64,000 bases of DNA from Lentilactobacillus farraginis DSM 18382 = JCM 14108 (GTDB taxonomy: Bacteria > Bacillota > Bacilli > Lactobacillales > Lactobacillaceae): NCBI RefSeq assembly GCF_000583655.1, contig NZ_BAKI01000008.1, positions 1-64,000 on the forward strand. The letters are read 5' to 3'. Both the position numbers and the translations under genes were made by a program. The notes beneath the pieces are model-generated. The model saw nothing but the letters and a program-made list of their open reading frames with translations, ran no database searches and was not told where the DNA came from. Shown here piece by piece: positions 1 through 64,000 of the stretch (its first letter is position 1; each line of letters begins with the position of its first letter).

Positions 1-67
1 AATTATATCTCTTCCTCTGTATGTAATAATGAACCGTTTATTCATCAAAAAACATTAATTAACCCGC

Positions 68-92
68 CATCAGCCACAGCTGGTGTTTTTTT
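68..92 (+). terminator. Intrinsic terminator of an upstream gene
   Basis: A 7-bp stem (CATCAGC with GCTGGTG, one G-T pair) and a CACA loop are followed by seven T. The gene it would end lies outside the window to the left. Confidence 0.5.
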
Positions 93-163
93 AACAAACA
101 AAATCAAATCTAAAAATAGCCACCCTGAATCAATCTATTAAATTTAAAGCTATCACATTTAAG

Positions 164-206
164 AATGTTGTCAGAAAGGCCTTTCAACAACATTTTCCTT
201 TTTTAA
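164..206. terminator. Inverted repeat with T tract, terminator-like
   Basis: AATGTTGT at 164-171 pairs with ACAACATT near 187-194, with a GAAAGG/CCTTTC inner stem, followed by a T-rich run. It lies just upstream of the promoter at 231-259. It could be a second terminator for the gene to the left or a protein-binding palindrome. Confidence 0.4.
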
Positions 207-230
207 AATTAAATTATTTTCATTTTCTTA

Positions 231-259
231 TTTACTTTTCATTTTTAATCTGGTAAGAT
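231..259 (+). promoter_or_regulatory. Promoter of leader peptide and MHS transporter
   Basis: TTTACT at 231-236 and TAAGAT at 254-259 are separated by 17 bp. Almost the same 29-bp promoter, including the T-rich spacer, stands in front of the paralogous transporter at 20360-20388 on the other strand, so its conservation supports the call. Confidence 0.65.
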
Positions 260-290
260 TCTATCAACCTAAAAAAACGAGGAAGAAATT

Positions 291-350
291 ATGAAAATCA
301 ATTCAATTTACAATTTAGTCATTATTGCCGTTCGTGTCGTCATTATTTAA
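291..350 (+). CDS. Ile/Val-rich leader peptide, 19 residues
   Basis: An ATG after the ribosome site GAGGAAG opens a 19-codon frame whose C-terminal part is Ile-Ile-Ala-Val-Arg-Val-Val-Ile-Ile, then TAA. The stop is followed within 4 bases by GC-rich alternative hairpins and a terminator, the usual layout of a ribosome-mediated attenuator. A second leader with the shared Arg-(Val/Ile)-Val-Ile-Ile motif precedes the paralogous transporter at 20250-20327. The inferred role is to sense charged tRNA-Ile and tRNA-Val: a stalled ribosome would favour readthrough into the transporter gene. No independent match to a named leader family could be checked. Confidence 0.7.
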   Translation: MKINSIYNLVIIAVRVVII

Positions 351-437
351 CCCGCGGGCGCACTTTTGACTGCCCGCAAAAACGGGCAGAATTGGTTTTC
401 AAGCCAAGAACTGTCAATTCGGTTCTTGGCTTTTTTT
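351..437 (+). promoter_or_regulatory. Transcription attenuator with competing hairpins
   Basis: GCGGGC at 354-359 can pair with GCCCGC at 372-377. CTGCCCG at 370-376 can instead pair with CGGGCAG at 383-389. A third hairpin, GCCAAGAAC at 403-411 with GTTCTTGGC at 422-430, is followed by seven T and is a canonical terminator. TTGG at 393-396 can pair with CCAA at 404-407 and would break the terminator. The mutually exclusive pairings directly after a short Ile/Val-rich frame indicate attenuation; the exact switching logic is inferred. Confidence 0.7.
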
Positions 438-609
438 ATCCTTAAAGGAGTTGATTGCCAAAGATATAACTATTATGCCAAACGCTTTTATTAACCTGCA
501 TCCTCGCCACCGCTTTTATGACGATACTTGATATTTATCATCCAGGCCCGCTTGGTTGAGACTACCCAAATATCCAGTAGCCCTACTACAGAAAGAGAGT
601 TGACCTCAA

Positions 610-1932
610 ATGGAAAATACCAATCCAACATATGACACAACTGCCAAGTCTAACAGCCTGCAACGAGACCCGGTGAAAACCGTTATTTTTGCCTCAATGA
701 TCGGCACCGCAATTGAATTCTTTGATTTTTACGCCTACGGAACCGCTGCCGCTACATACTTTCCAAACGTCTTTTTCCCGTCGCTAACCCCAACTATTGC
801 AATGATTCTAAGCCTTTTAACTTTCGGCGTTGCTTTTGTCGCCCGACCGCTGGGGTCACTGCTATTTGGCCACTTCGGTGATAAACTGGGTCGCAAACGC
901 GCCCTGGTTGTTTCCCTACTACTAATGGGTGTTTCGACCGTCATTATCGGTCTGCTTCCCGGCTACAAAACCCTTGGTATCACGGCAATCATGTTACTTT
1001 GCCTAGCCAGGTTCATTCAGGGAATCGGCCTTGGCGGTGAATGGTCCGGTGCCGTTCTGGTCGCTACGGAAAATGCACCAAAGGGCAAACGGGCGCTTTA
1101 TGGCGCTTTTCCCGAACTAGGTGCGCCGATCGGCTTTTTCTTAAGTAATGGTCTTTTCTTCACGCTGGAATCAATCCTAACGCCCGCTCAAATGAACACT
1201 TTCGGCTGGCGAGTACCGTTTCTGGCTTCCGCTGTCCTCGTTATTGTCGGCCTATGGGTTCGTCGCAAAATGCAGGAAACCCCACTCTTCCGATTAGCTC
1301 AGCAGCAAAACACCGTTGAAAAAGCACCTTTAGTTGAAGTTTTCCGTAAAAACTGGCGCCAAGTTATCCAAGGAGCGCTGACAATGGGTGTTTCGTACAC
1401 ATTCTTCTTTTTGCTTTCAACGTGGTCATTGAGTTACGCAACCACGGCGCTCGGATTTAATAACCGGGAATGGCTGTTACTGCTAATGTCTGCCATCATC
1501 GTCTTTGGGATTATGATCCTTTATTCATCAGTATTGGCCGATAAATTTGGCCGTAAGAAAGTCTTAATTACCGGTACGATCCTAATCACAGCCTTTGCAT
1601 TCGCATTTCCATTTTTCTTCCAAGGGCAACACAACCTCTTTGGCAGCCTGTTTTTCCTCTTTATTGGCTTTTTCACCATGGGGATTGTTTATGGCCCGAT
1701 CGGTGCATTGCTTCCTGAGTTATTCCCTACCAATACCCGTTATTCGGGTGCCGGTATCGCGTACAACATGTCAGCCATTATTGGGGCCGCTTTTGCGCCG
1801 ACGATTGCTTCCTTCCTGGTAGATAAATGGGGCATTCACGCTGTTGGGACGTATCTGGCAATTATGGCAATTGTTTCACTAATCGCCTTGATCACTACCA
1901 AGGAAACCAAATCTATCGATTATACAAAGTAA
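610..1932 (+). CDS. MHS-family (metabolite:H+ symporter) MFS transporter
   Basis: This 440-residue membrane protein has the MFS layout of about 12 helices, with the motif-A loop GDKLGRKR after the second helix and the family-typical stretch IEFFDFYAYG near residue 38. MHS carriers are proton symporters for organic acids, osmolytes and similar small molecules; ShiA and ProP are relatives. The product of 18737-20065 is a close paralogue. Transcription probably depends on the Ile/Val leader and attenuator at 291-437, about 170 bp upstream. That suggests a substrate linked to branched-chain amino acids, such as the amino acids themselves or their keto acids. This substrate is an inference; the fold and family are clear. 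Confidence 0.85.
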   Translation: MENTNPTYDTTAKSNSLQRDPVKTVIFASMIGTAIEFFDFYAYGTAAATYFPNVFFPSLTPTIAMILSLLTFGVAFVARPLGSLLFGHFGDKLGRKRALVVSLLLMGVSTVIIGLLPGYKTLGITAIMLLCLARFIQGIGLGGEWSGAVLVATENAPKGKRALYGAFPELGAPIGFFLSNGLFFTLESILTPAQMNTFGWRVPFLASAVLVIVGLWVRRKMQETPLFRLAQQQNTVEKAPLVEVFRKNWRQVIQGALTMGVSYTFFFLLSTWSLSYATTALGFNNREWLLLLMSAIIVFGIMILYSSVLADKFGRKKVLITGTILITAFAFAFPFFFQGQHNLFGSLFFLFIGFFTMGIVYGPIGALLPELFPTNTRYSGAGIAYNMSAIIGAAFAPTIASFLVDKWGIHAVGTYLAIMAIVSLIALITTKETKSIDYTK

Positions 1933-1961
1933 ACTACTGTTACTAATTTTAGCAACAAAAA

Positions 1962-2014
1962 ATCAGACATTACCACTTTTCGAGACTTGAAGGTAGTAAT
2001 GCCTGATCTTTTTG
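1962..2014. terminator. Bidirectional terminator between convergent genes
   Basis: ATCAGaCATTAC is repeated inversely as GTAGTAATGcCTGAT around a short loop, with A-rich and T-rich flanks. It sits between the rightward MHS gene and the leftward gene at 2027-2362 and can serve both. Confidence 0.7.
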
Positions 2015-2026
2015 TAAATAACAATA

Positions 2027-2362
2027 TTATTCTTTTTTGTCATCAATTTGCAAAGACAAACCATCAAATAGTTGTGAAAGCTCCTTTGGTGACAAGAAAC
2101 TTCCCCTTTTGATAATTTGATTATCTAACGTAACTATCGGCAGCAGCTCACTGCCATCATTTGAAAATAAGGTCACTCTTTCTTCATCATCCAGTTTTTG
2201 AAGCTTTGCTTTGCTGCTAACTTCCACCACGGATAACTTATATCCGGCAAGAGCCTTCGTGAAACGACCTGCCTTCTTCAAAAGGATTAACTTTTTAAAA
2301 GCCTTAAACAACGCACTTTGTTCATTTTGACGGGCGTAAACCGTTAGTCTTTTCACTGCCAA
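2027..2362 (-). CDS. ArsD-like thioredoxin-fold small protein without cysteines
   Basis: A 111-residue soluble protein. Its C-terminal third, ELLPIVTLDNQIIKRGSFLS followed by PKELSQLF, resembles the ArsD metallochaperone pattern of a conserved LP, a beta strand, a G-x-Y/F turn and a final helix. ArsD carries As(III) on vicinal cysteine pairs, and this protein has no cysteine at all, so metalloid binding of that kind is not expected. There is no arsA, arsB or arsR nearby. It stands alone, ahead of a terminator at 2398-2438. The function is unknown and the fold assignment is tentative. Confidence 0.5.
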   Translation of the reverse strand: MAVKRLTVYARQNEQSALFKAFKKLILLKKAGRFTKALAGYKLSVVEVSSKAKLQKLDDEERVTLFSNDGSELLPIVTLDNQIIKRGSFLSPKELSQLFDGLSLQIDDKKE

Positions 2363-2397
2363 ACATCCCTTCTATAAATAGAGCAGACTTAACACAA

Positions 2398-2438
2398 AAC
2401 CAGGACCCAACATTAAGTTAAACAATGTCGGGTCCTGG
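2398..2438 (-). terminator. Strong terminator following the structured RNA
   Basis: A 15-bp arm pair (CCAGGACCC with GGGTCCTGG plus ACATT/AATGT) has a short loop, with TTTTGTGTT on the minus-strand 3' side. It would end transcription coming from the 2490-2670 RNA or from cls. Confidence 0.7.
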
Positions 2439-2489
2439 TTTACACATTGTGGCTATCCGGATTATCATCCAGCCACATTCGAGATGGTA

Positions 2490-2670
2490 TCTTGTGAAAG
2501 GTATTAGACCAATCATTGACCAAATCGGCTGGTCGGGTATTGTGTTACATTATATCTCTGTCGTTAGGCGGCAAACTACTCGGATCTGGATTCGATGACC
2601 CAGCGCCTGATTAATTTCTGCTGTTATCCCTCATTTGCCAAGCAGGTGATTAGTCTGTTCACCTTTCACC
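2490..2670 (-). ncRNA. ssrS: Probable 6S RNA
   Basis: The gap between cls and the ArsD-like gene has a sigma-70-type promoter on the minus strand: TATAAT at 2674-2679 and TTGTAA 18 bp further upstream. The RNA starting near 2670 closes on itself about 180 nt later. GTGAAAGGT pairs with ACCTTTCAC, and AGACTAATCA pairs with TGATTGGTCT, giving about 19 bp of closing stem. Inside is a large open region with a small 3'-side hairpin (GACCA/TGGTC) and an inner stem (AGGCG/CGCCT). A rod with a central bubble and a 3'-strand hairpin is the 6S RNA plan, which mimics an open promoter and binds sigma-A RNA polymerase. The length fits. Identity rests on fold only. Confidence 0.55.
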
Positions 2671-2736
2671 ATTATTATACGATGATTCCTGGGTCGTTTA
2701 CAAATGATTAGGCTTATATTCGACGCCCGCCAACAC

Positions 2737-4197
2737 CTAAAGGATCGGTGACAGCAGTCGACTGAAAGTCTGCTTAAACTTAAGCCATAACGACTGCCGC
2801 TCAAACATCGCCGGCGTCTGTAATTCACTGACGGCAATATCATCTAAATAAATGTCACGCATTTGCTTAGCAAATTTTTCATCATAAATAAACGAATTAA
2901 TTTCAAAATTCAGTTTGAAACTGCGATAGTCCAAATTAGCAGAGCCAACCGAAGCAATTTCATCATCGATCACCATTGTCTTGGCATGCATAAAGCCATT
3001 GCCGTAATAGTAGATCTTCACTCCCTGTTCGGCCAACTGACGGGCATAATATTGGGTTGCCCGGTAAACAAACGGATGATCAGGCATGCTGGGAATCATA
3101 ATCCGTACATCAACGCCCGACATCGCCGCGATCCGCAAAGCGTCCAAAACACTGTCATCCGGAATCAAATAAGGTGATTGGATCCAGCAATACTTGGTCG
3201 CCATGGTAATTAACTTAATATAGCCCATTTTAATCTGCTGAAGATCGGAATCCGGTCCACTGGATACAATCTGCATATTAACATTGCCCTTGGTAGTGGT
3301 AACCGGGAAATATTTGGCCTGCACTTGATCCTCATCAATTTGCCCCCGGGGACTGGTTGCGTTCCAATCCAAAATGAACCGAGCTTGCAAACCGAAGACG
3401 CCCGACCCGATAATGCGAATATGCGTATCACGCCAATTACCAAACTTTTTCTTACGGCCCAAATACTGGTCACCAATATTAAAACCGCCAGTATAGCCGA
3501 TTTTACCATCAATCACAATAATCTTTCTATGATCACGAAAGTTAATCCGGAAGTCCAATAAGACCGATCGCGTATTCAAGAACGGATAAGCATGACCGCC
3601 GGCTTCGGCTAATGGCTGAAAGAATTTCCGGGTAGTCCCCATCGATCCCCAAGAATCATAAATGACCCGGACTTCAACGCCTTGCTTGGCCTTGGCAATT
3701 AATAAATCCCGAATCTCATTACCAATTCGATCATTATAAAACGTGTAGAATTCAATATGAATACTTTTCTTCGCGCTTTCAATATCCTCGATAATGCGAT
3801 GGAAAAGCTCATTACCGTTTGTAAAAATATGAACTTTATTTTGACGGGCCAAAAAAGCCGAATCGGTGGTCATAAACATGTCGACCGCGTTGCGATTTTT
3901 CCGAACAACCTCATCAGCTGGTGTCTTATCCGCATGGCCCAACTGGCTTCGTTGCTCCTTAAGCCGTTCATCCAACTGCATCTGCACGTGTTTATGTAAT
4001 TTAAACAACCGGTTTTTCGGTAGTTTACGTCCCAAAAAGGCGTAGGCAATAAACCCGACCAGCGGCAGGAAAACCAGCACCAGCAGCCAGGCCCAAATCG
4101 CCGCAATATCGCGTTTTTCTCGAAAGACCGTCAACACAGCGAAAATCGCGTTAATGATGACAACCGCGTTAAAAATTGAAGATGCATCAATAGTCAT
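2737..4197 (-). CDS. cls: Cardiolipin synthase
   Basis: This 486-residue protein has two N-terminal transmembrane helices and two phospholipase-D HKD motifs, HRKIIVIDGKIGYTGG near residue 220 and HAKTMVIDDEIASVGSAN near residue 400. That arrangement is diagnostic of bacterial Cls, which joins two phosphatidylglycerols into cardiolipin and glycerol at the cytoplasmic membrane. The start follows GGAGGG at 7 bases. It appears to be a single-gene unit reading left. The length is normal for the family and no key residue is missing. Confidence 0.93.
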   Translation of the reverse strand: MTIDASSIFNAVVIINAIFAVLTVFREKRDIAAIWAWLLVLVFLPLVGFIAYAFLGRKLPKNRLFKLHKHVQMQLDERLKEQRSQLGHADKTPADEVVRKNRNAVDMFMTTDSAFLARQNKVHIFTNGNELFHRIIEDIESAKKSIHIEFYTFYNDRIGNEIRDLLIAKAKQGVEVRVIYDSWGSMGTTRKFFQPLAEAGGHAYPFLNTRSVLLDFRINFRDHRKIIVIDGKIGYTGGFNIGDQYLGRKKKFGNWRDTHIRIIGSGVFGLQARFILDWNATSPRGQIDEDQVQAKYFPVTTTKGNVNMQIVSSGPDSDLQQIKMGYIKLITMATKYCWIQSPYLIPDDSVLDALRIAAMSGVDVRIMIPSMPDHPFVYRATQYYARQLAEQGVKIYYYGNGFMHAKTMVIDDEIASVGSANLDYRSFKLNFEINSFIYDEKFAKQMRDIYLDDIAVSELQTPAMFERQSLWLKFKQTFSRLLSPIL

Positions 4198-4333
4198 TTT
4201 TCCCTCCTGATGCAGAAATTAGTTTAATATTAGAATAGAACAGAAATATCGTTTTAACAAATCCGACGCTTAAAAACGCCCTAAATATTAAAAGATCCAC
4301 ATAAGTAAGTATACTAGAAAGAAGCGAAATGAC

Positions 4334-4483
4334 ATGACTTTTTTTGATTTTTTTCCCGCCGCTCTTCATGGTTTTCATACCGTGAGATTTATCCATTTTA
4401 TTTTTAACGAGCAGCCATTGATCGGAATCGGCCTGATCGTGGCGTTGATTCTGTACATGATTTATAAGATTATGAATCGTTAA
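4334..4483 (+). CDS. Small membrane protein, 49 residues
   Basis: This short frame opens with MTFFDFFPAALHGFHTV and has one hydrophobic helix in its second half (LIGIGLIVALILYMIYK), ending in a basic tail. A -10-like TATACT lies at 4310-4315. A very strong terminator follows at 4491-4535, only 7 bases after the stop, which supports an expressed rightward unit between the leftward cls and marR. The ribosome site is weak (AGAAAG). No family is recognised. It could be a small membrane regulator or a toxin-type peptide; I cannot tell which. Confidence 0.5.
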   Translation: MTFFDFFPAALHGFHTVRFIHFIFNEQPLIGIGLIVALILYMIYKIMNR

Positions 4484-4490
4484 TCAAACT

Positions 4491-4535
4491 AAAACGCAGT
4501 TCAAAAGCATGATTACCACTTTGAACTGCGTTTTA
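4491..4535. terminator. Terminator, 15-bp perfect stem
   Basis: AAAACGCAGTTCAAA at 4491-4505 and TTTGAACTGCGTTTT at 4520-4534 form a perfect stem with A and T flanks. It serves the small gene to the left and, in reverse, the marR gene to the right. Confidence 0.75.
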
Positions 4536-4662
4536 ATTGATTAATTATTGATTTAACATTTTTACAGGCATTTTTTGATTAATTATCAATATTGGTAAAT
4601 TTATCAAGTCCGGGACTTTATTTTAATAAACTGCTGCCCCAACCAAAGGATAACCTGTCCAC

Positions 4663-5106
4663 TCATTCATTCTTTACAGCGCTTTCCAGAGCTGTCAGCA
4701 GCTCTTCATTAACTTTCAGGGCTTGCCGGTACCGCTCAATGTTTAAATGGTCTCGGCCAACAAGCTCAGAAACTGCCTTAAGAATTACCGCCTGGCTATC
4801 TTTTCCCTTTTCGGTTAGCTTAACAGCAAACTGACGTTTATCATAGGGAACCGAACTACGGGCAATCCAACCATCTTTTTTCAAACGACCCAGTAAAGGT
4901 CTTAACTTGTTATTGGCCAGCCCCAATTCCAGCCCCAGTTCACGAAGCGTTTGATTATCACGTTCCCACAAATGTAATAATATTAAGTACTGCGGATATG
5001 TTAATGCAAACGGTTCAAGTGCCTGCTGATAAAACTTGTTAAATAAACGGTTGGCACTAAAAAACGTAAAGCCCAGCTGATTGGCTAACTTTATTTCATC
5101 ATTCAT
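4663..5106 (-). CDS. MarR-family transcriptional regulator
   Basis: A 147-residue winged-helix protein. The DNA-binding part runs around residues 50-95 (TLRELGLELGLANNKLRPLLGRLKKDGWI), followed by the wing with the typical YDKRQFAVKLTEKG. It is flanked by helices used for dimerisation. The gene is divergent from padR at 5284, so it may act on the promoters in the 5107-5283 gap, but no clear MarR operator was identified. It is a complete gene with a good start after GGGAG. Confidence 0.85.
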   Translation of the reverse strand: MNDEIKLANQLGFTFFSANRLFNKFYQQALEPFALTYPQYLILLHLWERDNQTLRELGLELGLANNKLRPLLGRLKKDGWIARSSVPYDKRQFAVKLTEKGKDSQAVILKAVSELVGRDHLNIERYRQALKVNEELLTALESAVKNE

Positions 5107-5218
5107 TCGAATACTCCCAATTATTGATATTAATTGTGAACAATTAGTTTTATCTTATCACACGTCCTTTTTTTGTCAATATCAAGATAATTAGCGCGCA
5201 ATTTACTGAAGAAAATAC

Positions 5219-5264
5219 TTGCATCATCCGTCGAAACGACCTATGATAGATAAGTCGCTTCGAC
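5219..5264 (+). promoter_or_regulatory. Promoter with operator palindrome for padR and efflux pump
   Basis: TTGCAT at 5219-5224 and TATGAT at 5242-5247 are 17 bp apart. An imperfect inverted repeat, GTCGAAACGAC at 5230-5240 with GTCGCTTCGAC at 5254-5264, brackets the -10 box. Autoregulation by the PadR protein encoded 20 bp downstream is the likely reading. The arms differ from the usual ATGT-N8-ACAT site. Confidence 0.6.
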
Positions 5265-5283
5265 ATATTGGGAGGGTTACATT

Positions 5284-5859
5284 TTGTACGAATTATTAAT
5301 TTTAGGTGTTTTAACGTCGCGAGACATGTCCGGCTACAAGCTGCGGGTCATTTTGGAAAGCAGCTTAGTTCCCAGGCGGGAGATTTCCAACGGCGTGATG
5401 TATCCTCTACTACGCAAATTAGCGGATAAAGGCTTCATCAATTTTATTGAAGATGATGACAACCCCCGAAATAAAAAGGTAGCTCATATTACGGCAGCCG
5501 GCATAACCCGGTTTCGCCAGCTTATGAACCGGCAGGTTGCCCGGGATGCCAAGCGGGAAGCCATTTTCCGCTTTAAATTCCGGGGCATGGCCGGTGTCGA
5601 CCAAACCACTCAGGAACAAATCCTGGCTGACTATCAGGCTGCTGAGCAAGATGACCTTGGTGTTTATCGAGAAGTTCGTCGTCATCTGCAGGAAAAGTAT
5701 GATGACGATCCCACAATCAATCGGCCATATATTATTTGGGCCATTCGTTCTTTGGAACTGAGCATCGCTATCTGTCAGGCGAAATTAAAATGGATTAAAA
5801 GTTGTCGTCAAGAAATTAATCAGGATAGGAAGCGATTGGAAAATGAACAAACAAAGTAA
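5284..5859 (+). CDS. PadR-family transcriptional regulator
   Basis: This 191-residue protein begins with the PadR winged helix (residues 1-70: LLILGVLTSRDMSGYKLRVI, then GVMYPLLRKLADKGFI and the wing) and has a helical C-terminal dimerisation half, the subfamily-2 plan also used by LmrR-like drug sensors. The start is TTG, placed 7 bases after GGGAGGG. The last 17 bases overlap the start of the efflux gene, so the two are translationally linked. It presumably represses the pump until a drug or phenolic ligand binds. Confidence 0.88.
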   Translation: MYELLILGVLTSRDMSGYKLRVILESSLVPRREISNGVMYPLLRKLADKGFINFIEDDDNPRNKKVAHITAAGITRFRQLMNRQVARDAKREAIFRFKFRGMAGVDQTTQEQILADYQAAEQDDLGVYREVRRHLQEKYDDDPTINRPYIIWAIRSLELSIAICQAKLKWIKSCRQEINQDRKRLENEQTK

Positions 5860-7417
5860 ACTAAACCAGTGGATTGCACTGCTGGCAATGGGGCTCGGTG
5901 TCTTTATGGGATTACTCGACGTAACGGTTGTTAACGTGGCCTTACCAACGATGGCTCGCGGATTTAACACCACCTTCACCAACCTGCAGTGGGTTTTGAA
6001 CGCCTATACATTGGTTTACGCTGTTACCTTAATGATCATGTCGAAACTTGGGGATATGTATGGCCGCAAGAAAGTCTTTTTAGGCTCACTGATATTGTTT
6101 GTGATTGCTTCGGCAATTAACGGGATGGCGCCCAGTCTGTTGATTCTAGATATTGGCCGCGGCGTTCAGGCTATCGGCGGTGCCGGAATGATGTCACTTT
6201 CAATGGCCTTGGTTGCTTCCAACTTCGAAGGCCGCCAACGTGGTCTGGCTCTCGGTATTTTAGGCTCCATCATTGGTGTTTCATCAGCGTCCGGGCCATT
6301 GATCGGCGGTTATTTGGTTGAACACTTCGGCTGGCCGGCCATTTTCTACGTTAACGTGCCGTTTGGCATTATTGCCGTTATCCTAACAATTTTCTACGTT
6401 GCCGAAACCCCCAGTTACGGTAAAAATCACAAAATCGACCTTGCAGGAATGGGGCTTTCCGCGATTGGTTTATTTGCAATTATTTACGGCTTGATTATTA
6501 AAGAAAGCCACCCCCACTGGTCATGGTTTGAGCCGCAGGTAATCGGGCTATTACTTGGCGGTCTGATCATTATGATTACTTTTGTTTTTGTCGAACTGCG
6601 GGTGACAGACCCGATGATGGACATAAAAATGTTCAAACGGCCGCATTTTTTAGGAACGATTGCCGTTGCCTTCTCACTAGGAGCCGGCATTTATGCCTAT
6701 AACGCATTTTTAACTGCCCTCATGCAGAATTACATCGGTTATTCCGCCGTTCAAACCGGGGTCCGGCAGCTGACAATCAGCGGCTGGTCACTGGTACTCG
6801 GCCCGGTTGCCGGGATTTTGAGTGCGAGATATTCCAAAAAGTGGATGATCGTCATCAGTTTGGTCATCGGTGGCCTGGGCTTCTTTTCAATGGCCAAGGC
6901 AATCAGTCCGACCGTCAGCTTCGTGGAACTCTGGCCCGGCATGGTTTTGATGGGCCTGGCAAACGGGATGGTCAACCCACTCTTGAATACGGCCGGCATG
7001 GAGGGTGCTCTGCCAAATGAAATGGGCATGGTTTCCGGCCTGCTTAACGTCTTTCGTCAATTCGGTACCACCGTTGGCGTGGTCGGCTTAGGCTTGATTC
7101 AAGACGCTCAGTTTAAAAACTATTTAAACGCCAATTTACATCATATCGCAATGCCAAGCCAGGCTTTAATTGGTATAAAAAATGCCCTTATTAACGCCGG
7201 CCCGTTTTCCGGTCACGGGATTGCGTTTTCAGAACGGCTGTCAAAAATGCCGTTTGCCCACGAACTGCAGCAAGTCGTCATTAAAGCCTACGATAATGGC
7301 ATGACCGCCGTTGCCATTACATCCGGCGTACTCGTCATTCTCGGAGCACTTGGAGCTGCCTTTTTAATGCGGAATCGCATGACCAATCAGGATATTGAAT
7401 TAAAGAAAGCAAAATAA
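5843..7417 (+). CDS. DHA2-family (14-helix) drug:H+ antiporter
   Basis: A 524-residue MFS exporter of the EmrB/QacA type. The first helix carries LLDVTVVNVALP (motif D1), the loop after helix 2 has GDMYGRKKVF (motif A), and helix 5 has the antiporter motif (GPLIGGYLVEHFGWPAIFYV). It expels lipophilic toxic compounds using the proton gradient. It overlaps the upstream padR gene and so forms a two-gene regulator-pump operon, closed by the terminator at 7430-7463. The substrate is unknown. Confidence 0.9.
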   Translation: MNKQSKLNQWIALLAMGLGVFMGLLDVTVVNVALPTMARGFNTTFTNLQWVLNAYTLVYAVTLMIMSKLGDMYGRKKVFLGSLILFVIASAINGMAPSLLILDIGRGVQAIGGAGMMSLSMALVASNFEGRQRGLALGILGSIIGVSSASGPLIGGYLVEHFGWPAIFYVNVPFGIIAVILTIFYVAETPSYGKNHKIDLAGMGLSAIGLFAIIYGLIIKESHPHWSWFEPQVIGLLLGGLIIMITFVFVELRVTDPMMDIKMFKRPHFLGTIAVAFSLGAGIYAYNAFLTALMQNYIGYSAVQTGVRQLTISGWSLVLGPVAGILSARYSKKWMIVISLVIGGLGFFSMAKAISPTVSFVELWPGMVLMGLANGMVNPLLNTAGMEGALPNEMGMVSGLLNVFRQFGTTVGVVGLGLIQDAQFKNYLNANLHHIAMPSQALIGIKNALINAGPFSGHGIAFSERLSKMPFAHELQQVVIKAYDNGMTAVAITSGVLVILGALGAAFLMRNRMTNQDIELKKAK

Positions 7418-7429
7418 ATCAGGAATCTC

Positions 7430-7463
7430 AAAAGTCGAGGCCTGACGTGTCTCGACTTTTTGT
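7430..7463 (+). terminator. Terminator of padR-efflux operon
   Basis: AAAAGTCGAG at 7430-7439 pairs with CTCGACTTTT at 7451-7460 around an 11-base loop. Confidence 0.75.
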
Positions 7464-7602
7464 TTGGTTTCATATGGCCACTCATATATTTTTGTTCAAT
7501 AACCCTTTTCGAAAAACAAGGCACTTTGCTTGCCCCAACTCAGGTTTGCGCTTACAATAACCTCGTTATTAAACGAATCAACCATAAGGAGGCCTCATTA
7601 TT

Positions 7603-8520
7603 ATGAAAGCATTCGGCTATGAACATCATGGTGCCCCAGACGTTTTTCAGACTTACGACATTCCAACACCGTCTCCGGCAGCGGATCAATTACTGGTAAA
7701 AACCATTGCGATCGGCTTAAACAACCGCGAACGTGCGGAACGCGCCGGCGGTTACGGTGGGATAGGTACACCCACCATCCCCGGCAGAGACGTTGTCGGT
7801 GAAGTTGTAATGGTCGGCGGGGAGGTGACCGGCTTTTCGGAAGGAGATCTGGTCCTCACCCATACGGAACACGGCTACGCGGAATACGCCCTTGCCGATT
7901 TGAATGCCACCGTCAAGCTCCCCGACGGCATTACCCCAACTAAAGCGGCCGGCATTATTACCCCGGGATTAACCGCTTATAAAGCCGTTAAGTTTTTTGC
8001 TAATCTTCAATCCGGACAAACCGTTATCGTTAAGGGCGCTTCCGGTGGCGTTGGTTCCATTTCCGTTCAAATCGCGGCTGACCTTGGTGCAACGGTCATC
8101 GGCATTGCTGCCAGCCATAACGCGGATTACGTTAAATCTCTTGGAGCCGCTGAGTTTGTCGCTTACGATCAAAACGATCCGGCAACGCTTTTAGCCAATC
8201 GGGCAGACGTTGTCATTAACAGCGCCATGAATGGCGCCGGCACAGCCGATGATATTGCGATGGTAAAGCCCGGTGGCACCATTGCCAGCGTTGCCCATGA
8301 ATCCCCCGTCACTGATAAACCACTGAATTTTGTCCACATTCACCCGACTAATGAAATGACTGATCGAGAAGCCCTTCAAGCCGTCGTTGATTTGATGCGG
8401 GATGGTAAATTAACCATCAACATCGGCTACACCCTGCCGTTTTCCCGTGACGGTTTTGTAAAGGGCCACCAATTATTGGAAGAAAAACACAACGGCCGGG
8501 TAATTATTGTTAACGATTAA
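7603..8520 (+). CDS. Quinone-oxidoreductase-type MDR enzyme (zinc-free)
   Basis: A 305-residue medium-chain dehydrogenase/reductase with an N-terminal GroES-like domain and a Rossmann domain whose dinucleotide motif is KGASGGVGSISVQIA near residue 143. The structural and catalytic zinc cysteines of alcohol dehydrogenases are absent, so it belongs with the NADPH:quinone/enone reductases. The start follows AAGGAGG. It is a single gene with its own terminator. The natural substrate is unknown; quinones or reactive alkenals are typical for the family. Confidence 0.85.
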   Translation: MKAFGYEHHGAPDVFQTYDIPTPSPAADQLLVKTIAIGLNNRERAERAGGYGGIGTPTIPGRDVVGEVVMVGGEVTGFSEGDLVLTHTEHGYAEYALADLNATVKLPDGITPTKAAGIITPGLTAYKAVKFFANLQSGQTVIVKGASGGVGSISVQIAADLGATVIGIAASHNADYVKSLGAAEFVAYDQNDPATLLANRADVVINSAMNGAGTADDIAMVKPGGTIASVAHESPVTDKPLNFVHIHPTNEMTDREALQAVVDLMRDGKLTINIGYTLPFSRDGFVKGHQLLEEKHNGRVIIVND

Positions 8521-8547
8521 CTTAACCACTATCGTAAAAACCAAAAG

Positions 8548-8600
8548 ACAGCCAACATGGATCAATTTCATTTTGAAATTCGATTCAGTTGGCTGTTTTA
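8548..8600 (+). terminator. Terminator
   Basis: ACAGCCAAC at 8548-8556 pairs with GTTGGCTGT at 8588-8596, enclosing a second A/T-rich stem; TTTT follows. Confidence 0.7.
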
Positions 8601-8673
8601 AGTTGGTTCATTAAATTAAAAATGATTGATTCCTTTAATAGTACTGGGTCTTCAAGCGAGTATCCCTGATCTT

Positions 8674-9459
8674 TTACCGATATAATTCCGGCCGCCGATC
8701 GGCAAATACGGGCATAAAACCCCGAGCCTCATCGGTTTCCGCTGTATCGATCGTCACCGTTTTTAACTGGGGCTGATCGTTTAACGTCAGGATTTCATCT
8801 CCCAGCGGATTATAAATGCCGGAATGGCCTCCAAATTGATTATCAGGATCACTGCCGACCCGATTAACCGCTACCACAAAGCTTTGATTTTCAATTGCCC
8901 GGGCGGCTAATAATCGTCGCCACTGTGGTATTCTAACAGTTGGCCATTCTGCCGGCACAAAAATAATCCGACTGTTGTCCAGGCTCAATGTCCGCAGCCA
9001 TTCCGGGAAGCGAATGTCGTAGCAAATGACACTGGTGGCGTCAATGCCGTTTACCTGAAAATGATCTTCTTCATGACCGGCAGCCAAATACTGATCTTCC
9101 CGCATTAAACCGAATAAATGCACTTTTCGGTAGGCAGCCAGTTGGCGCCCGTCCGGGCCGTAAATATACGTTGTATTATAATACGCGCCGTCATCAGCAG
9201 TCGCAACCGAACCGCCGTGGACAGTCAGGTGATATTTTTTAGCAAGGCCGGCCAACAAGTTTTGCGTTCGCTGACCTGTCGGATCGGCAATTTCAGCAAA
9301 CCGCGTCAAATCATAACCGGTATTCCACATTTCCGGGAACACCACCACATCAGCGTTTTCCTCAGCTGCCCGTTTAACAGCCGGTTCAATCTGGGCAAAG
9401 TTTTGATCGGGATTGCCAAAAAAGATATCCAATTGGGCAAGTGAAATTGTCAGCTTCAT
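8674..9459 (-). CDS. Nitrilase-superfamily carbon-nitrogen hydrolase (omega-amidase-like)
   Basis: A 261-residue hydrolase with the Glu-Lys-Cys triad of the superfamily visible as E43 (FPEMWNTGYDL), K112 (YRKVHLFG) and C146 (ICYDIRFPEW). The overall pattern is closest to the Nit2/YafV branch, which hydrolyses omega-amides such as alpha-ketoglutaramate. The start follows GAGGAGG. It is a single gene divergent from the permease at 9673. The family is certain; the substrate is inferred only from subfamily resemblance. Confidence 0.85.
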   Translation of the reverse strand: MKLTISLAQLDIFFGNPDQNFAQIEPAVKRAAEENADVVVFPEMWNTGYDLTRFAEIADPTGQRTQNLLAGLAKKYHLTVHGGSVATADDGAYYNTTYIYGPDGRQLAAYRKVHLFGLMREDQYLAAGHEEDHFQVNGIDATSVICYDIRFPEWLRTLSLDNSRIIFVPAEWPTVRIPQWRRLLAARAIENQSFVVAVNRVGSDPDNQFGGHSGIYNPLGDEILTLNDQPQLKTVTIDTAETDEARGFMPVFADRRPELYR

Positions 9460-9672
9460 TTAAAAGACCTCCTCAGCCTGTTATAGGCGCGCTACAGTCA
9501 CGTTTTTGTTCAAACTTTGACGGCTGTCGCATTTAGTTAGCCTTATTATAAAGCAAAATTTTTTGAATCGCACGTGATCTTTTGGTTTAGACGACTACCG
9601 GCTGTGATATAATCATTCCAGTCACAAAAAAATTGACCAATGATTTATTTAAAAACGGGGGAACTATCTATC

Positions 9673-10629
9673 ATGAGCATCAGTATTTTATTAGCACTCA
9701 TTCCACCATTAACCTGGGGTGCCACCGGTATTATCGGTACCAAAATGGGTGGATCATCCGCGCAGCAGACTTTTGGCGAGTCCTGCGGGGCATTGATTTT
9801 GGCACTTGGTGTCTATTTGTTCTTTGTACTGCCAAACGGGATTGCCGTTGACGGCAGAATCTGGTTGGTTGGCCTATTTTCCGGCTTATTCTGGTCGGTA
9901 GGAACTGTGGGCCAATTTTTTGCTTATAAAAAGATGGGCGTTTCGGCCGCCTTTCCGCTTTCAACAGCCGGTCAAATCGTGTGTAACGCTTTAATGGCCG
10001 CTGCGGTTCTCGGCGAATGGACAACGCTAAACATGTGGTTCTTCGGCATTATTTCGATTGCCCTAGTAACCATTGGAGCTCTTTTAACCGCTGCCCGCTC
10101 AAACGTTGAAAAAAAGGCAGCTCAAAAGCGACCGGCAACCTATCTGCAAGGCCTGTTTGCCCTGCTTCTCTCTACAATCGGATTTATGCTCTACTTTGTT
10201 TTCCCGAACCTATTGGTAAAAGTCGGCTTCATCAGTGAGCAGGTTCATAATGCCAACAATGGGATTAATTATATGACGGCAATCGTCACACCCCAAGCAG
10301 TTGGTCAGGTGATTGGCTCGGCGCTGATTGGAATTTTCATTCTGCACGAAAAGCACCTATTTGCCAAGCCGACCTTCAAAAACCTGGTTACCGGTGTTAA
10401 TTGGGGTGTGGGTAATCTGTTTATGTTCATTTCGACAGCCAACCCGGCAATCGGTCAGGCAACCGCAACGACCCTTTCCCAGCTGGGAATCGTGGTAGGA
10501 ACATTTGGCGGTATCTACATTCTTCACGAACGAAAGACTTCCGATCAAATGGTCAAAATTGTGCTTGGTTCAGCACTGGTCATTGTTGGTAGTGTCCTGA
10601 TTACGAATTTAAAATTATTAAGTTTATAA
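9673..10629 (+). CDS. GRP-family sugar uptake protein (GlcU/RbsU type)
   Basis: A 318-residue protein of about ten hydrophobic helices with the glucose/ribose porter signatures, an N-terminal PPLTWGATGIIGTKMGG and a C-terminal half with STANPAIGQATATTLSQLG. Members take up glucose or ribose by proton symport. The start chosen is the ATG at 9673, which has GGGGGA ten bases before it and gives the normal N-terminus; an upstream in-frame ATG at 9640 has no ribosome site. A SemiSWEET gene lies convergently just downstream. Confidence 0.85.
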   Translation: MSISILLALIPPLTWGATGIIGTKMGGSSAQQTFGESCGALILALGVYLFFVLPNGIAVDGRIWLVGLFSGLFWSVGTVGQFFAYKKMGVSAAFPLSTAGQIVCNALMAAAVLGEWTTLNMWFFGIISIALVTIGALLTAARSNVEKKAAQKRPATYLQGLFALLLSTIGFMLYFVFPNLLVKVGFISEQVHNANNGINYMTAIVTPQAVGQVIGSALIGIFILHEKHLFAKPTFKNLVTGVNWGVGNLFMFISTANPAIGQATATTLSQLGIVVGTFGGIYILHERKTSDQMVKIVLGSALVIVGSVLITNLKLLSL

Positions 10630-10664
10630 CTTTTTGAAATCGGTATAATCACTGCTTCGATTAC

Positions 10665-10723
10665 AAAAGGACGCCCACATAACAGCTTTGGTTTTTTAAA
10701 GCCGTTATGCGGACGTCCTTTTT
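10665..10723. terminator. Bidirectional terminator between convergent sugar permeases
   Basis: AAAAGGACG is repeated inversely as CGTCCTTTT with CATAAC/GTTATG and GCTTT/AAAGC inner pairs, giving a long stem between the 9673 and 10764 genes. Confidence 0.75.
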
Positions 10724-10763
10724 GATTTTCAACTTCATTACCTGGTCAACTACATCATTGCCG

Positions 10764-11075
10764 TTAAGGTGTTAGTATGCCAAAGACAACGCCTGGAAAG
10801 CTTGCAATAATCAATCGCCAATCCTTGGTCGGTTTTAACCAGCCATAGCCAACCCACAGCGTCGCGTTTAACGCCGCAAACAACGGTTGAACCGGTGAAA
10901 TCGGATCACCGTTTAAATTACCAATAATCTCACCAATATATGAAACGTACATGATAAAATTCGCGATGGTCGCAAAATCGCCGATTAACTTGATTTCATC
11001 GACTCGCTTTTTATGTAACGCGTCTTGAACCTGATTCCTAAATTGACCCTGTGTCGGTCTTAATTGACGCTGCAT
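10764..11075 (-). CDS. SemiSWEET-family sugar transporter
   Basis: A 103-residue protein with three predicted helices (residues about 30-50, 62-80 and 86-102). The family pattern P-V-Q-P-L-F-A-A-L-N-A-T-L-W-V-G-Y-G-W is seen at the second helix. SemiSWEETs dimerise to form a sugar uniporter. The 25-residue basic N-terminal extension is slightly longer than in the smallest members. The start follows AGGGG. Its position opposite another sugar permease is suggestive but no enzyme gene adjoins it. Confidence 0.8.
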   Translation of the reverse strand: MQRQLRPTQGQFRNQVQDALHKKRVDEIKLIGDFATIANFIMYVSYIGEIIGNLNGDPISPVQPLFAALNATLWVGYGWLKPTKDWRLIIASFPGVVFGILTP

Positions 11076-11356
11076 GCAATCACTTCCCCTATTTCTCTCA
11101 CCATTAGTCTTACCACTTCCCCACTCTAAAAGCTAGTTGTTTTTACTTAAATTTTCATTTAATTCTCAGAATCATTAAATGTTGTTAAGTTCAAAAAAAC
11201 ATTTTATTTTTTAACGTGATTGAACCATCATTGATCCAAATAATCAGCATCCCTTTATCCTTGCTATATCAACGTTTTCTAACGGGTGTTCATCCAAAAC
11301 GGGCGCTGATTTTTGGTAACTTCAAAACATTAGCTAAAAAAGTTTCATTAAAATCA

Positions 11357-11385
11357 TTGACATTTTGCCGGAAAGCCTCTAATAT
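11357..11385 (+). promoter_or_regulatory. Promoter of the trp operon
   Basis: A consensus TTGACA at 11357-11362 and TAATAT at 11380-11385 with exact 17-bp spacing lie directly upstream of the T-box leader. The 280 bp before it (11076-11356) show no gene I can support. Confidence 0.8.
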
Positions 11386-11391
11386 ACAAAG

Positions 11392-11719
11392 CAACAATTA
11401 ATATTCGTCCATGAGAAAAACCGATGACGTGGAGATCAAGATCATTGTGCACGCAAAGAGAGTTGCCGTTGCTGAGAGTGCAATCGAACGCAGATGATTA
11501 AATGGACCACGGAGGGTTCTCCCGAAAGTATTCGAGTACGGAGAAACGTGCAGGCATACGTCAGTTGTCGGAGGGATGTTGGTCCCTCGCTAAGCGTAAT
11601 TAATTGGGAATTTCATACTAATCAATCATGATTATTTGTTGAAGACCCGGTTAATTGAACTAAGGTGGCACCGCGGAAAAATCCGTCCTTAACTTATCGA
11701 AGTTATGGGCGGATTTTTT
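11392..11719 (+). promoter_or_regulatory. T-box leader, tryptophan specific
   Basis: The T-box core AAGGTGGCACCGCGG lies at 11662-11676, directly followed by a terminator (AAATCCGtCC paired with GGgCGGATTT and six T, 11677-11719). Stem I occupies roughly 11410-11590. The triplet TGG at 11503-11505, in the context AATGGACC, is the likely specifier, reading uncharged tRNA-Trp. Uncharged tRNA binding would stabilise the antiterminator and allow transcription of trpDCFBA. The class is certain; the specifier position is inferred from context and the downstream genes. Confidence 0.9.
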
Positions 11720-11740
11720 GTATAAACGGAGGTCTTGGAT

Positions 11741-11785
11741 ATGCAACTAACAAAGGAAATCAAACGATGGCAAAGGTCATATTAA
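11741..11785 (+). CDS. Short 14-codon frame at the place of the missing trpE
   Basis: A good ribosome site (GGAGG) and ATG begin the frame MQLTKEIKRWQRSY, with one Trp codon, ending in TAA. It lies between the T-box terminator and trpD, exactly where trpE and trpG sit in complete operons. It may be the 5' stub of a deleted trpE or a small leader. Nothing else in 11719-11840 looks coding. Confidence 0.35.
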   Translation: MQLTKEIKRWQRSY

Positions 11786-11840
11786 ATTTCATCGTAATGA
11801 CACAACAACTTAAATCAAATTAAATTTGGAGGAATCTATT

Positions 11841-12866
11841 ATGATCAAACAAGCCATTGAAAAAGTCGTTAACCACGAAAACCTAACCTTTGAAGAAAGC
11901 CAAGCTGTTCTAGATGAAATTATGAACGGTGAAGCATCTGAAGTTCAAACTGCCAGTTTATTGACGGCTTTAACCGCCAAGAATCCAACGATTGATGAAA
12001 TTGCCGGTGCGGCAGCCTCTATGAGAAGTCATGCCCTTGCCTTTCCGGAAACTAATGATGTTTTGGAAATCGTTGGAACCGGCGGTGATCATGCCAACAC
12101 TTTCAATATCTCAACAACCAGTGCCATTGTGGTTGCTGCAACCGGCACTAAAGTTGCCAAGCATGGCAACCGTGCTGCTTCATCCAAGAGCGGCGCTGCC
12201 GATGTATTGGAAGCCCTCGGTTTAGATATTAACGAAACGCCGGCCGTTAGTTACCAAAGTTTAAAAGAAAACAACCTGGCCTTCCTATTCGCCCAGGAAT
12301 ATCACAAGTCAATGAAGTACGTTGCGCCGGTTAGAAAGCAACTTGGTTTCCGAACAATCTTCAATATCCTCGGCCCACTGGCAAATCCAGCCCATCCAAC
12401 CCGCCAATTACTTGGTGTCTACGATGAATCGTTACTTGAACCATTGGCCAATGTTTTGAAGAAGCTGGGCGTTAAAAACGCCATGGTTATTCATGGTCGC
12501 GATGGCCTCGATGAAATGACGACTGCTGATGAAACCGCCGTCGTTGAATTACGAGACGGCAAGTTAACCCGCTATACACTGACGCCTGAACAATTCGGTT
12601 TCAACCGCAGTCAACGAGACGAATTGGTCGGTGGCACCCCCGAAGATAATGGTAAAATTACCCGCGATATTTTATCCGGCAAAAAAGGCCCTAAACGCGA
12701 CATCGTTTTATTAAACGCCGGTTCGGCACTTCACCTGGCTCATCCTGAACTATCAATTCAAGCCGGCATTGACTTGGCAGCCAAAACCATTGATGATGGC
12801 AAAGCCCTCGAGGAGCTCAACCGACTGTTGGCCTTTTCCAACAAACGTAAGGACGTGGTGGCATGA
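11841..12866 (+). CDS. trpD: Anthranilate phosphoribosyltransferase
   Basis: This 341-residue enzyme joins anthranilate to PRPP, the second step of tryptophan synthesis. The PRPP-binding GTGGD motif is at residues 79-83 and the [12 protein letters not shown] anthranilate/PRPP loop at 107-118. The start is the ATG 6 bases after GGAGGA; an upstream in-frame TTG lies inside the ribosome site. It is the first complete gene of the T-box operon and overlaps trpC by 4 bases. Its substrate anthranilate must come from elsewhere, because trpE and trpG are absent here. Confidence 0.95.
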
Positions 12867-13642
12867 TCTTAGATGATCTGGTTACCGTTACCGAAAAACG
12901 ATTGATTCGCCACCAAAAGCGTCACTCATTAACCGAACTAAAACGTGAAGTCGCTGCCATGCCGGCAACCACCAAGCCGAATTTCCTTTCTATCTTAAAG
13001 CAGCCCGGTTTACACATTATTTCCGAAGTTAAAAAGGCATCCCCCTCAAAGGGAACCATCGTCACCGATTTTCCCTATTTGGAAATTGCCAAGGCTTATG
13101 ATCAGGCCGGTGCCGATGCAATCTCCGTTTTAACCGAGCCGGATTACTTTAACGGCCACCTGCACTACCTAAAAGCCATCAGCCAAGCAGTATCAGTTCC
13201 AACCCTGCGCAAAGACTTCACAATCGATCCTTACATGATTTATGAAGCCAAGGCCAACGGTGCCGGTATTATCCTGTTGATTGTTGCCATTCTAGACGAC
13301 CAGCAGTTAATTGCCTACCGGGAATTGGCAGAACAGTTAGGCATGCAGGCAATCGTTGAAGCCTATACCGCTGATGAAGTCACCCGGGCGTTAAAATCCG
13401 GTGCTAAAATCATCGGCATTAATAATCGGAACCTCAAAGATTTCAAAGTGGATTTCAATAACAGCTTAAAGCTACGGGCAATGGTCCCACAAACAATCCC
13501 TGTGGTCGCCGAAAGTGGTATTAAAACCAGGCAAGATGTCGAAAAGCTGGCAGCAGCCAATTTCAATGCCATTCTGATGGGTGAAACCTTAATGAGATCC
13601 GATCAAAAAAAGCAACTGATTGAAACGTTCAAGGAGGTCTAA
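12863..13642 (+). CDS. trpC: Indole-3-glycerol phosphate synthase
   Basis: This 259-residue (beta/alpha)8-barrel protein carries the family motifs [12 protein letters not shown] (residues 53-64) with the substrate-binding lysine, and LRKDF near 114, plus the late phosphate loop [12 protein letters not shown]. It closes the ring of CdRP to indole glycerol phosphate with loss of CO2. The start codon overlaps the trpD stop (ATGA), and trpF begins 2 bases after its end, so translation is coupled through the operon. Confidence 0.95.
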
Positions 13643-13644
13643 AA

Positions 13645-14232
13645 ATGGTTAAAGTTAAAATTTGCGGTCTGATGAAACCGGCCGATGTCTTGGCGGTTAA
13701 CGCCGCCGACGCTGATTTTGCCGGCTTTGTCTTCGCTCCCAGCCGCCACCAGGTATCACTTGAAACAGCCTTAGCACTAAAAATGCTGTTAAAGCCTGGT
13801 ATTAAAGCTGTCGGCGTGTTTGTCAATGAATCCGCTGACGATATTCTGGCCGCCTACAAAGCCGGCGCCATTGATATTGCTCAGCTGCATGGTAAAAGCA
13901 CGCCAACAGAAATCACCCGACTACAACAAGCCGGTCTCCAGGTTATTCAGGTCTTTGAACGTCAGTCAATTGATCTGACTTCTACCGCCGACTACCTGAT
14001 GGTTGACAGCGGTAAGGGCAGCGGCCGACTTCTTAACTTAAAAGCCATTCCACATATTGACCGCCCACTTATTCTGGCGGGTGGCCTAACGCCTGAAAAC
14101 GTTGCTCAGGCTGTTCAAATCGTTCGCCCCGATATTGTTGACGTCTCCAGCGGTGTCGAAACAGCCGGCCATAAAGATGCCAGTAAGATCACCCGATTTA
14201 TTAAAAACGTAAAAGAGGAAATTTTATTATGA
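13645..14232 (+). CDS. trpF: Phosphoribosylanthranilate isomerase
   Basis: A 195-residue barrel protein, near the normal family length. The N-terminus KVKICGLM contains the catalytic general-base cysteine, and MVDSGKGSG near residue 117 supplies the catalytic aspartate. It catalyses the Amadori rearrangement of PRA to CdRP, the step before TrpC. It is separated from trpC by 2 bases and overlaps trpB by 4 bases. Confidence 0.93.
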
Positions 14233-15449
14233 AAACACTGAATGAAGCAAAACAAAATGAAAAGCAAACCGGCCGTTACGGTAAAGATTTCGGTGGCCAA
14301 TACATCCCCGAGACCCTGATGACCGAACTTGAAAAAGTAACTAAAGTCTTCAACGACTTAAAAGACGATCCTAAATTTAAAGCAGAACTGAATGATCTAT
14401 TGGTTAACTACGCCAATCGGCCATCTCTGCTATACTATGCCAAGAATATGACCGAAGACCTCGGTGGCGCTAAAATCTACTTAAAACGTGAGGACTTAAA
14501 CCATACCGGTGCTCACAAGATTAATAACGTTATTGGTCAGGCACTGCTGGCCAAGCACTTGGGCAAAAAACGCTTAATCGCTGAAACCGGTGCCGGCCAA
14601 CACGGTGTTGCCACCGCAACGATTGCCGCCTTAATGGGGATGGAATGTGAAATCTTCATGGGCAAGGAAGATACCGACCGCCAAAAGCTAAACGTTTATC
14701 GAATGGAACTTCTTGGCGCCAAGGTTCATCCGGTCACAAGCGGTTCAATGGTTCTAAAAGATGCCGTTAACGCAACTTTGCAGGAGTGGGCCAGCCGAAG
14801 TGAAGACACATTCTATGTGATGGGTTCAGCTGTTGGACCGGCACCCTTCCCAGCCATTGTCAAACACTTCCAAAGCGTTATTTCAAAGGAATCCAAACAG
14901 CAGCTCCAAAGCAAGGAAGGCCGACTGCCGGATATGGTTGTTGCCTGTGTCGGTGGCGGCAGTAATGCCATTGGCAGCTTTGCGGACTATATCGATGACC
15001 CATCCGTTAAATTAGTCGGTGTCGAAGCTGCCGGCAAAGGTGTCGATACTGATCGGACTGCTGCTACTATCGAACGGGGAACGGTTGGGATTTTCCACGG
15101 CATGAAATCACTGTTCATGCAAAACGATGACGGTCAAATTGATCCGGTTTACTCAATTTCAGCCGGTTTGGATTACCCGGGTGTCGGTCCGGAACATGCT
15201 GCGCTTGCCCAGGAAGGCCGGGCGCAATACGTTGGGATTACCGATGATGAAGCTGTTCAGGCATTCGAATACATTGCCCGGGAAGAAGGCATTGTAGCCG
15301 CAATTGAAAGTTGCCATGCCGTTGCCTACGTTGAAAAAATTGCGCCAAAGATGTCCAAAGATCAAATTATTGTCTGCACCCTCTCCGGGCGTGGTGACAA
15401 GGATGTCGCAAGCATCGCCAAATATAAAGGAGTGGACATTGATGAGTAA
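14229..15449 (+). CDS. trpB: Tryptophan synthase beta chain
   Basis: A 406-residue PLP enzyme. The lysine that binds PLP is K97 in [10 protein letters not shown], and the phosphate-binding loop GGGSNAIG appears near residue 239. It condenses indole with serine. Its start overlaps the trpF stop, and its stop overlaps the trpA start by 8 bases. The length is normal and all key residues are present, so the enzyme should be functional. Confidence 0.96.
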
Positions 15450-16236
15450 TTTGTCAGAAATTTTCAAAAATCATAAAGCTTTTATTCCGTTCGTAGTCGC
15501 TGATGACCCGGACTTTGATACAACTGTAAAAAATGTAGTTGCGCTCGCAAACGCCGGTGCCGACATTGTTGAATTAGGAATTCCCTTTTCCGATCCAGTC
15601 GCCGATGGTCCGGTTATTCAAGCAGCCGACCTGCGAGCCTTTGATGCAAAGGTCCGCACCAAGACTGTCTTTGAGATTGTCGAAGCAGCCAGAAAACAAA
15701 CCGACGTTCCAATCGTCTTTCTAACTTACTTAAACATCGTCTTCAAATATGGCTATGACGCCTTCTTGAAGCGTTGTGCCGACCTGGACGTGTCCGGGCT
15801 GGTAATTCCCGATTTACCATATGAAAGTCGTGATGAGATTGTGCCAATCGCCGAGAAGTACAACATCGACATTATCCCACTGATTACGCCGACGTCCGGA
15901 CACCGGATCGAAAAGATCGCTAAGCGTGCGTCTGGCTTCATCTACGTAGTCTCCTCACTGGGAATTACCGGTGAACGAAACGAATTCTTCAACGGCTTAA
16001 AAGACCTGGTTGCCAATATCAAGCAGTATACTGATGTTCCGACTGCCATTGGGTTTGGTGTTCATACGCCCGAACAGGCGCGAACAATGGCCGAAATCGC
16101 TGACGGCGTGATTATTGGTAGTGCCATCGTTGATATTGTCGCCAAAGAAAAACAACAGGCGCCAGCTGCTGTTGGGAAATTTACAAAGCAGATTCGCGAA
16201 GCTGTTAATAGCGTTAAGCAGGTACCGGTTAAGTAG
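15442..16236 (+). CDS. trpA: Tryptophan synthase alpha chain
   Basis: A 264-residue barrel subunit that splits indole glycerol phosphate into indole, channelled to TrpB, and glyceraldehyde 3-phosphate. The catalytic pair is E44 ([10 protein letters not shown]) and D55 (PVADGP). The start chosen is the ATG at 15442 behind AAAGGAG; the frame is open further upstream only inside trpB. It is the last gene of the operon and is followed by a strong terminator. Confidence 0.95.
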
Positions 16237-16243
16237 TGGCTGT

Positions 16244-16300
16244 AAAAAATACTTCCATTTCGTTAGGGTAAAAACACCTAATGAAATGGAAGTATTTTTA
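16244..16300. terminator. Terminator of the trp operon
   Basis: A stem of more than 20 bp (AAAAATACTTCCATTTC with GAAATGGAAGTATTTTT, plus TTAGG/CCTAA) separates the convergent trpA and flippase genes and can act in both directions. Confidence 0.8.
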
Positions 16301-16326
16301 TTTGGCCTGCTGAAAAGCCAATGTGT

Positions 16327-17943
16327 TTATTCAAAGTGTTTATATCTAAAGTATCGATACCCAATCTTCTTATCGAAAACCTGCTTGGATAAGCCGGTCG
16401 CATTGGCCATTGCCAAATAAATCAGCAATGCGACCAAGCCAAAGACTGCGGCATAAACAAATGCGGAAACTTTGGTTAACGGCAGGTAAACCCGCTCCAT
16501 CCCAGTTGCGGCCAAACCGACAGAAATCGCAAAGACCACGTTAACAATAATGTTAAGGGTTAATTTTGATAATTTGACTTTAAATTCTTTACAGATTTCA
16601 CGGATACTTAACAGACAAACCAGCCCAAAGGCAATCGCAGTTGCCAAAATAGCACCGAAGCCCTGCAGCCAGGTCACAAACGGTACCTGCAAAACCAGTT
16701 TGATAATCAAGCCGATAATTAGGTAAAACATCGCCTTTTTACTGTAGTGCAACGCCTGAAGCAGCGTTAAACTATTGATAGCCAAGCCAAGAATCAGACT
16801 TTGAATAATGTTCCAGAAAAGGTATCTGCCGCCCAAAAAACTAAACGGGAAAAATACGCCGTTAATCGCAAATGAAAGTGCGCTAAGAATCGTGACAATC
16901 GGCACCAATGCAAAGATCAGCATATTCAGATTTTGCAGAACCAAATCACCGATATTTTGCTTGCCAGCCGATCGACTACTTGCCAAAATTGGCAGAGTTG
17001 TTTCAGCAACCGCTAGCGCTAATGAGACCACCACCGTTGTAATTTTTGTTGGGTTGGCAGAAAACATGGTAAAAATATTTTGAGTATAAAGGGCCGTCTT
17101 ATGTAAGACATTTTCCATTACCTGCTTAAATACCAATTGGTCGACCAACTGCGTCAGTGAAATTCCTGATCCAACTACCACAAACGGAATGGATTCATAG
17201 GCGATCATTTTAAATGTCCGCCCAATTCCCTCCAAATCATATGGTTTACTTTGTTGACTTTTTTCAGCATAGTCAGCACTCTGCTTTTTGTAATAGGTTG
17301 CTAAATAAAAACAACTGGCCAATGCGCCAACCAAAGCAGCCATAACGCTTAAATAAACTGCATGGATAAACGTTTTATGAAAGATGTAGATAACAACATA
17401 TGTGGACACCAAAATAAAAATAATTCTAATGAACTGCTCCCATAATTGGGAAACACCAAACGGTTTTAAATCCTGATTTCCTTGAAACCACCCACGAGCA
17501 GCACTCATCGCCGGCAAAATTACAATTGCCGGTACCAGAAACCGAATAGCAGTTGTTGAAACTGCCGGAGAAACGACCGGACTATTAGCGGAAAGAAGCG
17601 GTGCCAACACATACAGCAGAATGCCACACACAACCCCAGAAATCAGCATAATTCCCAAACCAACCTTGGCTAATCGCTTAGAATTCAAAAATTTATTTTC
17701 ACCGTTATAATAGGCTACACGCCGAGCAATCGCTGACGGAAAACCGGCAGTTCCCAGGGAGATAAACAATGCATACGGCGTATATGACGTACTAAACAAC
17801 GCTTGGGCAGCATTCTGATTTGCGGCACTTCCCATCATTGCCAGCCATGGAATCAAATAGATCACGCCAAGCACCCGTGAAAAGATACTTCCAAATGAAA
17901 GCCAGAATGAACCTGACATAATTTTTTTATTCAAAGAAAACAC
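16327..17943 (-). CDS. MOP-superfamily flippase (MurJ/SpoVB-like)
   Basis: A 538-residue integral membrane protein with about 14 helices, starting with the family-typical SGSFWLSFGSIFSRVLGVIYLIPW and containing ARGWFQGNQDLKPFGVSQLWEQ near residue 125. These features place it in the polysaccharide-transport/SpoVB branch of the MVF/MOP flippases, which move lipid-linked cell-wall or polysaccharide precursors across the membrane. No glycosyltransferase genes adjoin it. The GTG at 17943 is used; a TTG three codons later is also possible. Confidence 0.85.
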   Translation of the reverse strand: MFSLNKKIMSGSFWLSFGSIFSRVLGVIYLIPWLAMMGSAANQNAAQALFSTSYTPYALFISLGTAGFPSAIARRVAYYNGENKFLNSKRLAKVGLGIMLISGVVCGILLYVLAPLLSANSPVVSPAVSTTAIRFLVPAIVILPAMSAARGWFQGNQDLKPFGVSQLWEQFIRIIFILVSTYVVIYIFHKTFIHAVYLSVMAALVGALASCFYLATYYKKQSADYAEKSQQSKPYDLEGIGRTFKMIAYESIPFVVVGSGISLTQLVDQLVFKQVMENVLHKTALYTQNIFTMFSANPTKITTVVVSLALAVAETTLPILASSRSAGKQNIGDLVLQNLNMLIFALVPIVTILSALSFAINGVFFPFSFLGGRYLFWNIIQSLILGLAINSLTLLQALHYSKKAMFYLIIGLIIKLVLQVPFVTWLQGFGAILATAIAFGLVCLLSIREICKEFKVKLSKLTLNIIVNVVFAISVGLAATGMERVYLPLTKVSAFVYAAVFGLVALLIYLAMANATGLSKQVFDKKIGYRYFRYKHFE

Positions 17944-18038
17944 GCTTTCTAATCAGATATCTAAAATGTTATTGTACCGTATTTTGACGGTCGATAGACA
18001 TCTAATTTCCGAATACTTTTAAAAGTTTAATTTTCAAT

Positions 18039-18599
18039 TTACGAATGACGGCCATCCGCTTTGTTAATCAACCCGAACTCAACAAAATCCCGATACTGAC
18101 CATTGGCATAAATCTGGTCTTTAAATTCAGCCTCTTTAATAAAGCCAAGGCGCTCTGGAATCGCACTACTTTTTGTGTTACCAGCTTCCACCTGAATCAA
18201 AATCTTATGTAACTTCATTTCATTGAAGCCATAATCTATCAATCGTTTAAGTGAACGGGTCATAATACCAAGTCCCTGGACCTGCTGTGAAAGCCAGTAC
18301 CCCACTTCCGCATGATGGTCAGATTGATTAATTTGGTGAAAATCAATCATGCCAACCGGCATATTATCAACCGCAATTGTCAACATGAACACTTTACCAG
18401 CAACCATTTGGCCCTGAATATATTTGATAAATTTCGCTTCTGACCGTTCGGATTTGGTATCATCTACCCATGGCATCCACTTTCTTAATTCATTTCGGTC
18501 TGCTTCAACGACTTCAAAAAGTGCCTGAGCCTGATTCTCCTCTGGAAGCAATAAGCTGACTTGATGACGATCAATATTAAATTGCTTAAAAACAAACAT
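18039..18599 (-). CDS. RimJ/RimL-type GNAT N-acetyltransferase
   Basis: A 186-residue acetyl-CoA-dependent transferase. The GNAT core shows as ADHHAEVGYWLSQQVQGLGIMTRSL-like acetyl-CoA binding around residues 95-120 and the late NTKSSAIPERLGF motif. It probably acetylates a ribosomal-protein N-terminus or a small amine. The start is the ATG at 18599, 8 bases after GAAAGGA; an upstream in-frame start would put the ribosome site inside the gene. It is a single-gene unit. Confidence 0.85.
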   Translation of the reverse strand: MFVFKQFNIDRHQVSLLLPEENQAQALFEVVEADRNELRKWMPWVDDTKSERSEAKFIKYIQGQMVAGKVFMLTIAVDNMPVGMIDFHQINQSDHHAEVGYWLSQQVQGLGIMTRSLKRLIDYGFNEMKLHKILIQVEAGNTKSSAIPERLGFIKEAEFKDQIYANGQYRDFVEFGLINKADGRHS

Positions 18600-18664
18600 T
18601 TTTGAGTTCCTTTCGAAAGTCAATCTGACATTTACCTTCTATTATAACCTATATTTGACATACA

Positions 18665-18702
18665 AAAACCCGACTTGGTAAAAGTACCAAATCGGATTTT
18701 TT
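18665..18702 (-). terminator. Terminator of the second MHS gene
   Basis: AAAACCCGA-c-TTGGT pairs with ACCAA-a-TCGG-aTTTTTT on the strand of the 18737-20065 gene, 35 bases after its stop. Confidence 0.65.
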
Positions 18703-18736
18703 AAATTACAATATCAGCGTGTTTAAATAAACAGCA

Positions 18737-20065
18737 TTACTTCGTGTAGTCAATTGACTTGGTTTCTTTGGTAGTTAGCAATGCGACCAACGAAACAAAG
18801 GCCATTAATGCCAGATAGAAACCAACCGCGTGGATCCCCCACTTATCAACCAAGAATGATGCAATTGTTGGCGCAAAGGCGGCACCAATGATAGCTGCCA
18901 AGTTGTAAGCAATTCCTGAACCTGAATAACGGGTGCTGGTCGGGAATAATTCCGGCAGCAGGGCGCCAACGGGTCCATAAATGATTCCGTAGATGAAGAA
19001 ACCAACAAAGATGAAGAACAAGCCACCGCCAACATTATGCTGTCCCTGGAAGAAGAATGGAAAAGCCAACGCAAAGGCGATAATCATCAATGTTCCAGTA
19101 ACCAACACACCCTTTCGGCCAAGTCGATCAGCAAACAGAGAGGCAACCACAATCATGACACCAAACAAAACAACTCCCAGCATCAGCAACAATAACCATT
19201 CACGATTATTAAAGCTCATGGCTGTGGTTACGTAACTCAATGACCACGTTGTCAGTAAATAGAAGAAGGTATAAGCAACTCCCATTATGAAGGTTCCCTT
19301 AAGAATTTGAGCCCAATTATGCTTAAAGACTTGGGCCAATGGTGCTTTTTGAACTTTGGACTTATCCATTGCCAAACGGAACAATGGCGTTTCTTGCATT
19401 TTTTCTCGAACAACCAATCCGACAACTACCAGAACAGCAGAAGCCAAGAATGGAATCCGCCAGCCAAATGCCTGCATTTGAGCCGGCTTTAATGTTGATT
19501 CAAGGACAAAGTAAAGACCATTACTCAGGAAAAAGCCAATTGGCGCACCCAATTCCGGAAAAGCACCATATAAAGCTCGGCGATTAGCCGGCGCATTTTC
19601 AGTTGCAACCAAAACAGCACCGGACCACTCACCGCCAAGCCCAATTCCTTGAATGAATCGAGCCAAACAAAGTAGAAGAACAGATAGGAGTCCCAAAGTC
19701 GCATAACTTGGCAGGACGCCGATAACAACCGTTGCGGTCCCCATCGTCAACAGCGAAACAACTAAAGTTTTCTTTCTTCCCAATTTGTCACCAAAATGGC
19801 CAAAGATTAGTGATCCTAAAGGTCTGGCAATAAAGGCAACCCCGAATGTTAAAAGACTTAAAATAAGAGCAATCGCCGGTGTTACTTTCGGGAAAAAGAC
19901 TTTCGGGAAGTATGTAGCTGCTGCAGTACCATAAGCATAAAAATCAAAAAATTCAATTGCGGTCCCGATCATCGAAGCTAAAATAACAGTTCTCACAGGA
20001 TCTCTTTGTAAAGTAACGGTCGATTCTTGTGTGGAATCAACCGCTGTCGTAGGCGTATCTTCCAT
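18737..20065 (-). CDS. MHS-family MFS transporter, paralogue of the 610-1932 gene
   Basis: A 442-residue twelve-helix carrier, colinear and very similar throughout to the MHS protein at 610-1932. They share LQRDPV at the N-terminus, IEFFDFYAYGTAAATYFP in helix 1, GHFGDKLGRK in motif A, and an identical end KETKSIDYTK. The start is the ATG at 20065, matching the paralogue; a GTG 4 codons upstream overlaps the ribosome site. Its leader peptide, attenuator and promoter (20173-20388) also match those of the paralogue, so the two carriers are a duplicated regulatory unit likely controlled by Ile/Val supply. The substrate is unproven. Confidence 0.85.
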   Translation of the reverse strand: MEDTPTTAVDSTQESTVTLQRDPVRTVILASMIGTAIEFFDFYAYGTAAATYFPKVFFPKVTPAIALILSLLTFGVAFIARPLGSLIFGHFGDKLGRKKTLVVSLLTMGTATVVIGVLPSYATLGLLSVLLLCLARFIQGIGLGGEWSGAVLVATENAPANRRALYGAFPELGAPIGFFLSNGLYFVLESTLKPAQMQAFGWRIPFLASAVLVVVGLVVREKMQETPLFRLAMDKSKVQKAPLAQVFKHNWAQILKGTFIMGVAYTFFYLLTTWSLSYVTTAMSFNNREWLLLLMLGVVLFGVMIVVASLFADRLGRKGVLVTGTLMIIAFALAFPFFFQGQHNVGGGLFFIFVGFFIYGIIYGPVGALLPELFPTSTRYSGSGIAYNLAAIIGAAFAPTIASFLVDKWGIHAVGFYLALMAFVSLVALLTTKETKSIDYTK

Positions 20066-20172
20066 AAAAACATTCACTCTCCTCTATCATTTACGTATTG
20101 TAGATTACAATACAAACACTCATTACCGGACAACTTTTTACCAATTTCCATAAACCACTTCCTTTCCTGAAA

Positions 20173-20249
20173 TAAAAAACGCCAAGAACTGTATTGACAG
20201 TTCTTGGCGAATGACACCAACCCTGCCCGCACGCTTGCGGGCACCCCAA
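20173..20249 (-). promoter_or_regulatory. Transcription attenuator of the second MHS gene
   Basis: On the minus strand, CTGCGGGC at the end of the leader frame can pair with GCCCGC a few bases later. GCCCGC can alternatively pair with the following GCGGGC. The terminator CGCCAAGAACTGT (20180-20192) pairs with ACAGTTCTTGGCG (20197-20209) and ends in six T. The terminator core GCCAAGAACTGTCAAT is the same as in the first unit at 403-418, showing common origin. Confidence 0.7.
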
Positions 20250-20327
20250 TTAGCCCGCAGTATGAATAATAATCACAATGCGAGAAATTAAGCTATTTAA
20301 GTATAATGATAAGTTGGTGTTTTTCAT
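20250..20327 (-). CDS. Ile/Leu/Val-rich leader peptide, 25 residues
   Basis: After GGAG and 9 further bases, an ATG opens a 25-codon frame with Leu codons in the first half and Ser-Arg-Ile-Val-Ile-Ile-Ile-His near the end. The last codons (GCG GGC TAA) are part of the first attenuator hairpin, so a ribosome finishing the peptide covers it. The shared Arg-(Ile/Val)-Val-Ile-Ile motif with the 291-350 peptide, and the same position relative to promoter and hairpins, support a real leader that senses branched-chain amino-acid charging. Confidence 0.7.
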   Translation of the reverse strand: MKNTNLSLYLNSLISRIVIIIHTAG

Positions 20328-20359
20328 TTCAAGCGATCTCCTTTTCATAAATTGGTTTC

Positions 20360-20388
20360 ATCTTAGCAAAATAAAAATTAAAAGTAAA
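20360..20388 (-). promoter_or_regulatory. Promoter of leader and second MHS gene
   Basis: TTTACT (20383-20388) and TAAGAT (20360-20365) are 17 bp apart on the minus strand, with a T-rich spacer almost identical to the promoter at 231-259. Confidence 0.65.
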
Positions 20389-20494
20389 TGAATTTTCAAA
20401 AATTAAGGGTTAATACCTATATAATTAGATATTAACCCTCTCAATGATATTCTAATACTATTGTCTAAGAATCGGCTTAATTTACTGGTGTGAC

Positions 20495-20617
20495 GGGTGT
20501 TAACCGTTTTGATGCGCACACTGTTTTAGGACTGCTACGCTAAGCAACGTCCTGCTCGTAAGGGATTTATTCCCAAAACCCCAGCCCGGGGTTCCCGGAA
20601 TAAACGCCTTACGCTCC
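20495..20617. repeat. Hairpin-bearing intergenic repeat, copy 1
   Basis: About 123 bp starting GGGTGTTAACCG and containing CGCACACTGTTTTAGGACTG. At 20557-20613 it has a long hairpin: CGTAAGG-GA-TTTATTCC pairs with GGAATAAA-CG-CCTTACG, capped by AACCCC/GGGGTT. An adjacent copy follows directly. The two copies differ in stem sequence but keep the pairing, so structure is conserved rather than sequence. No coding frame was recognised. Confidence 0.7.
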
Positions 20618-20741
20618 GAACGTTAACCGCTTAGCTTCGCACACTCTTTTAGGACTGCTACTCAAAACAACACCGCTCTATATAAGAGATCAATTCAAAA
20701 AATCCAAAACCGGGATTTCCTGAATTGACGTCTTATACTCC
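20618..20741. repeat. Hairpin-bearing intergenic repeat, copy 2
   Basis: About 124 bp aligned with copy 1: GTTAACCG, CGCACACTCTTTTAGGACTGCTAC, then a hairpin at 20681-20737. TATAAGA-GA-TCAATTCA pairs with TGAATTGA-CG-TCTTATA, with inner AATCC/GGATT. Six base pairs of the outer stem differ from copy 1 and each change is compensated, while the GA/CG internal loop is the same. Confidence 0.7.
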
Positions 20742-20770
20742 GGGTGTTAACCGTTTTGATGCGCACACTC
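20742..20770. repeat. Partial third copy of the repeat
   Basis: The first 28 bases of copy 1 (GGGTGTTAACCG to CGCACACT) recur exactly, ending at the stop codon of the next leftward gene. It marks the boundary of the repeat block. Confidence 0.6.
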
Positions 20771-21030
20771 TAATTTTCACTCAACGTTGCATACTTCTGA
20801 ATTTCCGGAGATAGATCGAACATCTTGGCTGCTTCGGATAACATTGCGTGATAAGGATACGAACCGTCTCGATACGGCTCAATCACCACTTCTTCTGAGA
20901 TTTTGGAAAGTGGCTTTTTGCCGTCTCGAACTTGTAACTTATCTAAATCTGCAATGATTCTTTTCTCAACTTCCGCGTAACTGCCGACCAGCGGCTTCGT
21001 TTCCAAATTGCCTTGAACTGAAATTTTCAT
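20770..21030 (-). CDS. Conserved-type hypothetical protein, 86 residues
   Basis: A small soluble acidic protein with no membrane helix and no recognised domain; it contains VGSYAEVEKRIIADLDKL and a Tyr-rich middle (EPYRDGSYPYHAML). The start is the ATG at 21030, 6 bases after GGAGGG; a longer frame upstream lacks a ribosome site. It is preceded leftward by the orphan FakA-like domain gene with 175 bp between them. The repeat block begins at its stop codon. The function is unknown. Confidence 0.6.
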   Translation of the reverse strand: MKISVQGNLETKPLVGSYAEVEKRIIADLDKLQVRDGKKPLSKISEEVVIEPYRDGSYPYHAMLSEAAKMFDLSPEIQKYATLSEN

Positions 21031-21204
21031 AAAAATCCCTCCGCAATCTATCGTTTTCTGAGAAAATACATCCATATTCAATCTTCCAGATATATTTAGT
21101 TATATCATACCAGCCATTGCCGATTTGTTCACCCTAAATTTAAGAAAAATCGATAACCAATAGCACATCTTTTATCATTTAAATTCCTACTTTCCCAACT
21201 GCTA

Positions 21205-21456
21205 TCAACCCTTTAACCCACGGGCCTGACGATCCATATCTTCAACGACGATATCAAAAATCTCGCCCAGTGACGCACAATATTCCAAAATTTCCCAAGG
21301 CTTGTTTGTGTGAAAATGAATCTTCACCAACGTTTCATCGCCGACCGCAATCAGGCTGTCACCTTCAAAATGACTTTTGATATAAGCGTCAATTGCATCC
21401 TCATCTAAATCATGACCATCAATTAAGCACTGAACATCGTATTTATATTTAATCAT
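21205..21456 (-). CDS. Stand-alone FakA/YloV C-terminal-like domain
   Basis: An 83-residue protein resembling the C-terminal region of the fatty-acid kinase FakA (DAK2-linked): KYDVQCLIDG, then GDSLIAVGDETLVKIHFHTNKPWEILEYCASLGEI. In FakA this part contacts the FakB fatty-acid-binding partner; the ATP-binding DAK2 part is wholly missing here. The start follows GGAGG at 6 bases and a terminator follows at a short distance upstream of it. It may be a regulatory or decoy partner, or a relic; it is intact as a small gene. Confidence 0.65.
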   Translation of the reverse strand: MIKYKYDVQCLIDGHDLDEDAIDAYIKSHFEGDSLIAVGDETLVKIHFHTNKPWEILEYCASLGEIFDIVVEDMDRQARGLKG

Positions 21457-21538
21457 CTTGTCCTCCGCTAAGATCAACCCATTTTCTGTTACTCACTATT
21501 ATAACGGTTTTGTGCTGAGCAACCCACTACTTGTCCAA

Positions 21539-21577
21539 AAAAGAAGCTGAATCTATCAATATCGATTCAGCTTCTTT
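21539..21577. terminator. Terminator
   Basis: AAAGAAGCTGAATC and GATTCAGCTTCTTT form a 14-bp perfect stem just downstream of the leftward hxlR-type gene. Confidence 0.75.
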
Positions 21578-21596
21578 AAGGCTAAGCTATTTTGTT

Positions 21597-21956
21597 TTAA
21601 GATGCTTGCGTATTCTTCACTTCACTGCTTTTTAATTGATTATACATAACACCCCACTGCTCCATTGCGGCAATGACCGGTTCGAGTGTCTGACCAAATT
21701 CCGTCAGTGAATAAGTCGTTTTGACCGGTACTGTTGGGTAAACTTCTTTTGAAATAACCCCATCAGCCAATAATTCTTTTAGCTGCAACGATAACATCCG
21801 TCGTGAGCAGTCAGACATTAACTTTTGCAGGTCGTTAAAACGTTTGGTGCCATCTAATAGATGATAAACAATGACACTTTTCCATTTTCCGGAAATAATC
21901 TGCAGGGTACTTTCAACGGGACAACCAGCTTGACAATCATAAATTTTTCGATTCAC
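21597..21956 (-). CDS. HxlR-family transcriptional regulator
   Basis: A 119-residue winged helix protein with the HxlR pattern: cysteines C8 and C12, then ISGKWKSVIVYHLLDGTKRFNDLQKL, and YSLTEFGQTLEPV near the end. HxlR regulators often sense aldehydes, quinones or disulfide stress through the N-terminal cysteine. The GTG start follows GGGAGG. It is divergent from the alcohol-dehydrogenase-like gene at 22134, the common arrangement for this family, so it likely controls that gene. Confidence 0.88.
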   Translation of the reverse strand: MNRKIYDCQAGCPVESTLQIISGKWKSVIVYHLLDGTKRFNDLQKLMSDCSRRMLSLQLKELLADGVISKEVYPTVPVKTTYSLTEFGQTLEPVIAAMEQWGVMYNQLKSSEVKNTQAS

Positions 21957-22133
21957 TTCAATTCCTCCCTGAACGATAAAGTATCGTTACTTTTATGATA
22001 ATTCGTGAAAGTAGCCGTTTCAAACAGAAGCCCTCGTTTCGGAAAAATTTGTAGCAAGGTTACAAAAAATTCACTTCTTGTATCCGGATTTTAAACGCCT
22101 AGACTGAAATTAGTTAGAAGGGAGTTTTTAAAA

Positions 22134-23162
22134 ATGACAAAAATGAATGCCATCGGCTTTACTCAGCACTTACCAATTACAGATCCAAATAGTTTTCAAT
22201 TATTCAAAATCGAAAAGCCAATTCCGACCGGCCGCGATTTGCTGGTCAAAATTATCGCAACTTCCGTAAATCCCGTTGATGTCAAAGTTCGTGGTAATGG
22301 CCACGGTGAACAAACGACACCAAAAATCATCGGTTGGGACGCTTATGGGGAAGTTACTGCTGTCGGTGAAGCAGTGACGTTATTTAAACCAGGTGAAAAG
22401 GTCTTTTATGCTGGTTCCTTTATTCGTTCGGGAACCGATAGCCAATTTCAGCTGGTAGATGAGCGGCTGGTTGGCCACGCACCAAAGAAATTAACTGCGT
22501 CCCAAATCGGCGGCATGCCGCTAACCAGTTTAACCGCTTGGGAAGCACTCTTTGAACGGCTTCAAATCAACCCGGACCAACCAAAGAAAAACGCTGGTCA
22601 AACCATTCTAATCATTAACGGCTCCGGCGGTGTTGGGTCGATTGCCACGCAACTAGCTCACATGGCTGGGCTAACAGTCATTGCCAGTGCGTCGAGAACG
22701 GAAACCATCGCCTGGGTCAGAAAAAACGGCGCCGACAAAGTTGTTAACCATCATCATAATCTGGTTACTGAAGTTCGCAAACTTGGTTTTCGATACGTTG
22801 ACGACATTCTTAATTTGAATGATTTGGACGGCCATTGGGACGAAATTGCTGAATTAATAAAACCAGCCGGTAAGGTGGGCGCGATTACCGAAAATGAGCG
22901 GGGAGTTAATCTGCAAAAACTAACCAAAAAGTGCGCGTCATTTCACTGGGAATGGATGTACAGCAAGTCTTACTATCACACTGCCGATATGATTACCCAG
23001 CACAATATTCTGGAAAGAGTCGCGCAATTACTGGATCAGGGTGTCATCCATTCAACTGTTACACAAACATTGAAACCAATCAATGTCAAAAATTTAAAGC
23101 AAGCGCATCAGGCAGTAGAAACCAATCACATGATTGGAAAAATTGCCATTTCAAATCAATAA
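22134..23162 (+). CDS. Zinc-binding-family alcohol dehydrogenase / quinone reductase
   Basis: A 342-residue MDR enzyme with an N-terminal GroES-like domain and a Rossmann fold (NGSGGVGSIATQLA near residue 165). It matches the ZADH/QOR-like branch (TIGR02817 type), which despite its name mostly lacks zinc ligands. It probably reduces electrophilic aldehydes or quinones with NADPH. The divergent HxlR gene and the shared 177-bp promoter region fit a stress-inducible detoxification pair. The start follows AGGGAG. Confidence 0.85.
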   Translation: MTKMNAIGFTQHLPITDPNSFQLFKIEKPIPTGRDLLVKIIATSVNPVDVKVRGNGHGEQTTPKIIGWDAYGEVTAVGEAVTLFKPGEKVFYAGSFIRSGTDSQFQLVDERLVGHAPKKLTASQIGGMPLTSLTAWEALFERLQINPDQPKKNAGQTILIINGSGGVGSIATQLAHMAGLTVIASASRTETIAWVRKNGADKVVNHHHNLVTEVRKLGFRYVDDILNLNDLDGHWDEIAELIKPAGKVGAITENERGVNLQKLTKKCASFHWEWMYSKSYYHTADMITQHNILERVAQLLDQGVIHSTVTQTLKPINVKNLKQAHQAVETNHMIGKIAISNQ

Positions 23163-23169
23163 AACGGAA

Positions 23170-23204
23170 AGGGGTGTGACAAAATTACTTTTGCCGCACC
23201 CCTG
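23170..23204 (+). terminator. Terminator
   Basis: AGGGGTG pairs with CACCCCT around a 20-base loop, shortly after the 23162 stop. Confidence 0.6.
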
Positions 23205-23266
23205 TTGTGTTAATCACAATTACTACCGAGCGAAAACGTGCGTCAAAAGGCAACTTCCTGCCACCC

Positions 23267-23740
23267 TCAATATTGCTCGGCTTTCGGAACCGTTACCCGT
23301 GCCTTGGTTTTGAACGGTAAAAAGGCAGCTTGTCTAGCCAAAATAATCGCCTGATGATAATGGCCATTTACCCGCACTTTTCCCTTGTGATAAAGCGCAA
23401 AACCGGCACAGTCGTCGGTTTGTTTTTTGCTAAAAAACGAGTATTGTACGTGTCCGGCCATCTTAATCTTTTGAATAACTAGATTTTTACCGCTAATCCG
23501 GTTTTGATTTTCTTGAACAGCTGTCGGTGCAACCCGTAAATTAGCAAACTGGTGTCGATATTGATCATAATAATGCCACGTTCCCCAAAACGATTTCGGC
23601 ATTTTATGTAGCCGAACAATTTTGATTTTCGGTGTTTTCTTTGCTTGCGCTGGTAGTGCATTCATCGTTCCAAACGAAATTGTCAACGATAACATACCCA
23701 AGAACGGTAATAGCAACTTTCTTTTAAAAATGCTTATCAT
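23267..23740 (-). CDS. Secreted hypothetical protein
   Basis: A 157-residue protein starting MISIFKRKLLLPFLG, with a hydrophobic signal segment and an AQA-K cleavage site near residue 33. The mature part is basic, with WGTWHYYDQYRHQF and VNGHYHQAIILARQ. Similar exported proteins of unknown role occur in lactobacilli. The start lies inside the last codons of the 23724-24053 gene (17-base overlap), so the pair is co-translated. The frame is also open upstream of this start, but only within its neighbour. Confidence 0.6.
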   Translation of the reverse strand: MISIFKRKLLLPFLGMLSLTISFGTMNALPAQAKKTPKIKIVRLHKMPKSFWGTWHYYDQYRHQFANLRVAPTAVQENQNRISGKNLVIQKIKMAGHVQYSFFSKKQTDDCAGFALYHKGKVRVNGHYHQAIILARQAAFLPFKTKARVTVPKAEQY

Positions 23741-24053
23741 CTCCCAATTCTTTCTCGAATTTTTTATCAAAATAATATTGTGCCCACATGCCATAAACCA
23801 AGCTGCAGATAGCCAAAAGGGCAACGAAAAATATCAATTCCCATGGTTGGTGCCGCTTCACCAATAAGATTATCAGTCCAAAGATTGTACCAAAGAAGCT
23901 GAAAAAGCCGACGCAATAAAGTCTGAAAATGTACCTTGGTTGCGACCACTGTGGCTTGTTTCCAAAATATTTGAATAACAAAAGGCCGATTACGCCGAAC
24001 CGCCACTTAACTTCCCACAACCGTTTTCTTCCAACTTCATGTTCAACTCTCAT
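23724..24053 (-). CDS. Small membrane protein with two or three helices
   Basis: A 109-residue protein with helices near residues 42-65 and 72-92, a basic N-terminus (KRLWEVKWRF) and an acidic C-terminus. The ATG used follows AAAGGATG at 9 bases. It lies 30 bp downstream of the ABC permease gene and overlaps the secreted-protein gene, so it belongs to the leftward set 26414 to 23267. No family is recognised. Confidence 0.6.
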   Translation of the reverse strand: MRVEHEVGRKRLWEVKWRFGVIGLLLFKYFGNKPQWSQPRYIFRLYCVGFFSFFGTIFGLIILLVKRHQPWELIFFVALLAICSLVYGMWAQYYFDKKFEKELGDDKHF

Positions 24054-24082
24054 CAAAGAATTTCATCCTTTCTAATTTCTGG

Positions 24083-25654
24083 TTAAAGCGTTAAATCTGC
24101 TTTTTTCCAATAATCCACATAGTGCCACACGATATAGGTACTGGCGATGACCACCAAAAGCAAAGCACTGGCATTGATGAATAGTGGTGAAAAAGCGTTT
24201 AATAACGTCACATAGATGGCCACGACGATGCCACCGGCAATCATAACACCCAGCATAACAAAACCAATCATAACACTGCCGCCACCTCGATTAAATAACT
24301 GCGTCGCGTTAGTCCATGTCAAATCAAGCAGCCGCCAATCACGGGTATAGTTGTACAGACTGCTTAAAAGATTTCCCAAGAGCACACCCAGACAAAGCGT
24401 TACGGCATTGAACCACATCAACTTAGCCAAAAACGCAAAACCGATTGCCAGGCAAACCAATATCACCGACTGAATCGCTACTACCAATTTGAATTTCAGC
24501 CATAGGTAACTTTTGAAATCAATTGGCAGCGATTTAATAAAGGGCAGATTTTGCCGATCCAGTGAAATCATAACGCCAGCCAGCGATCCCTGGCTAATCA
24601 TGACAACGGCTCCCATAATGCCAACTACAAACGTGACACCGGCATACTTAATCGTTAAATTGGCCAATGAAAACCTATTTTGCACAAACATTGCGATCCC
24701 AAAAAAGACAATTGGAACAATCGTCATCGCCATTGACTGGGTAAGCAGCGTCGGGTTACCGAGTAAGCCAAGATTGTAACGAATAAACTGCCGGGCCATT
24801 CCCTGTCCCCGGCGGTGCTTGCGGGTAACCGTTCTGGTTTGCGCATTGGCACCACTCATTACTTTTGGCAGCAGCCATTTTTGAAGCAACAGCCCCATCA
24901 TGACAACCGCAACCAGCAAGATCGCCACAGTAATCAAGCTGGTCGAACTGATTGGGTCAACGACCACCTGATGGAGTTGCGTAAGTCCCGGAATCGGCTT
25001 GTAACTCGTACTGTCGTCATCAGAAGCTGAATTCATAACGACAATCGCACCAATCATCGCAATCATCGTAATTCCCGTCATCAAAAAGGTCATCAGTTTT
25101 TGATGATGGCGATAAAGCTTGGTTTGAGCAAAACTGAAGATCGCAATTGAACAAAACAAAAATAGAAATATGTAGTAAAGGATAAACAGCAACGTGCCAA
25201 CTGTGATCCCCACCCCGACAAAACGACCGGTTTGAATGCCGGTAATCACGAACATCATCCAAACGGGCAATGCGGTCGGTAGAATGATTAAACCGATAAC
25301 CGAAAACTTAGCTGCATAAACCGCCCATTGGCTGAGTGGCAGAGGGAGATAATCTTTGAGATCCTTGCTTTCAAAAAAGACATTATCAATGGTCGTCACA
25401 CTTTGTGATAAACCGATAACGGTAAATAAGCCCACAACATTGGTAAAAGCACCAATATCTTTAACCAAATTCGTCGTTAGCAGCAACCCACCATAAATAA
25501 AAGCGAATATACCGCCCAGCAAAACGTATTGTCGAATCAAAGCCCGATACAGTGCCGAACCGGTCTTACCGCTTTCCCGCTGCTTACGAGTCTGTTGCGG
25601 ATTAACATACAAAATATTAATTTTAATCAGTTGTTTGAGCTGTTGACTAATCAT
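24083..25654 (-). CDS. ABC exporter permease subunit
   Basis: A 523-residue membrane protein with about 12 hydrophobic segments and no ATP-binding domain. The start is the ATG at 25654, which overlaps the 3' end of the ATPase gene by 8 bases. The large ABC-2-like permease with a separate ATPase points to an exporter of lipophilic or peptide substrates. Two small genes of unknown function follow it directly. The substrate cannot be read from sequence. Confidence 0.8.
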   Translation of the reverse strand: MISQQLKQLIKINILYVNPQQTRKQRESGKTGSALYRALIRQYVLLGGIFAFIYGGLLLTTNLVKDIGAFTNVVGLFTVIGLSQSVTTIDNVFFESKDLKDYLPLPLSQWAVYAAKFSVIGLIILPTALPVWMMFVITGIQTGRFVGVGITVGTLLFILYYIFLFLFCSIAIFSFAQTKLYRHHQKLMTFLMTGITMIAMIGAIVVMNSASDDDSTSYKPIPGLTQLHQVVVDPISSTSLITVAILLVAVVMMGLLLQKWLLPKVMSGANAQTRTVTRKHRRGQGMARQFIRYNLGLLGNPTLLTQSMAMTIVPIVFFGIAMFVQNRFSLANLTIKYAGVTFVVGIMGAVVMISQGSLAGVMISLDRQNLPFIKSLPIDFKSYLWLKFKLVVAIQSVILVCLAIGFAFLAKLMWFNAVTLCLGVLLGNLLSSLYNYTRDWRLLDLTWTNATQLFNRGGGSVMIGFVMLGVMIAGGIVVAIYVTLLNAFSPLFINASALLLVVIASTYIVWHYVDYWKKADLTL

Positions 25655-26414
25655 GCTTATCCGCCCCCTCAAGCTGATCAATTACCTGGCTGTCACCCTG
25701 TCGGCCGGCCATTTTCAAATAAATGGTCTCCAATGACGCATTCGGCATTGTACTCAGCAACTGTTTAACCGACCCATTGTAAATCAATTGTCCATGACGA
25801 AGAATTGCCAACTCGTCACACAGTTCCTGCGCTGTTGCCAATACATGAGTCGAAAAGATGACGGTTTTACCCTTGGCAGCGTGCGAACGCATCAATGTCT
25901 TTAAATCATAAATTGCTTGAGGATCCAAACCGGTCATCGGTTCATCAAGAACCCAGATATCGGGATCAGATAGCAGCGCACCAATTACAACCGTTTTTTG
26001 CCGCATACCGTGTGAAAAATCGCCGATGGGTTCATCCGCGTGTGAATCCATATCAAAAAGCCGGGCCAGCTTGGTTTGGCGTTGTTCTCTAACATCCTTT
26101 GGAATCTCATAAGCAGACGCAATCAAATCCCAGTAGTCATTAGCTGTCAGCTCTAAAAACATATCCGGTGAATCCGGTACGTAACCGATTTTCTTTTTAA
26201 TTGACAGCCGATGATCGGCTAAATTATAGCCATCTACGTTAATGGTTCCCGATGTCGGTTCAATAATGCTCACTAAACTCTTTAACGTTGTTGATTTTCC
26301 TGCACCATTATGCCCCAGAAAGCCAAAAATTTTACCGTTCGGAATTGTTAACGTCAAATCCCGCAAGGCTTCGGTGGAAGGATAAACTTTTCTCAGATGA
26401 TTAAACTCGATCAT
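25647..26414 (-). CDS. ABC transporter ATP-binding subunit
   Basis: A 255-residue ATPase with Walker A GHNGAGKST (residues 34-42), the variant signature FSHGMRQK near 135, and Walker B DIWVLDEPMTGLDP near 155-168. It belongs to the drug/bacitracin-exporter branch that pairs with a separate permease, here the overlapping gene downstream. It is the first gene of the leftward operon. Confidence 0.9.
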   Translation of the reverse strand: MIEFNHLRKVYPSTEALRDLTLTIPNGKIFGFLGHNGAGKSTTLKSLVSIIEPTSGTINVDGYNLADHRLSIKKKIGYVPDSPDMFLELTANDYWDLIASAYEIPKDVREQRQTKLARLFDMDSHADEPIGDFSHGMRQKTVVIGALLSDPDIWVLDEPMTGLDPQAIYDLKTLMRSHAAKGKTVIFSTHVLATAQELCDELAILRHGQLIYNGSVKQLLSTMPNASLETIYLKMAGRQGDSQVIDQLEGADKHD

Positions 26415-26785
26415 AAATAAACGCCCCTATTCAGAAATTTGTTTCATTATACACCGAGCGCCCATCATCACAAATCACAAACCAGATCAAAACACTATCA
26501 AACGTTGATAAATCAAGATTGCTATAATTTAAAGCCCTCGGTTTTGCAATACCCGTTGCTCTTTAAATTACCTTAATTTTATGAAGAAAGTGTGAATTTT
26601 TTATGGAGAAATAACGAATTTTGAATAGTTAAGTGGGTACTAAGCTTGCTTTCTTAATTTCCATACTGGATTATCTACCGGAAACCGGTTTCGGGTTGGT
26701 TTTCGATGGATATTTTGAAGCCACTCATAGATTTAAGCGGTATACTAAAAATAAATGCAGTTATCATTATTAGGGGGATACGCTA
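26415..26785. other. Intergenic region without a recognised gene
   Basis: This 371-bp divergent gap holds a 12-bp perfect palindrome GAAACCGGTTTC at 26681-26692 and a TATACT -10 box at 26741-26746, which would serve the small gene at 26786. Nothing else is supported. Confidence 0.5.
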
Positions 26786-26926
26786 ATGGGGGCAATCTTT
26801 AATATTGGAGATTTTATTTTTGTCGTTATTACTTGGATAATCATTATCGCATTGGTTGTGATGCTAATTCACTTTGGGAAAATCGCTTATAAAGCACTCA
26901 TAAAAAAGCAAAAAAATAACCATTAA
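26786..26926 (+). CDS. Small membrane protein, 46 residues
   Basis: ATG follows GGGGGAT by 6 bases, and the frame starts MGAIFNIGDFIFVV with one hydrophobic helix (residues 10-32) and a strongly basic C-terminal tail (KALIKKQKNNH). A terminator follows 2 bases after the stop. The gene lies between two ABC exporter units. It resembles neither a double-glycine bacteriocin precursor nor a known regulator; the function is unknown. Confidence 0.55.
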   Translation: MGAIFNIGDFIFVVITWIIIIALVVMLIHFGKIAYKALIKKQKNNH

Positions 26927-26928
26927 TT

Positions 26929-26969
26929 AAGGCTGAAAATCACTGAAATCATATGATCTTCGGCCTTTT
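26929..26969. terminator. Terminator after the 46-residue gene
   Basis: AAGGCTGAA pairs with TTCGGCCTT (one G-T pair), followed by TT. It also lies just beyond the leftward ABC gene stop at 26994. Confidence 0.6.
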
Positions 26970-26993
26970 GGCAAACTTGGTCTATGTTAAGGA

Positions 26994-28634
26994 TTACTGC
27001 TTTTTAATTAAATCATCAAAGTTAATCTGCTGATCAAACATCCCAACCGTCTCCTGATGCGGTGTATGACTTACCATGATCAGCGTGAGTGCAGAATCTT
27101 GCAACAATAGCCGCTCAATATCAACTGCCGTTTTGTGATCTACTGCCGAAGTACCTTCGTCCAATAAAATTATCTTCGGGCGTCTCAATATACCACGAGC
27201 CAAAGCCAACCGTTGCAACTGCCCACCAGAAAGCCCCTGATTGTCACGCAAGTTGGTATTTAGCAATACCATACCAGCCCGTTCATCTTTTACCAACTCT
27301 ACATACTTTAGACTTTTAATCAGTTGTTCATCTGAATAGTGAGCACCCAAATTCAGATTTTCTCGAACTGATGCTGAAATCATCTGGGGCTTTTGATCTA
27401 AATATAATAATTGTCGATGCAGATCTTCTGGATCAATCAGCTTTAGATTCCGGCCTTTAAAAAGAACGGTTCCCGATTCAGGCAGCAAATATCCCGCAAC
27501 TACCTTTAACAATGTCGACTTTCCAGAACCGCTTTGCCCAAGGATTAGGTATTTTTTCCCTGCTTTAAAGCTCACCGAAACCTGAGCGAAAATCGGCTTT
27601 TTTGGCTCATATCCAAAAGAAACATCCGTTAACTTAATTAGTTTATCAGTTTGAGATTCACTAAGCTCTCCACCACTTAGCTTTTTGGCTTTAATATTGC
27701 TCTGATCAATTAATCGGTCCTCAATGCCATACTTGCTGAAAATCGGTCGTGTTCCTCGAATCATCCCCAAATAATTGCTCATATTTCCAAGATTATTAAA
27801 AATATTTCCAGATAAACTGCTGACAGCATTAATGGTCCCAACAGACACCAATCGGTCAATAACTAAAAATCCGGTTAAACCGGTTAACAGAATCTGAGAA
27901 ATAACATTCCCCAAAAATCCGGTAGCCGCAATCTTTGCCTGAACCCGACTTCGATTAACAAACGCATCTCCAAGTTTTTGTGAAGCCTGCGTAATCTTCC
28001 GAAGCAGGAGCCGCAAAGCATTAAACGTATATAACAGGTTAAAGACTGATAAAAAATCGCCGGTCTGCTCAACGAACCGTTCATTTTCATGGGTAAACGC
28101 TGTTGTTTGTTTTTCCAATTGACCATTAAAGAATCTGGGTGACGTCAAAATAACCAATGAGAACGCAATTGCCATGATCGCCAGTGACCAATGAAAAGTA
28201 AACAGCACAATCAAAGCGAAAAAGGTCCCCAGTAAACCGTCAATAACGACAAATAGGCTTCGAAATCCTTGTTCGTTAATTGTTTGAATATCGTTGTTAA
28301 CCCAAGACTCATAAGTGTTGGTATCTTTTGAATTGTACGTTGAATAATTGCTTTTCAAAAGCATACCAACCACATCAGAACGAATGGCGGTATCCATGTT
28401 CTGAATGACTCTTTCCTGATAGATCGTTTCCAAATACCGAATTGCAACAATAATCGCCCAATTAACCAGGAATAAACCAACGTTAAAAGAAAAAAGTCGG
28501 ATCTTCATTGCTACCAGTGAATTTAAGATTCGTGCGTTAATGACAGATCCCAAAACTGTAAACAACTCGGTGACTGCTAATAACGTAATAATGATGCCAA
28601 CTTCTCGTTTATGTAAACCTAAATATTTTTTCAT
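26994..28634 (-). CDS. ABC exporter with fused membrane and ATPase domains
   Basis: A 546-residue half-transporter: six helices in residues 1-300, then an ATPase domain with Walker A GQSGSGKST, signature LSGGQLQRLALARG and Walker B KIILLDEGTSAVD, and the late H-loop SHTP. This architecture exports lipids, drugs or peptides as a dimer. It has no N-terminal C39 peptidase domain, so it is not a double-glycine peptide processor. It lies 139 bp downstream of the ABC-2 set, in the same direction. Confidence 0.88.
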   Translation of the reverse strand: MKKYLGLHKREVGIIITLLAVTELFTVLGSVINARILNSLVAMKIRLFSFNVGLFLVNWAIIVAIRYLETIYQERVIQNMDTAIRSDVVGMLLKSNYSTYNSKDTNTYESWVNNDIQTINEQGFRSLFVVIDGLLGTFFALIVLFTFHWSLAIMAIAFSLVILTSPRFFNGQLEKQTTAFTHENERFVEQTGDFLSVFNLLYTFNALRLLLRKITQASQKLGDAFVNRSRVQAKIAATGFLGNVISQILLTGLTGFLVIDRLVSVGTINAVSSLSGNIFNNLGNMSNYLGMIRGTRPIFSKYGIEDRLIDQSNIKAKKLSGGELSESQTDKLIKLTDVSFGYEPKKPIFAQVSVSFKAGKKYLILGQSGSGKSTLLKVVAGYLLPESGTVLFKGRNLKLIDPEDLHRQLLYLDQKPQMISASVRENLNLGAHYSDEQLIKSLKYVELVKDERAGMVLLNTNLRDNQGLSGGQLQRLALARGILRRPKIILLDEGTSAVDHKTAVDIERLLLQDSALTLIMVSHTPHQETVGMFDQQINFDDLIKKQ

Positions 28635-28773
28635 CGGCTTCCTCCAATTAGAAAATATCAGTGTATGCCTTAAAATTAGTTGAACAATAAAGAGAGAACA
28701 AAGTTCACACTGACCGAGGCCTTGTTAATTTATAATAATTGTCAGCTCAACTTGTTACAAACCCTTTCAATAA

Positions 28774-29544
28774 TTAATCAGCTGAAACATAATGACGTAG
28801 GCCGTGCTGCCATTCAATATATGACAGCCGCAGCAACAGCAAATCAATGGCCACTACCCAAAGAAAAGATCCCCAGCTATAATTTCTTTGAATAATCTCA
28901 ACTGGTAAATTGGTTACAGCCAATGACGGCACAAACCACAAGAAAATCATTCGGACAAGCGATGGATAAATCTTACTGGGCCTGGCCGAGGCATTCATAA
29001 TATCCTCTGGAATACCAGTTAAGGATGTCAAACCATCGAACCAAAAAGTTGCTGTTACAAATATTTGATTTATATCAAATACGAAAAGCACGCCTAACAG
29101 TACCGATAAAATATACAAAATCAGTTGTTGGATCGTAGGCTGGCGGCTCCAAAGAATCATGCTTTCAACTAGAACGGTGAGTAATACCGTGATAGTAGAG
29201 GGAAAATCCAGCCGATAAAACGCATGGAACCAATAGGAATTAATTGGTCGCAATAAAGAATAGTCAAGATTGCCTTGTAAAATTGTTTCCGTCAGTTCTT
29301 CATGCGATACGACAAAGAACAATTGATACATGTAACTAATCAGGTTAGCAGTGGTGATTAAATTTAAATAGTCAATAAATTGCCAGCCATAAATAGTTTT
29401 GGCAAACGAAAAATAGACACCACCTGCAACAATACTAATCGCGTAAAAGGCAATCCCAAATATAATGGTTAGTACAGTAGTTGTCCGATACGTCATATTT
29501 TCTTCAAGACTCTGGGCAATCAATGTCTTATAAATTCTAAACAT
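28774..29544 (-). CDS. ABC-2 type permease (COG3694-like)
   Basis: A 256-residue six-helix permease. The start is the ATG at 29544, which overlaps the stop of the preceding permease gene (ATGTAATG) and follows GGAGTT. With the neighbour permease and the ATPase at 30314 it forms the three-gene set COG4586-COG4587-COG3694, an uncharacterised ABC-2 exporter widespread in Firmicutes. The substrate is unknown. The motif PEDIMNASARPSKIYP before the last helices resembles this family. Confidence 0.8.
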   Translation of the reverse strand: MFRIYKTLIAQSLEENMTYRTTTVLTIIFGIAFYAISIVAGGVYFSFAKTIYGWQFIDYLNLITTANLISYMYQLFFVVSHEELTETILQGNLDYSLLRPINSYWFHAFYRLDFPSTITVLLTVLVESMILWSRQPTIQQLILYILSVLLGVLFVFDINQIFVTATFWFDGLTSLTGIPEDIMNASARPSKIYPSLVRMIFLWFVPSLAVTNLPVEIIQRNYSWGSFLWVVAIDLLLLRLSYIEWQHGLRHYVSAD

Positions 29545-30317
29545 TACATACCAACTCCTTCGTACCTCAAATTCCCCCTTTTCCAAAACAAATGGATAAG
29601 AACTCCCAATAGCAAAATCCAAATCAAAGCCCAGAGAAAGCTACGAAAGAACTCCTCTTCTGACATGTCGCCAATTGAAAGCATCGTGAGCTGATTGCCT
29701 GCCAAGGAAAATGGATTATATAGCAACCAACGAAAATTTTTAGGCAACACCTGGAGGGGAAATAATTGGCCACCCAACAGAAAGAAGCACGCATTAAATA
29801 CTGGCTGCATCGGCCAAATTTGAATTAACCAAAAACTGCTTAATCCCATTAACGTTACTAACATATAAAACATGACGTAAATCGTTAAAAATAAACCCAA
29901 GCTGCCTAAGCCAACCAAAAGATTGGAAATTGGCTTAACTACCCAGAATACGCCCATATAAATCAACAAATACGGAAACGAACGGCCTAAGTATTCAAAA
30001 AAGCCCTGCATTAAAATATTAACAGGTCGCAGTAACATGACAGACAAATTGCCACTTCGAATTAACGCGCTAAGTCTAAAGATGGGTTCAGTAGAAAATA
30101 CCAAGGTTAATATATTAACAATTACTAAATACAGCGACATATTGGCTTGACCAATGCCTGCAACCGTTTCTTGACCGCTAAATTTATAAATTGCCTGCCA
30201 CATGAATACAGACATCCCAATGCTAAGAAGTGTTGTAAATATCCGCACCCAAAAATTAGTTCGATATGAAAGTAAGGTAAATAGTGAATTTTGAAAGCTA
30301 AAAAAATATTTCATCAT
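29544..30317 (-). CDS. ABC-2 type permease (COG4587-like)
   Basis: A 257-residue six-helix permease starting MMKYFFSFQNSLFTLLSYRTNFW, an N-terminus typical of this permease family. It overlaps the ATPase gene by 4 bases at its 5' end and the second permease at its 3' end. The strict overlaps indicate one translationally coupled exporter made of two different permeases and one ATPase. Confidence 0.82.
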   Translation of the reverse strand: MMKYFFSFQNSLFTLLSYRTNFWVRIFTTLLSIGMSVFMWQAIYKFSGQETVAGIGQANMSLYLVIVNILTLVFSTEPIFRLSALIRSGNLSVMLLRPVNILMQGFFEYLGRSFPYLLIYMGVFWVVKPISNLLVGLGSLGLFLTIYVMFYMLVTLMGLSSFWLIQIWPMQPVFNACFFLLGGQLFPLQVLPKNFRWLLYNPFSLAGNQLTMLSIGDMSEEEFFRSFLWALIWILLLGVLIHLFWKRGNLRYEGVGM

Positions 30318-31280
30318 GCCCCACTCCCAAAAAGTTTACTCAAAATGCTATCCAAATCACTATTAACTCGATTTATGGAAATCAGATGTTGCGCCAAATT
30401 AGGAACTAAGTCCGTTTTACTTGAATCAATCCGATAGTGATAATCATCAATTCTTTTATAGCCTGCCGGCAGCGGGATTAATGGCTTATCAGTTACAATC
30501 TCCATCATCGAATGACTTGCATACTTATTAACCAGATTAACCAGTGCGCCATCAAATATCTTTGTCCCCCGATTTATAAGCACCACTCTTTTGGCAACCG
30601 CTTTAATATCTTTGGTGTTGTGGCTAGTTAAAATAATCGTAATTCTATATTTCTCGTTCAGCTCCTTTAAAAAAGAGTAAATGTTTAATTGACTTGCTAC
30701 ATCGATTCCAATCGTAGGTTCATCCAAAAATAGGATTTTAGGGTAATGGATTATCGAGCAAATTAGTTCAAACTTTATTCGCTGCCCCAAAGACAGCTTT
30801 CTCACTGGCGTTTTAAGTTGTTTTTCAACTGATAATTTCCGGGTAAAATAACGCAATCGCCGATCAAATTCTTCCGGCTTCAGTTGGTAAATCACCCGCA
30901 GCAACCTCAGTGTGTCTATCGGCGGTAAATCCCAGATCAATTGGCTTTTTTGGCTCAACATAACGCCAATATTTTTTAGAAAATCCTTTTTCTTTTGAAA
31001 GGGAGTCATGTTGCCAAAAAGAATTACTTCTCCCCCTTTGGGTTGGTACAATGCCAGTCAACATTTTGATAAGGGTAGTCTTGCCGGCACCATTCGCTCC
31101 GAGAAGCCCGATTATCTCTCCCGCTTTAACTTTTAATGTGACATTCTTAATCGTGCTGACACGCTCATATTTTCGATGAATCATATCCTTTAAAGCGCCC
31201 GAAAAGCCAGGACTTTTAGTAAAGCTGGCATAACTAAAGCTCGCGTTATTTACCATAATAATAGGCTCATTGATGTCCAC
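30314..31280 (-). pseudogene. ABC-2 exporter ATPase (COG4586-like), frameshifted
   Basis: The first part (GTG at 31280, after GGGGGG) encodes a long N-terminal segment and Walker A GLLGANGAGKTTLIKMLTG. The remainder, in another frame, encodes PKGGEVILFG, the signature LSLGQRIKFELI and Walker B KILFLDEPTIGIDV. The frames join near 31055, where one base (probably the A in GGCATTG) seems extra; removing it gives LTGLYQPKGGEV. Otherwise the ATPase is complete at about 320 residues. Both permeases downstream are intact, so a sequence error is possible. Confidence 0.8.
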
Positions 31281-31536
31281 TTACTAATCCCCCCGATTTG
31301 AAAATGTTGGTTAATAGCTAAGCAATAAAATGAGATTACGATAAGATTACGATTAATATTGGTATAACACTATTTCAAAAATTTGTTAAGATCTTCATAT
31401 TGTGACCACTAAGTTTAATCGACCTAACTGTAACCTTTCCCAAAAAGAAAGCGGGTCTTCTAAACAAAAAGTGACAAATAAAAACCCGTTACCACTAATT
31501 TAGACGCGGTAACGAGTATGAAAAATCTTAATATTA
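31281..31536. other. Intergenic region upstream of the ABC-2 set
   Basis: No intact gene. It contains an inverted repeat CGTTACC/GGTAACG at about 31486-31513 and A/T-rich DNA that may hold the promoter for the leftward ABC genes. Confidence 0.4.
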
Positions 31537-31899
31537 ACCGGTGACACGCAACAACGTGAGACAGCCGTTGACTGTGTTGTTAGAGAAATTCGCGAAGAAA
31601 CCGGCTTAAAAGTTCAAATCGACTATCTTGTCGGAAATTACTTTCGATCATTACACAACGATCAGCAAGCCATTTTTAAAGTCACCCCGCTCAATAAAAA
31701 AACAATTGTCAGCGGCCCGGAAACAAAACAAATTGCCTATTTCCCAATTAATCGACTTCCTAAAAATATGGTTGCGCTTCGTCGAAGACAAATTCTGGAT
31801 ACCTTTCATGGAAGACGCCAGCTTGAATACACCCAAAAAGAGTGCCGGTTGTCCTTTTATGCCGAGAAAATCATCCGCCGAATTTTCAAATTAGGTTAG
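31537..31899 (+). pseudogene. N-terminally truncated Nudix hydrolase
   Basis: The frame from 31537 encodes 120 residues that begin inside the protein and include a perfect Nudix box (G-x5-E-x7-RE-x-x-EE-x-G-L), ending RIFKLG and TAG. In-frame stops lie immediately upstream and there is no ATG, GTG or TTG start at the proper place, so the first 20-30 residues with the beta strand are missing. The catalytic box is intact but the gene has no start: a decayed remnant, or 5' truncation by a rearrangement at about 31520. Confidence 0.75.
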
Positions 31900-31917
31900 C
31901 AACATTTCAATTAATTT

Positions 31918-32841
31918 CTAATAAGCCGACCATCGATTCTCGTCAGGCCCTAACGGCATTACTCGATCCAGTGAGTCAACCGGGTTGTCACTTATCTTAA
32001 AGAAATGCGCTTTGATTGCCTGAAAGTCAGTATTATTGCGAAATGCCGGAATTTGGTAACAATCTCTGGCGTACCGCCACAGATTCGGATAATCATCCAA
32101 TCGCTGCTTATTCAGCTTATCTTTGAAGTAAAAGACAGCATCAAATCTTACCAAATCAACAAACAGGCGGATATCCGGCTGCGTTAATTTGTCCCCCAAC
32201 AAGAACCGATTATTACTCAGCCGGCCTTCAAGCCAGTCTAAGCGGTCAAAATATTGCTGATATAATTTTTCATAAGCTGCCTGGGATGTCACACTCGAAA
32301 TTTGTCCTGGAATTGCCGTCAAATCATCAACAATAAAATGATTCATTTCCAAAATCGCTTCACTCTGATCATTAGGGAATATATCGGGCGCATCTGGTGC
32401 GAAGTACGCTTGCCAAGCCGTCGATAATTCATTCATTAACTCATCTGAAGAAGTGCTAACAACTTTACCGGTTGTCACATCGACCAACGCCGGAATGGTT
32501 GGGCGCTCGTTAAAATCAGGATCCGTCTTTCGATAATTTTCGGACAACCGGGACGTCTTCAACACCGGATCTTGGTCATGATCACCAGCACCAAAGAACC
32601 AGTCGTCGTCGATTCCAGCATGACGCAAATCATAGATTGCTGCTTTTGAAATAACTTTATCTAAACCCATTAGATCAATTAAAATTGCAACCGGTGTTGC
32701 CCAAGGACAGAAACGTCCCCAAACCAATCGATAACGATTAGGTTCAATCGGCAGTTCGCCCGTTGTAAACTTCTTTTCAAATGCGGTATTCCCATTTGAA
32801 CGGGGATGCCAGGCACACGCTGCATTTACTGAATCGGACAA
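31918..32841 (-). CDS. Glutathionyl-hydroquinone-reductase-like GST (Xi class)
   Basis: A 307-residue thioredoxin-fold transferase with the signature CPWA (C45) of the ECM4/YqjG Xi-class enzymes and, further on, WFFGAGDHDQDPV and the GST C-terminal helix domain (NRFLLGDKLTQPDIRLFVDLVRF-like region near 210). Such enzymes reduce glutathionyl-hydroquinones. The start is TTG, 6 bases after AAAGGAGG. In lactobacilli that make little glutathione the physiological thiol is uncertain. Confidence 0.85.
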   Translation of the reverse strand: MSDSVNAACAWHPRSNGNTAFEKKFTTGELPIEPNRYRLVWGRFCPWATPVAILIDLMGLDKVISKAAIYDLRHAGIDDDWFFGAGDHDQDPVLKTSRLSENYRKTDPDFNERPTIPALVDVTTGKVVSTSSDELMNELSTAWQAYFAPDAPDIFPNDQSEAILEMNHFIVDDLTAIPGQISSVTSQAAYEKLYQQYFDRLDWLEGRLSNNRFLLGDKLTQPDIRLFVDLVRFDAVFYFKDKLNKQRLDDYPNLWRYARDCYQIPAFRNNTDFQAIKAHFFKISDNPVDSLDRVMPLGPDENRWSAY

Positions 32842-32904
32842 GAAAAAAGCCTCCTTTAATTTATCAATTTTATACAATTGATTTTAACGCACTTTCCCAG
32901 CCAA

Positions 32905-32940
32905 AACAAAAGCATCGCCATAATTGACGATGCTTTTGTT
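32905..32940 (-). terminator. Terminator of the opp operon
   Basis: AACAAAAGCATCG pairs with CGATGCTTTTGTT around a 10-base loop, 23 bases beyond the binding-protein stop. Confidence 0.75.
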
Positions 32941-32962
32941 AACTCTTGAACGCACTATCTAA

Positions 32963-34761
32963 CTACTTTGGATTAGCAGCAGTTAATGACAGATTACTCC
33001 AGAATTCGTTATTTTGTGGTCTAAGGTCATAACCCTTCACACGTTTGTTAACCGGTGACCAAGCCAGGCTAAACATTTCAGGTCCATAAGCAGCTTGACT
33101 GTTCATGTATTCTTGCCACTTTTTGAATTGTTGTGCTCGATATTTCGAGTTCCAAGCCTTGTCATTATTTAAACTATTAAGCAGTTGCGTATTCTTCTTA
33201 GTAGCAAAATGTCCCATGTTATATGGTGCGTCCACCCCATACATCTGAGTCGGCGTTGGTTCCGAAGAAACTGCCCAGGCGCCTAAGAAAACATCAATTT
33301 TATTCTGAGATGGTTTTTGTAATGTAGAATAGAAGCTATTCATTTCCATCGGCTTGCCAGTTGTCATCTTAACATTTAAACCAGCCTTACGCCATTGTTG
33401 AATATAATATTGATATTTCGCTTCTGTAGCAGCGCTACTTGACATTCCACCAAAATAAATTGTCAGCTTCTTGCCATTAGGTTGAGTTCGCCATTTACCC
33501 TGCTTCTTATATCCTGCTTTATTCAACAATGATTTAGCCTTTTTCATATTGTATTTAAAGCCAGGAGCCTTGGCATCATAAACATTCTTAAATGTTGGTG
33601 GAATTAATGTATTTGCACGCCAGGAAAGACCATTCCCAAATTTTTTGGAAACCGCGTCGATATTAACCGCATATAACATAGCCTTCCTTAGATTTTTGTT
33701 ACCCATCTTAGCATTTTTGTCCATAACGTTAAGACCAGTCTTAGTGTTCATGTGCCCGACATTAAAACCAAAGTAATTGTACCCCAAAGAGGAAATTCCA
33801 ACCTCACTATAATCTTTTAAAGCCTTTAACTTTGGATATTGGCTGGAAGGCATTGTAGCATTAGGACCACCGGCAACGAAGTCATACTTTTTCGACTTGA
33901 AAGCCGCAACAATGTTATTCGATGAAACAACCTGAATAGCAATGTTTTTAATCTGTGGTTTCTTACCCCAATAATACTTATTTGGTGACCAGCTGGTTGA
34001 TTCACCCTGAACAATTTTATCCAACTTATAAGGACCCGTAAAAATTGGATTCTTTCGAACTTTGGCCGATTCAGCCAACTTAGAAATCGGCGTCTTACCA
34101 TAGTATTCGTATGGCTCGACAGTTCCCCAAATGAACGAATTCCCTAAATACTGCATTGAAGGAGACATCTTGGTGAAATGAATCACGACTGAACGTCCCT
34201 TTTGACCATCTGGGTATGTAATACCCGAAATTGTTTTAGCTTTACCGGCATGGTAAGCAGCCATCCCTTTAATAGTCGCATAGTCCGATGAGTATTGCTG
34301 CGATTCGGTCTTTTTATTACCAATAATTTCATACGGATATTCAATATCTTTAGCTGTTACCTTTGTCCCGTTTGACCAACGGGCATCTTTCCGCAGCGTA
34401 ATTGTTGCCGTTTTAGCTTTACGATCCAATTTTAAGTTAGCTAAGCCACCATCGACAATTTTATAGTTTTTAGTAACGTTGAAAAGATTGTCACCACCAC
34501 CTGGTGAAAAAACATCCGCATCTTCTGCATTACTTGCCAGTGTCGGTGATGAGATCCCAGCAAATGGTGCATCATTAACTTCGGCAACTTTTAACGTACT
34601 GTTATTCCAGATGTTGTTGCCTTTCCCGGTCCGCTATATGTTTCCGGCATTGATACGTGTTTGGCTGTGCCGGAATTACTGCTCTTGTTACTGCCACAGG
34701 CAGCCAGTGTCAAAGCTGACAAACCGATTAATCCGGCCATCAGCCATTTTTTCTTGCTCAT
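32963..34761 (-). pseudogene. oppA: Oligopeptide ABC transporter binding lipoprotein, frameshifted
   Basis: The start at 34761 follows GGAGGG, and the first residues form a lipoprotein signal with lipobox LAAC. The frame breaks near 34620, where one G is missing from what should be GGG (AAAGGCAAC). With it restored the text runs GPGKGNNIWNNSTLKVAEV into the 488-residue body, a type-5 peptide/nickel-binding protein of about 598 residues. It would capture peptides at the membrane surface for OppBCDF. A sequence error is more likely than real inactivation. Confidence 0.85.
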
Positions 34762-34868
34762 AAACATCCCTCCAATAAATTATAAAACTCATTGAAAACG
34801 AATCCCTCAATACGGTTAAACGGCATCATCTCCCTTGATGCAGATCTTTAACGCATTTTTTAACCCAA

Positions 34869-35825
34869 CTACTTCTTATCCTTGCCACGTCGTTGTGCTG
34901 CGTTGGTCGTGCGCCGCATAACCTGGCCGATATAGCTGATAGCCAAACAAAGAATAATAATTTCAACTGCGGCCGGCAGCCAAGTCCACCAATAACCGGT
35001 AATGTTTTCCGGATCATTGGCGTTGGCAATTAGCGTCCCTAGTGACGGGGTTCCCATTGGCAGGCCGAATCCTAAGAAAGAAAGTCCGGTTTCAACTCCG
35101 ATGTTTTCGGCGAACGATAACGTGGTATCAACGATAATCAATGATGAAATATTTGGCATGATTTCTCGAAAAATAATCTTAAAATTGCCGGTGCCGGAAG
35201 TTTTCGAGGCCGCAACATAATCTTTTTGCGATTCGGAAAGTGTCCGTGAACGAATCAACCTGGAAGTGCCCATCCAATAGAAGATTGACAGGATCAACGT
35301 TAAGGTAATCGCGTTGTAGTGAGGCACAACCGTGACAATGACAATGATGGTCATGAGCATTGGGATAATCATCATAAAGTCATAAACCCGTTGCATCCCC
35401 AAATCAACCATACCACCAAAATATCCTGAAATTAGTCCCCAGCAAATACCAAACGTTGAGGAAATGACAGTCAAGCCAATTGCGATACAGATTGAATTTC
35501 GTGATCCGACAATCAACTCTTTGGCAATCGATCGGCCACCAGCATCGGCGCCCAGCCAATATTGCGATGTAAACGGCTTGGCATAATAGCCCATAATGTT
35601 GGTTTCCATCATTTTGGGAACATCGATAAACAGCGACGCAATAATGACGAACAGGATAAACGCCACCAGGATAAATAGTGAGATCAAAGCCGGCTTGTCG
35701 GCAACAAATTCGCGCCACATGATTTTAGCCGCTGAAGGGGTCGCTTCCTGACTGGCCTCTTTGGTTAGTCTGGCCAGATCGGTTTCAGAAATTGTCGTAA
35801 CGTCTTCAATATCTTTTTTTGCCAT
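34869..35825 (-). CDS. oppC: Oligopeptide ABC transporter permease
   Basis: A 318-residue permease with an N-terminal cytosolic extension, about six helices and the binding-protein-dependent transport loop TSGTGNFKIIFREIMPNISSLI near residue 210 that docks on the ATPases. The start follows GGGGGG. It lies 11 bp after oppB and 107 bp before oppA. It forms the membrane pore with OppB. Confidence 0.9.
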   Translation of the reverse strand: MAKKDIEDVTTISETDLARLTKEASQEATPSAAKIMWREFVADKPALISLFILVAFILFVIIASLFIDVPKMMETNIMGYYAKPFTSQYWLGADAGGRSIAKELIVGSRNSICIAIGLTVISSTFGICWGLISGYFGGMVDLGMQRVYDFMMIIPMLMTIIVIVTVVPHYNAITLTLILSIFYWMGTSRLIRSRTLSESQKDYVAASKTSGTGNFKIIFREIMPNISSLIIVDTTLSFAENIGVETGLSFLGFGLPMGTPSLGTLIANANDPENITGYWWTWLPAAVEIIILCLAISYIGQVMRRTTNAAQRRGKDKK

Positions 35826-35836
35826 TTCGATCCCCC

Positions 35837-36796
35837 CTATTCAACTCGAACACGTGGATCGACAATACTCAACGCGATATCGGAAAGTAGCGTCCCCATT
35901 AGGTTCAGGAACCCATATAACAAGACCAGCGCCGTAATAACGGTATAATCCCGGAAATTAATGGCATTTAGAAACAGCAGGCCCATCCCCGGATATGAGA
36001 AGACCATTTCCGTAAAAATCGAGCCACCCAACAAACCGGTAATCGAGTAACCGGCAAAGGCCGCAATCGGCAGCAACGAGTTTCGGAAAATGTGGTGTCG
36101 ATAAATATCTTTCATCGGCACCCCTTTGGCCCGGGCAGTCCTGACATAGTCGGAATGCTTGGCATCAATAACTTCAGAACGCAGATACTGGACGATATTG
36201 ACTGTCCCAAACAAGGCCCCCAGCAGACCAGGTAAAATGATGTGGCCCAGCCGCGATATAAGTGAGCCACCCAAGCCGCTTGCCTGCGATGAAATCGAAC
36301 CACTTGTCGGAAACCAATTAAGCGTGTAACCGAAAATCCAGATTCCGATAACCAGCACAACGAAAAATGGAATTGACATGGTCACGTATGTATAAATGCG
36401 AACCAATGTGTCTTGGAGCTTTCCTTCATGACGCCCAGCATAAATTCCTAATGGCAAGCCAATCGCATAAGTCAGAACCATCGTAAAGAGTGCCAGCCAT
36501 AACGTGTTGGTTCCCCGCTGCCTGATCAAATCGACAACCGGTTCCTGATATTCGTAACTAATCCCCAGATCACCGTGGAACAAATGGACAATCCAGTTCC
36601 AATACTGCTGGTACCAAGGATCATAAAGCCCATGAATCACCATCAAATGATGAATTTGCGCCTGACTGGCCCGCGGATTAATTGTCCCGGTAAACGGATC
36701 ACCGGGCATCGCTTTGGCCAACAGGAAAACCAAAATACTTAGCACAATCAACTCTGGAATCATAATCAAAAGTCGCCGCAAAATTGTCTTCCACAT
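35837..36796 (-). CDS. oppB: Oligopeptide ABC transporter permease
   Basis: A 319-residue permease beginning with the family-typical helix MWKTILRRLLIMIPELIVLS and the MPGDPF motif, and carrying the docking loop YVRTARAKGVPMKDIYRHHIF near 220. It overlaps the stop of the ATPase gene before it by 1 base, consistent with translational coupling in the operon. Confidence 0.9.
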   Translation of the reverse strand: MWKTILRRLLIMIPELIVLSILVFLLAKAMPGDPFTGTINPRASQAQIHHLMVIHGLYDPWYQQYWNWIVHLFHGDLGISYEYQEPVVDLIRQRGTNTLWLALFTMVLTYAIGLPLGIYAGRHEGKLQDTLVRIYTYVTMSIPFFVVLVIGIWIFGYTLNWFPTSGSISSQASGLGGSLISRLGHIILPGLLGALFGTVNIVQYLRSEVIDAKHSDYVRTARAKGVPMKDIYRHHIFRNSLLPIAAFAGYSITGLLGGSIFTEMVFSYPGMGLLFLNAINFRDYTVITALVLLYGFLNLMGTLLSDIALSIVDPRVRVE

Positions 36797-37775
36797 CAGA
36801 TCGTCACCCCTTCGTTACGCTTATTTTGACGATATTGCTGCGCTTCATCAGGCGGCAGGGCAACGGCATGGGTTGCCGAAACTTGAGTCAGCGGAAAAGC
36901 CATCCCGTCCTTGTCGTAGTATCGTTGGTGCTGCTCTTGATAGATTTTTTCAATTTCCAATCGCCGCTGACGATGTTCTTTTCGATGCGTCACGTTGGTT
37001 TCCGGAATCGCAGCCAATAACCGCTTGGTATAGATGTGCATTGGGTGATCGTAAATGTCTTCACGGCTGCCCATTTCGACGATTCTGCCCCGGTTCATAA
37101 TCGCAATATTTTTACACATGTGGCGGACAACCCCCAAATCATGAGAAATAAAGAGATATGAGATACCAAAGTCTCGTTGAATTTTTTTCATAAAATTAAG
37201 CACCTGTGCCTGAACGGAAAGATCCAGTGCGGAAACCGGCTCGTCAGCAATGATTAACCGCGGATGGGTCGCAACTGCCCGGGCAACTCCGATTCGCTGC
37301 CGCTGGCCACCGGAAAATTGGTGTGGATATTTATATAGCGCATCGGGATCCAAACCAACAATGTCCAATAATTGTAATACCCGTAACTTTTCGGCATCCT
37401 TACTCAAGTGTTCAAAATTCCGCAACGGTTCAGCAATAATATCTTCAATTCGTTTACGGGGATTCAGGCTTGACAGGGAATCCTGAAAAATCATTTGAAC
37501 ATCATGGTTATAGTGCAATTTTCGTCGATTTTCAGCTTGGATAACATCTTTTCCTTTATATGTAACGGTTCCCGAAGTGGCTTTTTCCAAGCCGATTATC
37601 GCTTTGGCCGTGGTTGATTTACCGGAACCCGATTCGCCAACCAACCCATAGGTTTCGCCGGCTTCAATATTAAATGTAACGCCGTCAACCGCCTTAACGT
37701 TGTCGACAACCCGATTCCAAAAACCGCCCCGAATGGATAATGAACCTTTAAGTTATTAATTTCAATCAAGCTCAT
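36796..37775 (-). pseudogene. oppF: Oligopeptide ABC transporter ATPase, frameshifted
   Basis: The ATG at 37775 overlaps the oppD stop. The frame starts [14 protein letters not shown] and breaks near 37725, where one C is missing (CATTCGGGG for CATTCCGGGG on this strand). The corrected text reads RGGFWNRVVDNVKAVDGV and continues into Walker A GESGSGKST, signature FSGGQRQRIGVAR and Walker B RLIIADEPVSALD. With the base restored it is a normal OppF. The long C-terminal extension after the ATPase core is the peptide-importer type. Confidence 0.85.
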
Positions 37776-38797
37776 TGCGAAAGCCCCTCCTTATTCACTT
37801 GATCCGGAAAGTAAAATTGCTTGTAGCAGGTACACCTGACCAGATGCCCGCTCCCCAAATCGTGCATCACCGGATTTTTTTCATGAGCGGCAGCCGGAAT
37901 CCATGGAATTCGCGGTGCAAATCGATCTCCGGTTTTGGGCATCCGCTGCAGTGACGGTACCATTCCGGAAATAACGTAAAGCTCATCGCGCTCATTATCT
38001 CGTTGTGGCATCGACCGCAACAACGAGCGGGTGTAAGGGTGCTTAGGATTATTGAAAATTTGTTCAACGCTCCCCTGCTCAACAAACTGACCGGCATACA
38101 TTACCGCAACCTGATCGGCCGTTTCGGCCACCACGCCCAAATCATGAGTAATCAGAATAATCCCTGCGTGGTTTTCTTTTTGAATATCCCGCAGAACGTC
38201 CAAAATTTGGGCTTGAATCGTAACATCCAAGGCCGTGGTTGGTTCGTCGGCAATGATTAAATCAGGCTTGCAGGCGATGGCAATAGCGATAATAATCCGT
38301 TGCCGCATCCCACCTGATAACTGATGCGGAAATTGATGGGCCGTTCGTTGCGGATCATCAATACCGACTTCGTTCAATAATTCAATCACCCGATCGTGGC
38401 GTTGCTTTTCGGTCATCTTGGTGTGATAAATCATGACTTCTTGGATTTGGTCTTCAATTCGCTTTAACGGATTCAGTGCAGACAGCGGATCTTGAAAAAT
38501 CATCCCAATCTTTAACCCACGAATTTTGTTATAACCATTTTCATCCAGCTTCAACAGATCAGTTCCTTCAAAATTGACCTCGCCGGAAATCCTGGTTTCC
38601 TCAGGATCATGAAGCCCCATGATTGTTGTCGCAAGCGTACTCTTTCCACAACCGGACTCACCCACGATTGCCAAAATTTCATCGTGGTGTACTTGAAGAC
38701 TGACATCGGAAACCGCGTCATAATAGTTATCGCCAATCTTAAAGGCTGTACTAACACCCTTAACGTCCAAAAGTGAATTTTTGTTTTCACTGGCCAT
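37772..38797 (-). CDS. oppD: Oligopeptide ABC transporter ATPase
   Basis: A 341-residue ATPase with Walker [10 protein letters not shown], signature [12 protein letters not shown] and Walker [16 protein letters not shown], followed by the peptide-transporter C-terminal region ([12 protein letters not shown] and a late CTC). The start is the ATG at 38797 behind AGAGGG. It is the first gene of the leftward operon oppDFBC-A. The 180-bp region upstream is A/T rich with no clear operator. Confidence 0.9.
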
Positions 38798-38929
38798 ATC
38801 TAATCCCTCTTTAATCAAAAATATGATGCAATCTCATTTATTTTCGTGAAAAACATGTTGTAGTTAATCAAATTAAGATAATCTCATTGTATTATCATTT
38901 CCGAATTTATTAAAGTATTTTTCAGAAAA

Positions 38930-38964
38930 AAGTAAAAAAGAAACCAAGTCATTATTTGGTTTCT
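38930..38964 (-). terminator. Terminator of the MFS gene
   Basis: AGAAACCAA pairs with TTGGTTTCT, followed on the minus strand by a T-rich run; it lies 35 bases beyond the 38999 stop. Confidence 0.65.
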
Positions 38965-38998
38965 GCTTTAACCGACATCAAAATATCGATGGTGCAGC

Positions 38999-40147
38999 CT
39001 ATGTCCGCTGTCGATTAACTATCTCAATGATGCTAACTACCATAACTGTTAGCCCTACCAATCCCCAGTAAGCAAGATTAATCCCCAGCCCAGTATTTTG
39101 AAGGATTCCTAACACAAAGACTGTTACTGCGGACAAAATATTGGTCAGCATACTCTCTAGAATAAATACTTGGGAACGATTTTCATCATCAATATTGATT
39201 TGAATCAAATTATCAACCATATTTCCCATTAATGTCAGTCCGATTGCCAATAAGGTGTAAGAAACCAGTAATATCCCGAACTGTCGACTTATCAGCATCA
39301 CTACTGCATAGCCAATATAAATAACGGCTCCGATTTGAAAGACGGTTTGACTTCGCAATCCGATTCTCCAAAATGCCAAAGCAGCCGAGACAATCAGGAA
39401 AACAACTGCTAAAAAAGACAGCGAAAAGGCATATTGCGCGGCAGTCAGTCCAATAATTTTGGTCACAAAAATAATTTCAAACGAGTCCAATCCGGTTCCC
39501 ATATTATCAAGTAGCAAGTAAACCAGGCAGATTGCTGCTAATCCTTTCACTGATAGAATAGCTCTGATTGCCTGGACAAAATCCAGCTTTAAAAGTGACA
39601 AGCCGGTTTCTCTTCTGTTACTTTCAAATTCAACTATTGGCAGCAGCCACAGCGTTAAACCGCCCAGAAATGTAACCAGCCCATAAATATAGAACAATAG
39701 GGACTCTGGTTGTCCCTGCAGCACACCTACCAGCAAAGGCCCAACAAAATATGAAATCGAACCAACTGACGTAATTGATGCATCAAAGCGACTTAAATTT
39801 TCCCTTTCAACTACCTTAGGCACAAAAGCGGTTAGGTTCCCATCAAAAACATCACTAATAATCTCAACCAAAAGTACCAACCCAAAAAGTAACCAATGGC
39901 GAAAAAGTAACGGCATGACGCCAAAAATACCGGCTTTGGCTATTTCCAAACTAATCAATAACGTTTTTTTGTTTTGAATTCGGTTCAGTTGCCGATTAGC
40001 TGGTAAAGACAGCAAGCTGCCAACAATCTTGGCACACCAAAGAAACAGTACCGAATTAACGGAAATCTTGGCAAGAATAATATTCAGCGCAACTGTATAG
40101 CCATATTGAGCTGTTAGTGAAATCAGCCTGTTTAAAAGAATCGGCAT
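38999..40147 (-). CDS. MFS transporter of unknown substrate
   Basis: A 382-residue twelve-helix protein, somewhat shorter than usual, with weak MFS motifs (a loop LNRIQNKKTLL in the place of motif A). It is of the MFS_3/enterobactin-exporter type seen as unannotated antibiotic efflux carriers in Firmicutes. There is no clear ribosome site before the ATG. It is flanked by terminators on both sides and so is a single gene. Confidence 0.7.
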   Translation of the reverse strand: MPILLNRLISLTAQYGYTVALNIILAKISVNSVLFLWCAKIVGSLLSLPANRQLNRIQNKKTLLISLEIAKAGIFGVMPLLFRHWLLFGLVLLVEIISDVFDGNLTAFVPKVVERENLSRFDASITSVGSISYFVGPLLVGVLQGQPESLLFYIYGLVTFLGGLTLWLLPIVEFESNRRETGLSLLKLDFVQAIRAILSVKGLAAICLVYLLLDNMGTGLDSFEIIFVTKIIGLTAAQYAFSLSFLAVVFLIVSAALAFWRIGLRSQTVFQIGAVIYIGYAVVMLISRQFGILLVSYTLLAIGLTLMGNMVDNLIQINIDDENRSQVFILESMLTNILSAVTVFVLGILQNTGLGINLAYWGLVGLTVMVVSIIEIVNRQRT

Positions 40148-40284
40148 ATTTTTTGAATTATAAGTATGTGGAATTTTGAGTCACTTCTTTGTATGTAAAA
40201 TTATTTGTATGTTTTTTTAACGTTTTAAATCAGGCAACGTTTATGTTACTATTATATGTCATCTCACAAAAAATTCATTTTAAT

Positions 40285-40338
40285 TTAAAAAAGTGGGTCA
40301 CCACCTCTTGGCAATGCCAAATCAAATGGTAACCCACT
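40285..40338 (-). terminator. Terminator of the NAD(P)-binding oxidoreductase
   Basis: AGTGGGT-c-ACC pairs with GGT-a-ACCCACT, with a T run on the minus strand, 29 bases beyond the stop. Confidence 0.65.
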
Positions 40339-40366
40339 CTTTATATCGGTCTGATAGTTCGAAATG

Positions 40367-41019
40367 TTACTTGTTAACCACCGTAAACCGTTCATTTTGA
40401 TGCGTTGGGTGAACAATCTCGTCAACAATTACTTTGCCAACGGTCCCGGAAGTGACTTCTGATTTACCGGCTTCATTTCTTAAAAGGTCATTATGGCCCA
40501 ACTCATAGGGAGCCAGCTCTCCCGGCACAAAATTGGAACTTGGAGAGATGGCAACCCAGTTGGCGGCTTTTACACTGGTTAAAAACGCATACTCTTCTGA
40601 TTGCGCCCGTGGTGTCGCGATGAATTGTTCTTTATTCGGCAGTCCCTCAAGTCGGTCGATTAATCGGCGGCCGCCGCCAATATTGAGGCTGGCCGCGCCC
40701 AAGATAAAGAACAGTCGCGGCTTATCGCTTCCCTTCACCAAATCCACCAAATGTTTGGCAAGGGCTACGTGTTGAGATGCTTCACTCGGGTCATGACCGG
40801 GTGAAAAAGCATCAACGACGACATCCAAATCGTCAACATCCGACTTTTGAATGTCAAATACGTCAATCACCCGATAATCAACCTGGTCGCCAAATAAGCC
40901 TTGGCCTTCGCCTCATTTCGAACAAACGCTCGAACAGTTAATCCCTGGTTAAGCGCTTCTTTTGTAATAGCACTGCCGGCCATTCCGGTCGCGCCAATAA
41001 CACCGATTGTAAGTGACAT
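40367..41019 (-). pseudogene. NAD(P)-binding atypical SDR oxidoreductase, frameshifted
   Basis: The ATG at 41019 follows GGAGGG and opens MSLTIGVIGATGMAGSAITKEAL, a clear dinucleotide-binding start. The frame breaks near 40896, where one T is missing (GCTTATTTGG for GCTTTATTTGG). The corrected join reads AKALFGDQVDYRVIDVFD and runs into the 167-residue rest of a YwnB/YhfK-like atypical SDR of about 217 residues. These proteins bind NAD(P) and often have lost catalysis. Sequence error is likely. Confidence 0.8.
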
Positions 41020-41186
41020 AAGAATCCCTCCATTAACTAAACGACATTAAAAGGTAATCCCACATAATCCTCATCAACTACTTTAAGTATCCGATATTCA
41101 AATAGTCAGGTCAATTGATTCGACACCCCAATCATGATTTCCCAAAATAAAAAAGAACCGGCAATTACCGATCCTTCTTCAGACCA

Positions 41187-43445
41187 TTATTTGGTTAATT
41201 TTAAAGGTTTGCCGGCAACATCAATCGTAATCGGTTCACCATCAATTAATTTAAACTGCGCACCGTCTTGGTCCACGTCGACCTCAATCAAGCGGCCCCG
41301 AAAGACTTGGCGGAACGAATAGCGCTGCCACTTTTTCGGCAGAAATGGCGCGTAATGCAGCTGACCGTCACGAACCCGCATACCGGCAAATCCTTGAACG
41401 ACTGCCAACCAGCCGCCGGTCATAGCCGTGACGTGCAAGCCGTCGTCAGTGTCGTTGTTGTAATTGTCCAAATCCAGCCGGGCTGTTCGTTCATACAATT
41501 CAACTGCCTTATCCTCGTAATGTAAATCAGCCGCAAGGACCGAATGAATAGATGCTGACAGGCTGGATTCATGAACCGTCAGTGGCTCATAGAAGTCAAA
41601 GTTGGCTTTCTTCTGCGCCGGCGTGAAATCATCAATAAAGTCCCAAATTCCCTGTAGGACGTCTCCTTGCTTGATATAAGGTGACCGTAAGATCTTATCC
41701 CATGACCAGTGCTGATTAATCGGCAGCTGATCAGCAGGAATTGCCGAAACCGGCTGAATATCCTTATCCAAAAAGCCATCTTGCTGAACAAAAATATTCA
41801 ACGCTTTGTCGTAAGGCAGATACATCCGCTCTACGATATCCTGCCAGTGCTTCTTCTCGTCATCGCTGACCGCCAATTTTTCGGCCTGCGCCGGTGAAAC
41901 TTTCTTCAAAACCGACAGCGTGTATTTTAAGGTCCACTGGGCCAAGAGATTGGTGTACCAGTTGTTGTCAACGTTATTTTCATATTCGTCCGGTCCGGTT
42001 ACGCCGTGCAGCATGTACTTCTGCTTGCGCTGGCTGAAGTGAACCCGGTCCGCCCAGAAACGGGAAATCTCCGTCAGGACTTTGGAACCTTCGTTAAGGA
42101 CGTAGGAGGTATCACCGGTATAACGGGTATAATTATAAATTGCAAACGCAATATCCCCGTTTCGGTGAATTTCTTCAAACGTGATTTCCCATTCATTATG
42201 ACATTCAATTCCGTCAAACGTCACCATTGGGAACAGTGCGCCGGCAAGGCCCTGCTGTTTGGCATTATGGTAGGCGCCGGCTAGTTGCTTGTAGCGATAC
42301 ATCAGTAAATTGCGGGTTACTTTCGGATCGGTAATGCCAAGATAAACCGGTACCGCGAAGGCTTCGGTATCCCAATAGGTCGCACCACCGTATTTCTCAC
42401 CGGTAAAGCCCTTGGGACCAATATTTAACCGGGCGTCTTCCCCATAATAAGTTGAAAACAGTTCAAACATGTTGAAGCGAATTCCCTGTTGGGCGGCAGT
42501 ATCGCCTGCAATTTCAATATCTGATTTATTCCAACGTTCCGCCCAAATTTGAGTGTGGGCATTAAGCAGCTCATCATAGGTCTTTTCCGCTGTCTGATCA
42601 CTCAGCCGATGCATGGCAGCTATCAGCTTATCAGTGGACTGGTAATCCCGTGAAGTCACGACAATCACCCGTTTCTCAAGTTGGGCACTTTGTCCGGCTG
42701 CCAACTCCCCTACAAACTCATTAACAACCTCGTTATCGTTTGGCTGACTTACCGAAACGTTTTTTAAATCGGAAACGTGACGCATTTCCATACCGGAAGT
42801 AAATCGGGGTGTGCCAAACGGATTCGGTGTCGTTTCAGCAACCACACTACCGGAATCTGGTTTCTGATTAGTGGAAACCACTTGCCAAAAACGTTCATCA
42901 TAGTTTGCGTCTTCGTTTCTAACGTCGGCATCAATTGCCGAATCAACCGTAACCATTACTTTATCGGTACCGACGTTTTTTACTGTCAATTGTTGTGCTG
43001 ATAACGCCTGTTGGGCAACACTCAGGAACCGTTCAAAAGTAACGGCAACTTGGGCAGCTCCCTTAGTCACCGTATATGATCGGGTCAACACGGCCCGCTT
43101 CATATCAAGATCCAGGCTAAAATCACTGATTTGATCTTTCGCCAGGTCTACCTGTTCGCCGTTGATTCGAATTGGCATTTTAATAAAGTTGACCGCATTG
43201 ACAACCTTACCGAAATATTCCGGATAACCGTTTTTCCACCAGCCAACCCGGGTTTTATCTGGATACCAGACCCCACCCAGATAGATGCCGGGCAAGCTGT
43301 CACCACTATAATTTTCTTCAAAGAACCCCCGCATGCCCATATAGCCATTTCCAAGACTGGTCATTGATTCCTGCAGTCGTTTGTCCTGGGGATTAAATTC
43401 ATGGGTCACAATATGCCATGGCTGAACGTCAAAAATTCTCTTCAT
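41187..43445 (-). CDS. malP: Maltose phosphorylase (GH65)
   Basis: A 752-residue GH65 enzyme with an N-terminal beta-sandwich, a catalytic (alpha/alpha)6 barrel and C-terminal beta domains. The catalytic acid lies in VTGPDEYENNVDNNWYTN near residue 485. It splits maltose with phosphate into beta-glucose-1-phosphate and glucose, saving ATP. The start is the ATG at 43445 after AAGGA. It follows the sugar MFS gene by 21 bp. The usual partner beta-phosphoglucomutase is not in the window. Trehalose or kojibiose phosphorylase is a less likely reading. Confidence 0.88.
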   Translation of the reverse strand: MKRIFDVQPWHIVTHEFNPQDKRLQESMTSLGNGYMGMRGFFEENYSGDSLPGIYLGGVWYPDKTRVGWWKNGYPEYFGKVVNAVNFIKMPIRINGEQVDLAKDQISDFSLDLDMKRAVLTRSYTVTKGAAQVAVTFERFLSVAQQALSAQQLTVKNVGTDKVMVTVDSAIDADVRNEDANYDERFWQVVSTNQKPDSGSVVAETTPNPFGTPRFTSGMEMRHVSDLKNVSVSQPNDNEVVNEFVGELAAGQSAQLEKRVIVVTSRDYQSTDKLIAAMHRLSDQTAEKTYDELLNAHTQIWAERWNKSDIEIAGDTAAQQGIRFNMFELFSTYYGEDARLNIGPKGFTGEKYGGATYWDTEAFAVPVYLGITDPKVTRNLLMYRYKQLAGAYHNAKQQGLAGALFPMVTFDGIECHNEWEITFEEIHRNGDIAFAIYNYTRYTGDTSYVLNEGSKVLTEISRFWADRVHFSQRKQKYMLHGVTGPDEYENNVDNNWYTNLLAQWTLKYTLSVLKKVSPAQAEKLAVSDDEKKHWQDIVERMYLPYDKALNIFVQQDGFLDKDIQPVSAIPADQLPINQHWSWDKILRSPYIKQGDVLQGIWDFIDDFTPAQKKANFDFYEPLTVHESSLSASIHSVLAADLHYEDKAVELYERTARLDLDNYNNDTDDGLHVTAMTGGWLAVVQGFAGMRVRDGQLHYAPFLPKKWQRYSFRQVFRGRLIEVDVDQDGAQFKLIDGEPITIDVAGKPLKLTK

Positions 43446-43466
43446 TTGCAATTGATCCTTTCTTAA

Positions 43467-44824
43467 TTAAGCTTTATAAGTTTCTTTAATCAAGCCAACG
43501 GATAATGCCCCGATTGCCATAATGATGCCGGCCAGCAGGAACATGTTTTCCTGAGCATTGCCCAATAGCGGGAACAAAGCAAAGCTGGCCAATGAAGCAA
43601 CAATCTGCGGCAGACAGATGGAACCATTGAATAAGCCGAGGTAAGTTCCATGTGTTCACCGGACAAAGCGTTGGTGATCATCGTCAATGGATAGGTGTTC
43701 ATTGCTGCCCAAGCCATCCCGACCAAGGTAAATGACATAATCAACACAGACTGGGAATGAATAAAGAAGACTGACAGAAAGCCGACAGCTCCCAGTCCGA
43801 GACTGAGGGCATAACCTAATTTGTGGTGATCGTTAGGCACCTTCGCCAATACATATGACCAAACCACCGCCGCAATCGATTGAACAGCGGCTAAAACACC
43901 GTACCAGTTACCGGCTGCCTGATAACCGGTTGAAGCGGCGTTGGTAGTATGCCAAACATTATGGGCAATTGCCCCGGCTGAGTAAGTCCAAAGGTATTGG
44001 AAGGCAACCCAGCAGAAGAATTGAACCAGTGTAACGGTCCAGAATACTTTTGGTGCCTTCTTTAAAAGGGCAAACCAATTGCCGCCCGTTGTGTTGGCTT
44101 CTTCCGAAATCCCGTGATACTTGGCATAGGTTGCCGGATCGTATTCATGCACCTTAAAAATAGTCAATAAACTCGTCAGCAGCAGGATAGCCGCGCCAAC
44201 ATAAAATGAGATAACGACTGATTGGGGCACAACCCCCTTCTTGGCGGTATTGGCAATTCCAAGCGCCGTAAACAAAAACGGAAAGATGGCCGCAATTACC
44301 GCCCCACCGTTTGACAGAAAACTTTGAATCCCGTAGGCATAACTCTTTTGATCGTCATTTACCATATCGCCAACCATCATCTTAAACGGCTGCATGGCAA
44401 TATTTGACGAAACATCCAGTAAGGCCACGGTCACGGCACCAAACAACAGCGCGGTAATCGACGCATAACCGAAACCAAAACTACCGGAATTTGGCAGCAG
44501 GCACATCACGATAATCGCAATCAATGTTCCCAATGCCAGATAAGGCAGCCGACGGCCCCCGAGCTTTGGTGCCCAGGTTCGATCCGAATAGTAACCGATA
44601 ATTGGTTGAACAATCAAGCCGGCCAGTGGCGGTAAGATGAAGAACCACCCCAGCTTATTGGGATCCGCTCCAATCGTTTGAAAAATCCGACTCATCTGCG
44701 AGCTCTGCAGCGTAAAGGCCATTTGGACTCCCAAGAAACCAAAGTTGATCATCCAAATAGTGCTGGCAGGAAGCTTGGGTAGCCCAGACTTCCTGGTTGC
44801 TGCTTCTGCACTTCGTTCCTCCAT
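43467..44824 (-). pseudogene. Sugar MFS transporter (SLC45-like), frameshifted at C-terminus
   Basis: A twelve-helix carrier starting behind GGAGGAATAAAC, with GYYSDRTWAPKLGGRRLPYL (the SLC45/sucrose-symporter form of motif A) near residue 76. After GEHM near 43649 one G is missing from GGG. The correct frame continues GTYLGLFNGSICLPQIV and ends LIKETYKA at 43467, giving about 452 residues. Linked to maltose phosphorylase, it is the probable maltose:H+ symporter. The uncorrected frame ends at 43490 with a scrambled tail. Confidence 0.85.
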
Positions 44825-44903
44825 GTTTATTCCTCCATATCTTCGCCCTTGAATAATTAATAATTGCTTTAACGATGATATTATGACACCGTTTTCGAAT
44901 TAA

Positions 44904-44917
44904 TGCAACCGGTTGCA
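44904..44917. promoter_or_regulatory. LacI/MalR-type operator palindrome
   Basis: TGCAACCGGTTGCA is a perfect 14-bp palindrome with central CG, 80 bp upstream of the sugar MFS start. This is the form bound by LacI-family sugar repressors such as MalR; a LacI-family gene is at 53323-54288. Confidence 0.65.
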
Positions 44918-44933
44918 CAACTCTTTTTGATGA

Positions 44934-44947
44934 TAATAACGCTTTCA
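44934..44947 (-). promoter_or_regulatory. cre-like site upstream of maltose genes
   Basis: TGAAAGCGTTATTA on the minus strand matches the CcpA consensus TGWAANCGNTNWCA except for one position. It lies in the promoter region of the MFS-malP unit. Confidence 0.5.
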
Positions 44948-44998
44948 TGCTGTTATATAAGCGATGGTAGCGATTAATAAAGATTGTGAAATATTTTT

Positions 44999-45012
44999 TC
45001 ATAGCGTTTTCA
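44999..45012 (-). promoter_or_regulatory. Second cre-like site
   Basis: TGAAAACGCTATGA on the minus strand matches the cre consensus with one mismatch; it lies between the divergent maltose and fructokinase genes. Confidence 0.5.
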
Positions 45013-45130
45013 ATTTTGCGGTAAAATAAAAACTAAAAACAGTAAACAACGTTTATTTACCGGCCAAAGTTGGCTTAGAAAAAAATTTACAAAAAAAGTT
45101 TTTGGCTATTTTTTCACTTTGATTTGCCCA

Positions 45131-45142
45131 TGGTCTAGACCT
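45131..45142. promoter_or_regulatory. GntR-type (dre-like) palindrome
   Basis: TGGTCTAGACCT matches the NagR/DasR-type dre core TGGTCTAGACCA in 11 of 12 positions. It lies about 50 bp upstream of the scrK -35 box. No GntR regulator gene is in the window, so its binder is unknown. Confidence 0.4.
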
Positions 45143-45190
45143 TAATAAGTTTAATGAAAATAAGACTCCTAAAAATCAAATTTATTTTCA

Positions 45191-45231
45191 TTTACATATA
45201 GAAAAATTGTGTTATATTGAATCATGATTCA
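45191..45231 (+). promoter_or_regulatory. scrK promoter with a start-site palindrome
   Basis: TTTACA (45191-45196) and TATATT (45213-45218) are 16 bp apart. TGAATCATGATTCA at 45218-45231 is a perfect 14-bp palindrome that overlaps the expected transcription start, the position of a repressor operator. The regulator is not identified. Confidence 0.55.
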
Positions 45232-45275
45232 CAAGGGAATCACTTCGAGGATTAAATTAAAGGTGGTGACAATTA

Positions 45276-46150
45276 ATGTTACTTGGAAGTATTGAAGCTG
45301 GCGGTACCAAATTTGTTTGTGCCGTCGGTAATGAAGACTATCGAATTATTGACAGTGTCCACATTAAAACCACGACGCCGGAAGAGACCCTTCAAAAAAC
45401 AGTCGATTACTTTAAGCAGTTTAAAGATCTGCAGGCAATCGCCGTTTCATCATTTGGGCCCATCGAACTTCGTAAGAATTCACCAAAGTATGGGTACATT
45501 ACCAACACCCCCAAAAAGGTTGGGCCAATACAGACTTTGTCGGTCGCTTAAAACAGGATTTTGATTTACCGATTTCCTGGACAACCGACGTTAACGGTTC
45601 GGCCTACGGTGAATACGTCATGGCAACCCTCTTCAACGAAAAGATCGATTCATTGGTTTACTTTACGATTGGAACCGGTGTTGGTGCCGGCGAAATCGTC
45701 AACGGTCACTTTATCGGTGATATTGGCCATCCGGAAGTCGGTCACGTTCGTTTGAAGCGTCATCCAGATGACTTGGACTTCAAGGGGATTTGTCCATATC
45801 ACGGGGATTGTCTGGAAGGTTTGGTCAGCGGACCAACATTTGAGGCCCGGACTGGTAAAAAGGGTCAAGATATCCCGCTTACCGATCACGTTTGGGACAT
45901 TATGGCCTTCTATGTTGCTCAGGCCGCCATTCAAGAAACGCTGTTGTTCCGACCTGCCAAAATTGTCTTTGGCGGTGGTGTTGTCAGCGAACCGTTCTTA
46001 AAGAAAGTTCGGGCTCAATTCAAAGAGTTGTTGAACAACTATGTAGATGTTGGCGACTTGGATAAATATATCGTCATGCCACTGGTTAAAAACAACGGCT
46101 CGGCAACTGTCGGCGACTTTGCTTTAGCAGTTGAAGAACTTAACAAATAA
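45276..46150 (+). pseudogene. scrK: Fructokinase (ROK family), frameshifted
   Basis: It starts MLLGSIEAGGTKFVCAVG, the ROK phosphate loop, and ends AVEELNK, about 291 residues. The frame breaks near 45519 where one G of GGG is missing (AAAAAGGTTGGG); corrected, it reads TPKKGWANTDFVGRL. GTGVGAG near residue 130 and the HPEVGHV zinc-site region (CPYHGDCLEGL) are the family marks of fructokinases. It phosphorylates fructose to fructose-6-phosphate for the phosphoketolase route. The downstream pgi fits this role. Confidence 0.85.
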
Positions 46151-46164
46151 TTTTTTTACTGAAA

Positions 46165-46182
46165 AACACAAACGTTTGTGTT
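46165..46182. promoter_or_regulatory. 18-bp perfect palindrome before mannitol dehydrogenase
   Basis: AACACAAACGTTTGTGTT is perfectly self-complementary with a central CG, as in LacI-family operators. It lies between the scrK stop and the mdh ribosome site, 31 bases before the start, so it probably controls mdh separately from scrK. Confidence 0.6.
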
Positions 46183-46213
46183 AGCGCTTTACATTCTAAA
46201 GGAGACTATATTC

Positions 46214-47215
46214 ATGAAAGCACTTGTATTTACTGATATCAAAAAGATGGAAATTGAAGACATCAATACACCTAAAATCAAGCCTAACGAAGTTTTAATC
46301 AATACCGCCTATGCAGGTATTTGCGGTACTGACCACGCTTTATACAACGGCTTACCAGGTTCTGCCGATGCCGTTCCACCAATCGTTTTCGGTCACGAAA
46401 ACTCAGGAATTGTCGCTGAGGTCGGTGCCAACGTTACCAACGTTAAAGTTGGCGACCGAGTAACTGTTGACCCTAATATCTACTGTGGCCAATGCTTCTA
46501 CTGCCACACTGACCGGCCGGAACTTTGCGAAAACCTGTCAGCCGTTGGTGTTACCCGTAACGGTGGTTTGGAAAAATCATTTACCGCACCGGCAACTGTT
46601 GTTTATCCAATTCCAGACAGCGTTTCATTAAAAGCTGCCGCAACGGTTGAACCAATTTCTTGTGCCGTTCACGGTATCAAATTACTTCACTTAACCCCTT
46701 ACCAACGCGCACTGGTTATCGGTGATGGTTTCATGGGTCAACTATTTGCCCAAATTTTACAGGCATATGGCGTTCACCAAGTTGACCTTGCCGGTATTAA
46801 TGATGAAAAATTAAAGCGCAACAAAGACAAATTCGGTGTTCAAAACACTTACAACACCACACGTGAAGAAATTCCCGCCAATTATGATGTTGTCATTGAA
46901 GCTGTTGGTTTACCACAAACCCAGGAACAAGCCGTTGAAGCTACTCGTAAGGGTGCCCAAGTCTTAATGTTTGGTGTTGGTAAGCCGGATGCCCACTTTG
47001 AAATGAACACTTACGAAGTTTACCAAAAGCAATTAACTGTTCAGGGATCATTTATCAACCCGAACTCATTTGAGGATTCAATTGCCTTACTGCAAAGCGG
47101 CAAGTTAGACGTTGAGTCATTAATCAGTGACGAATTATCACTTGACCAAGTTGAAGGTGTGCTTCAAGGCAAGACCAAGATTGCCTCAAAAGCGGTTGTT
47201 AAAGTAGGTGACTAG
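46214..47215 (+). CDS. mdh: Mannitol 2-dehydrogenase (zinc MDR family)
   Basis: A 333-residue zinc dehydrogenase. The catalytic zinc ligands are C37 and H61-E62 (FGHENSG), and the structural zinc cysteines are C91, C94, C97 and C105 (IYCGQCFYC, ELC). The sequence closely follows the Leuconostoc/heterofermentative Lactobacillus mannitol dehydrogenases (GLPGSADAVPPIV, NVKVGDRVTVDPN, VEPISCAVHG). It reduces fructose to mannitol with NAD(P)H, the electron sink that lets heterofermenters gain extra ATP. The start is the ATG 8 bases after AAAGGAG. The neighbours are fructokinase and pgi. Confidence 0.85.
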   Translation: MKALVFTDIKKMEIEDINTPKIKPNEVLINTAYAGICGTDHALYNGLPGSADAVPPIVFGHENSGIVAEVGANVTNVKVGDRVTVDPNIYCGQCFYCHTDRPELCENLSAVGVTRNGGLEKSFTAPATVVYPIPDSVSLKAAATVEPISCAVHGIKLLHLTPYQRALVIGDGFMGQLFAQILQAYGVHQVDLAGINDEKLKRNKDKFGVQNTYNTTREEIPANYDVVIEAVGLPQTQEQAVEATRKGAQVLMFGVGKPDAHFEMNTYEVYQKQLTVQGSFINPNSFEDSIALLQSGKLDVESLISDELSLDQVEGVLQGKTKIASKAVVKVGD

Positions 47216-47244
47216 TTAACATGTTAAATAACGAGGAGGCCAAC

Positions 47245-47988
47245 ATGAACGAATCCGAAGTCTTAAACGGCCGAACAATTTCGATGACGACATCGATTGT
47301 ATACTTTATTATTTCTCTGGTAATTAACTCCGCCGGAAACGTGCTGACACTTGTAACCAGTGCCAAGATTCACCCCTCCTATTTGGGATCGGCTTATTGG
47401 ACAGCCGCTGAAGCCAACCTGAGTGTTGCCTTTGGCTGGAACCTGTTTTGGGCCTTTCTGATTTTAGGAGTTGTTATTACCATTTTGAATGCTATCCTGG
47501 TTGGTCACTGGAGCTGGCGACGAGCACTTGGAAACTTAATCTTCATGGTTCCCTTCTCCGCGTTAATTCAAATCTTCGAAGATTTCTTTATCGGCAAGTA
47601 CTCCTTTTTCAAGGGATTACCAGCCGCAAATTCTACCGGAATGATTATCTTCTACATTCTGCTCAACTTCTTCGGTGTTGCGCTAATCGGAACAGCCATT
47701 TCAATCTATCAGCGGGTTAACCTGGTACTGCACCCGGCCGATGATTTAATGCAGATTCTGCGTTTCAAGTACTTTAAGGGAAATGCCAATATTGCCATGT
47801 GGGCTTCCTACATTCCACCTACAATTATGGCGATTGTGGCATTCATCATTACCAGACAATTTACCAACTTTGGTATCGGAACTATCTTTGCCTTCCTTTT
47901 CCAAGGCGGGATTACCGGAATTGCCGATGCAAAGGTCTTCCCTGGCTTAAAGCATCAAGCACTGGATGTTGGTAAAACGGAAGAATAG
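47245..47988 (+). CDS. YczE/YyaS-type membrane protein
   Basis: A 247-residue protein with about six helices. Like YczE relatives it has an early helix (SIVYFIISLVINSAGNVLTLVT) and a long central hydrophobic core with FSALIQIFEDF. The start is the ATG after GAGGAGG. It lies 29 bp after mdh and 28 bp before the VOC gene, so it is part of that unit. The role is unknown; a sugar or polyol permease role is possible from context but unsupported by motif. Confidence 0.7.
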   Translation: MNESEVLNGRTISMTTSIVYFIISLVINSAGNVLTLVTSAKIHPSYLGSAYWTAAEANLSVAFGWNLFWAFLILGVVITILNAILVGHWSWRRALGNLIFMVPFSALIQIFEDFFIGKYSFFKGLPAANSTGMIIFYILLNFFGVALIGTAISIYQRVNLVLHPADDLMQILRFKYFKGNANIAMWASYIPPTIMAIVAFIITRQFTNFGIGTIFAFLFQGGITGIADAKVFPGLKHQALDVGKTEE

Positions 47989-48016
47989 TTTAGATTAGTC
48001 TGAAAGGAAGCTTATC

Positions 48017-48406
48017 ATGGCAATTAAAGATGACATTACAGGAATTCAACACGTTGGGATTCCGTCAAAAGATTTAGACAAGACCATTGCTTTTTACGAA
48101 TCACTCGGCTTTGAACAGGCCGGCTTGTTCCACAACGGTGAAAACCGCTGTGCTTTCATGAGATTCGGTAATTTAACGATTGAAACATGGGAAGGCGACC
48201 CAGTTGCTATGAAGGCCGGCGCAATCAACCATATTTCTCTGAACACACCGGATGTTGAAAAAGCATTTGCTGATGCCAAGGCACAAGACCTTGAATTGGT
48301 TGACAAAGAAATTCAATCAATCCCTTCTTTCTGGGAAAAGGGCATTCGTTACTTCAATATTCTTGGTCCCAACCAAGAAACCATTGAATTCTGCCAAATT
48401 CTGTAG
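48017..48406 (+). CDS. VOC-superfamily (glyoxalase-like) protein
   Basis: A 129-residue protein with two beta-alpha-beta-beta-beta modules, starting GIQHVGIPSKDLDKTIAFYESLGF and later INHISLNTPDVEKAFADAK, ending NQETIEFCQIL. Metal ligands H14, E54-type, H73 and E125-type are at plausible positions. It may act as a sugar-phosphate or methylglyoxal isomerase/lyase. It is in the mdh unit between the membrane protein and pgi. Confidence 0.8.
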   Translation: MAIKDDITGIQHVGIPSKDLDKTIAFYESLGFEQAGLFHNGENRCAFMRFGNLTIETWEGDPVAMKAGAINHISLNTPDVEKAFADAKAQDLELVDKEIQSIPSFWEKGIRYFNILGPNQETIEFCQIL

Positions 48407-48492
48407 TTAAAAAAATATTTTGAGCATTAAGCGTTTAATTTAATGATACTATTAAGTTAAGCGCTTATGTTTTCAGAGGAGGATATAAAACA

Positions 48493-49837
48493 GTGGCACA
48501 TATTTCATTTGACAGTTCAAAATTATCGAAGTTCGTCCATGACAACGAATTGGGCGAAATGCAGGCAATGGTTAACGCTGCCGACGCGGAAGTTCGCCAA
48601 GCACCGGTGCCGGTAGTGATTTCCGGGATTGGCTGACGTTGCCAAAGGATTATGATAAGGCTGAATTTGACCGCATCAAACAGGCCGCCAAGAAGATTCA
48701 AAGCGATTCTAAAGTTCTTGTGGTTATCGGAATCGGCGGTTCGTATCTGGGCGCCAAGATGGCCGTTGATTTTCTCAACGATACCTTCTTCAATTATTTG
48801 CCGGATGACCAGCGGAAATTCCCACAGGTCTTCTTTGCCGGTAATTCATTAAGCCCATCGTACGTGTATGATCTGCTGCACCTGATTGGTGACCGGGACT
48901 TCTCCGTTAACGTCATTTCCAAGTCCGGAACCACCACGGAACCATCGATTGCCTTTCGGATTTTCAAAGACAAGCTAGTGCAAAAATACGGTGCCGAGGG
49001 TGCTAAGGAGCGGATTTACGCGACAACCGATAAAGCTCACGGGGCTTTGCGTCAGGAAGCCGATGCCAACGGCTATGAAACCTTCATCATCCCGGATGGT
49101 GTCGGTGGCCGTTACTCCGTGCTTACTCCGGTTGGCCTACTGCCAATCGCCGTATCAGGTGCCAGCATCGATGACTTGATGAAGGGGGCTGCCGATGCGG
49201 CCGACGCCTACACCGACCCTGATTTGACCAAGAATGAAGCTTATCAATACGCGGCTTATCGTAATATCTTATACCGTAAGGGCTATACGACCGAATTATT
49301 GGAAAACTACGAACCCAACATGCAGTATCTGGCTGAATGGTGGAAGCAGTTGATGGGTGAATCCGAAGGTAAGGATCAAAAAGGCATCTACCGTCATCAG
49401 CCAACTTCACTACCGACCTGCATTCACTGGGCCAATACATTCAGGAAGGCTTGCGTAACCTGATGGAAACGGTTGTCAAAGTGGATCACCCTAATCATGA
49501 TGAGGATATCCCCAAGGAAAAGGACAACCTGGACGGCTTGAAGTACCTGGAAGGCAAAACCATGGACTTTGCCAATACCAAAGCCTTTGAAGGCGTCGTC
49601 TTAGCCCACACCGACGGCAACGTACCGAATATGAGTGTTCATATTCCAGACCAGACGCCTTACACATTGGGTTATCTGATCTACTTCTTTGAAATTGCCG
49701 TGGCGATTTCCGGTTACCTGAATGGGATCAATCCATTCAACCAACCCGGGGTTGAAGCTTATAAGACCAACATGTTTGCGTTGTTGGGTAAGCCCGGCTA
49801 CGAAAAATTAGGCAAGGAATTAAACGAACGACTTTAA
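48493..49837 (+). pseudogene. pgi: Glucose-6-phosphate isomerase with two frameshifts
   Basis: The GTG at 48493 follows GAGGAGG. The protein is complete over about 448 residues if two single bases are restored: a G near 48601 (CAAGCACC for CAAGGCACC, giving [14 protein letters not shown]) and a C near 49391 (TACCGTC for TACCCGTC, giving [17 protein letters not shown]). The catalytic and substrate loops [10 protein letters not shown] and KSGTTTEPS are intact. Pgi converts fructose-6-phosphate to glucose-6-phosphate for the phosphoketolase pathway. Two independent losses in a housekeeping gene point to sequencing errors. Confidence 0.9.
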
Positions 49838-49862
49838 TTACTCAATTTAAATTCAACATCTA

Positions 49863-49909
49863 AAAAACGACTGGTGTCAACTCAATCTTGGAGTTGCACC
49901 AGTCGTTTT
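49863..49909. terminator. Terminator after pgi
   Basis: AAAACGACTGGTG pairs with CACCAGTCGTTTT with CAACTC/GAGTTG inside; a long perfect stem between convergent genes. Confidence 0.8.
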
Positions 49910-49936
49910 AGTGTCCCAAACTGACTTTTTTGCGTC

Positions 49937-50539
49937 TTATTTTGATTGTCGTTCCAAGTAAAATCGAATTCCCCTAGTAATCAGTACCCTGGATAAAATC
50001 CCCAGGGCAATCGCAGCCGGCAGGAACTTTGGTATCAATAAACTAACGAATATGTAGACAATGCTGATGGCAACCATCACTTTAACCGAGCGAAACTCTT
50101 CTACATCGTGTTCGATTATCCTTTGGCCGTCATGACGATTCTGCTCAATGACCAGATGAAAAAGCCATAACTGTGAAACATTCACAATAAACATCAGAAT
50201 GGCAAAACCAATTGCACTTTCACTGGAAATAAAGCTGCTACTCAGCCAGGTTGTCGCAAATGGGATCAGACAAATCGGACACAGATAATAGATATTGGCA
50301 ATCATGATTTTGAAAGTTGTTGTTTTTAACGTTGTAAACAATTCTTGATGCAGTACCCAATATTGAGCAACTACTCCAAAACTAATCAGGTAGGACAATA
50401 ACTGCATCATCAGCCGCTGAATTTCATAGTCGGAAATATTTGCCATGGGCGCTTTAATGTCCAGCACCATAATGGTTAAAACAACCGCAAACACCCCGTC
50501 AGAGATTGCTGCCATCCTGGATTTGGAATTTTTAAACAT
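49937..50539 (-). CDS. TMEM175-type potassium channel
   Basis: A 200-residue six-helix protein. Helix 1 carries the TMEM175 (DUF1211) signature R-x3-x-S-D-G-V-F-A, seen as RMAAISDGVFAVVLTIMVLDIK. Bacterial TMEM175 proteins form tetrameric K+ channels. The start is the ATG at 50539, which lies 2 bases past the Rrf2 stop and is served by TAGGGG. It is co-transcribed with the Rrf2 regulator. Confidence 0.85.
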   Translation of the reverse strand: MFKNSKSRMAAISDGVFAVVLTIMVLDIKAPMANISDYEIQRLMMQLLSYLISFGVVAQYWVLHQELFTTLKTTTFKIMIANIYYLCPICLIPFATTWLSSSFISSESAIGFAILMFIVNVSQLWLFHLVIEQNRHDGQRIIEHDVEEFRSVKVMVAISIVYIFVSLLIPKFLPAAIALGILSRVLITRGIRFYLERQSK

Positions 50540-50540
50540 G

Positions 50541-51011
50541 TCAATCATCCCCTACTTGATTCCAATCAATTGGCTGTCTGTGAGTGCCATCCGGATTAAT
50601 CAGTAAGGTCCCTAAGTTTTCCTTTTTTAATCCGGACTTAAATTGCGTTTCCGCTCTGCCAATCTGGTCAAAAATCTTTTCTTCCTGTACTTCCACAAAC
50701 TGACCATCAAAGAAAACCTGCCTGGCGATGCCGGTTGGCTTAATGAGAGGAGACGATCCTTCAATAGCATTGTAAATATCGAGAAGCGTCATCCGATTAA
50801 TATCATAGCAGAGAGAAAAGCCACCCCCCTTACCAGCCTCAGAGCTAATCAGACCGCCTACTACCATTTGGTGCAACACCTTCTTTAGATACGAATCTGA
50901 AACACCCAACCGATTACTGATGACAGCACTTCTTAATGGCATATGATTCTTACTTAACGCCAACATTAATAAAATGCAGACTGCCTGTTCAAAACTACTT
51001 TTTAATTTCAA
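50541..51011 (-). CDS. Rrf2-family transcriptional regulator without cluster cysteines
   Basis: A 156-residue regulator with an N-terminal winged helix (SSFEQAVCILLMLAL, then LGVSDSYLKKVLHQMVVGGLISSEAGKGGGFSL). The three-cysteine [Fe-S] motif of IscR/NsrR is missing; only C12 and C68 are present, so it belongs to the YwnA/SaiR-type branch. It is divergent from the thioesterase at 51142. Two direct half-sites, CTATAGACAT near 51045 and CTATAGATGT near 51062, lie in the shared promoter region. Confidence 0.85.
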   Translation of the reverse strand: MKLKSSFEQAVCILLMLALSKNHMPLRSAVISNRLGVSDSYLKKVLHQMVVGGLISSEAGKGGGFSLCYDINRMTLLDIYNAIEGSSPLIKPTGIARQVFFDGQFVEVQEEKIFDQIGRAETQFKSGLKKENLGTLLINPDGTHRQPIDWNQVGDD

Positions 51012-51141
51012 AATGACTATTGTCCCTTCCTGAAAGTTTACAGCCTATAGACATTTCCTATCTATAGATGTATATTATCGATGTATCTACTTAAAATCAA
51101 GTTTAAAGAGTCATTCATAACACTAATAGAAGGTGAGCCCA

Positions 51142-51804
51142 TTGTTTAAAATTAAAAGTCACATTCACTTATCCGATGTTGGTCAGGACGCCAAAATACG
51201 ATTGGGAAATCTAGTTGATAAATTTCAAAATGCCGGTTGGATGCATTTCCAAGAACTTCAAAAACAATTACCCAGCATAGATCCCCATCTGCTTTACTTT
51301 GTTGTTTCACATAAAATTAATATTCATAAAGTCCCTTTGCTTAATAAACCGATTATCTTGCAATCATTTGTCACAGATACAAATCGATTTAAAATAACCC
51401 GTTTGGTTGAAATCCGCAATACCGCAAAGAAATTAATTGCCAGCCAAATTGAAGACGCCTTTATTGTCAATAAGTTAACTGGTAAAATTGCCAAGCTGCC
51501 GGAAAATTACCCTACTCATTTAATGGTAGACGATCTCAAGAAATTAACTTTTCACCGTGATAAGATCGATGCACCGGCAAGCGAACACCAGACCCAGTCA
51601 AGTTTTCGGGTGTTACCGCGAGATATTGATAATTATGGACATATGAACAACGCCCGATACTTAGATCTCATTACTGAACATCCTGATCATATTGAAGCGG
51701 TTTCTATCAATTATCTTTATCCGGCAAAATTGGATATGGAATTCGAGTACTTACGAACACAAGTGAATCACTCCGTCTTTTATACTGTTCGTAATGGCAA
51801 CTAG
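51142..51804 (+). CDS. Acyl-ACP thioesterase
   Basis: A 220-residue protein of two hotdog domains, with the first ending in EIRNTAKKLIASQIEDAFIV and the second showing the family signature DIDNYGHMNNARYLDL. It releases fatty acids from acyl-carrier protein. The start is TTG at 51142 behind AAGG; a GTG three codons earlier would sit within the ribosome site. The protein is shorter than the usual ~245 residues. It is divergent from the Rrf2 gene. Confidence 0.85.
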   Translation: MFKIKSHIHLSDVGQDAKIRLGNLVDKFQNAGWMHFQELQKQLPSIDPHLLYFVVSHKINIHKVPLLNKPIILQSFVTDTNRFKITRLVEIRNTAKKLIASQIEDAFIVNKLTGKIAKLPENYPTHLMVDDLKKLTFHRDKIDAPASEHQTQSSFRVLPRDIDNYGHMNNARYLDLITEHPDHIEAVSINYLYPAKLDMEFEYLRTQVNHSVFYTVRNGN

Positions 51805-51842
51805 ATAATGTCCGAGATTAAATTAGCCCTTAAATAATCTAA

Positions 51843-51883
51843 AGCACGCTGCCGGTTGCTTAAAGCAATCACAGCGTGTTTCT
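51843..51883. terminator. Terminator between convergent genes
   Basis: CACGCTG pairs with CAGCGTG, with inner TTGC/GCAA, between the thioesterase and the leftward DHA2 gene. Confidence 0.65.
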
Positions 51884-51886
51884 TAA

Positions 51887-53286
51887 TTAAGTCCGATATT
51901 TTTTTCTTAAAACAATCCCAAGCAAAATAATCGCGATTAATATTAATCCCAGCGAAAAAGCATAGGCATAGTGCATACCAAATACAAACCAGTCGGGATG
52001 CATATCCGGATAAGTCGTCATTCGCTGACCAGCTTTTAAACTAATGCCATGATATAGTAACGACGTCGCCAAAGCCAGGCCCATCGACATCCCCAGATTC
52101 CGTCCCAAGGCCGCAATGGAACCGGCAATTCCTTGAAACTCCGGTGCCGCGTTACCCATAATCATCGGGTTGTTCTGAAAGGCACCATTTGCACAGCCAA
52201 ACAGCGCTAAGCCGATAATCAGCCAAAGAAGTGACCACTGTGGCGTTATCAGAATAAAGATTACTTCCGGCACAATAAAAATAAATAACGCGATAAACGA
52301 CACTTTTTCCGCGCCGATATGATCGAAAAGTGTCCCGCCAGCCGGGGCGCTGAAGATATTAACCACCGGCACGGCCATCAATATCAACCCCGCAATACCA
52401 GACGATAATAATAGCCGGTCCTGCAGATAAAACGGCATGATAACATTATTAAAGTAGCCACACATGTAGACCAGCATAGCCGACAGAATACCAAAACTGA
52501 ACCCCAGATTTTGAAAAATTCGCAAATTAATCAGTGGGTCGGTCTGGCTGCGTTCTACCAAGACAAAGACTGCCAAGAATGCCAGTGTTACTATGGCTAA
52601 TCCCAGAATCTTCCAGTGACCAAAACCAATCATCTGTCCCCAAAAGATCATCACAAAAAAGCTGAGAATCATACCGGCATAGGTTAGAAATCCAACCGCA
52701 TCAATTTTGGGCCATCCCCGCACCGGTTTAGGTCGAGGGAAAAAATGGTGCCCCAGGAAAAAGGCAACAATGCCGATTGGTACGTTCACAAAAAAGATAT
52801 AGTGCCAGTTGGCAAAGCTTAAAATCAAGCCACCAACACCGGGGCCGGCAATGTTGCGACTTGGACAAAGGAACTGTTAACGCCCAGTGCCAAACCATGC
52901 CGGTTCAACGGAAAAATGTCGGTAATAATACCAAAGTTAGTCGCCATTGTCATCGAAGCCCCAAGTGCCTGCACCGCCCTGGCAGCTAAAATTGTCGGCA
53001 AATTAACGCTAAGTCCACAAGCCAGCGACCCAAGGACAAAAATTATCGTGCCAATTTGAAAAAGCCGAACTCTCCCCAGCTGATCCGACAGCCTACCAAA
53101 GAAAATCAGCAGAATACAAATCAACACCAGGTATACCGATACAATCCATTCCGCCTGGTTATTGGGAATGCGAAGGTCCCGGGAAATTTTAGGGACTGCA
53201 ATGTTGACGATGCTGGCATCGATCGTTGACATGAAGGACACAATCGATGTCGACATCAAAAGCACCCATTGATTTTGTCGCTGCAC
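51887..53286 (-). pseudogene. DHA2-family drug exporter, frameshifted
   Basis: The GTG at 53286 follows GGGAGG. The N-terminal part has STIDASIVNIAVP (motif D1) and GRLSDQLGRVRLF (motif A). The frame breaks near 52857 where one G of GG is missing (GTCGCAAC for GTCGGCAAC); corrected, it reads VQVGNIAGPGVGGLILSFANWHYIFFV, the antiporter motif C. With that base it is a 14-helix exporter of about 466 residues. The substrate is unknown. Confidence 0.85.
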
Positions 53287-53322
53287 GCCGACACCTCCCT
53301 GCTTAAAGATATTTTAAAGTAC

Positions 53323-54288
53323 TCAATTAAAAAAGCTGTGCGCCACAATCGTATGCTTAACCCGAGCGCTGCCTGTTTCTTTTTCAAACAGTAGTTGAAC
53401 AGCCGCCTGGCCCATTTCGGCGGGGTGTAGATCGACTGAATGAAAGTGCTGATCGATTAATTCATTTGGCAACGAGTTGTTATAACCCACAACGTTAATT
53501 TCTTTATTGGGATAAAGTGTCTTAAACCGTCGATATAGTTTCAAGCCCGTATAATCGTCCGTTGCCACCACCCCGTCGATTTGCGGATGATCTTTAATGA
53601 ATTGATCCAACGCAGTGTTATCCTGATCGGGAACCGAAAAAATAACTGGTTTGCGATCGGTTTGCGATATTTCTCGAAGATACCCTTCCCGCCGATCCAA
53701 TTCATAAGGCCAGCCATTCGGCGATTCTGCGAAAATCGGGTGTTCAGCGTGATAGTTGTTCAGTAACAGTCGGGTCCCATCAGCACCAGCCTTCACGTTA
53801 TTATTATCGACATAGGGCCACTTTTGACCGGCTGCCGGCTTTCCGACCGTCACAAAGTCAACCGGTTGGTGCCGTAACAGTTCAATCACTGGGTCATTGA
53901 TATGAGAATACAGTAAAATAAACCGCTTGATTTGTGCCCGGGTAATCATGGATTTCACGTTTTCAAGAACCTGCTCGGTTGAATTACCGATTGCAACCGA
54001 AAGCACATAATTTCTGGAAGTCAGCTCTTCGTTAATGCCGCGCAATAAGCCAACGTAAAAAATATTATCAATCACCCGATTATTAACGGGAAAAACAACT
54101 CCAACTGCATTAGCTTCTCGATTCGTCAGATTCCTGGCATTGTAGTTGGGCTGATACCCCATTTCCGAAGCAATTCTTTTCACCCGTTTGCGGGTTCGAA
54201 TACTAATCCGCTGATTATCATTAAGTGCCCGAGAGACGGTGGAAACCGATAATCCCATCTTCTTGGCAATGTCCCGAATGGTTGCCAT
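53323..54288 (-). CDS. LacI-family transcriptional regulator (MalR/GalR type)
   Basis: A 321-residue repressor: helix-turn-helix MATIRDIAKKMGLSVSTVSRAL, hinge helix near residue 50 (YQPNYNARNL), then a periplasmic-binding-protein-like sugar domain. The start is the ATG at 54288 behind AGGAAG. It is not adjacent to a sugar operon. The LacI-type palindromes at 44904 and 46165 are possible targets but the link is only inferred. Confidence 0.9.
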   Translation of the reverse strand: MATIRDIAKKMGLSVSTVSRALNDNQRISIRTRKRVKRIASEMGYQPNYNARNLTNREANAVGVVFPVNNRVIDNIFYVGLLRGINEELTSRNYVLSVAIGNSTEQVLENVKSMITRAQIKRFILLYSHINDPVIELLRHQPVDFVTVGKPAAGQKWPYVDNNNVKAGADGTRLLLNNYHAEHPIFAESPNGWPYELDRREGYLREISQTDRKPVIFSVPDQDNTALDQFIKDHPQIDGVVATDDYTGLKLYRRFKTLYPNKEINVVGYNNSLPNELIDQHFHSVDLHPAEMGQAAVQLLFEKETGSARVKHTIVAHSFFN

Positions 54289-54440
54289 AACTATCTTCCT
54301 ATCTACATTATTAATCATTCGCTTCAATATTTCTAAATTGCGAACGTGTTAAGATTTCGTTTCTTTTATTAATATTCGAACATACGACTAGATTTTGCAA
54401 GTGTTGTGTGATAATTTCATCATATGAGGTGATAACGAAT

Positions 54441-54989
54441 ATGGAAAAGAGCAAATCATTAGCTGTTATTTTGATGGCAACCGCGGGGCTGGGGCTTGTT
54501 TTGGCCGGTTGCGGCAAATCCAGCCAAAAAGGGGCTAACCCCAGCAGTAAGACTAGTATGCAAAACGCGACCAAGGGTAAAACCGCGAAGCAAGCCCTGG
54601 TTTCCAACGACAATCTTTGGTATATGAACGGTGCGATCAATGCCAAAAGCAAGACCGGCATTGACGCTTACAAATTTGATAAGCGCAACCATACGGTTAC
54701 AATTTACAGTGTCAGCAAAATGTATAAAACTTATAAGGATGCCAAAAAGGCTAATGATTTGGCTAAACAAGGCACGTTAAAATATACTTTTAAAAATGAT
54801 TCGGCTACAAATCCCATTATTTATATGAAGGGTAAGCTTTCAGATATTCCAATGGATCAAACCGTGACCGTCAAAAGCAAGGTTACCGGTAAATATCATG
54901 CTGGCAATCTAAACGTTGCCGGGTTCAAAGTCGTTCGAAACTTGGATAATGATGATGCCACCCAAGTATTGGTAACACCGGGAAATTAA
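54441..54989 (+). CDS. Lipoprotein of unknown function
   Basis: A 182-residue protein with a lipoprotein signal (KSKSLAVILMATAGLGLVLAGC, lipobox LAGC at residues 21-24), a Ser/Lys-rich linker, then a compact domain with DNLWYMNGAINAKSKTGIDAYKF. The start follows GAGGTGA. It is divergent from the LacI gene. Similar small lipoproteins are common in lactobacilli, with no assigned role. Confidence 0.7.
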   Translation: MEKSKSLAVILMATAGLGLVLAGCGKSSQKGANPSSKTSMQNATKGKTAKQALVSNDNLWYMNGAINAKSKTGIDAYKFDKRNHTVTIYSVSKMYKTYKDAKKANDLAKQGTLKYTFKNDSATNPIIYMKGKLSDIPMDQTVTVKSKVTGKYHAGNLNVAGFKVVRNLDNDDATQVLVTPGN

Positions 54990-55054
54990 TAGCATCATTG
55001 TTCAAGAGTGGGACGAAAGGCGGTTAACTTCCAGAATATAATCGCGATTACACA

Positions 55055-55088
55055 AAAGGGCTGGGAAAAATTTTCCCCAGTCTTTTTG
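55055..55088. terminator. Terminator between lipoprotein and pepC
   Basis: CTGGGAAAA pairs with TTTTCCCCAG around a short loop, with A and T flanks, serving both convergent genes. Confidence 0.7.
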
Positions 55089-55125
55089 TCGTTATTGCTT
55101 TTAACTTTAAGTTCCCTTATCAAAA

Positions 55126-56454
55126 TTATGCCAATGAATCCCAAGCGGGCAATTCAACAGGTGCTGTTTTAAGAAGCTTTTGCTGCTCCGCCGTTAAATA
55201 TTGTTTGTGGACAACAACCTCATAAACATAATCGTTCATCCAACTGTCAGCCATTGTAAAGTAACCCTTGTTGCCGTACTTGTCACCCCAGGAATTCTCA
55301 ACCTTCCATTTGGTAGGCTGTCCCTGATCGTCCAAATCAACCCCGGCGAGGGTCATGGCATGGGAGACTTCAGCCTGGTGATATTCCAGCCGCTTGGCCT
55401 TATCCATTTCCAAGTTAACGTCAAACAATTCGGAATATCGATAAAGATGACTGTCTAAATAGCCCTTCTTGCGGTCCATTTGCTCCAACACATCATTTCC
55501 GAACCAAACCGTTTCGCCATCTTTTAACTGCGCCACAGTGGCTTTCTTCAGCGTTGCCATTGGTAGATTCAAGAATTGGATCTGTTTGCCGCCAATCACG
55601 TTGTTTTGACTTGGTAGCGAATATAGCCGATCAAAGTCCTTATCCGGCGAATTGGCAATCACCACGTAATCGTCCAAATCGACGTCAAAATATTGCTTGT
55701 AAAATTGCTGCGGTGTTAGGCCCTTAATACGGTGATACTTCTTGTCATCATCCCGATAGGCAAAATCAACCGTTGTCGGCGGCTCACCAAATGAATAGGC
55801 TACCATCCGATAGACTTCACGCAACATCTTGTTGCGGGCAGCTTGAATGTCACCATCGGCTTTACCGGCACGCACCATCTCTCGCAGCTGCATGCCATCA
55901 AGCCGCAGTTTTCGATTCATCACCGTATCCAGTGCGCCGGTGTTTTCAACGTTGCTGGTTTCCGGATAGTCACTTACCGGCACAACCCCGTACTTTTGAA
56001 CCAACGCGGCTGCCATTGCCCATTGACCACCATCGCTACCGGGCATACTCAGATAGTAGGTTACCTCCCGATCATCGGCTGGTCGATCGGCAGTCGCAAT
56101 CATACGACTGTAATAAATATTAGCCCGTTCGATTCGATCCCAAAAGAATAAGTATTTTTGTGATAGATTAAAATCCTTCACTTTGTATTTTTTGGCAAAT
56201 CCATGCCGCAACGTATTAACCAAAGAGAATAACCAACAGCGCCCGCTTTGCTTTTGATTGGTTACCGTTCCGGTCTGCAGGTCAACCGAAAAAACCGGAT
56301 CAAGCCGGACTTGCGCATCCGGATCCTGAGCGGCTTGGTTAATCCCGTTTTGAGTTATAATTCGCGAAAGAATGTCACTCTTGGGTGCGTTCTTAAAATC
56401 CTGATGAAGTTGTTCAAGATCTTGTTTTCCCAACTCATTTTCTAATTCAGCCAT
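55126..56454 (-). CDS. pepC: Aminopeptidase C (bleomycin hydrolase family, C1B)
   Basis: A 442-residue cytoplasmic cysteine peptidase. The oxyanion Gln is Q67 and the nucleophile is C73 (NQKQSGRCWLF); the catalytic His is in SHAMTLAGVD near 367 and Asn in WKVENSWGDKYG near 390. PepC trims N-terminal residues from imported peptides, a natural partner of Opp in lactic acid bacteria. The start is the ATG at 56454 behind GGGGG. Confidence 0.93.
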   Translation of the reverse strand: MAELENELGKQDLEQLHQDFKNAPKSDILSRIITQNGINQAAQDPDAQVRLDPVFSVDLQTGTVTNQKQSGRCWLFSLVNTLRHGFAKKYKVKDFNLSQKYLFFWDRIERANIYYSRMIATADRPADDREVTYYLSMPGSDGGQWAMAAALVQKYGVVPVSDYPETSNVENTGALDTVMNRKLRLDGMQLREMVRAGKADGDIQAARNKMLREVYRMVAYSFGEPPTTVDFAYRDDDKKYHRIKGLTPQQFYKQYFDVDLDDYVVIANSPDKDFDRLYSLPSQNNVIGGKQIQFLNLPMATLKKATVAQLKDGETVWFGNDVLEQMDRKKGYLDSHLYRYSELFDVNLEMDKAKRLEYHQAEVSHAMTLAGVDLDDQGQPTKWKVENSWGDKYGNKGYFTMADSWMNDYVYEVVVHKQYLTAEQQKLLKTAPVELPAWDSLA

Positions 56455-56599
56455 TTTATAAAACCCCCGATCAAAAATTACGATTGTTAATATTGTAGTG
56501 CTTTTATAGCTATCCAGCAATCACCTCATGAATTGTTTCAATTTTAATCAAGCTGAAAAAATCGGCAGCCTAACCGCGACTGCCGACCAATGATTAATT

Positions 56600-57112
56600 T
56601 TAACGATGGATCCGTTTCCGTAAGAACGGTGTGACAACCAATGCAATCACCGCACCGACCAATCCCTGGATTGTATTGGTAAAAATCCCCAGGAAGCCGG
56701 CCGAAATGGTGTAAAGAATGGTATCCGCAAAGAAATAGCCAACAACCATAACCACGGCGGCAATTAGAACCGCAATAACGTCAACTGATTTCTTGGCGCC
56801 TCGGTTCTTAATCCAACCGGCAATCAGGCCTTCAAGTCCGTGAACAATGAATGAAAAAATAGCATAGTTACTATATCCGGAAAGAATATCCAATAAAAAG
56901 CCGCTTAAAGCCCCCACGGTACCGCCGACTTTGGGTCCCAGCAGCAACGCACTGATTAAGATGCCGCCGTCACATAAATTAATATTACCGTGAGTGCCGG
57001 GAATTGGAATCGGTGGAATACCAATACTGACTGCCAAAGTAACGGCGACAAACATTGCCGTCAAAATAACCGTTTTAAATTGGGTTCGCTGATTAACTTG
57101 TTTATTATCCAA
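56600..57112 (-). CDS. ECF transporter S component, probable vitamin B6 precursor
   Basis: A 170-residue membrane protein with six helices, beginning with an Arg/Lys/Gln N-terminus and the ALLLGPKVGGTVGALSGFLLDIL region typical of S components. S components bind a vitamin and work with the shared EcfAA'T module (not in the window). The TTG start follows AAGGAG. It ends the leftward operon after pyridoxine kinase and a DUF436 gene, which points to pyridoxine uptake (PdxU type). The substrate is inferred from context. Confidence 0.8.
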   Translation of the reverse strand: MDNKQVNQRTQFKTVILTAMFVAVTLAVSIGIPPIPIPGTHGNINLCDGGILISALLLGPKVGGTVGALSGFLLDILSGYSNYAIFSFIVHGLEGLIAGWIKNRGAKKSVDVIAVLIAAVVMVVGYFFADTILYTISAGFLGIFTNTIQGLVGAVIALVVTPFLRKRIHR

Positions 57113-57116
57113 AACT

Positions 57117-57701
57117 TTAACTCCTTTCTAAAAGTTGGTCTTGGGTGTTTTTCTCACTAAATGTATATTGCGCCCGCTGACCACCAATTAATTTTGGTCT
57201 TGATGATAAGCATACCACATTTGCTGCCCCGACTTTCCGGTGATTCAGCCGGATTGGAATCTGGACGAACTTAACATGCATGCCGATCTCAGTACCGCCG
57301 ATATCAATACCGCCAAACGCGGTAATGTGTTCCACCTCCACCGGATCAGTCATTCGCTGATAGGCGGCCACCTGCGTACCACCGCCGGCATGAATTGCGG
57401 GGACGACCGAGACAATTTCCAAATCGTGCTTTTCGGCAACTGATCGCTCAACCAATAAAGCCCGATTAATGTGTTCACAGCCCTGAATGGCCATGTGAAT
57501 GCCCCTGGGTGTCAAAAAATCCATCAGCGTTTCCACAACCGCCGTTCCAACATCCAACCGGGAATCGGTTCCTTTCCAGTTGCCACTGATTTCACTGGTA
57601 CTACAGCCCACAACAAAGATGCCGTTTTTAGGAAAGGTGACTTTATCAAAATATTCTGTCAAAACATCGCTTAAGTCTTGTCTAATTGTCGCTAACGTCA
57701 T
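57117..57701 (-). CDS. DUF436 / TIGR01440 (YwlG-like) protein
   Basis: A 194-residue soluble protein with the YwlG-family pattern: FVVGCSTSEISGNWKGTDSRLDVG near residue 32 and GCEHINRALLVERS near 77, plus AGGGTQVAAY. The role is not established for the family. It lies 4 bp before the ECF gene and 2 bp after the kinase gene, so it is part of the B6 operon. The start follows GGGAG. Confidence 0.88.
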   Translation of the reverse strand: MTLATIRQDLSDVLTEYFDKVTFPKNGIFVVGCSTSEISGNWKGTDSRLDVGTAVVETLMDFLTPRGIHMAIQGCEHINRALLVERSVAEKHDLEIVSVVPAIHAGGGTQVAAYQRMTDPVEVEHITAFGGIDIGGTEIGMHVKFVQIPIRLNHRKVGAANVVCLSSRPKLIGGQRAQYTFSEKNTQDQLLERS

Positions 57702-57703
57702 GC

Positions 57704-58566
57704 CTAAAACTCCCCTCTCTTCTGACCCAAAGTAAATTTGGTCACAGCATTCAGCGTTTTGGTTAAATTCAAACCGTATTTTCGGCGATTTGACGCCAAC
57801 TGAGCCGTTTGGGACACTGCTTCGTAGGTTCCGGAAACCGCCCGTTGAACTGCACTTTCAAACGTCATACCGAAAACTAGGTAACCGGTCATTAACGCTG
57901 AAAACAAATCGCCCGTGCCATAAAAATGACCGGTAACAAACGGCGAACCGTTCCAGACCAGCCGGCCATTACGGGTAAAGCACGATCCCATGCCGGCATC
58001 TCGGCGAACACCGGTTACGACTACTCGGGGATGGTTGGTCAGTGTTTCATCAAGTGTCGTGAGTGCCGCTAAAATCGCCTTATCTGAGGATGTCGCGTCA
58101 GCTTCGTATTGGTCAGTAAGCCCAGTTCAGTAACGTTGGGCGTTATTACCGTCGCGGTTGCTAATAGTTTTTTAACTGCCGCCAGATATTCGCTGTCAAA
58201 ACCGGCATACATCTTTCCCTGGTCCCCCAAAACCGGATCAATGACAACGGGGGCCATATTGGAACGGCGCAATAAATTGGTTAACAACGTTACTGTCGCG
58301 ATATTGCCAACATAGCCGACCAAAGCCGCGTTAAGGTTTAAATCAGAAATCGCCTGCCAATGACGCATGGCTTGCTCAATCCAATCATCCGTTTTAAAAA
58401 TAGCCGGCCGACCAAAGCCTTCCGTTTGGGTAGACAAGACCTCTGTCGGCATCGCTGCCGTTTGAAGTCCAAATCCCGAAAAAACTGAAATTGCCGCCGT
58501 CATCGACAGCCGACCCACTGCCGAAAAATCTTCGGCAACTAAAATACTCGGTTCGTAAATGATCAT
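57704..58566 (-). pseudogene. pdxK: Pyridoxine/pyridoxal kinase (PdxK/PdxY type), frameshifted
   Basis: The N-terminal part (MIIYEPSILVAEDFSAVGRLSM, later VVIDPVLGDQGKMYAG and TPNVTELGLLT) and the C-terminal part (VVVTGVRRDAGMGS and the catalytic GHFYGTGDLFSALMTG) are in different frames. They join near 58105, where one base is missing (AAGCTGACG for AAGGCTGACG or AAGCCTGACG). Corrected, it is a ribokinase-fold kinase of about 287 residues. It phosphorylates B6 vitamers to trap them in the cell. Sequence error is likely. Confidence 0.85.
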
Positions 58567-58642
58567 CAGCCCCTTGTCTGGTTACTGCCCACTATTGTAC
58601 CGCAGAATCCCCTGAAATTAATATTGCCCACATAAAATGTAA

Positions 58643-58700
58643 TATTTTCTCACGAAAAGCCCTTTTATTATATCAACTTTCCACAGAAAGTGAGAAAATA
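58643..58700. promoter_or_regulatory. 11-bp inverted repeat in divergent promoter region
   Basis: TATTTTCTCAC at 58643-58653 and GTGAGAAAATA at 58690-58700 are exact reverse complements 36 bases apart. They lie between the B6 operon and the YoaK-like gene and may be a shared operator. Confidence 0.5.
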
Positions 58701-58755
58701 TACTCATCTTTTAATTTTTATGTGCGATCTGATCGCCAAAAGGGGCAATTCAACT

Positions 58756-59427
58756 ATGGAATTTTCAACCAAAAACAGTTTAACGACACTACTGCAAACT
58801 TTCATCATGGGCGCCATCGATGCCTACACGTTTCAAAACTTCGACGGGTCGTTCGTCAGTGCCCAAACCGGTAACCTGGTGGTTTTCGCTTACGAATTGG
58901 CATCAAAGGGCTGGCAGGTTGCCTATATCCGGGTGCCGGTTTTAGTAGGTTTCCTGCTGGGCGCGTTTATTTCTCAAGCCTGCAAACACTTGAAGCTGCG
59001 TACCAGCCGCCGTTTCTCCGCTTTCCTATTATTAAGTCTTGTCTTTCTCGGCCTGCTTTACGCCGCTATGTTCACAGCTATCAACAACTTAACCATGCTC
59101 TTTTCACTCGGCCTGTTTTCCGGATACGAGCTCACCGTCTTCAATAAAATCGGTGGTACCAGTGTTAATAACGGAATCATGACCGGAAATCTAAAGAACT
59201 TTGCCAACAATGTCTACGAAGCCGTCTTCAGTCAAGACCATGATGCCTTGATTAAAGCCGGTCACTTTCTCAGTGGAATTGGCATGTTTGTCTTGGGGAT
59301 CATGTTTAGTACTTATTTTCTAAAGGCCACCGGCACCAACGTCTTTCTATGTGCGTTATTAATCAACGCCGTCCTGTTGGCAATTGTCACCTTTACAAAG
59401 GAAAAGCCACCGTTGAATCACCAGTAA
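58756..59427 (+). CDS. YoaK-family (DUF1275) membrane protein
   Basis: A 223-residue protein with about six helices and the DUF1275 marks G-A-I-D-A-Y-T-F, F-V-S-A-Q-T-G-N at residues 15-40, and TGNLKNFANN later. The start is the ATG at 58756, 9 bases after AAGGGG; a GTG 22 codons upstream lies in the inverted repeat and lacks a ribosome site. The function is unknown. Confidence 0.85.
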   Translation: MEFSTKNSLTTLLQTFIMGAIDAYTFQNFDGSFVSAQTGNLVVFAYELASKGWQVAYIRVPVLVGFLLGAFISQACKHLKLRTSRRFSAFLLLSLVFLGLLYAAMFTAINNLTMLFSLGLFSGYELTVFNKIGGTSVNNGIMTGNLKNFANNVYEAVFSQDHDALIKAGHFLSGIGMFVLGIMFSTYFLKATGTNVFLCALLINAVLLAIVTFTKEKPPLNHQ

Positions 59428-59667
59428 AAAGCAATCCAATACTCTCCACGTGATTAATCACTATGGTACTTTCCTGGTTAACTTATTAAAATTGAACCAC
59501 GTCCCAAATAATTTAAATAATGCCTTTTGAGCTAAGTTATAGTGACAATCTCCTCTTTTCAAAAATCACAGTCCATCCGCTTGCACTTAACGTTAATCAA
59601 GCGCAAAATGTAATCGATATTTGGGTTGGGATGATGTTTTGTTCATTTTAGCAAGGGGGCTTTCCCA

Positions 59668-59889
59668 TTGAACATAAGAAAACTATTGTTGTTAATATCA
59701 GGCACTTTTCTAGTGCTCACCATTGGCGTTGCTATTTACGATTGCATCACTCAAAATTACACTGCTTTGCTGCCAATGTATACGCACAACTCACCGCAGG
59801 GATTATTCTCATGGCTGATTTTCCTAACACTGGTGCCCTTCGGAATCTCAAGAATGTATCGTCACCCGGATAAGAAGACGAAGCATTAA
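59668..59889 (+). CDS. Small two-helix membrane protein
   Basis: A 73-residue protein with two hydrophobic helices (residues about 5-24 and 46-60), starting MNIRKLLLLISGTFLVL and ending in a basic tail RHPDKKTKH. The TTG start follows GGGGG by 8 bases. No homologous family is recognised. The 240 bp before it hold no other gene. Confidence 0.55.
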   Translation: MNIRKLLLLISGTFLVLTIGVAIYDCITQNYTALLPMYTHNSPQGLFSWLIFLTLVPFGISRMYRHPDKKTKH

Positions 59890-59908
59890 TCCAGCAGCTG
59901 GTCCTTGA

Positions 59909-59937
59909 TTGACTTTTCCCTTCATTTAGTTTATCCT
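59909..59937 (+). promoter_or_regulatory. Promoter of the Met T-box transcript
   Basis: TTGACT at 59909-59914 and TATCCT at 59932-59937 are 17 bp apart, about 30 bp before the T-box stem I. Confidence 0.65.
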
Positions 59938-59959
59938 AGATTAAAATTTGATTAGTCTA

Positions 59960-60227
59960 CGAAATTAAAAAGACCAGGAGAAGAGTAAGCGTTAATTGCA
60001 TAAAAGAGAGCCCCGCCGGTGAGAAGGGGTATGCATGCCACGTTGAAGATGAGCTCTGTTAAGTCGTCGTTTTGTTCACGCAGAACAATCGGTAGGAACC
60101 GTTAACTTCCCGGGTATCAATCGGTACCGTTGAGGCATTATTTGTGAGAATAATGTAAATAAGGGTGGTAACGCGAGCATTCGTCCCTTGTTTGTCTAAA
60201 TGACAAGCAGGGAACGGATGCTTTTTT
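59960..60227 (+). promoter_or_regulatory. T-box leader, probably methionine specific
   Basis: The T-box core AAATAAGGGTGGTAACGCG lies at 60157-60175, followed by a terminator (GCATCCG-type stem at 60177-60227 with six T). ATG at 60049-60051, in the context GAAGATGAGCTC just before the 3' side of stem I, is the likely specifier. The downstream gene is a methionine-synthesis methyltransferase, which agrees with Met. The class is certain; the specifier position is inferred. Confidence 0.88.
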
Positions 60228-60277
60228 CGTAGATTAAACTTTGTTTGATTCAAATATCACTTAGGAGGATGTTAACC

Positions 60278-61408
60278 ATGACAGATACAGCAACCAGAAT
60301 TAAATTTCCATACCGTTACGATGTAGTAGGAAGTTTGCTTAGAACCCAGGCTTTAAAAGACGCCCATGAAGAATTTAAGAAAGGCAACATCTCTGCTGAC
60401 CAATTAAAACAGGTTCAACACGATGAAACCCGCAAGATCGTAAAAAGCCAAGTTGACTTAGGCTTAAAAGACGTTACGGATGGTGAATTCAACCGCTCCT
60501 GGTGGCATTTGGATTTCCTGTGGGGACTCACCGGCGTTGGCCACTACGACTATCATCAAAGCTACAAGTTTCACGGTAGCAAGACTCGAACCGATAATGC
60601 AGATCTAATTGGTCGAATCGCTTATAATCCAAACCATCCCTTCTTTGACAGCTTCAAATTCTTAAAGTCAATCACACCGGCGGACGTTACCCCGAAGCAA
60701 ACGATTCCATCACCTTCCATGCTCTTCAGAGATAATCGAAGTGATAACTGGTCAAAATTCTATCCATCATGGGACGCCTACTTAAATGATTTGGCAGCTG
60801 CCTACCACCAAACAATCCAACACTTTTACGAACTCGGCTGTCGTTACATTCAATTAGACGATACTACCTGGGCGTTTTTGATCACCAAACTAAATGAAAC
60901 AGCTAACGACCAAGCCGAACACAAACGTTACGTTCAAATGGCCGAAGACGCGGTTCGGGTAATTAATCAATTACTCGAAGGACTGCCAAAAGACCTGACT
61001 GTTACAACCCATATCTGTCGAGGAAACTTCAAATCGACTTACCTGTTCTCCGGCAGCTACGATGACGTTGCCGACTATCTGGGGCAATTACATTACGACG
61101 GTCTCTTCTTGGAATATGATAACCAGCGTTCCGGCAGCTTTGCACCACTCGACCGGATTTGGAATGGTGATCAGCACAAGCGGATTGTCCTTGGCCTGAT
61201 TACCTCAAAGTCTCCCGAATTAGAAGATGAGAATCAGGTTATTGACCGAATTAAAGAAGCCGCAGAAAAAGTCCCATTAGAAAATCTGGCACTTTCAACC
61301 CAGTGTGGCTTTGCGTCAACCGAAGAAGGCAATAAGCTAACCGAAGCACAGCAATGGGATAAGCTACGACTGGTTAAGCGAATCGCTGAAAAAGTCTGGG
61401 ACGTTTAA
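60278..61408 (+). CDS. MetE-like cobalamin-independent methyltransferase
   Basis: A 376-residue protein corresponding to the C-terminal catalytic barrel of MetE (COG0620, YxjG/YxjH type). The zinc ligands are visible as THICRGNF and STQCGF with the intervening Glu in LEYD. Members transfer a methyl group to homocysteine from a folate or another donor. The start is the ATG 7 bases after TAGGAGG. It is the only gene behind the Met T-box, so it is induced by methionine shortage. The methyl donor is uncertain because the N-terminal folate domain is absent. Confidence 0.88.
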   Translation: MTDTATRIKFPYRYDVVGSLLRTQALKDAHEEFKKGNISADQLKQVQHDETRKIVKSQVDLGLKDVTDGEFNRSWWHLDFLWGLTGVGHYDYHQSYKFHGSKTRTDNADLIGRIAYNPNHPFFDSFKFLKSITPADVTPKQTIPSPSMLFRDNRSDNWSKFYPSWDAYLNDLAAAYHQTIQHFYELGCRYIQLDDTTWAFLITKLNETANDQAEHKRYVQMAEDAVRVINQLLEGLPKDLTVTTHICRGNFKSTYLFSGSYDDVADYLGQLHYDGLFLEYDNQRSGSFAPLDRIWNGDQHKRIVLGLITSKSPELEDENQVIDRIKEAAEKVPLENLALSTQCGFASTEEGNKLTEAQQWDKLRLVKRIAEKVWDV

Positions 61409-61440
61409 AACAACCACTTGAAATCAAAAAATAATCAAAT

Positions 61441-61492
61441 CAACAGGGCACCCCGCAAAACAGCAATTGCCGTTTTATGGAGTGCCCCGTTT
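61441..61492 (+). terminator. Terminator of the MetE-like gene
   Basis: A stem of GGGCAC with GTGCCC and outer/inner pairs is followed by TTTTT. It lies 33 bases after the stop. The following 200 bp (61493-61693) show no clear feature. Confidence 0.7.
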
Positions 61493-61693
61493 TTAATCAG
61501 CGATAATTTCCCCGGTTTTCGGTTTCCGGTTCTCACCTTTCATCAGTCAAAATACTGTTTAACTTTTTACCAGCTCTTGAAACCAACCTGTCAATTCAGT
61601 AACATGCACTTGCATTGTTTACAAAGCTAGGTTTATATCAAGACCCAAATCAAAAGAAAGTGTGACTTTAAAGTACAGCTAATTCTGTACGAC

Positions 61694-61939
61694 ATGCTTT
61701 GCGTATTGGCAGTACTTACACTTCCGGTAGCTTACTTAAAAATGGGGCTTGTCAATCAAATTCAATTCTATTTGATTACCATTGGAATTTTAGAGTTATG
61801 GTATAGCGAAACTTTTAATTTTAACTTTTCCACGGAAAACCGGCTCTATCAGTCAGTCAAAACTTTTAGAATTATTGCCTTGGCATCTTTACTGGTAAGT
61901 TTTGCTGGTTCATTACTCGTGAATTTTTACAATTATTGA
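61694..61939 (+). CDS. Hypothetical membrane protein, possibly truncated
   Basis: An 81-residue frame with two or three hydrophobic segments (residues 1-14, 21-36 and 58-78), but no ribosome site before the ATG. The hydrophobic first residues suggest that a longer N-terminus was lost, or that it is not a functional gene. It lies just before the IS element. Confidence 0.35.
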   Translation: MLCVLAVLTLPVAYLKMGLVNQIQFYLITIGILELWYSETFNFNFSTENRLYQSVKTFRIIALASLLVSFAGSLLVNFYNY

Positions 61940-62246
61940 CTTTTGAGTCAGATACAAGCCCGAATTTAACTTAGGACAAGTATGTCGTTATCTGAATATT
62001 CCTGCCAACAATCGTTAAATCAAAATTTAGTTGGTTTTACTAACCAATATTTAACACTATTGAGATATGTCCACTTATCTTTTCCAACTTTATGATATAG
62101 GGCAAGAAAACACGATCTTTTAAGAACGTGATGAATTGCCTCCCCTCTTGGAGTCCACGGACGCTTGTCTTGATTAATTGTCAAAAAAACGCCATCTTTC
62201 TAAATTCGTGCATATGGTTACACTTAAATATGATATAATAATTGGT
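61940..62246. other. Left flank and left end region of the IS element
   Basis: It contains a hairpin at 62101-62140 (GGCAA with TTGCC, and CACG-a-TCTT with AAGA-a-CGTG) of the kind recognised by Y1 transposases near their left end, and a TATAAT at about 62234-62239 upstream of tnpA. The exact left end was not determined. Confidence 0.45.
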
Positions 62247-62675
62247 ATGAAAGATACAAATAGACTAACGTATGGTAGAACATCAGTGTACAATCTAAAT
62301 TACCATCTCATATGGGGAACTAAGTACCGTAACAAGGTTTTAACGGGACATGTTGAGGAGGTCTTCAAACGTTTGGTTAATGAAATCGCCGATCAATACG
62401 GTTTTAAAATCGCCCATCTGGAAATTGGTAAAGATGATCATGTTCACCTACTGGTTAGTGCACCGCCTAAATTATCAGTAACAAATATTGTCCGCTGGTT
62501 AAAAGGCATTACCGCTTTTCAACTGTTCCGACAATGTCCGGAGTTACAGACTCACTATTGGAAACAAAAGAATCGTCACTTATGGTCACCTAGTTACTAC
62601 GTTGAAAGCATTGGTACGGTCAATGAACAGGCGGTAGCTAAGTATATTGATGATCAGCGCAAACGCGAAAAATAA
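62247..62675 (+). CDS. tnpA: IS200/IS605 Y1 transposase
   Basis: A 142-residue single-domain HUH nuclease: the HUH pair is H65-x-H67 (DHVHLLV) and the catalytic tyrosine is probably Y117 in SPSYYVESIG. It excises and inserts the element as single-stranded circles. The start is the ATG at 62247; the frame continues upstream but without a ribosome site. It ends 16 bases before tnpB. All active-site residues are present. Confidence 0.92.
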   Translation: MKDTNRLTYGRTSVYNLNYHLIWGTKYRNKVLTGHVEEVFKRLVNEIADQYGFKIAHLEIGKDDHVHLLVSAPPKLSVTNIVRWLKGITAFQLFRQCPELQTHYWKQKNRHLWSPSYYVESIGTVNEQAVAKYIDDQRKREK

Positions 62676-62691
62676 TGAGAGGAGGTCTCGT

Positions 62692-63852
62692 ATGACGACG
62701 GTGGTTAAAGGGATTAAACTACGCTTATACCCGAACAAAGCTCAAATCGATCAATTATGGCAGCTGTTTGGCAACGATCGATTTGTCTGGAATCACATGT
62801 TGGCGATGGCTAAAAAACGTTACGAAAATAACCCGAAAAGCCGGTTCGTTGGCGAATACGATATGAACTATCTGCTGAAACCGCTCAAAAAAGAGTACCC
62901 CTTCTTGAAGGTCAGTGACGCCACCAGTTTATTCGTGGTCAACCATAACCTGGCGCTGGCTTATCAGAACTTGTTTCAACATCGAGGCGGTTATCCCCGA
63001 TTTAAGTCCCGGCGTAGCGCTAAGCAAGCCTACACTGGGCAATCAATCTGCACTGTGGAAGCCAAGCGACGGCTAAAACTACCGAAAATCGGCAGTATTC
63101 GCACCAGCAAGACGGGCCGCTTGACCAATGGCAAAATTAAGCGCTACACGATTAGCCACGAATCTACCGGCCGTTACTACATTTCCCTGCAGGTCGAAAC
63201 TGAAGTTCATCACTTGCCCAAGACCAATCAACAGATTGGTTTAGACCTGGGCGTTTCTGATTTAGCGATTGATTCCAACGGGGTGAAGTATGGGACGTTC
63301 GATGCAAAATGGCTGGAAAAGCAAGCCCAACGGTGGCAGGCCAAGTTCAGTCGACGCAGGCACCAGGCGACCGTTGCGATGCACCAATGGAACCATCATC
63401 ATAAACTGTCCAAAATGGAACTTAATGATTACCAAAATTGGCAACGGGCCAAAATGACTAAAGCCCGGTATCAAGCTAAAATTGCCAACCAGCGCAAGGA
63501 TTACCTGCACAAGCTCACGACGGCCTTAGTTCGGAAGTACGATGTGATTGTGATTGAAGATTTGAAAACCAAAAATCTGATGCGCAATCACCACCTCGCT
63601 AAGGCCATTGCTAACGCCAGTTGGTATCAATTCCGGACCATGCTGGAATACAAGTGTGACTGGTATGGGAAACGGTTAGTAGTGGTCAGTGCCAACAACA
63701 CTTCCCGTATCTGCTCATCGTGTGGACACAATGGCGGTGCCAAGCCCCTAGCAATTCGGGAATGGACGTGTCAGAAGTGTCAGACGCATCACGATCGGGA
63801 TATTAATGCGGCAGTTAATATCCTGAAGCGCGGCTTAAAAGCTACTGGTTAG
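62692..63852 (+). CDS. tnpB: TnpB RNA-guided nuclease
   Basis: A 386-residue TnpB with the N-terminal helix-turn-helix-like OrfB domain, RuvC residues D185 (IGLDLGVSD) and E289 (VIEDLKTKN), a zinc ribbon with C341, C344, C360 and C363, and the last RuvC Asp in HDRDINAAVN. TnpB uses an RNA from the right end of its own element to cut DNA next to a short TAM, which helps retain the element. The start is the ATG after GAGGAGG. It is full length with no disrupted residue. Confidence 0.93.
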   Translation: MTTVVKGIKLRLYPNKAQIDQLWQLFGNDRFVWNHMLAMAKKRYENNPKSRFVGEYDMNYLLKPLKKEYPFLKVSDATSLFVVNHNLALAYQNLFQHRGGYPRFKSRRSAKQAYTGQSICTVEAKRRLKLPKIGSIRTSKTGRLTNGKIKRYTISHESTGRYYISLQVETEVHHLPKTNQQIGLDLGVSDLAIDSNGVKYGTFDAKWLEKQAQRWQAKFSRRRHQATVAMHQWNHHHKLSKMELNDYQNWQRAKMTKARYQAKIANQRKDYLHKLTTALVRKYDVIVIEDLKTKNLMRNHHLAKAIANASWYQFRTMLEYKCDWYGKRLVVVSANNTSRICSSCGHNGGAKPLAIREWTCQKCQTHHDRDINAAVNILKRGLKATG

Positions 63853-63970
63853 GGACTAACATGGTAAGAGAGCGGCGTTCTGTAAGTTAGGTGTTCGGCA
63901 TACCGATGTAACAGCCTAAATACTACGTCGTGTTCCCAGAAGCTCGGTCATTTATGGCCGAGTAGTTCAC
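63853..63970 (+). ncRNA. Right end / omega-RNA scaffold region
   Basis: The 118 bases after tnpB to the right end contain several short stems and the terminal hairpin at 63943-63962. In this family the guide RNA scaffold starts inside the 3' part of tnpB and ends exactly at the right end, with the guide taken from the flanking DNA. By that rule the guide here would begin after TAGTTCAC at about 63971. The extent is inferred. Confidence 0.55.
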
Positions 63971-64000
63971 AGTGATAAGTGAAGATTGGTACTTTATGAC

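Follow-up and report, generated by a model that had tools for sequence, protein, structure and literature searches.

A family of putative ribosome-mediated attenuators with isoleucine and valine control codons upstream of MHS-like carrier, ilvD and brnQ genes in Lactobacillaceae

The 64,000-nucleotide stretch of Lentilactobacillus farraginis DNA analysed here (contig NZ_BAKI01000008.1, positions 1 to 64,000; hereafter the window) contains two copies of a leader unit, each upstream of a gene for an MHS-like carrier, that very probably functions as a cis-acting, ribosome-mediated transcription attenuator sensing charged tRNA-Ile and tRNA-Val (and also tRNA-Leu at ilvD). Comparison and calculation revealed a leader ORF with a conserved frame, a set of helices, an association with particular target genes, a codon bias and an exchange of Ile for Val codons. 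The leader RNA is made up of segments that pair in an off state (1:2, 3:4 and 5:6) or an on state (2:3 and 4:5), and in an extra helix, a:e, which joins the leader's opening codons to the spacer that precedes the terminator; with the unit off, 1:2 and 3:4 lie inside a:e, and 5:6 follows it. The original prediction had placed the leader of copy 2 at 20250-20327 and a matching unit at 231-437; these coordinates were right, and a leader-attenuator unit was confirmed at both sites, with the following features:

20360..20388, minus strand: promoter-like site of copy 2, found by eye (TTTACT at 20388-20383, a 17-nt spacer, then TG-C-TAAGAT with TAAGAT at 20365-20360)
20338..20343, minus strand: Shine-Dalgarno-like AAGGAG of the copy 2 leader ORF
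20250..20327, minus strand: copy 2 leader ORF of 25 codons, from the ATG at 20327 to the stop at 20250, peptide MKNTNLSLYLNSLISRIVIIIHTAG
20313..20320, minus strand: segment a, within codons 3-5 of the leader, pairing with e
20245..20292, minus strand: hairpin 1:2 of the minimum-energy fold, covering the Ile/Val codons and segment 2
20253..20258, minus strand: segment 2, GCGGGC
20237..20242, minus strand: segment 3, GCCCGC
20223..20230, minus strand: segment 4, GCGGGCAG
20214..20221, minus strand: segment e, GTTGGTGT
20197..20208, minus strand: segment 5, the 5' arm of the terminator
20181..20192, minus strand: segment 6, the 3' arm of the terminator, followed by a T run
18737..20077, minus strand: MHS-like MFS carrier behind copy 2, matching TIGR00883 over its full length (E 1e-121, 406.6 bits, cutoff 443.45)
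231..259, plus strand: promoter-like site of copy 1, found by eye (TTTACT, 17 nt, TAAGAT)
291..350, plus strand: copy 1 leader ORF, peptide MKINSIYNLVIIAVRVVII
293..437, plus strand: copy 1 switch, with a at 293-304, 2 at 354-359, 3 at 371-376 and 4 at 383-389, and in its 3' part e at 389-400, 5 at 402-413 and 6 at 421-431, then a T run
610..1932, plus strand: paralogous MHS-like carrier behind copy 1, with 76% protein identity to the copy 2 carrier

Both copies have a promoter-like site in which TGn precedes the second hexamer, a Shine-Dalgarno-like sequence, a terminator and, as the ORF translations bear out, the R-(I/V)-V-I-I motif that had been read in both leader peptides. The terminators are 13-pair, U-tailed hairpins (20209-20180 in copy 2, 401-432 in copy 1); two terminator-like sites were found in the region of each copy, against shuffle means of 0.2 and 0.3, and the leader RNAs of both copies out-folded 200 of 200 shuffles (z = -6.95 for copy 2 and -6.56 for copy 1). 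The promoter-like site of copy 2 is kept in copy 1 and in the relatives; with 8 of 12 consensus bases, where 9 were required, it was absent from threshold scans of both regions. Directly upstream of the copy 2 promoter lies a 15-pair, mostly A-T inverted repeat (20440-20405, minus strand), which was listed as terminator-like, recurs by eye with compensating changes at loci L010, L013 and L014, and may be an operator or end transcription of the upstream gene.

Identity between the two copies is 71% in the promoter (29/41 columns), 51% in the leader ORF (42/82), 65% in the hairpin region (59/91) and 69% in the carrier genes (941/1356). The close match originally claimed for the copies is therefore found in the terminator and the promoter core, but not in the hairpin region overall, where the similarity does not exceed that of the carrier genes, so that the two copies alone are no proof of selection on the RNA. 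The accompanying argument from selection, thin evidence while it drew on two copies, is made instead by the comparative data across relatives. Such data also bear on the idea that a plain terminator hairpin was merely duplicated along with the carrier gene and regulates nothing: the position of the window copies before paralogs and the similar identities of hairpin region and genes would fit it, yet the same architecture is found with diverged sequence before five unrelated gene families and its alternative helices are maintained, and we regard this explanation as extremely improbable.

The two carriers appear to be divergent MHS-like carriers, since both align with the full length of the metabolite:H+ symporter model TIGR00883 and miss its curated cutoff of 443.45 (406.6 and 412.8 bits). 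A PDB search with the carrier returned six distant MFS sequences and no hint of a substrate; the neighbouring genes make a branched-chain oxo or hydroxy acid the favoured candidate substrate. Among the best 80 of 585 relatives kept from a carrier search of genome contigs, the nearest carrier comes from Lentilactobacillus raoultii (98%). Although MHS carriers are the most frequent target of the unit, they do not by themselves prove a branched-chain link, which rests on IlvD, BrnQ and HicDH together with the leader codons.

The original prediction had envisaged a small regulon of Ile/Val-attenuated transporters. A covariance model built from 18 units (R1) recovered the two window units in the host genome (E 2.7e-25 and 5.7e-23) and a third strong copy outside the window (C127:130593-130747, E 2.3e-16; next match E 0.12). 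This third copy, with leader MKKTNALLLLQIIVLVVIIIS, precedes ilvD and a BASS transporter; the unbroken relative in genome G199 passes the IlvD equivalog cutoff of 618.15 with 774.5 bits. As ilvD encodes a biosynthesis enzyme, the predicted regulon is not one of transporters alone. The host ilvC and both host ilvD copies are each split into two frames (C127 near 124743-132541, C116 near 25132-26744), which suggests assembly indel errors or pathway decay.

In the genus, an MHS carrier was found at E 1e-100 in 11 of 24 genomes (14 genes), and the same 11 genomes have R1 matches below 1e-10, three further genomes having weak ones (E 0.001 to 0.006). For 13 of the 14 carrier genes the unit lies on the same strand as the carrier match and 76-365 nt before it; for the fourteenth (G278) it is on a different contig. 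ilvD (E < 1e-50; above cutoff in 4 genomes, split in the host) and ilvC (above cutoff) co-occur in 5 of the 24 genomes, and in 5/5 of these one ilvD copy is preceded by the unit, so that branched-chain synthesis in the genus, where present, has one gene under what is predicted to be the same switch.

Absence of the leader from orthologous loci had been named as what would speak against the original prediction; this is not borne out inside the genus, where 13 of the 14 carrier genes have the unit, nor at 14 of the 19 Lactobacillaceae carrier loci retrieved (L010-L028), which have it upstream. Three of the five Secundilactobacillus loci (L018, L019 and L028) have kept the promoter and lost the leader, and at L025 and L026 no leader was found within 281 and 165 nt of upstream sequence. 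At L018 and L028 the place of the leader is taken, by eye, by a short hairpin and T run, the 5' arm of the hairpin containing a Shine-Dalgarno-like CGAGG. The unit is also found upstream of the carrier in an Eggerthella MAG (L029) and on a Lactiplantibacillus plasmid (L009), where it is followed by the MHS carrier, a hydratase-like gene and a dehydrogenase whose nearest PDB entry is 1hyh. In a Bifidobacteriaceae ortholog (L054), the carrier is preceded at a distance of about 385 nt by a different leader ORF of 64 codons, full of Val, Ile and Leu, which is possibly an independent attenuator; R1 gave no match in this genome at E 1. Arthrobacter-type orthologs (L039, L041 and L055) have in common a small ORF ending ILDL(I/V)V......GNY(Y/C) shortly before the carrier.

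Across the family, R1 matched at E 0.01 in 71 of 301 genomes, at 91 places, of which 89 were taken and two opposite-strand overlaps left out. Among the 45 stronger matches (E 2.7e-25 to 1.5e-5; 44 of them up to 1.1e-7, one 1.5e-5), 33 have an MHS carrier gene no more than 450 nt away, 6 an IlvD gene and 1 a HicDH gene, the remainder comprising 2 before ApbE genes, 1 whose nearest gene is 2.2 kb away and 2 with no gene in reach. The 44 weaker matches (E 1.6e-6 to 0.01) include 12 directly before BrnQ genes, 11 before a hydratase-like gene (in 6 of these 11 followed by BrnQ), and 1 each before an MHS carrier, an IlvD, a YkvI-like transporter and a PTS gene. The other 17 have no relevant gene, some being by eye before rpoB or tRNA synthetases, and were taken as false positives. 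The one BrnQ checked passes the equivalog cutoff of 243.4 (317.9), and the HicDH target is nearest to PDB 1hyh, L-2-hydroxyisocaproate dehydrogenase (387 bits, versus 185 for the next entry). The hydratase-like protein had no match in Pfam and was far below the cutoffs of the NCBIfam hydratase models. The YkvI-like transporter (at L175) has a weak SSF match in Pfam.

A second model, R2, built from 14 BrnQ/hydratase units and no MHS unit, gave matches at E 0.001 in 57 of the 301 genomes of the family. It also recovered MHS units outside its seed (G209, E 1.4e-13; G123, 7.2e-11; G249, 3.3e-10); its best match in the host has E 0.11. Outside the family, R1 matched in four genomes of the order (E 4e-4 to 8e-4) and R2 in one (3e-4), which were taken as chance; in one genome of another family of the order (G311), weak R1 (E 6e-4) and R2 (E 3e-4) matches are at different places (C1:2203413-2203468 and C1:816850-816974). 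The counts within the family widen the predicted regulon from two carriers to one spread over the family and support the interpretation of the predicted unit as an Ile/Val attenuator.

Several units have unexpected neighbours. Those at L118, L123 and L133 have leaders with Val/Ile codons and, behind them, ApbE or nothing near in place of a branched-chain gene, whereas L131, which has an acetyltransferase neighbour of similar appearance, has the hydroxyisocaproate dehydrogenase. Ile-rich leaders precede the YkvI-like transporter gene at L175 (1010-1133) and a beta-glucoside PTS gene at L150 (3999-4174), the latter being hard to fit into a branched-chain regulon. In two genomes (L223, 820-979; L276, 3363-3518), a class II leader, MIKSASI(N/K)LTVSVSSVTH, is Ile-poor and Ser/Val-rich and precedes a gene resembling, by eye, that of glutamate-cysteine ligase; it is perhaps a retargeted leader.

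Of 27 insertions and deletions within aligned leader ORFs, 26 have a length divisible by three, compared with 32 of 97 behind the ORFs. Ile makes up 34% of the codons of MHS leaders versus 8% in 11 window genes, and IlvD leaders are rich in all three branched-chain residues (Ile 20, Val 15 and Leu 17%). Nine genomes have two R2 matches within 4 kb; in seven of these the units precede tandem BrnQ genes (the first gene having been assigned by tblastn in two genomes and by eye in five), the first leader reading VVVSVVI (VVVSVLI in one) and the second IIISIII around a constant Ser AGC codon that is part of helix 1:2. In the other two of the nine, the second unit precedes a gene like that of glutamate-cysteine ligase (by eye), and in an eighth genome, G274, BrnQ genes on separate contigs are preceded one by a Val leader, the other by an Ile leader. 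It is this exchange of Ile and Val codons on a common scaffold that argues most strongly for codon identity as the putative sensor. The unit has, in short, a short leader ORF, predicted to be translated, with repeated control codons that match the pathway.

The codon usage also bears on the alternative that the nascent leader peptide itself arrests the ribosome, as erm and bmrC leaders do, with an antibiotic or another small molecule rather than tRNA charging as the signal. The short leader, its hydrophobic C-terminus and the control of an MFS carrier are what such a peptide would lead one to expect, and the BmrC/BmrD and MsrD leaders are described as Firmicutes cases. We nevertheless consider arrest quite improbable, as the C-terminal residues vary between Ile and Val, the peptides end in HTAG, NTAG, S, N, M or R, Leu is added in the IlvD leaders, and IlvD, BrnQ and HicDH genes are branched-chain rather than resistance genes. 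A ribosome-independent RNA switch (a T-box, a metabolite riboswitch or a protein-bound antiterminator), to which the ORF would be incidental, is very improbable: the RNA structure is strong and some LIVCS (BrnQ-type) carriers are described as T-box regulated (PMC2494555), but the reading frame is kept, Ile and Val codons are exchanged between twin leaders, and an Rfam search at gathering gave no match in the window and only tRNAs in 20 related loci. At E 5, the two units matched no plausible Rfam family, T-box included.

For the attenuator structure, the 17 R1 matches without a relevant gene were excluded, leaving 72 of 89 leaders, of which 68 could be segmented (4 could not); 7 of these were set aside, the fold program having chosen 2:3 or mis-segmented them, as were 5 near-duplicates, which gave 56 elements. 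A column scan without prior structure recovered, among other short stems, a:e, 2:3, 3:4, 4:5 and 5:6 in class I, and 1:2, 2:3, 3:4, 4:5 and 5:6 in class II; a:e is missing from the class II scan because the sequence is too diverse to align, and does pair in single folds. Covariation of the off state is strong. In the terminator conformation of 18 units, 95.6% of cells are paired (slid controls 30-47%) and 12 of 24 pairs have changes on both sides, and in that of class II (14 units) 96.5% of cells are paired, with both-side changes in 12 of 35 pairs. The on-state helices of class I show no independent covariation (both-side changes in 1 of 16 pairs, no better than shuffles), and class II and swap tests were therefore used. 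In class II, 3 of 11 on-state pairs have both-side changes, a number reached by 19 of 500 shuffles, and there are 9 both-side-change cells, reached by 0 of 500. In L144 and L176 (class II), segment 4, arm 5 and arm 6 co-vary, with a C-G to U-A change in 4:5.

In the swap test on the 56 elements, native a:e, 1:2, 2:3 and 4:5 were stronger than swapped and shuffled partners (p from 3e-5 to 8e-11, values that are too small because the sequences are related); the weakest of them, 4:5, was above the swap mean in 42/56. Five of six control pairings outside the model were no stronger than swapped or shuffled partners, and the sixth, segment 1 with e, was stronger (p 0.04 against swaps, 3e-5 against shuffles). 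Terminator and antiterminator helices are accordingly predicted to be mutually exclusive.

In the mechanism we propose, ample charged tRNA-Ile and tRNA-Val would let the ribosome reach the stop codon and cover segment 2, so that 3:4 and the 5:6 terminator would form and transcription would end before the carrier gene. A ribosome stalled on the Ile/Val codons would instead let segment 2 pair with 3, and segment 4, thus freed, would join e in pairing with the terminator's 5' arm (4:5), allowing RNA polymerase to read through. Without translation, a:e, 1:2 and 3:4 would hold the unit off by default. In this way the unit would govern genes by which branched-chain amino, oxo and hydroxy acids are taken up, made and converted into one another.

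Ribosome positions were simulated by masking a 30-nt footprint at each codon. In copy 1, placing the A site on V14 to I18 gave values of 0.67-0.77 for 2:3, which was zero at I19, at the stop and without a ribosome. In copy 2, one ribosome placed on R16 to I19 gave only 0.01-0.07 because a:e stays closed; when an initiating ribosome was added, 2:3 rose to 0.71-0.81 on R16 to I19, reached 0.71-0.84 over the stretch from S12 to I19, and was at most 0.07 from I20 on. With the initiating ribosome, 4:5 of copy 2 was 0.74 both stalled and at the stop, so that on and off were not separated at this last step. The open window of the third host copy extends from L7/L8 to I18. In 49 of the 56 elements, an initiating ribosome plus a stall at some Ile, Val or Leu codon opened 2:3, and neither the absence of a ribosome nor a ribosome at the stop did so; seven elements, e.g. 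L167, failed these three conditions. Ile, Val and Leu account for 242 of 367 codons in open windows versus 220 of 693 other codons (55 stops among these), and mean 4:5 with an initiating ribosome was 0.61 stalled versus 0.47 at the stop, being higher when stalled in 44/56. The terminator was always favoured in the full-length RNA at equilibrium, which means that the on state must be kinetic and that timing matters.

A two-ribosome gate may be considered, in which full opening would need one ribosome stalled on the branched-chain codons and another at the leader start, as the conserved helix a:e would have to be held open, so that the unit would read both shortage and initiation capacity, the scaffold being retuned to Ile, Val or Ile, Val and Leu by codon exchange. 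This elaboration seems unlikely, the more so since the initiating ribosome raises 4:5 of copy 2 also when the other ribosome is at the stop.

For the MHS-like carriers and hydratase-like genes of lactobacilli that are uncharacterised, attenuation by tRNA charging would suggest a physiological signal in the form of branched-chain amino, oxo or hydroxy acids, compounds that matter in food fermentation. It would also constitute a leader-peptide regulon in a group in which T-boxes are the familiar device, and the natural Val/Ile twin leaders offer a ready test of codon-specific sensing.

The closest likeness among known systems is the enterobacterial his attenuator, described as forming AB, CD and the EF terminator in the off state and BC and DE in the on state (PMC10989985): both have six segments, pairing as 1:2, 3:4 and 5:6 versus 2:3 and 4:5, and a leader peptide with repeated control codons. 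The present family differs in having Ile, Val and Leu rather than His control codons, Gram-positive hosts, many separate target genes and the extra helix a:e; with the topology of the his type and neither His codons nor his targets, it would work like the his attenuator and is not a member of its family. Leader peptides have been noted in Firmicutes (PMC2965389), and in Staphylococcus aureus a leucine-rich leader-peptide attenuator of the branched-chain operon is described at ilvD (PMC5794164). The latter is similar in its mode of attenuation, its branched-chain operon and its Firmicutes host, but as described it serves one biosynthetic operon, uses Leu codons and has an antiterminator that pairs with the U tail. 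Attenuators with a leader peptide are also described for the ilv/leu operons of E. coli and Corynebacterium and predicted in Lactococcus and Streptococcus (PMC5794164, PMC11857589, PMC10272879). They follow the same sensing principle with branched-chain control codons; they concern biosynthesis operons, and no Rfam family matched the present units. The T-boxes described for some LIVCS carriers of the Bacillus cereus group, lactobacilli and clostridia (PMC2494555) have the same physiological input and one target family, BrnQ, in common with the present units, but bind uncharged tRNA directly, whereas the present family has a conserved ORF and no T-box match. No account of this attenuator family was found in the open-licence literature searched; the mechanism is known in kind, and what looks new is the RNA family with its target set, its extra helix a:e and its Val/Ile twins.
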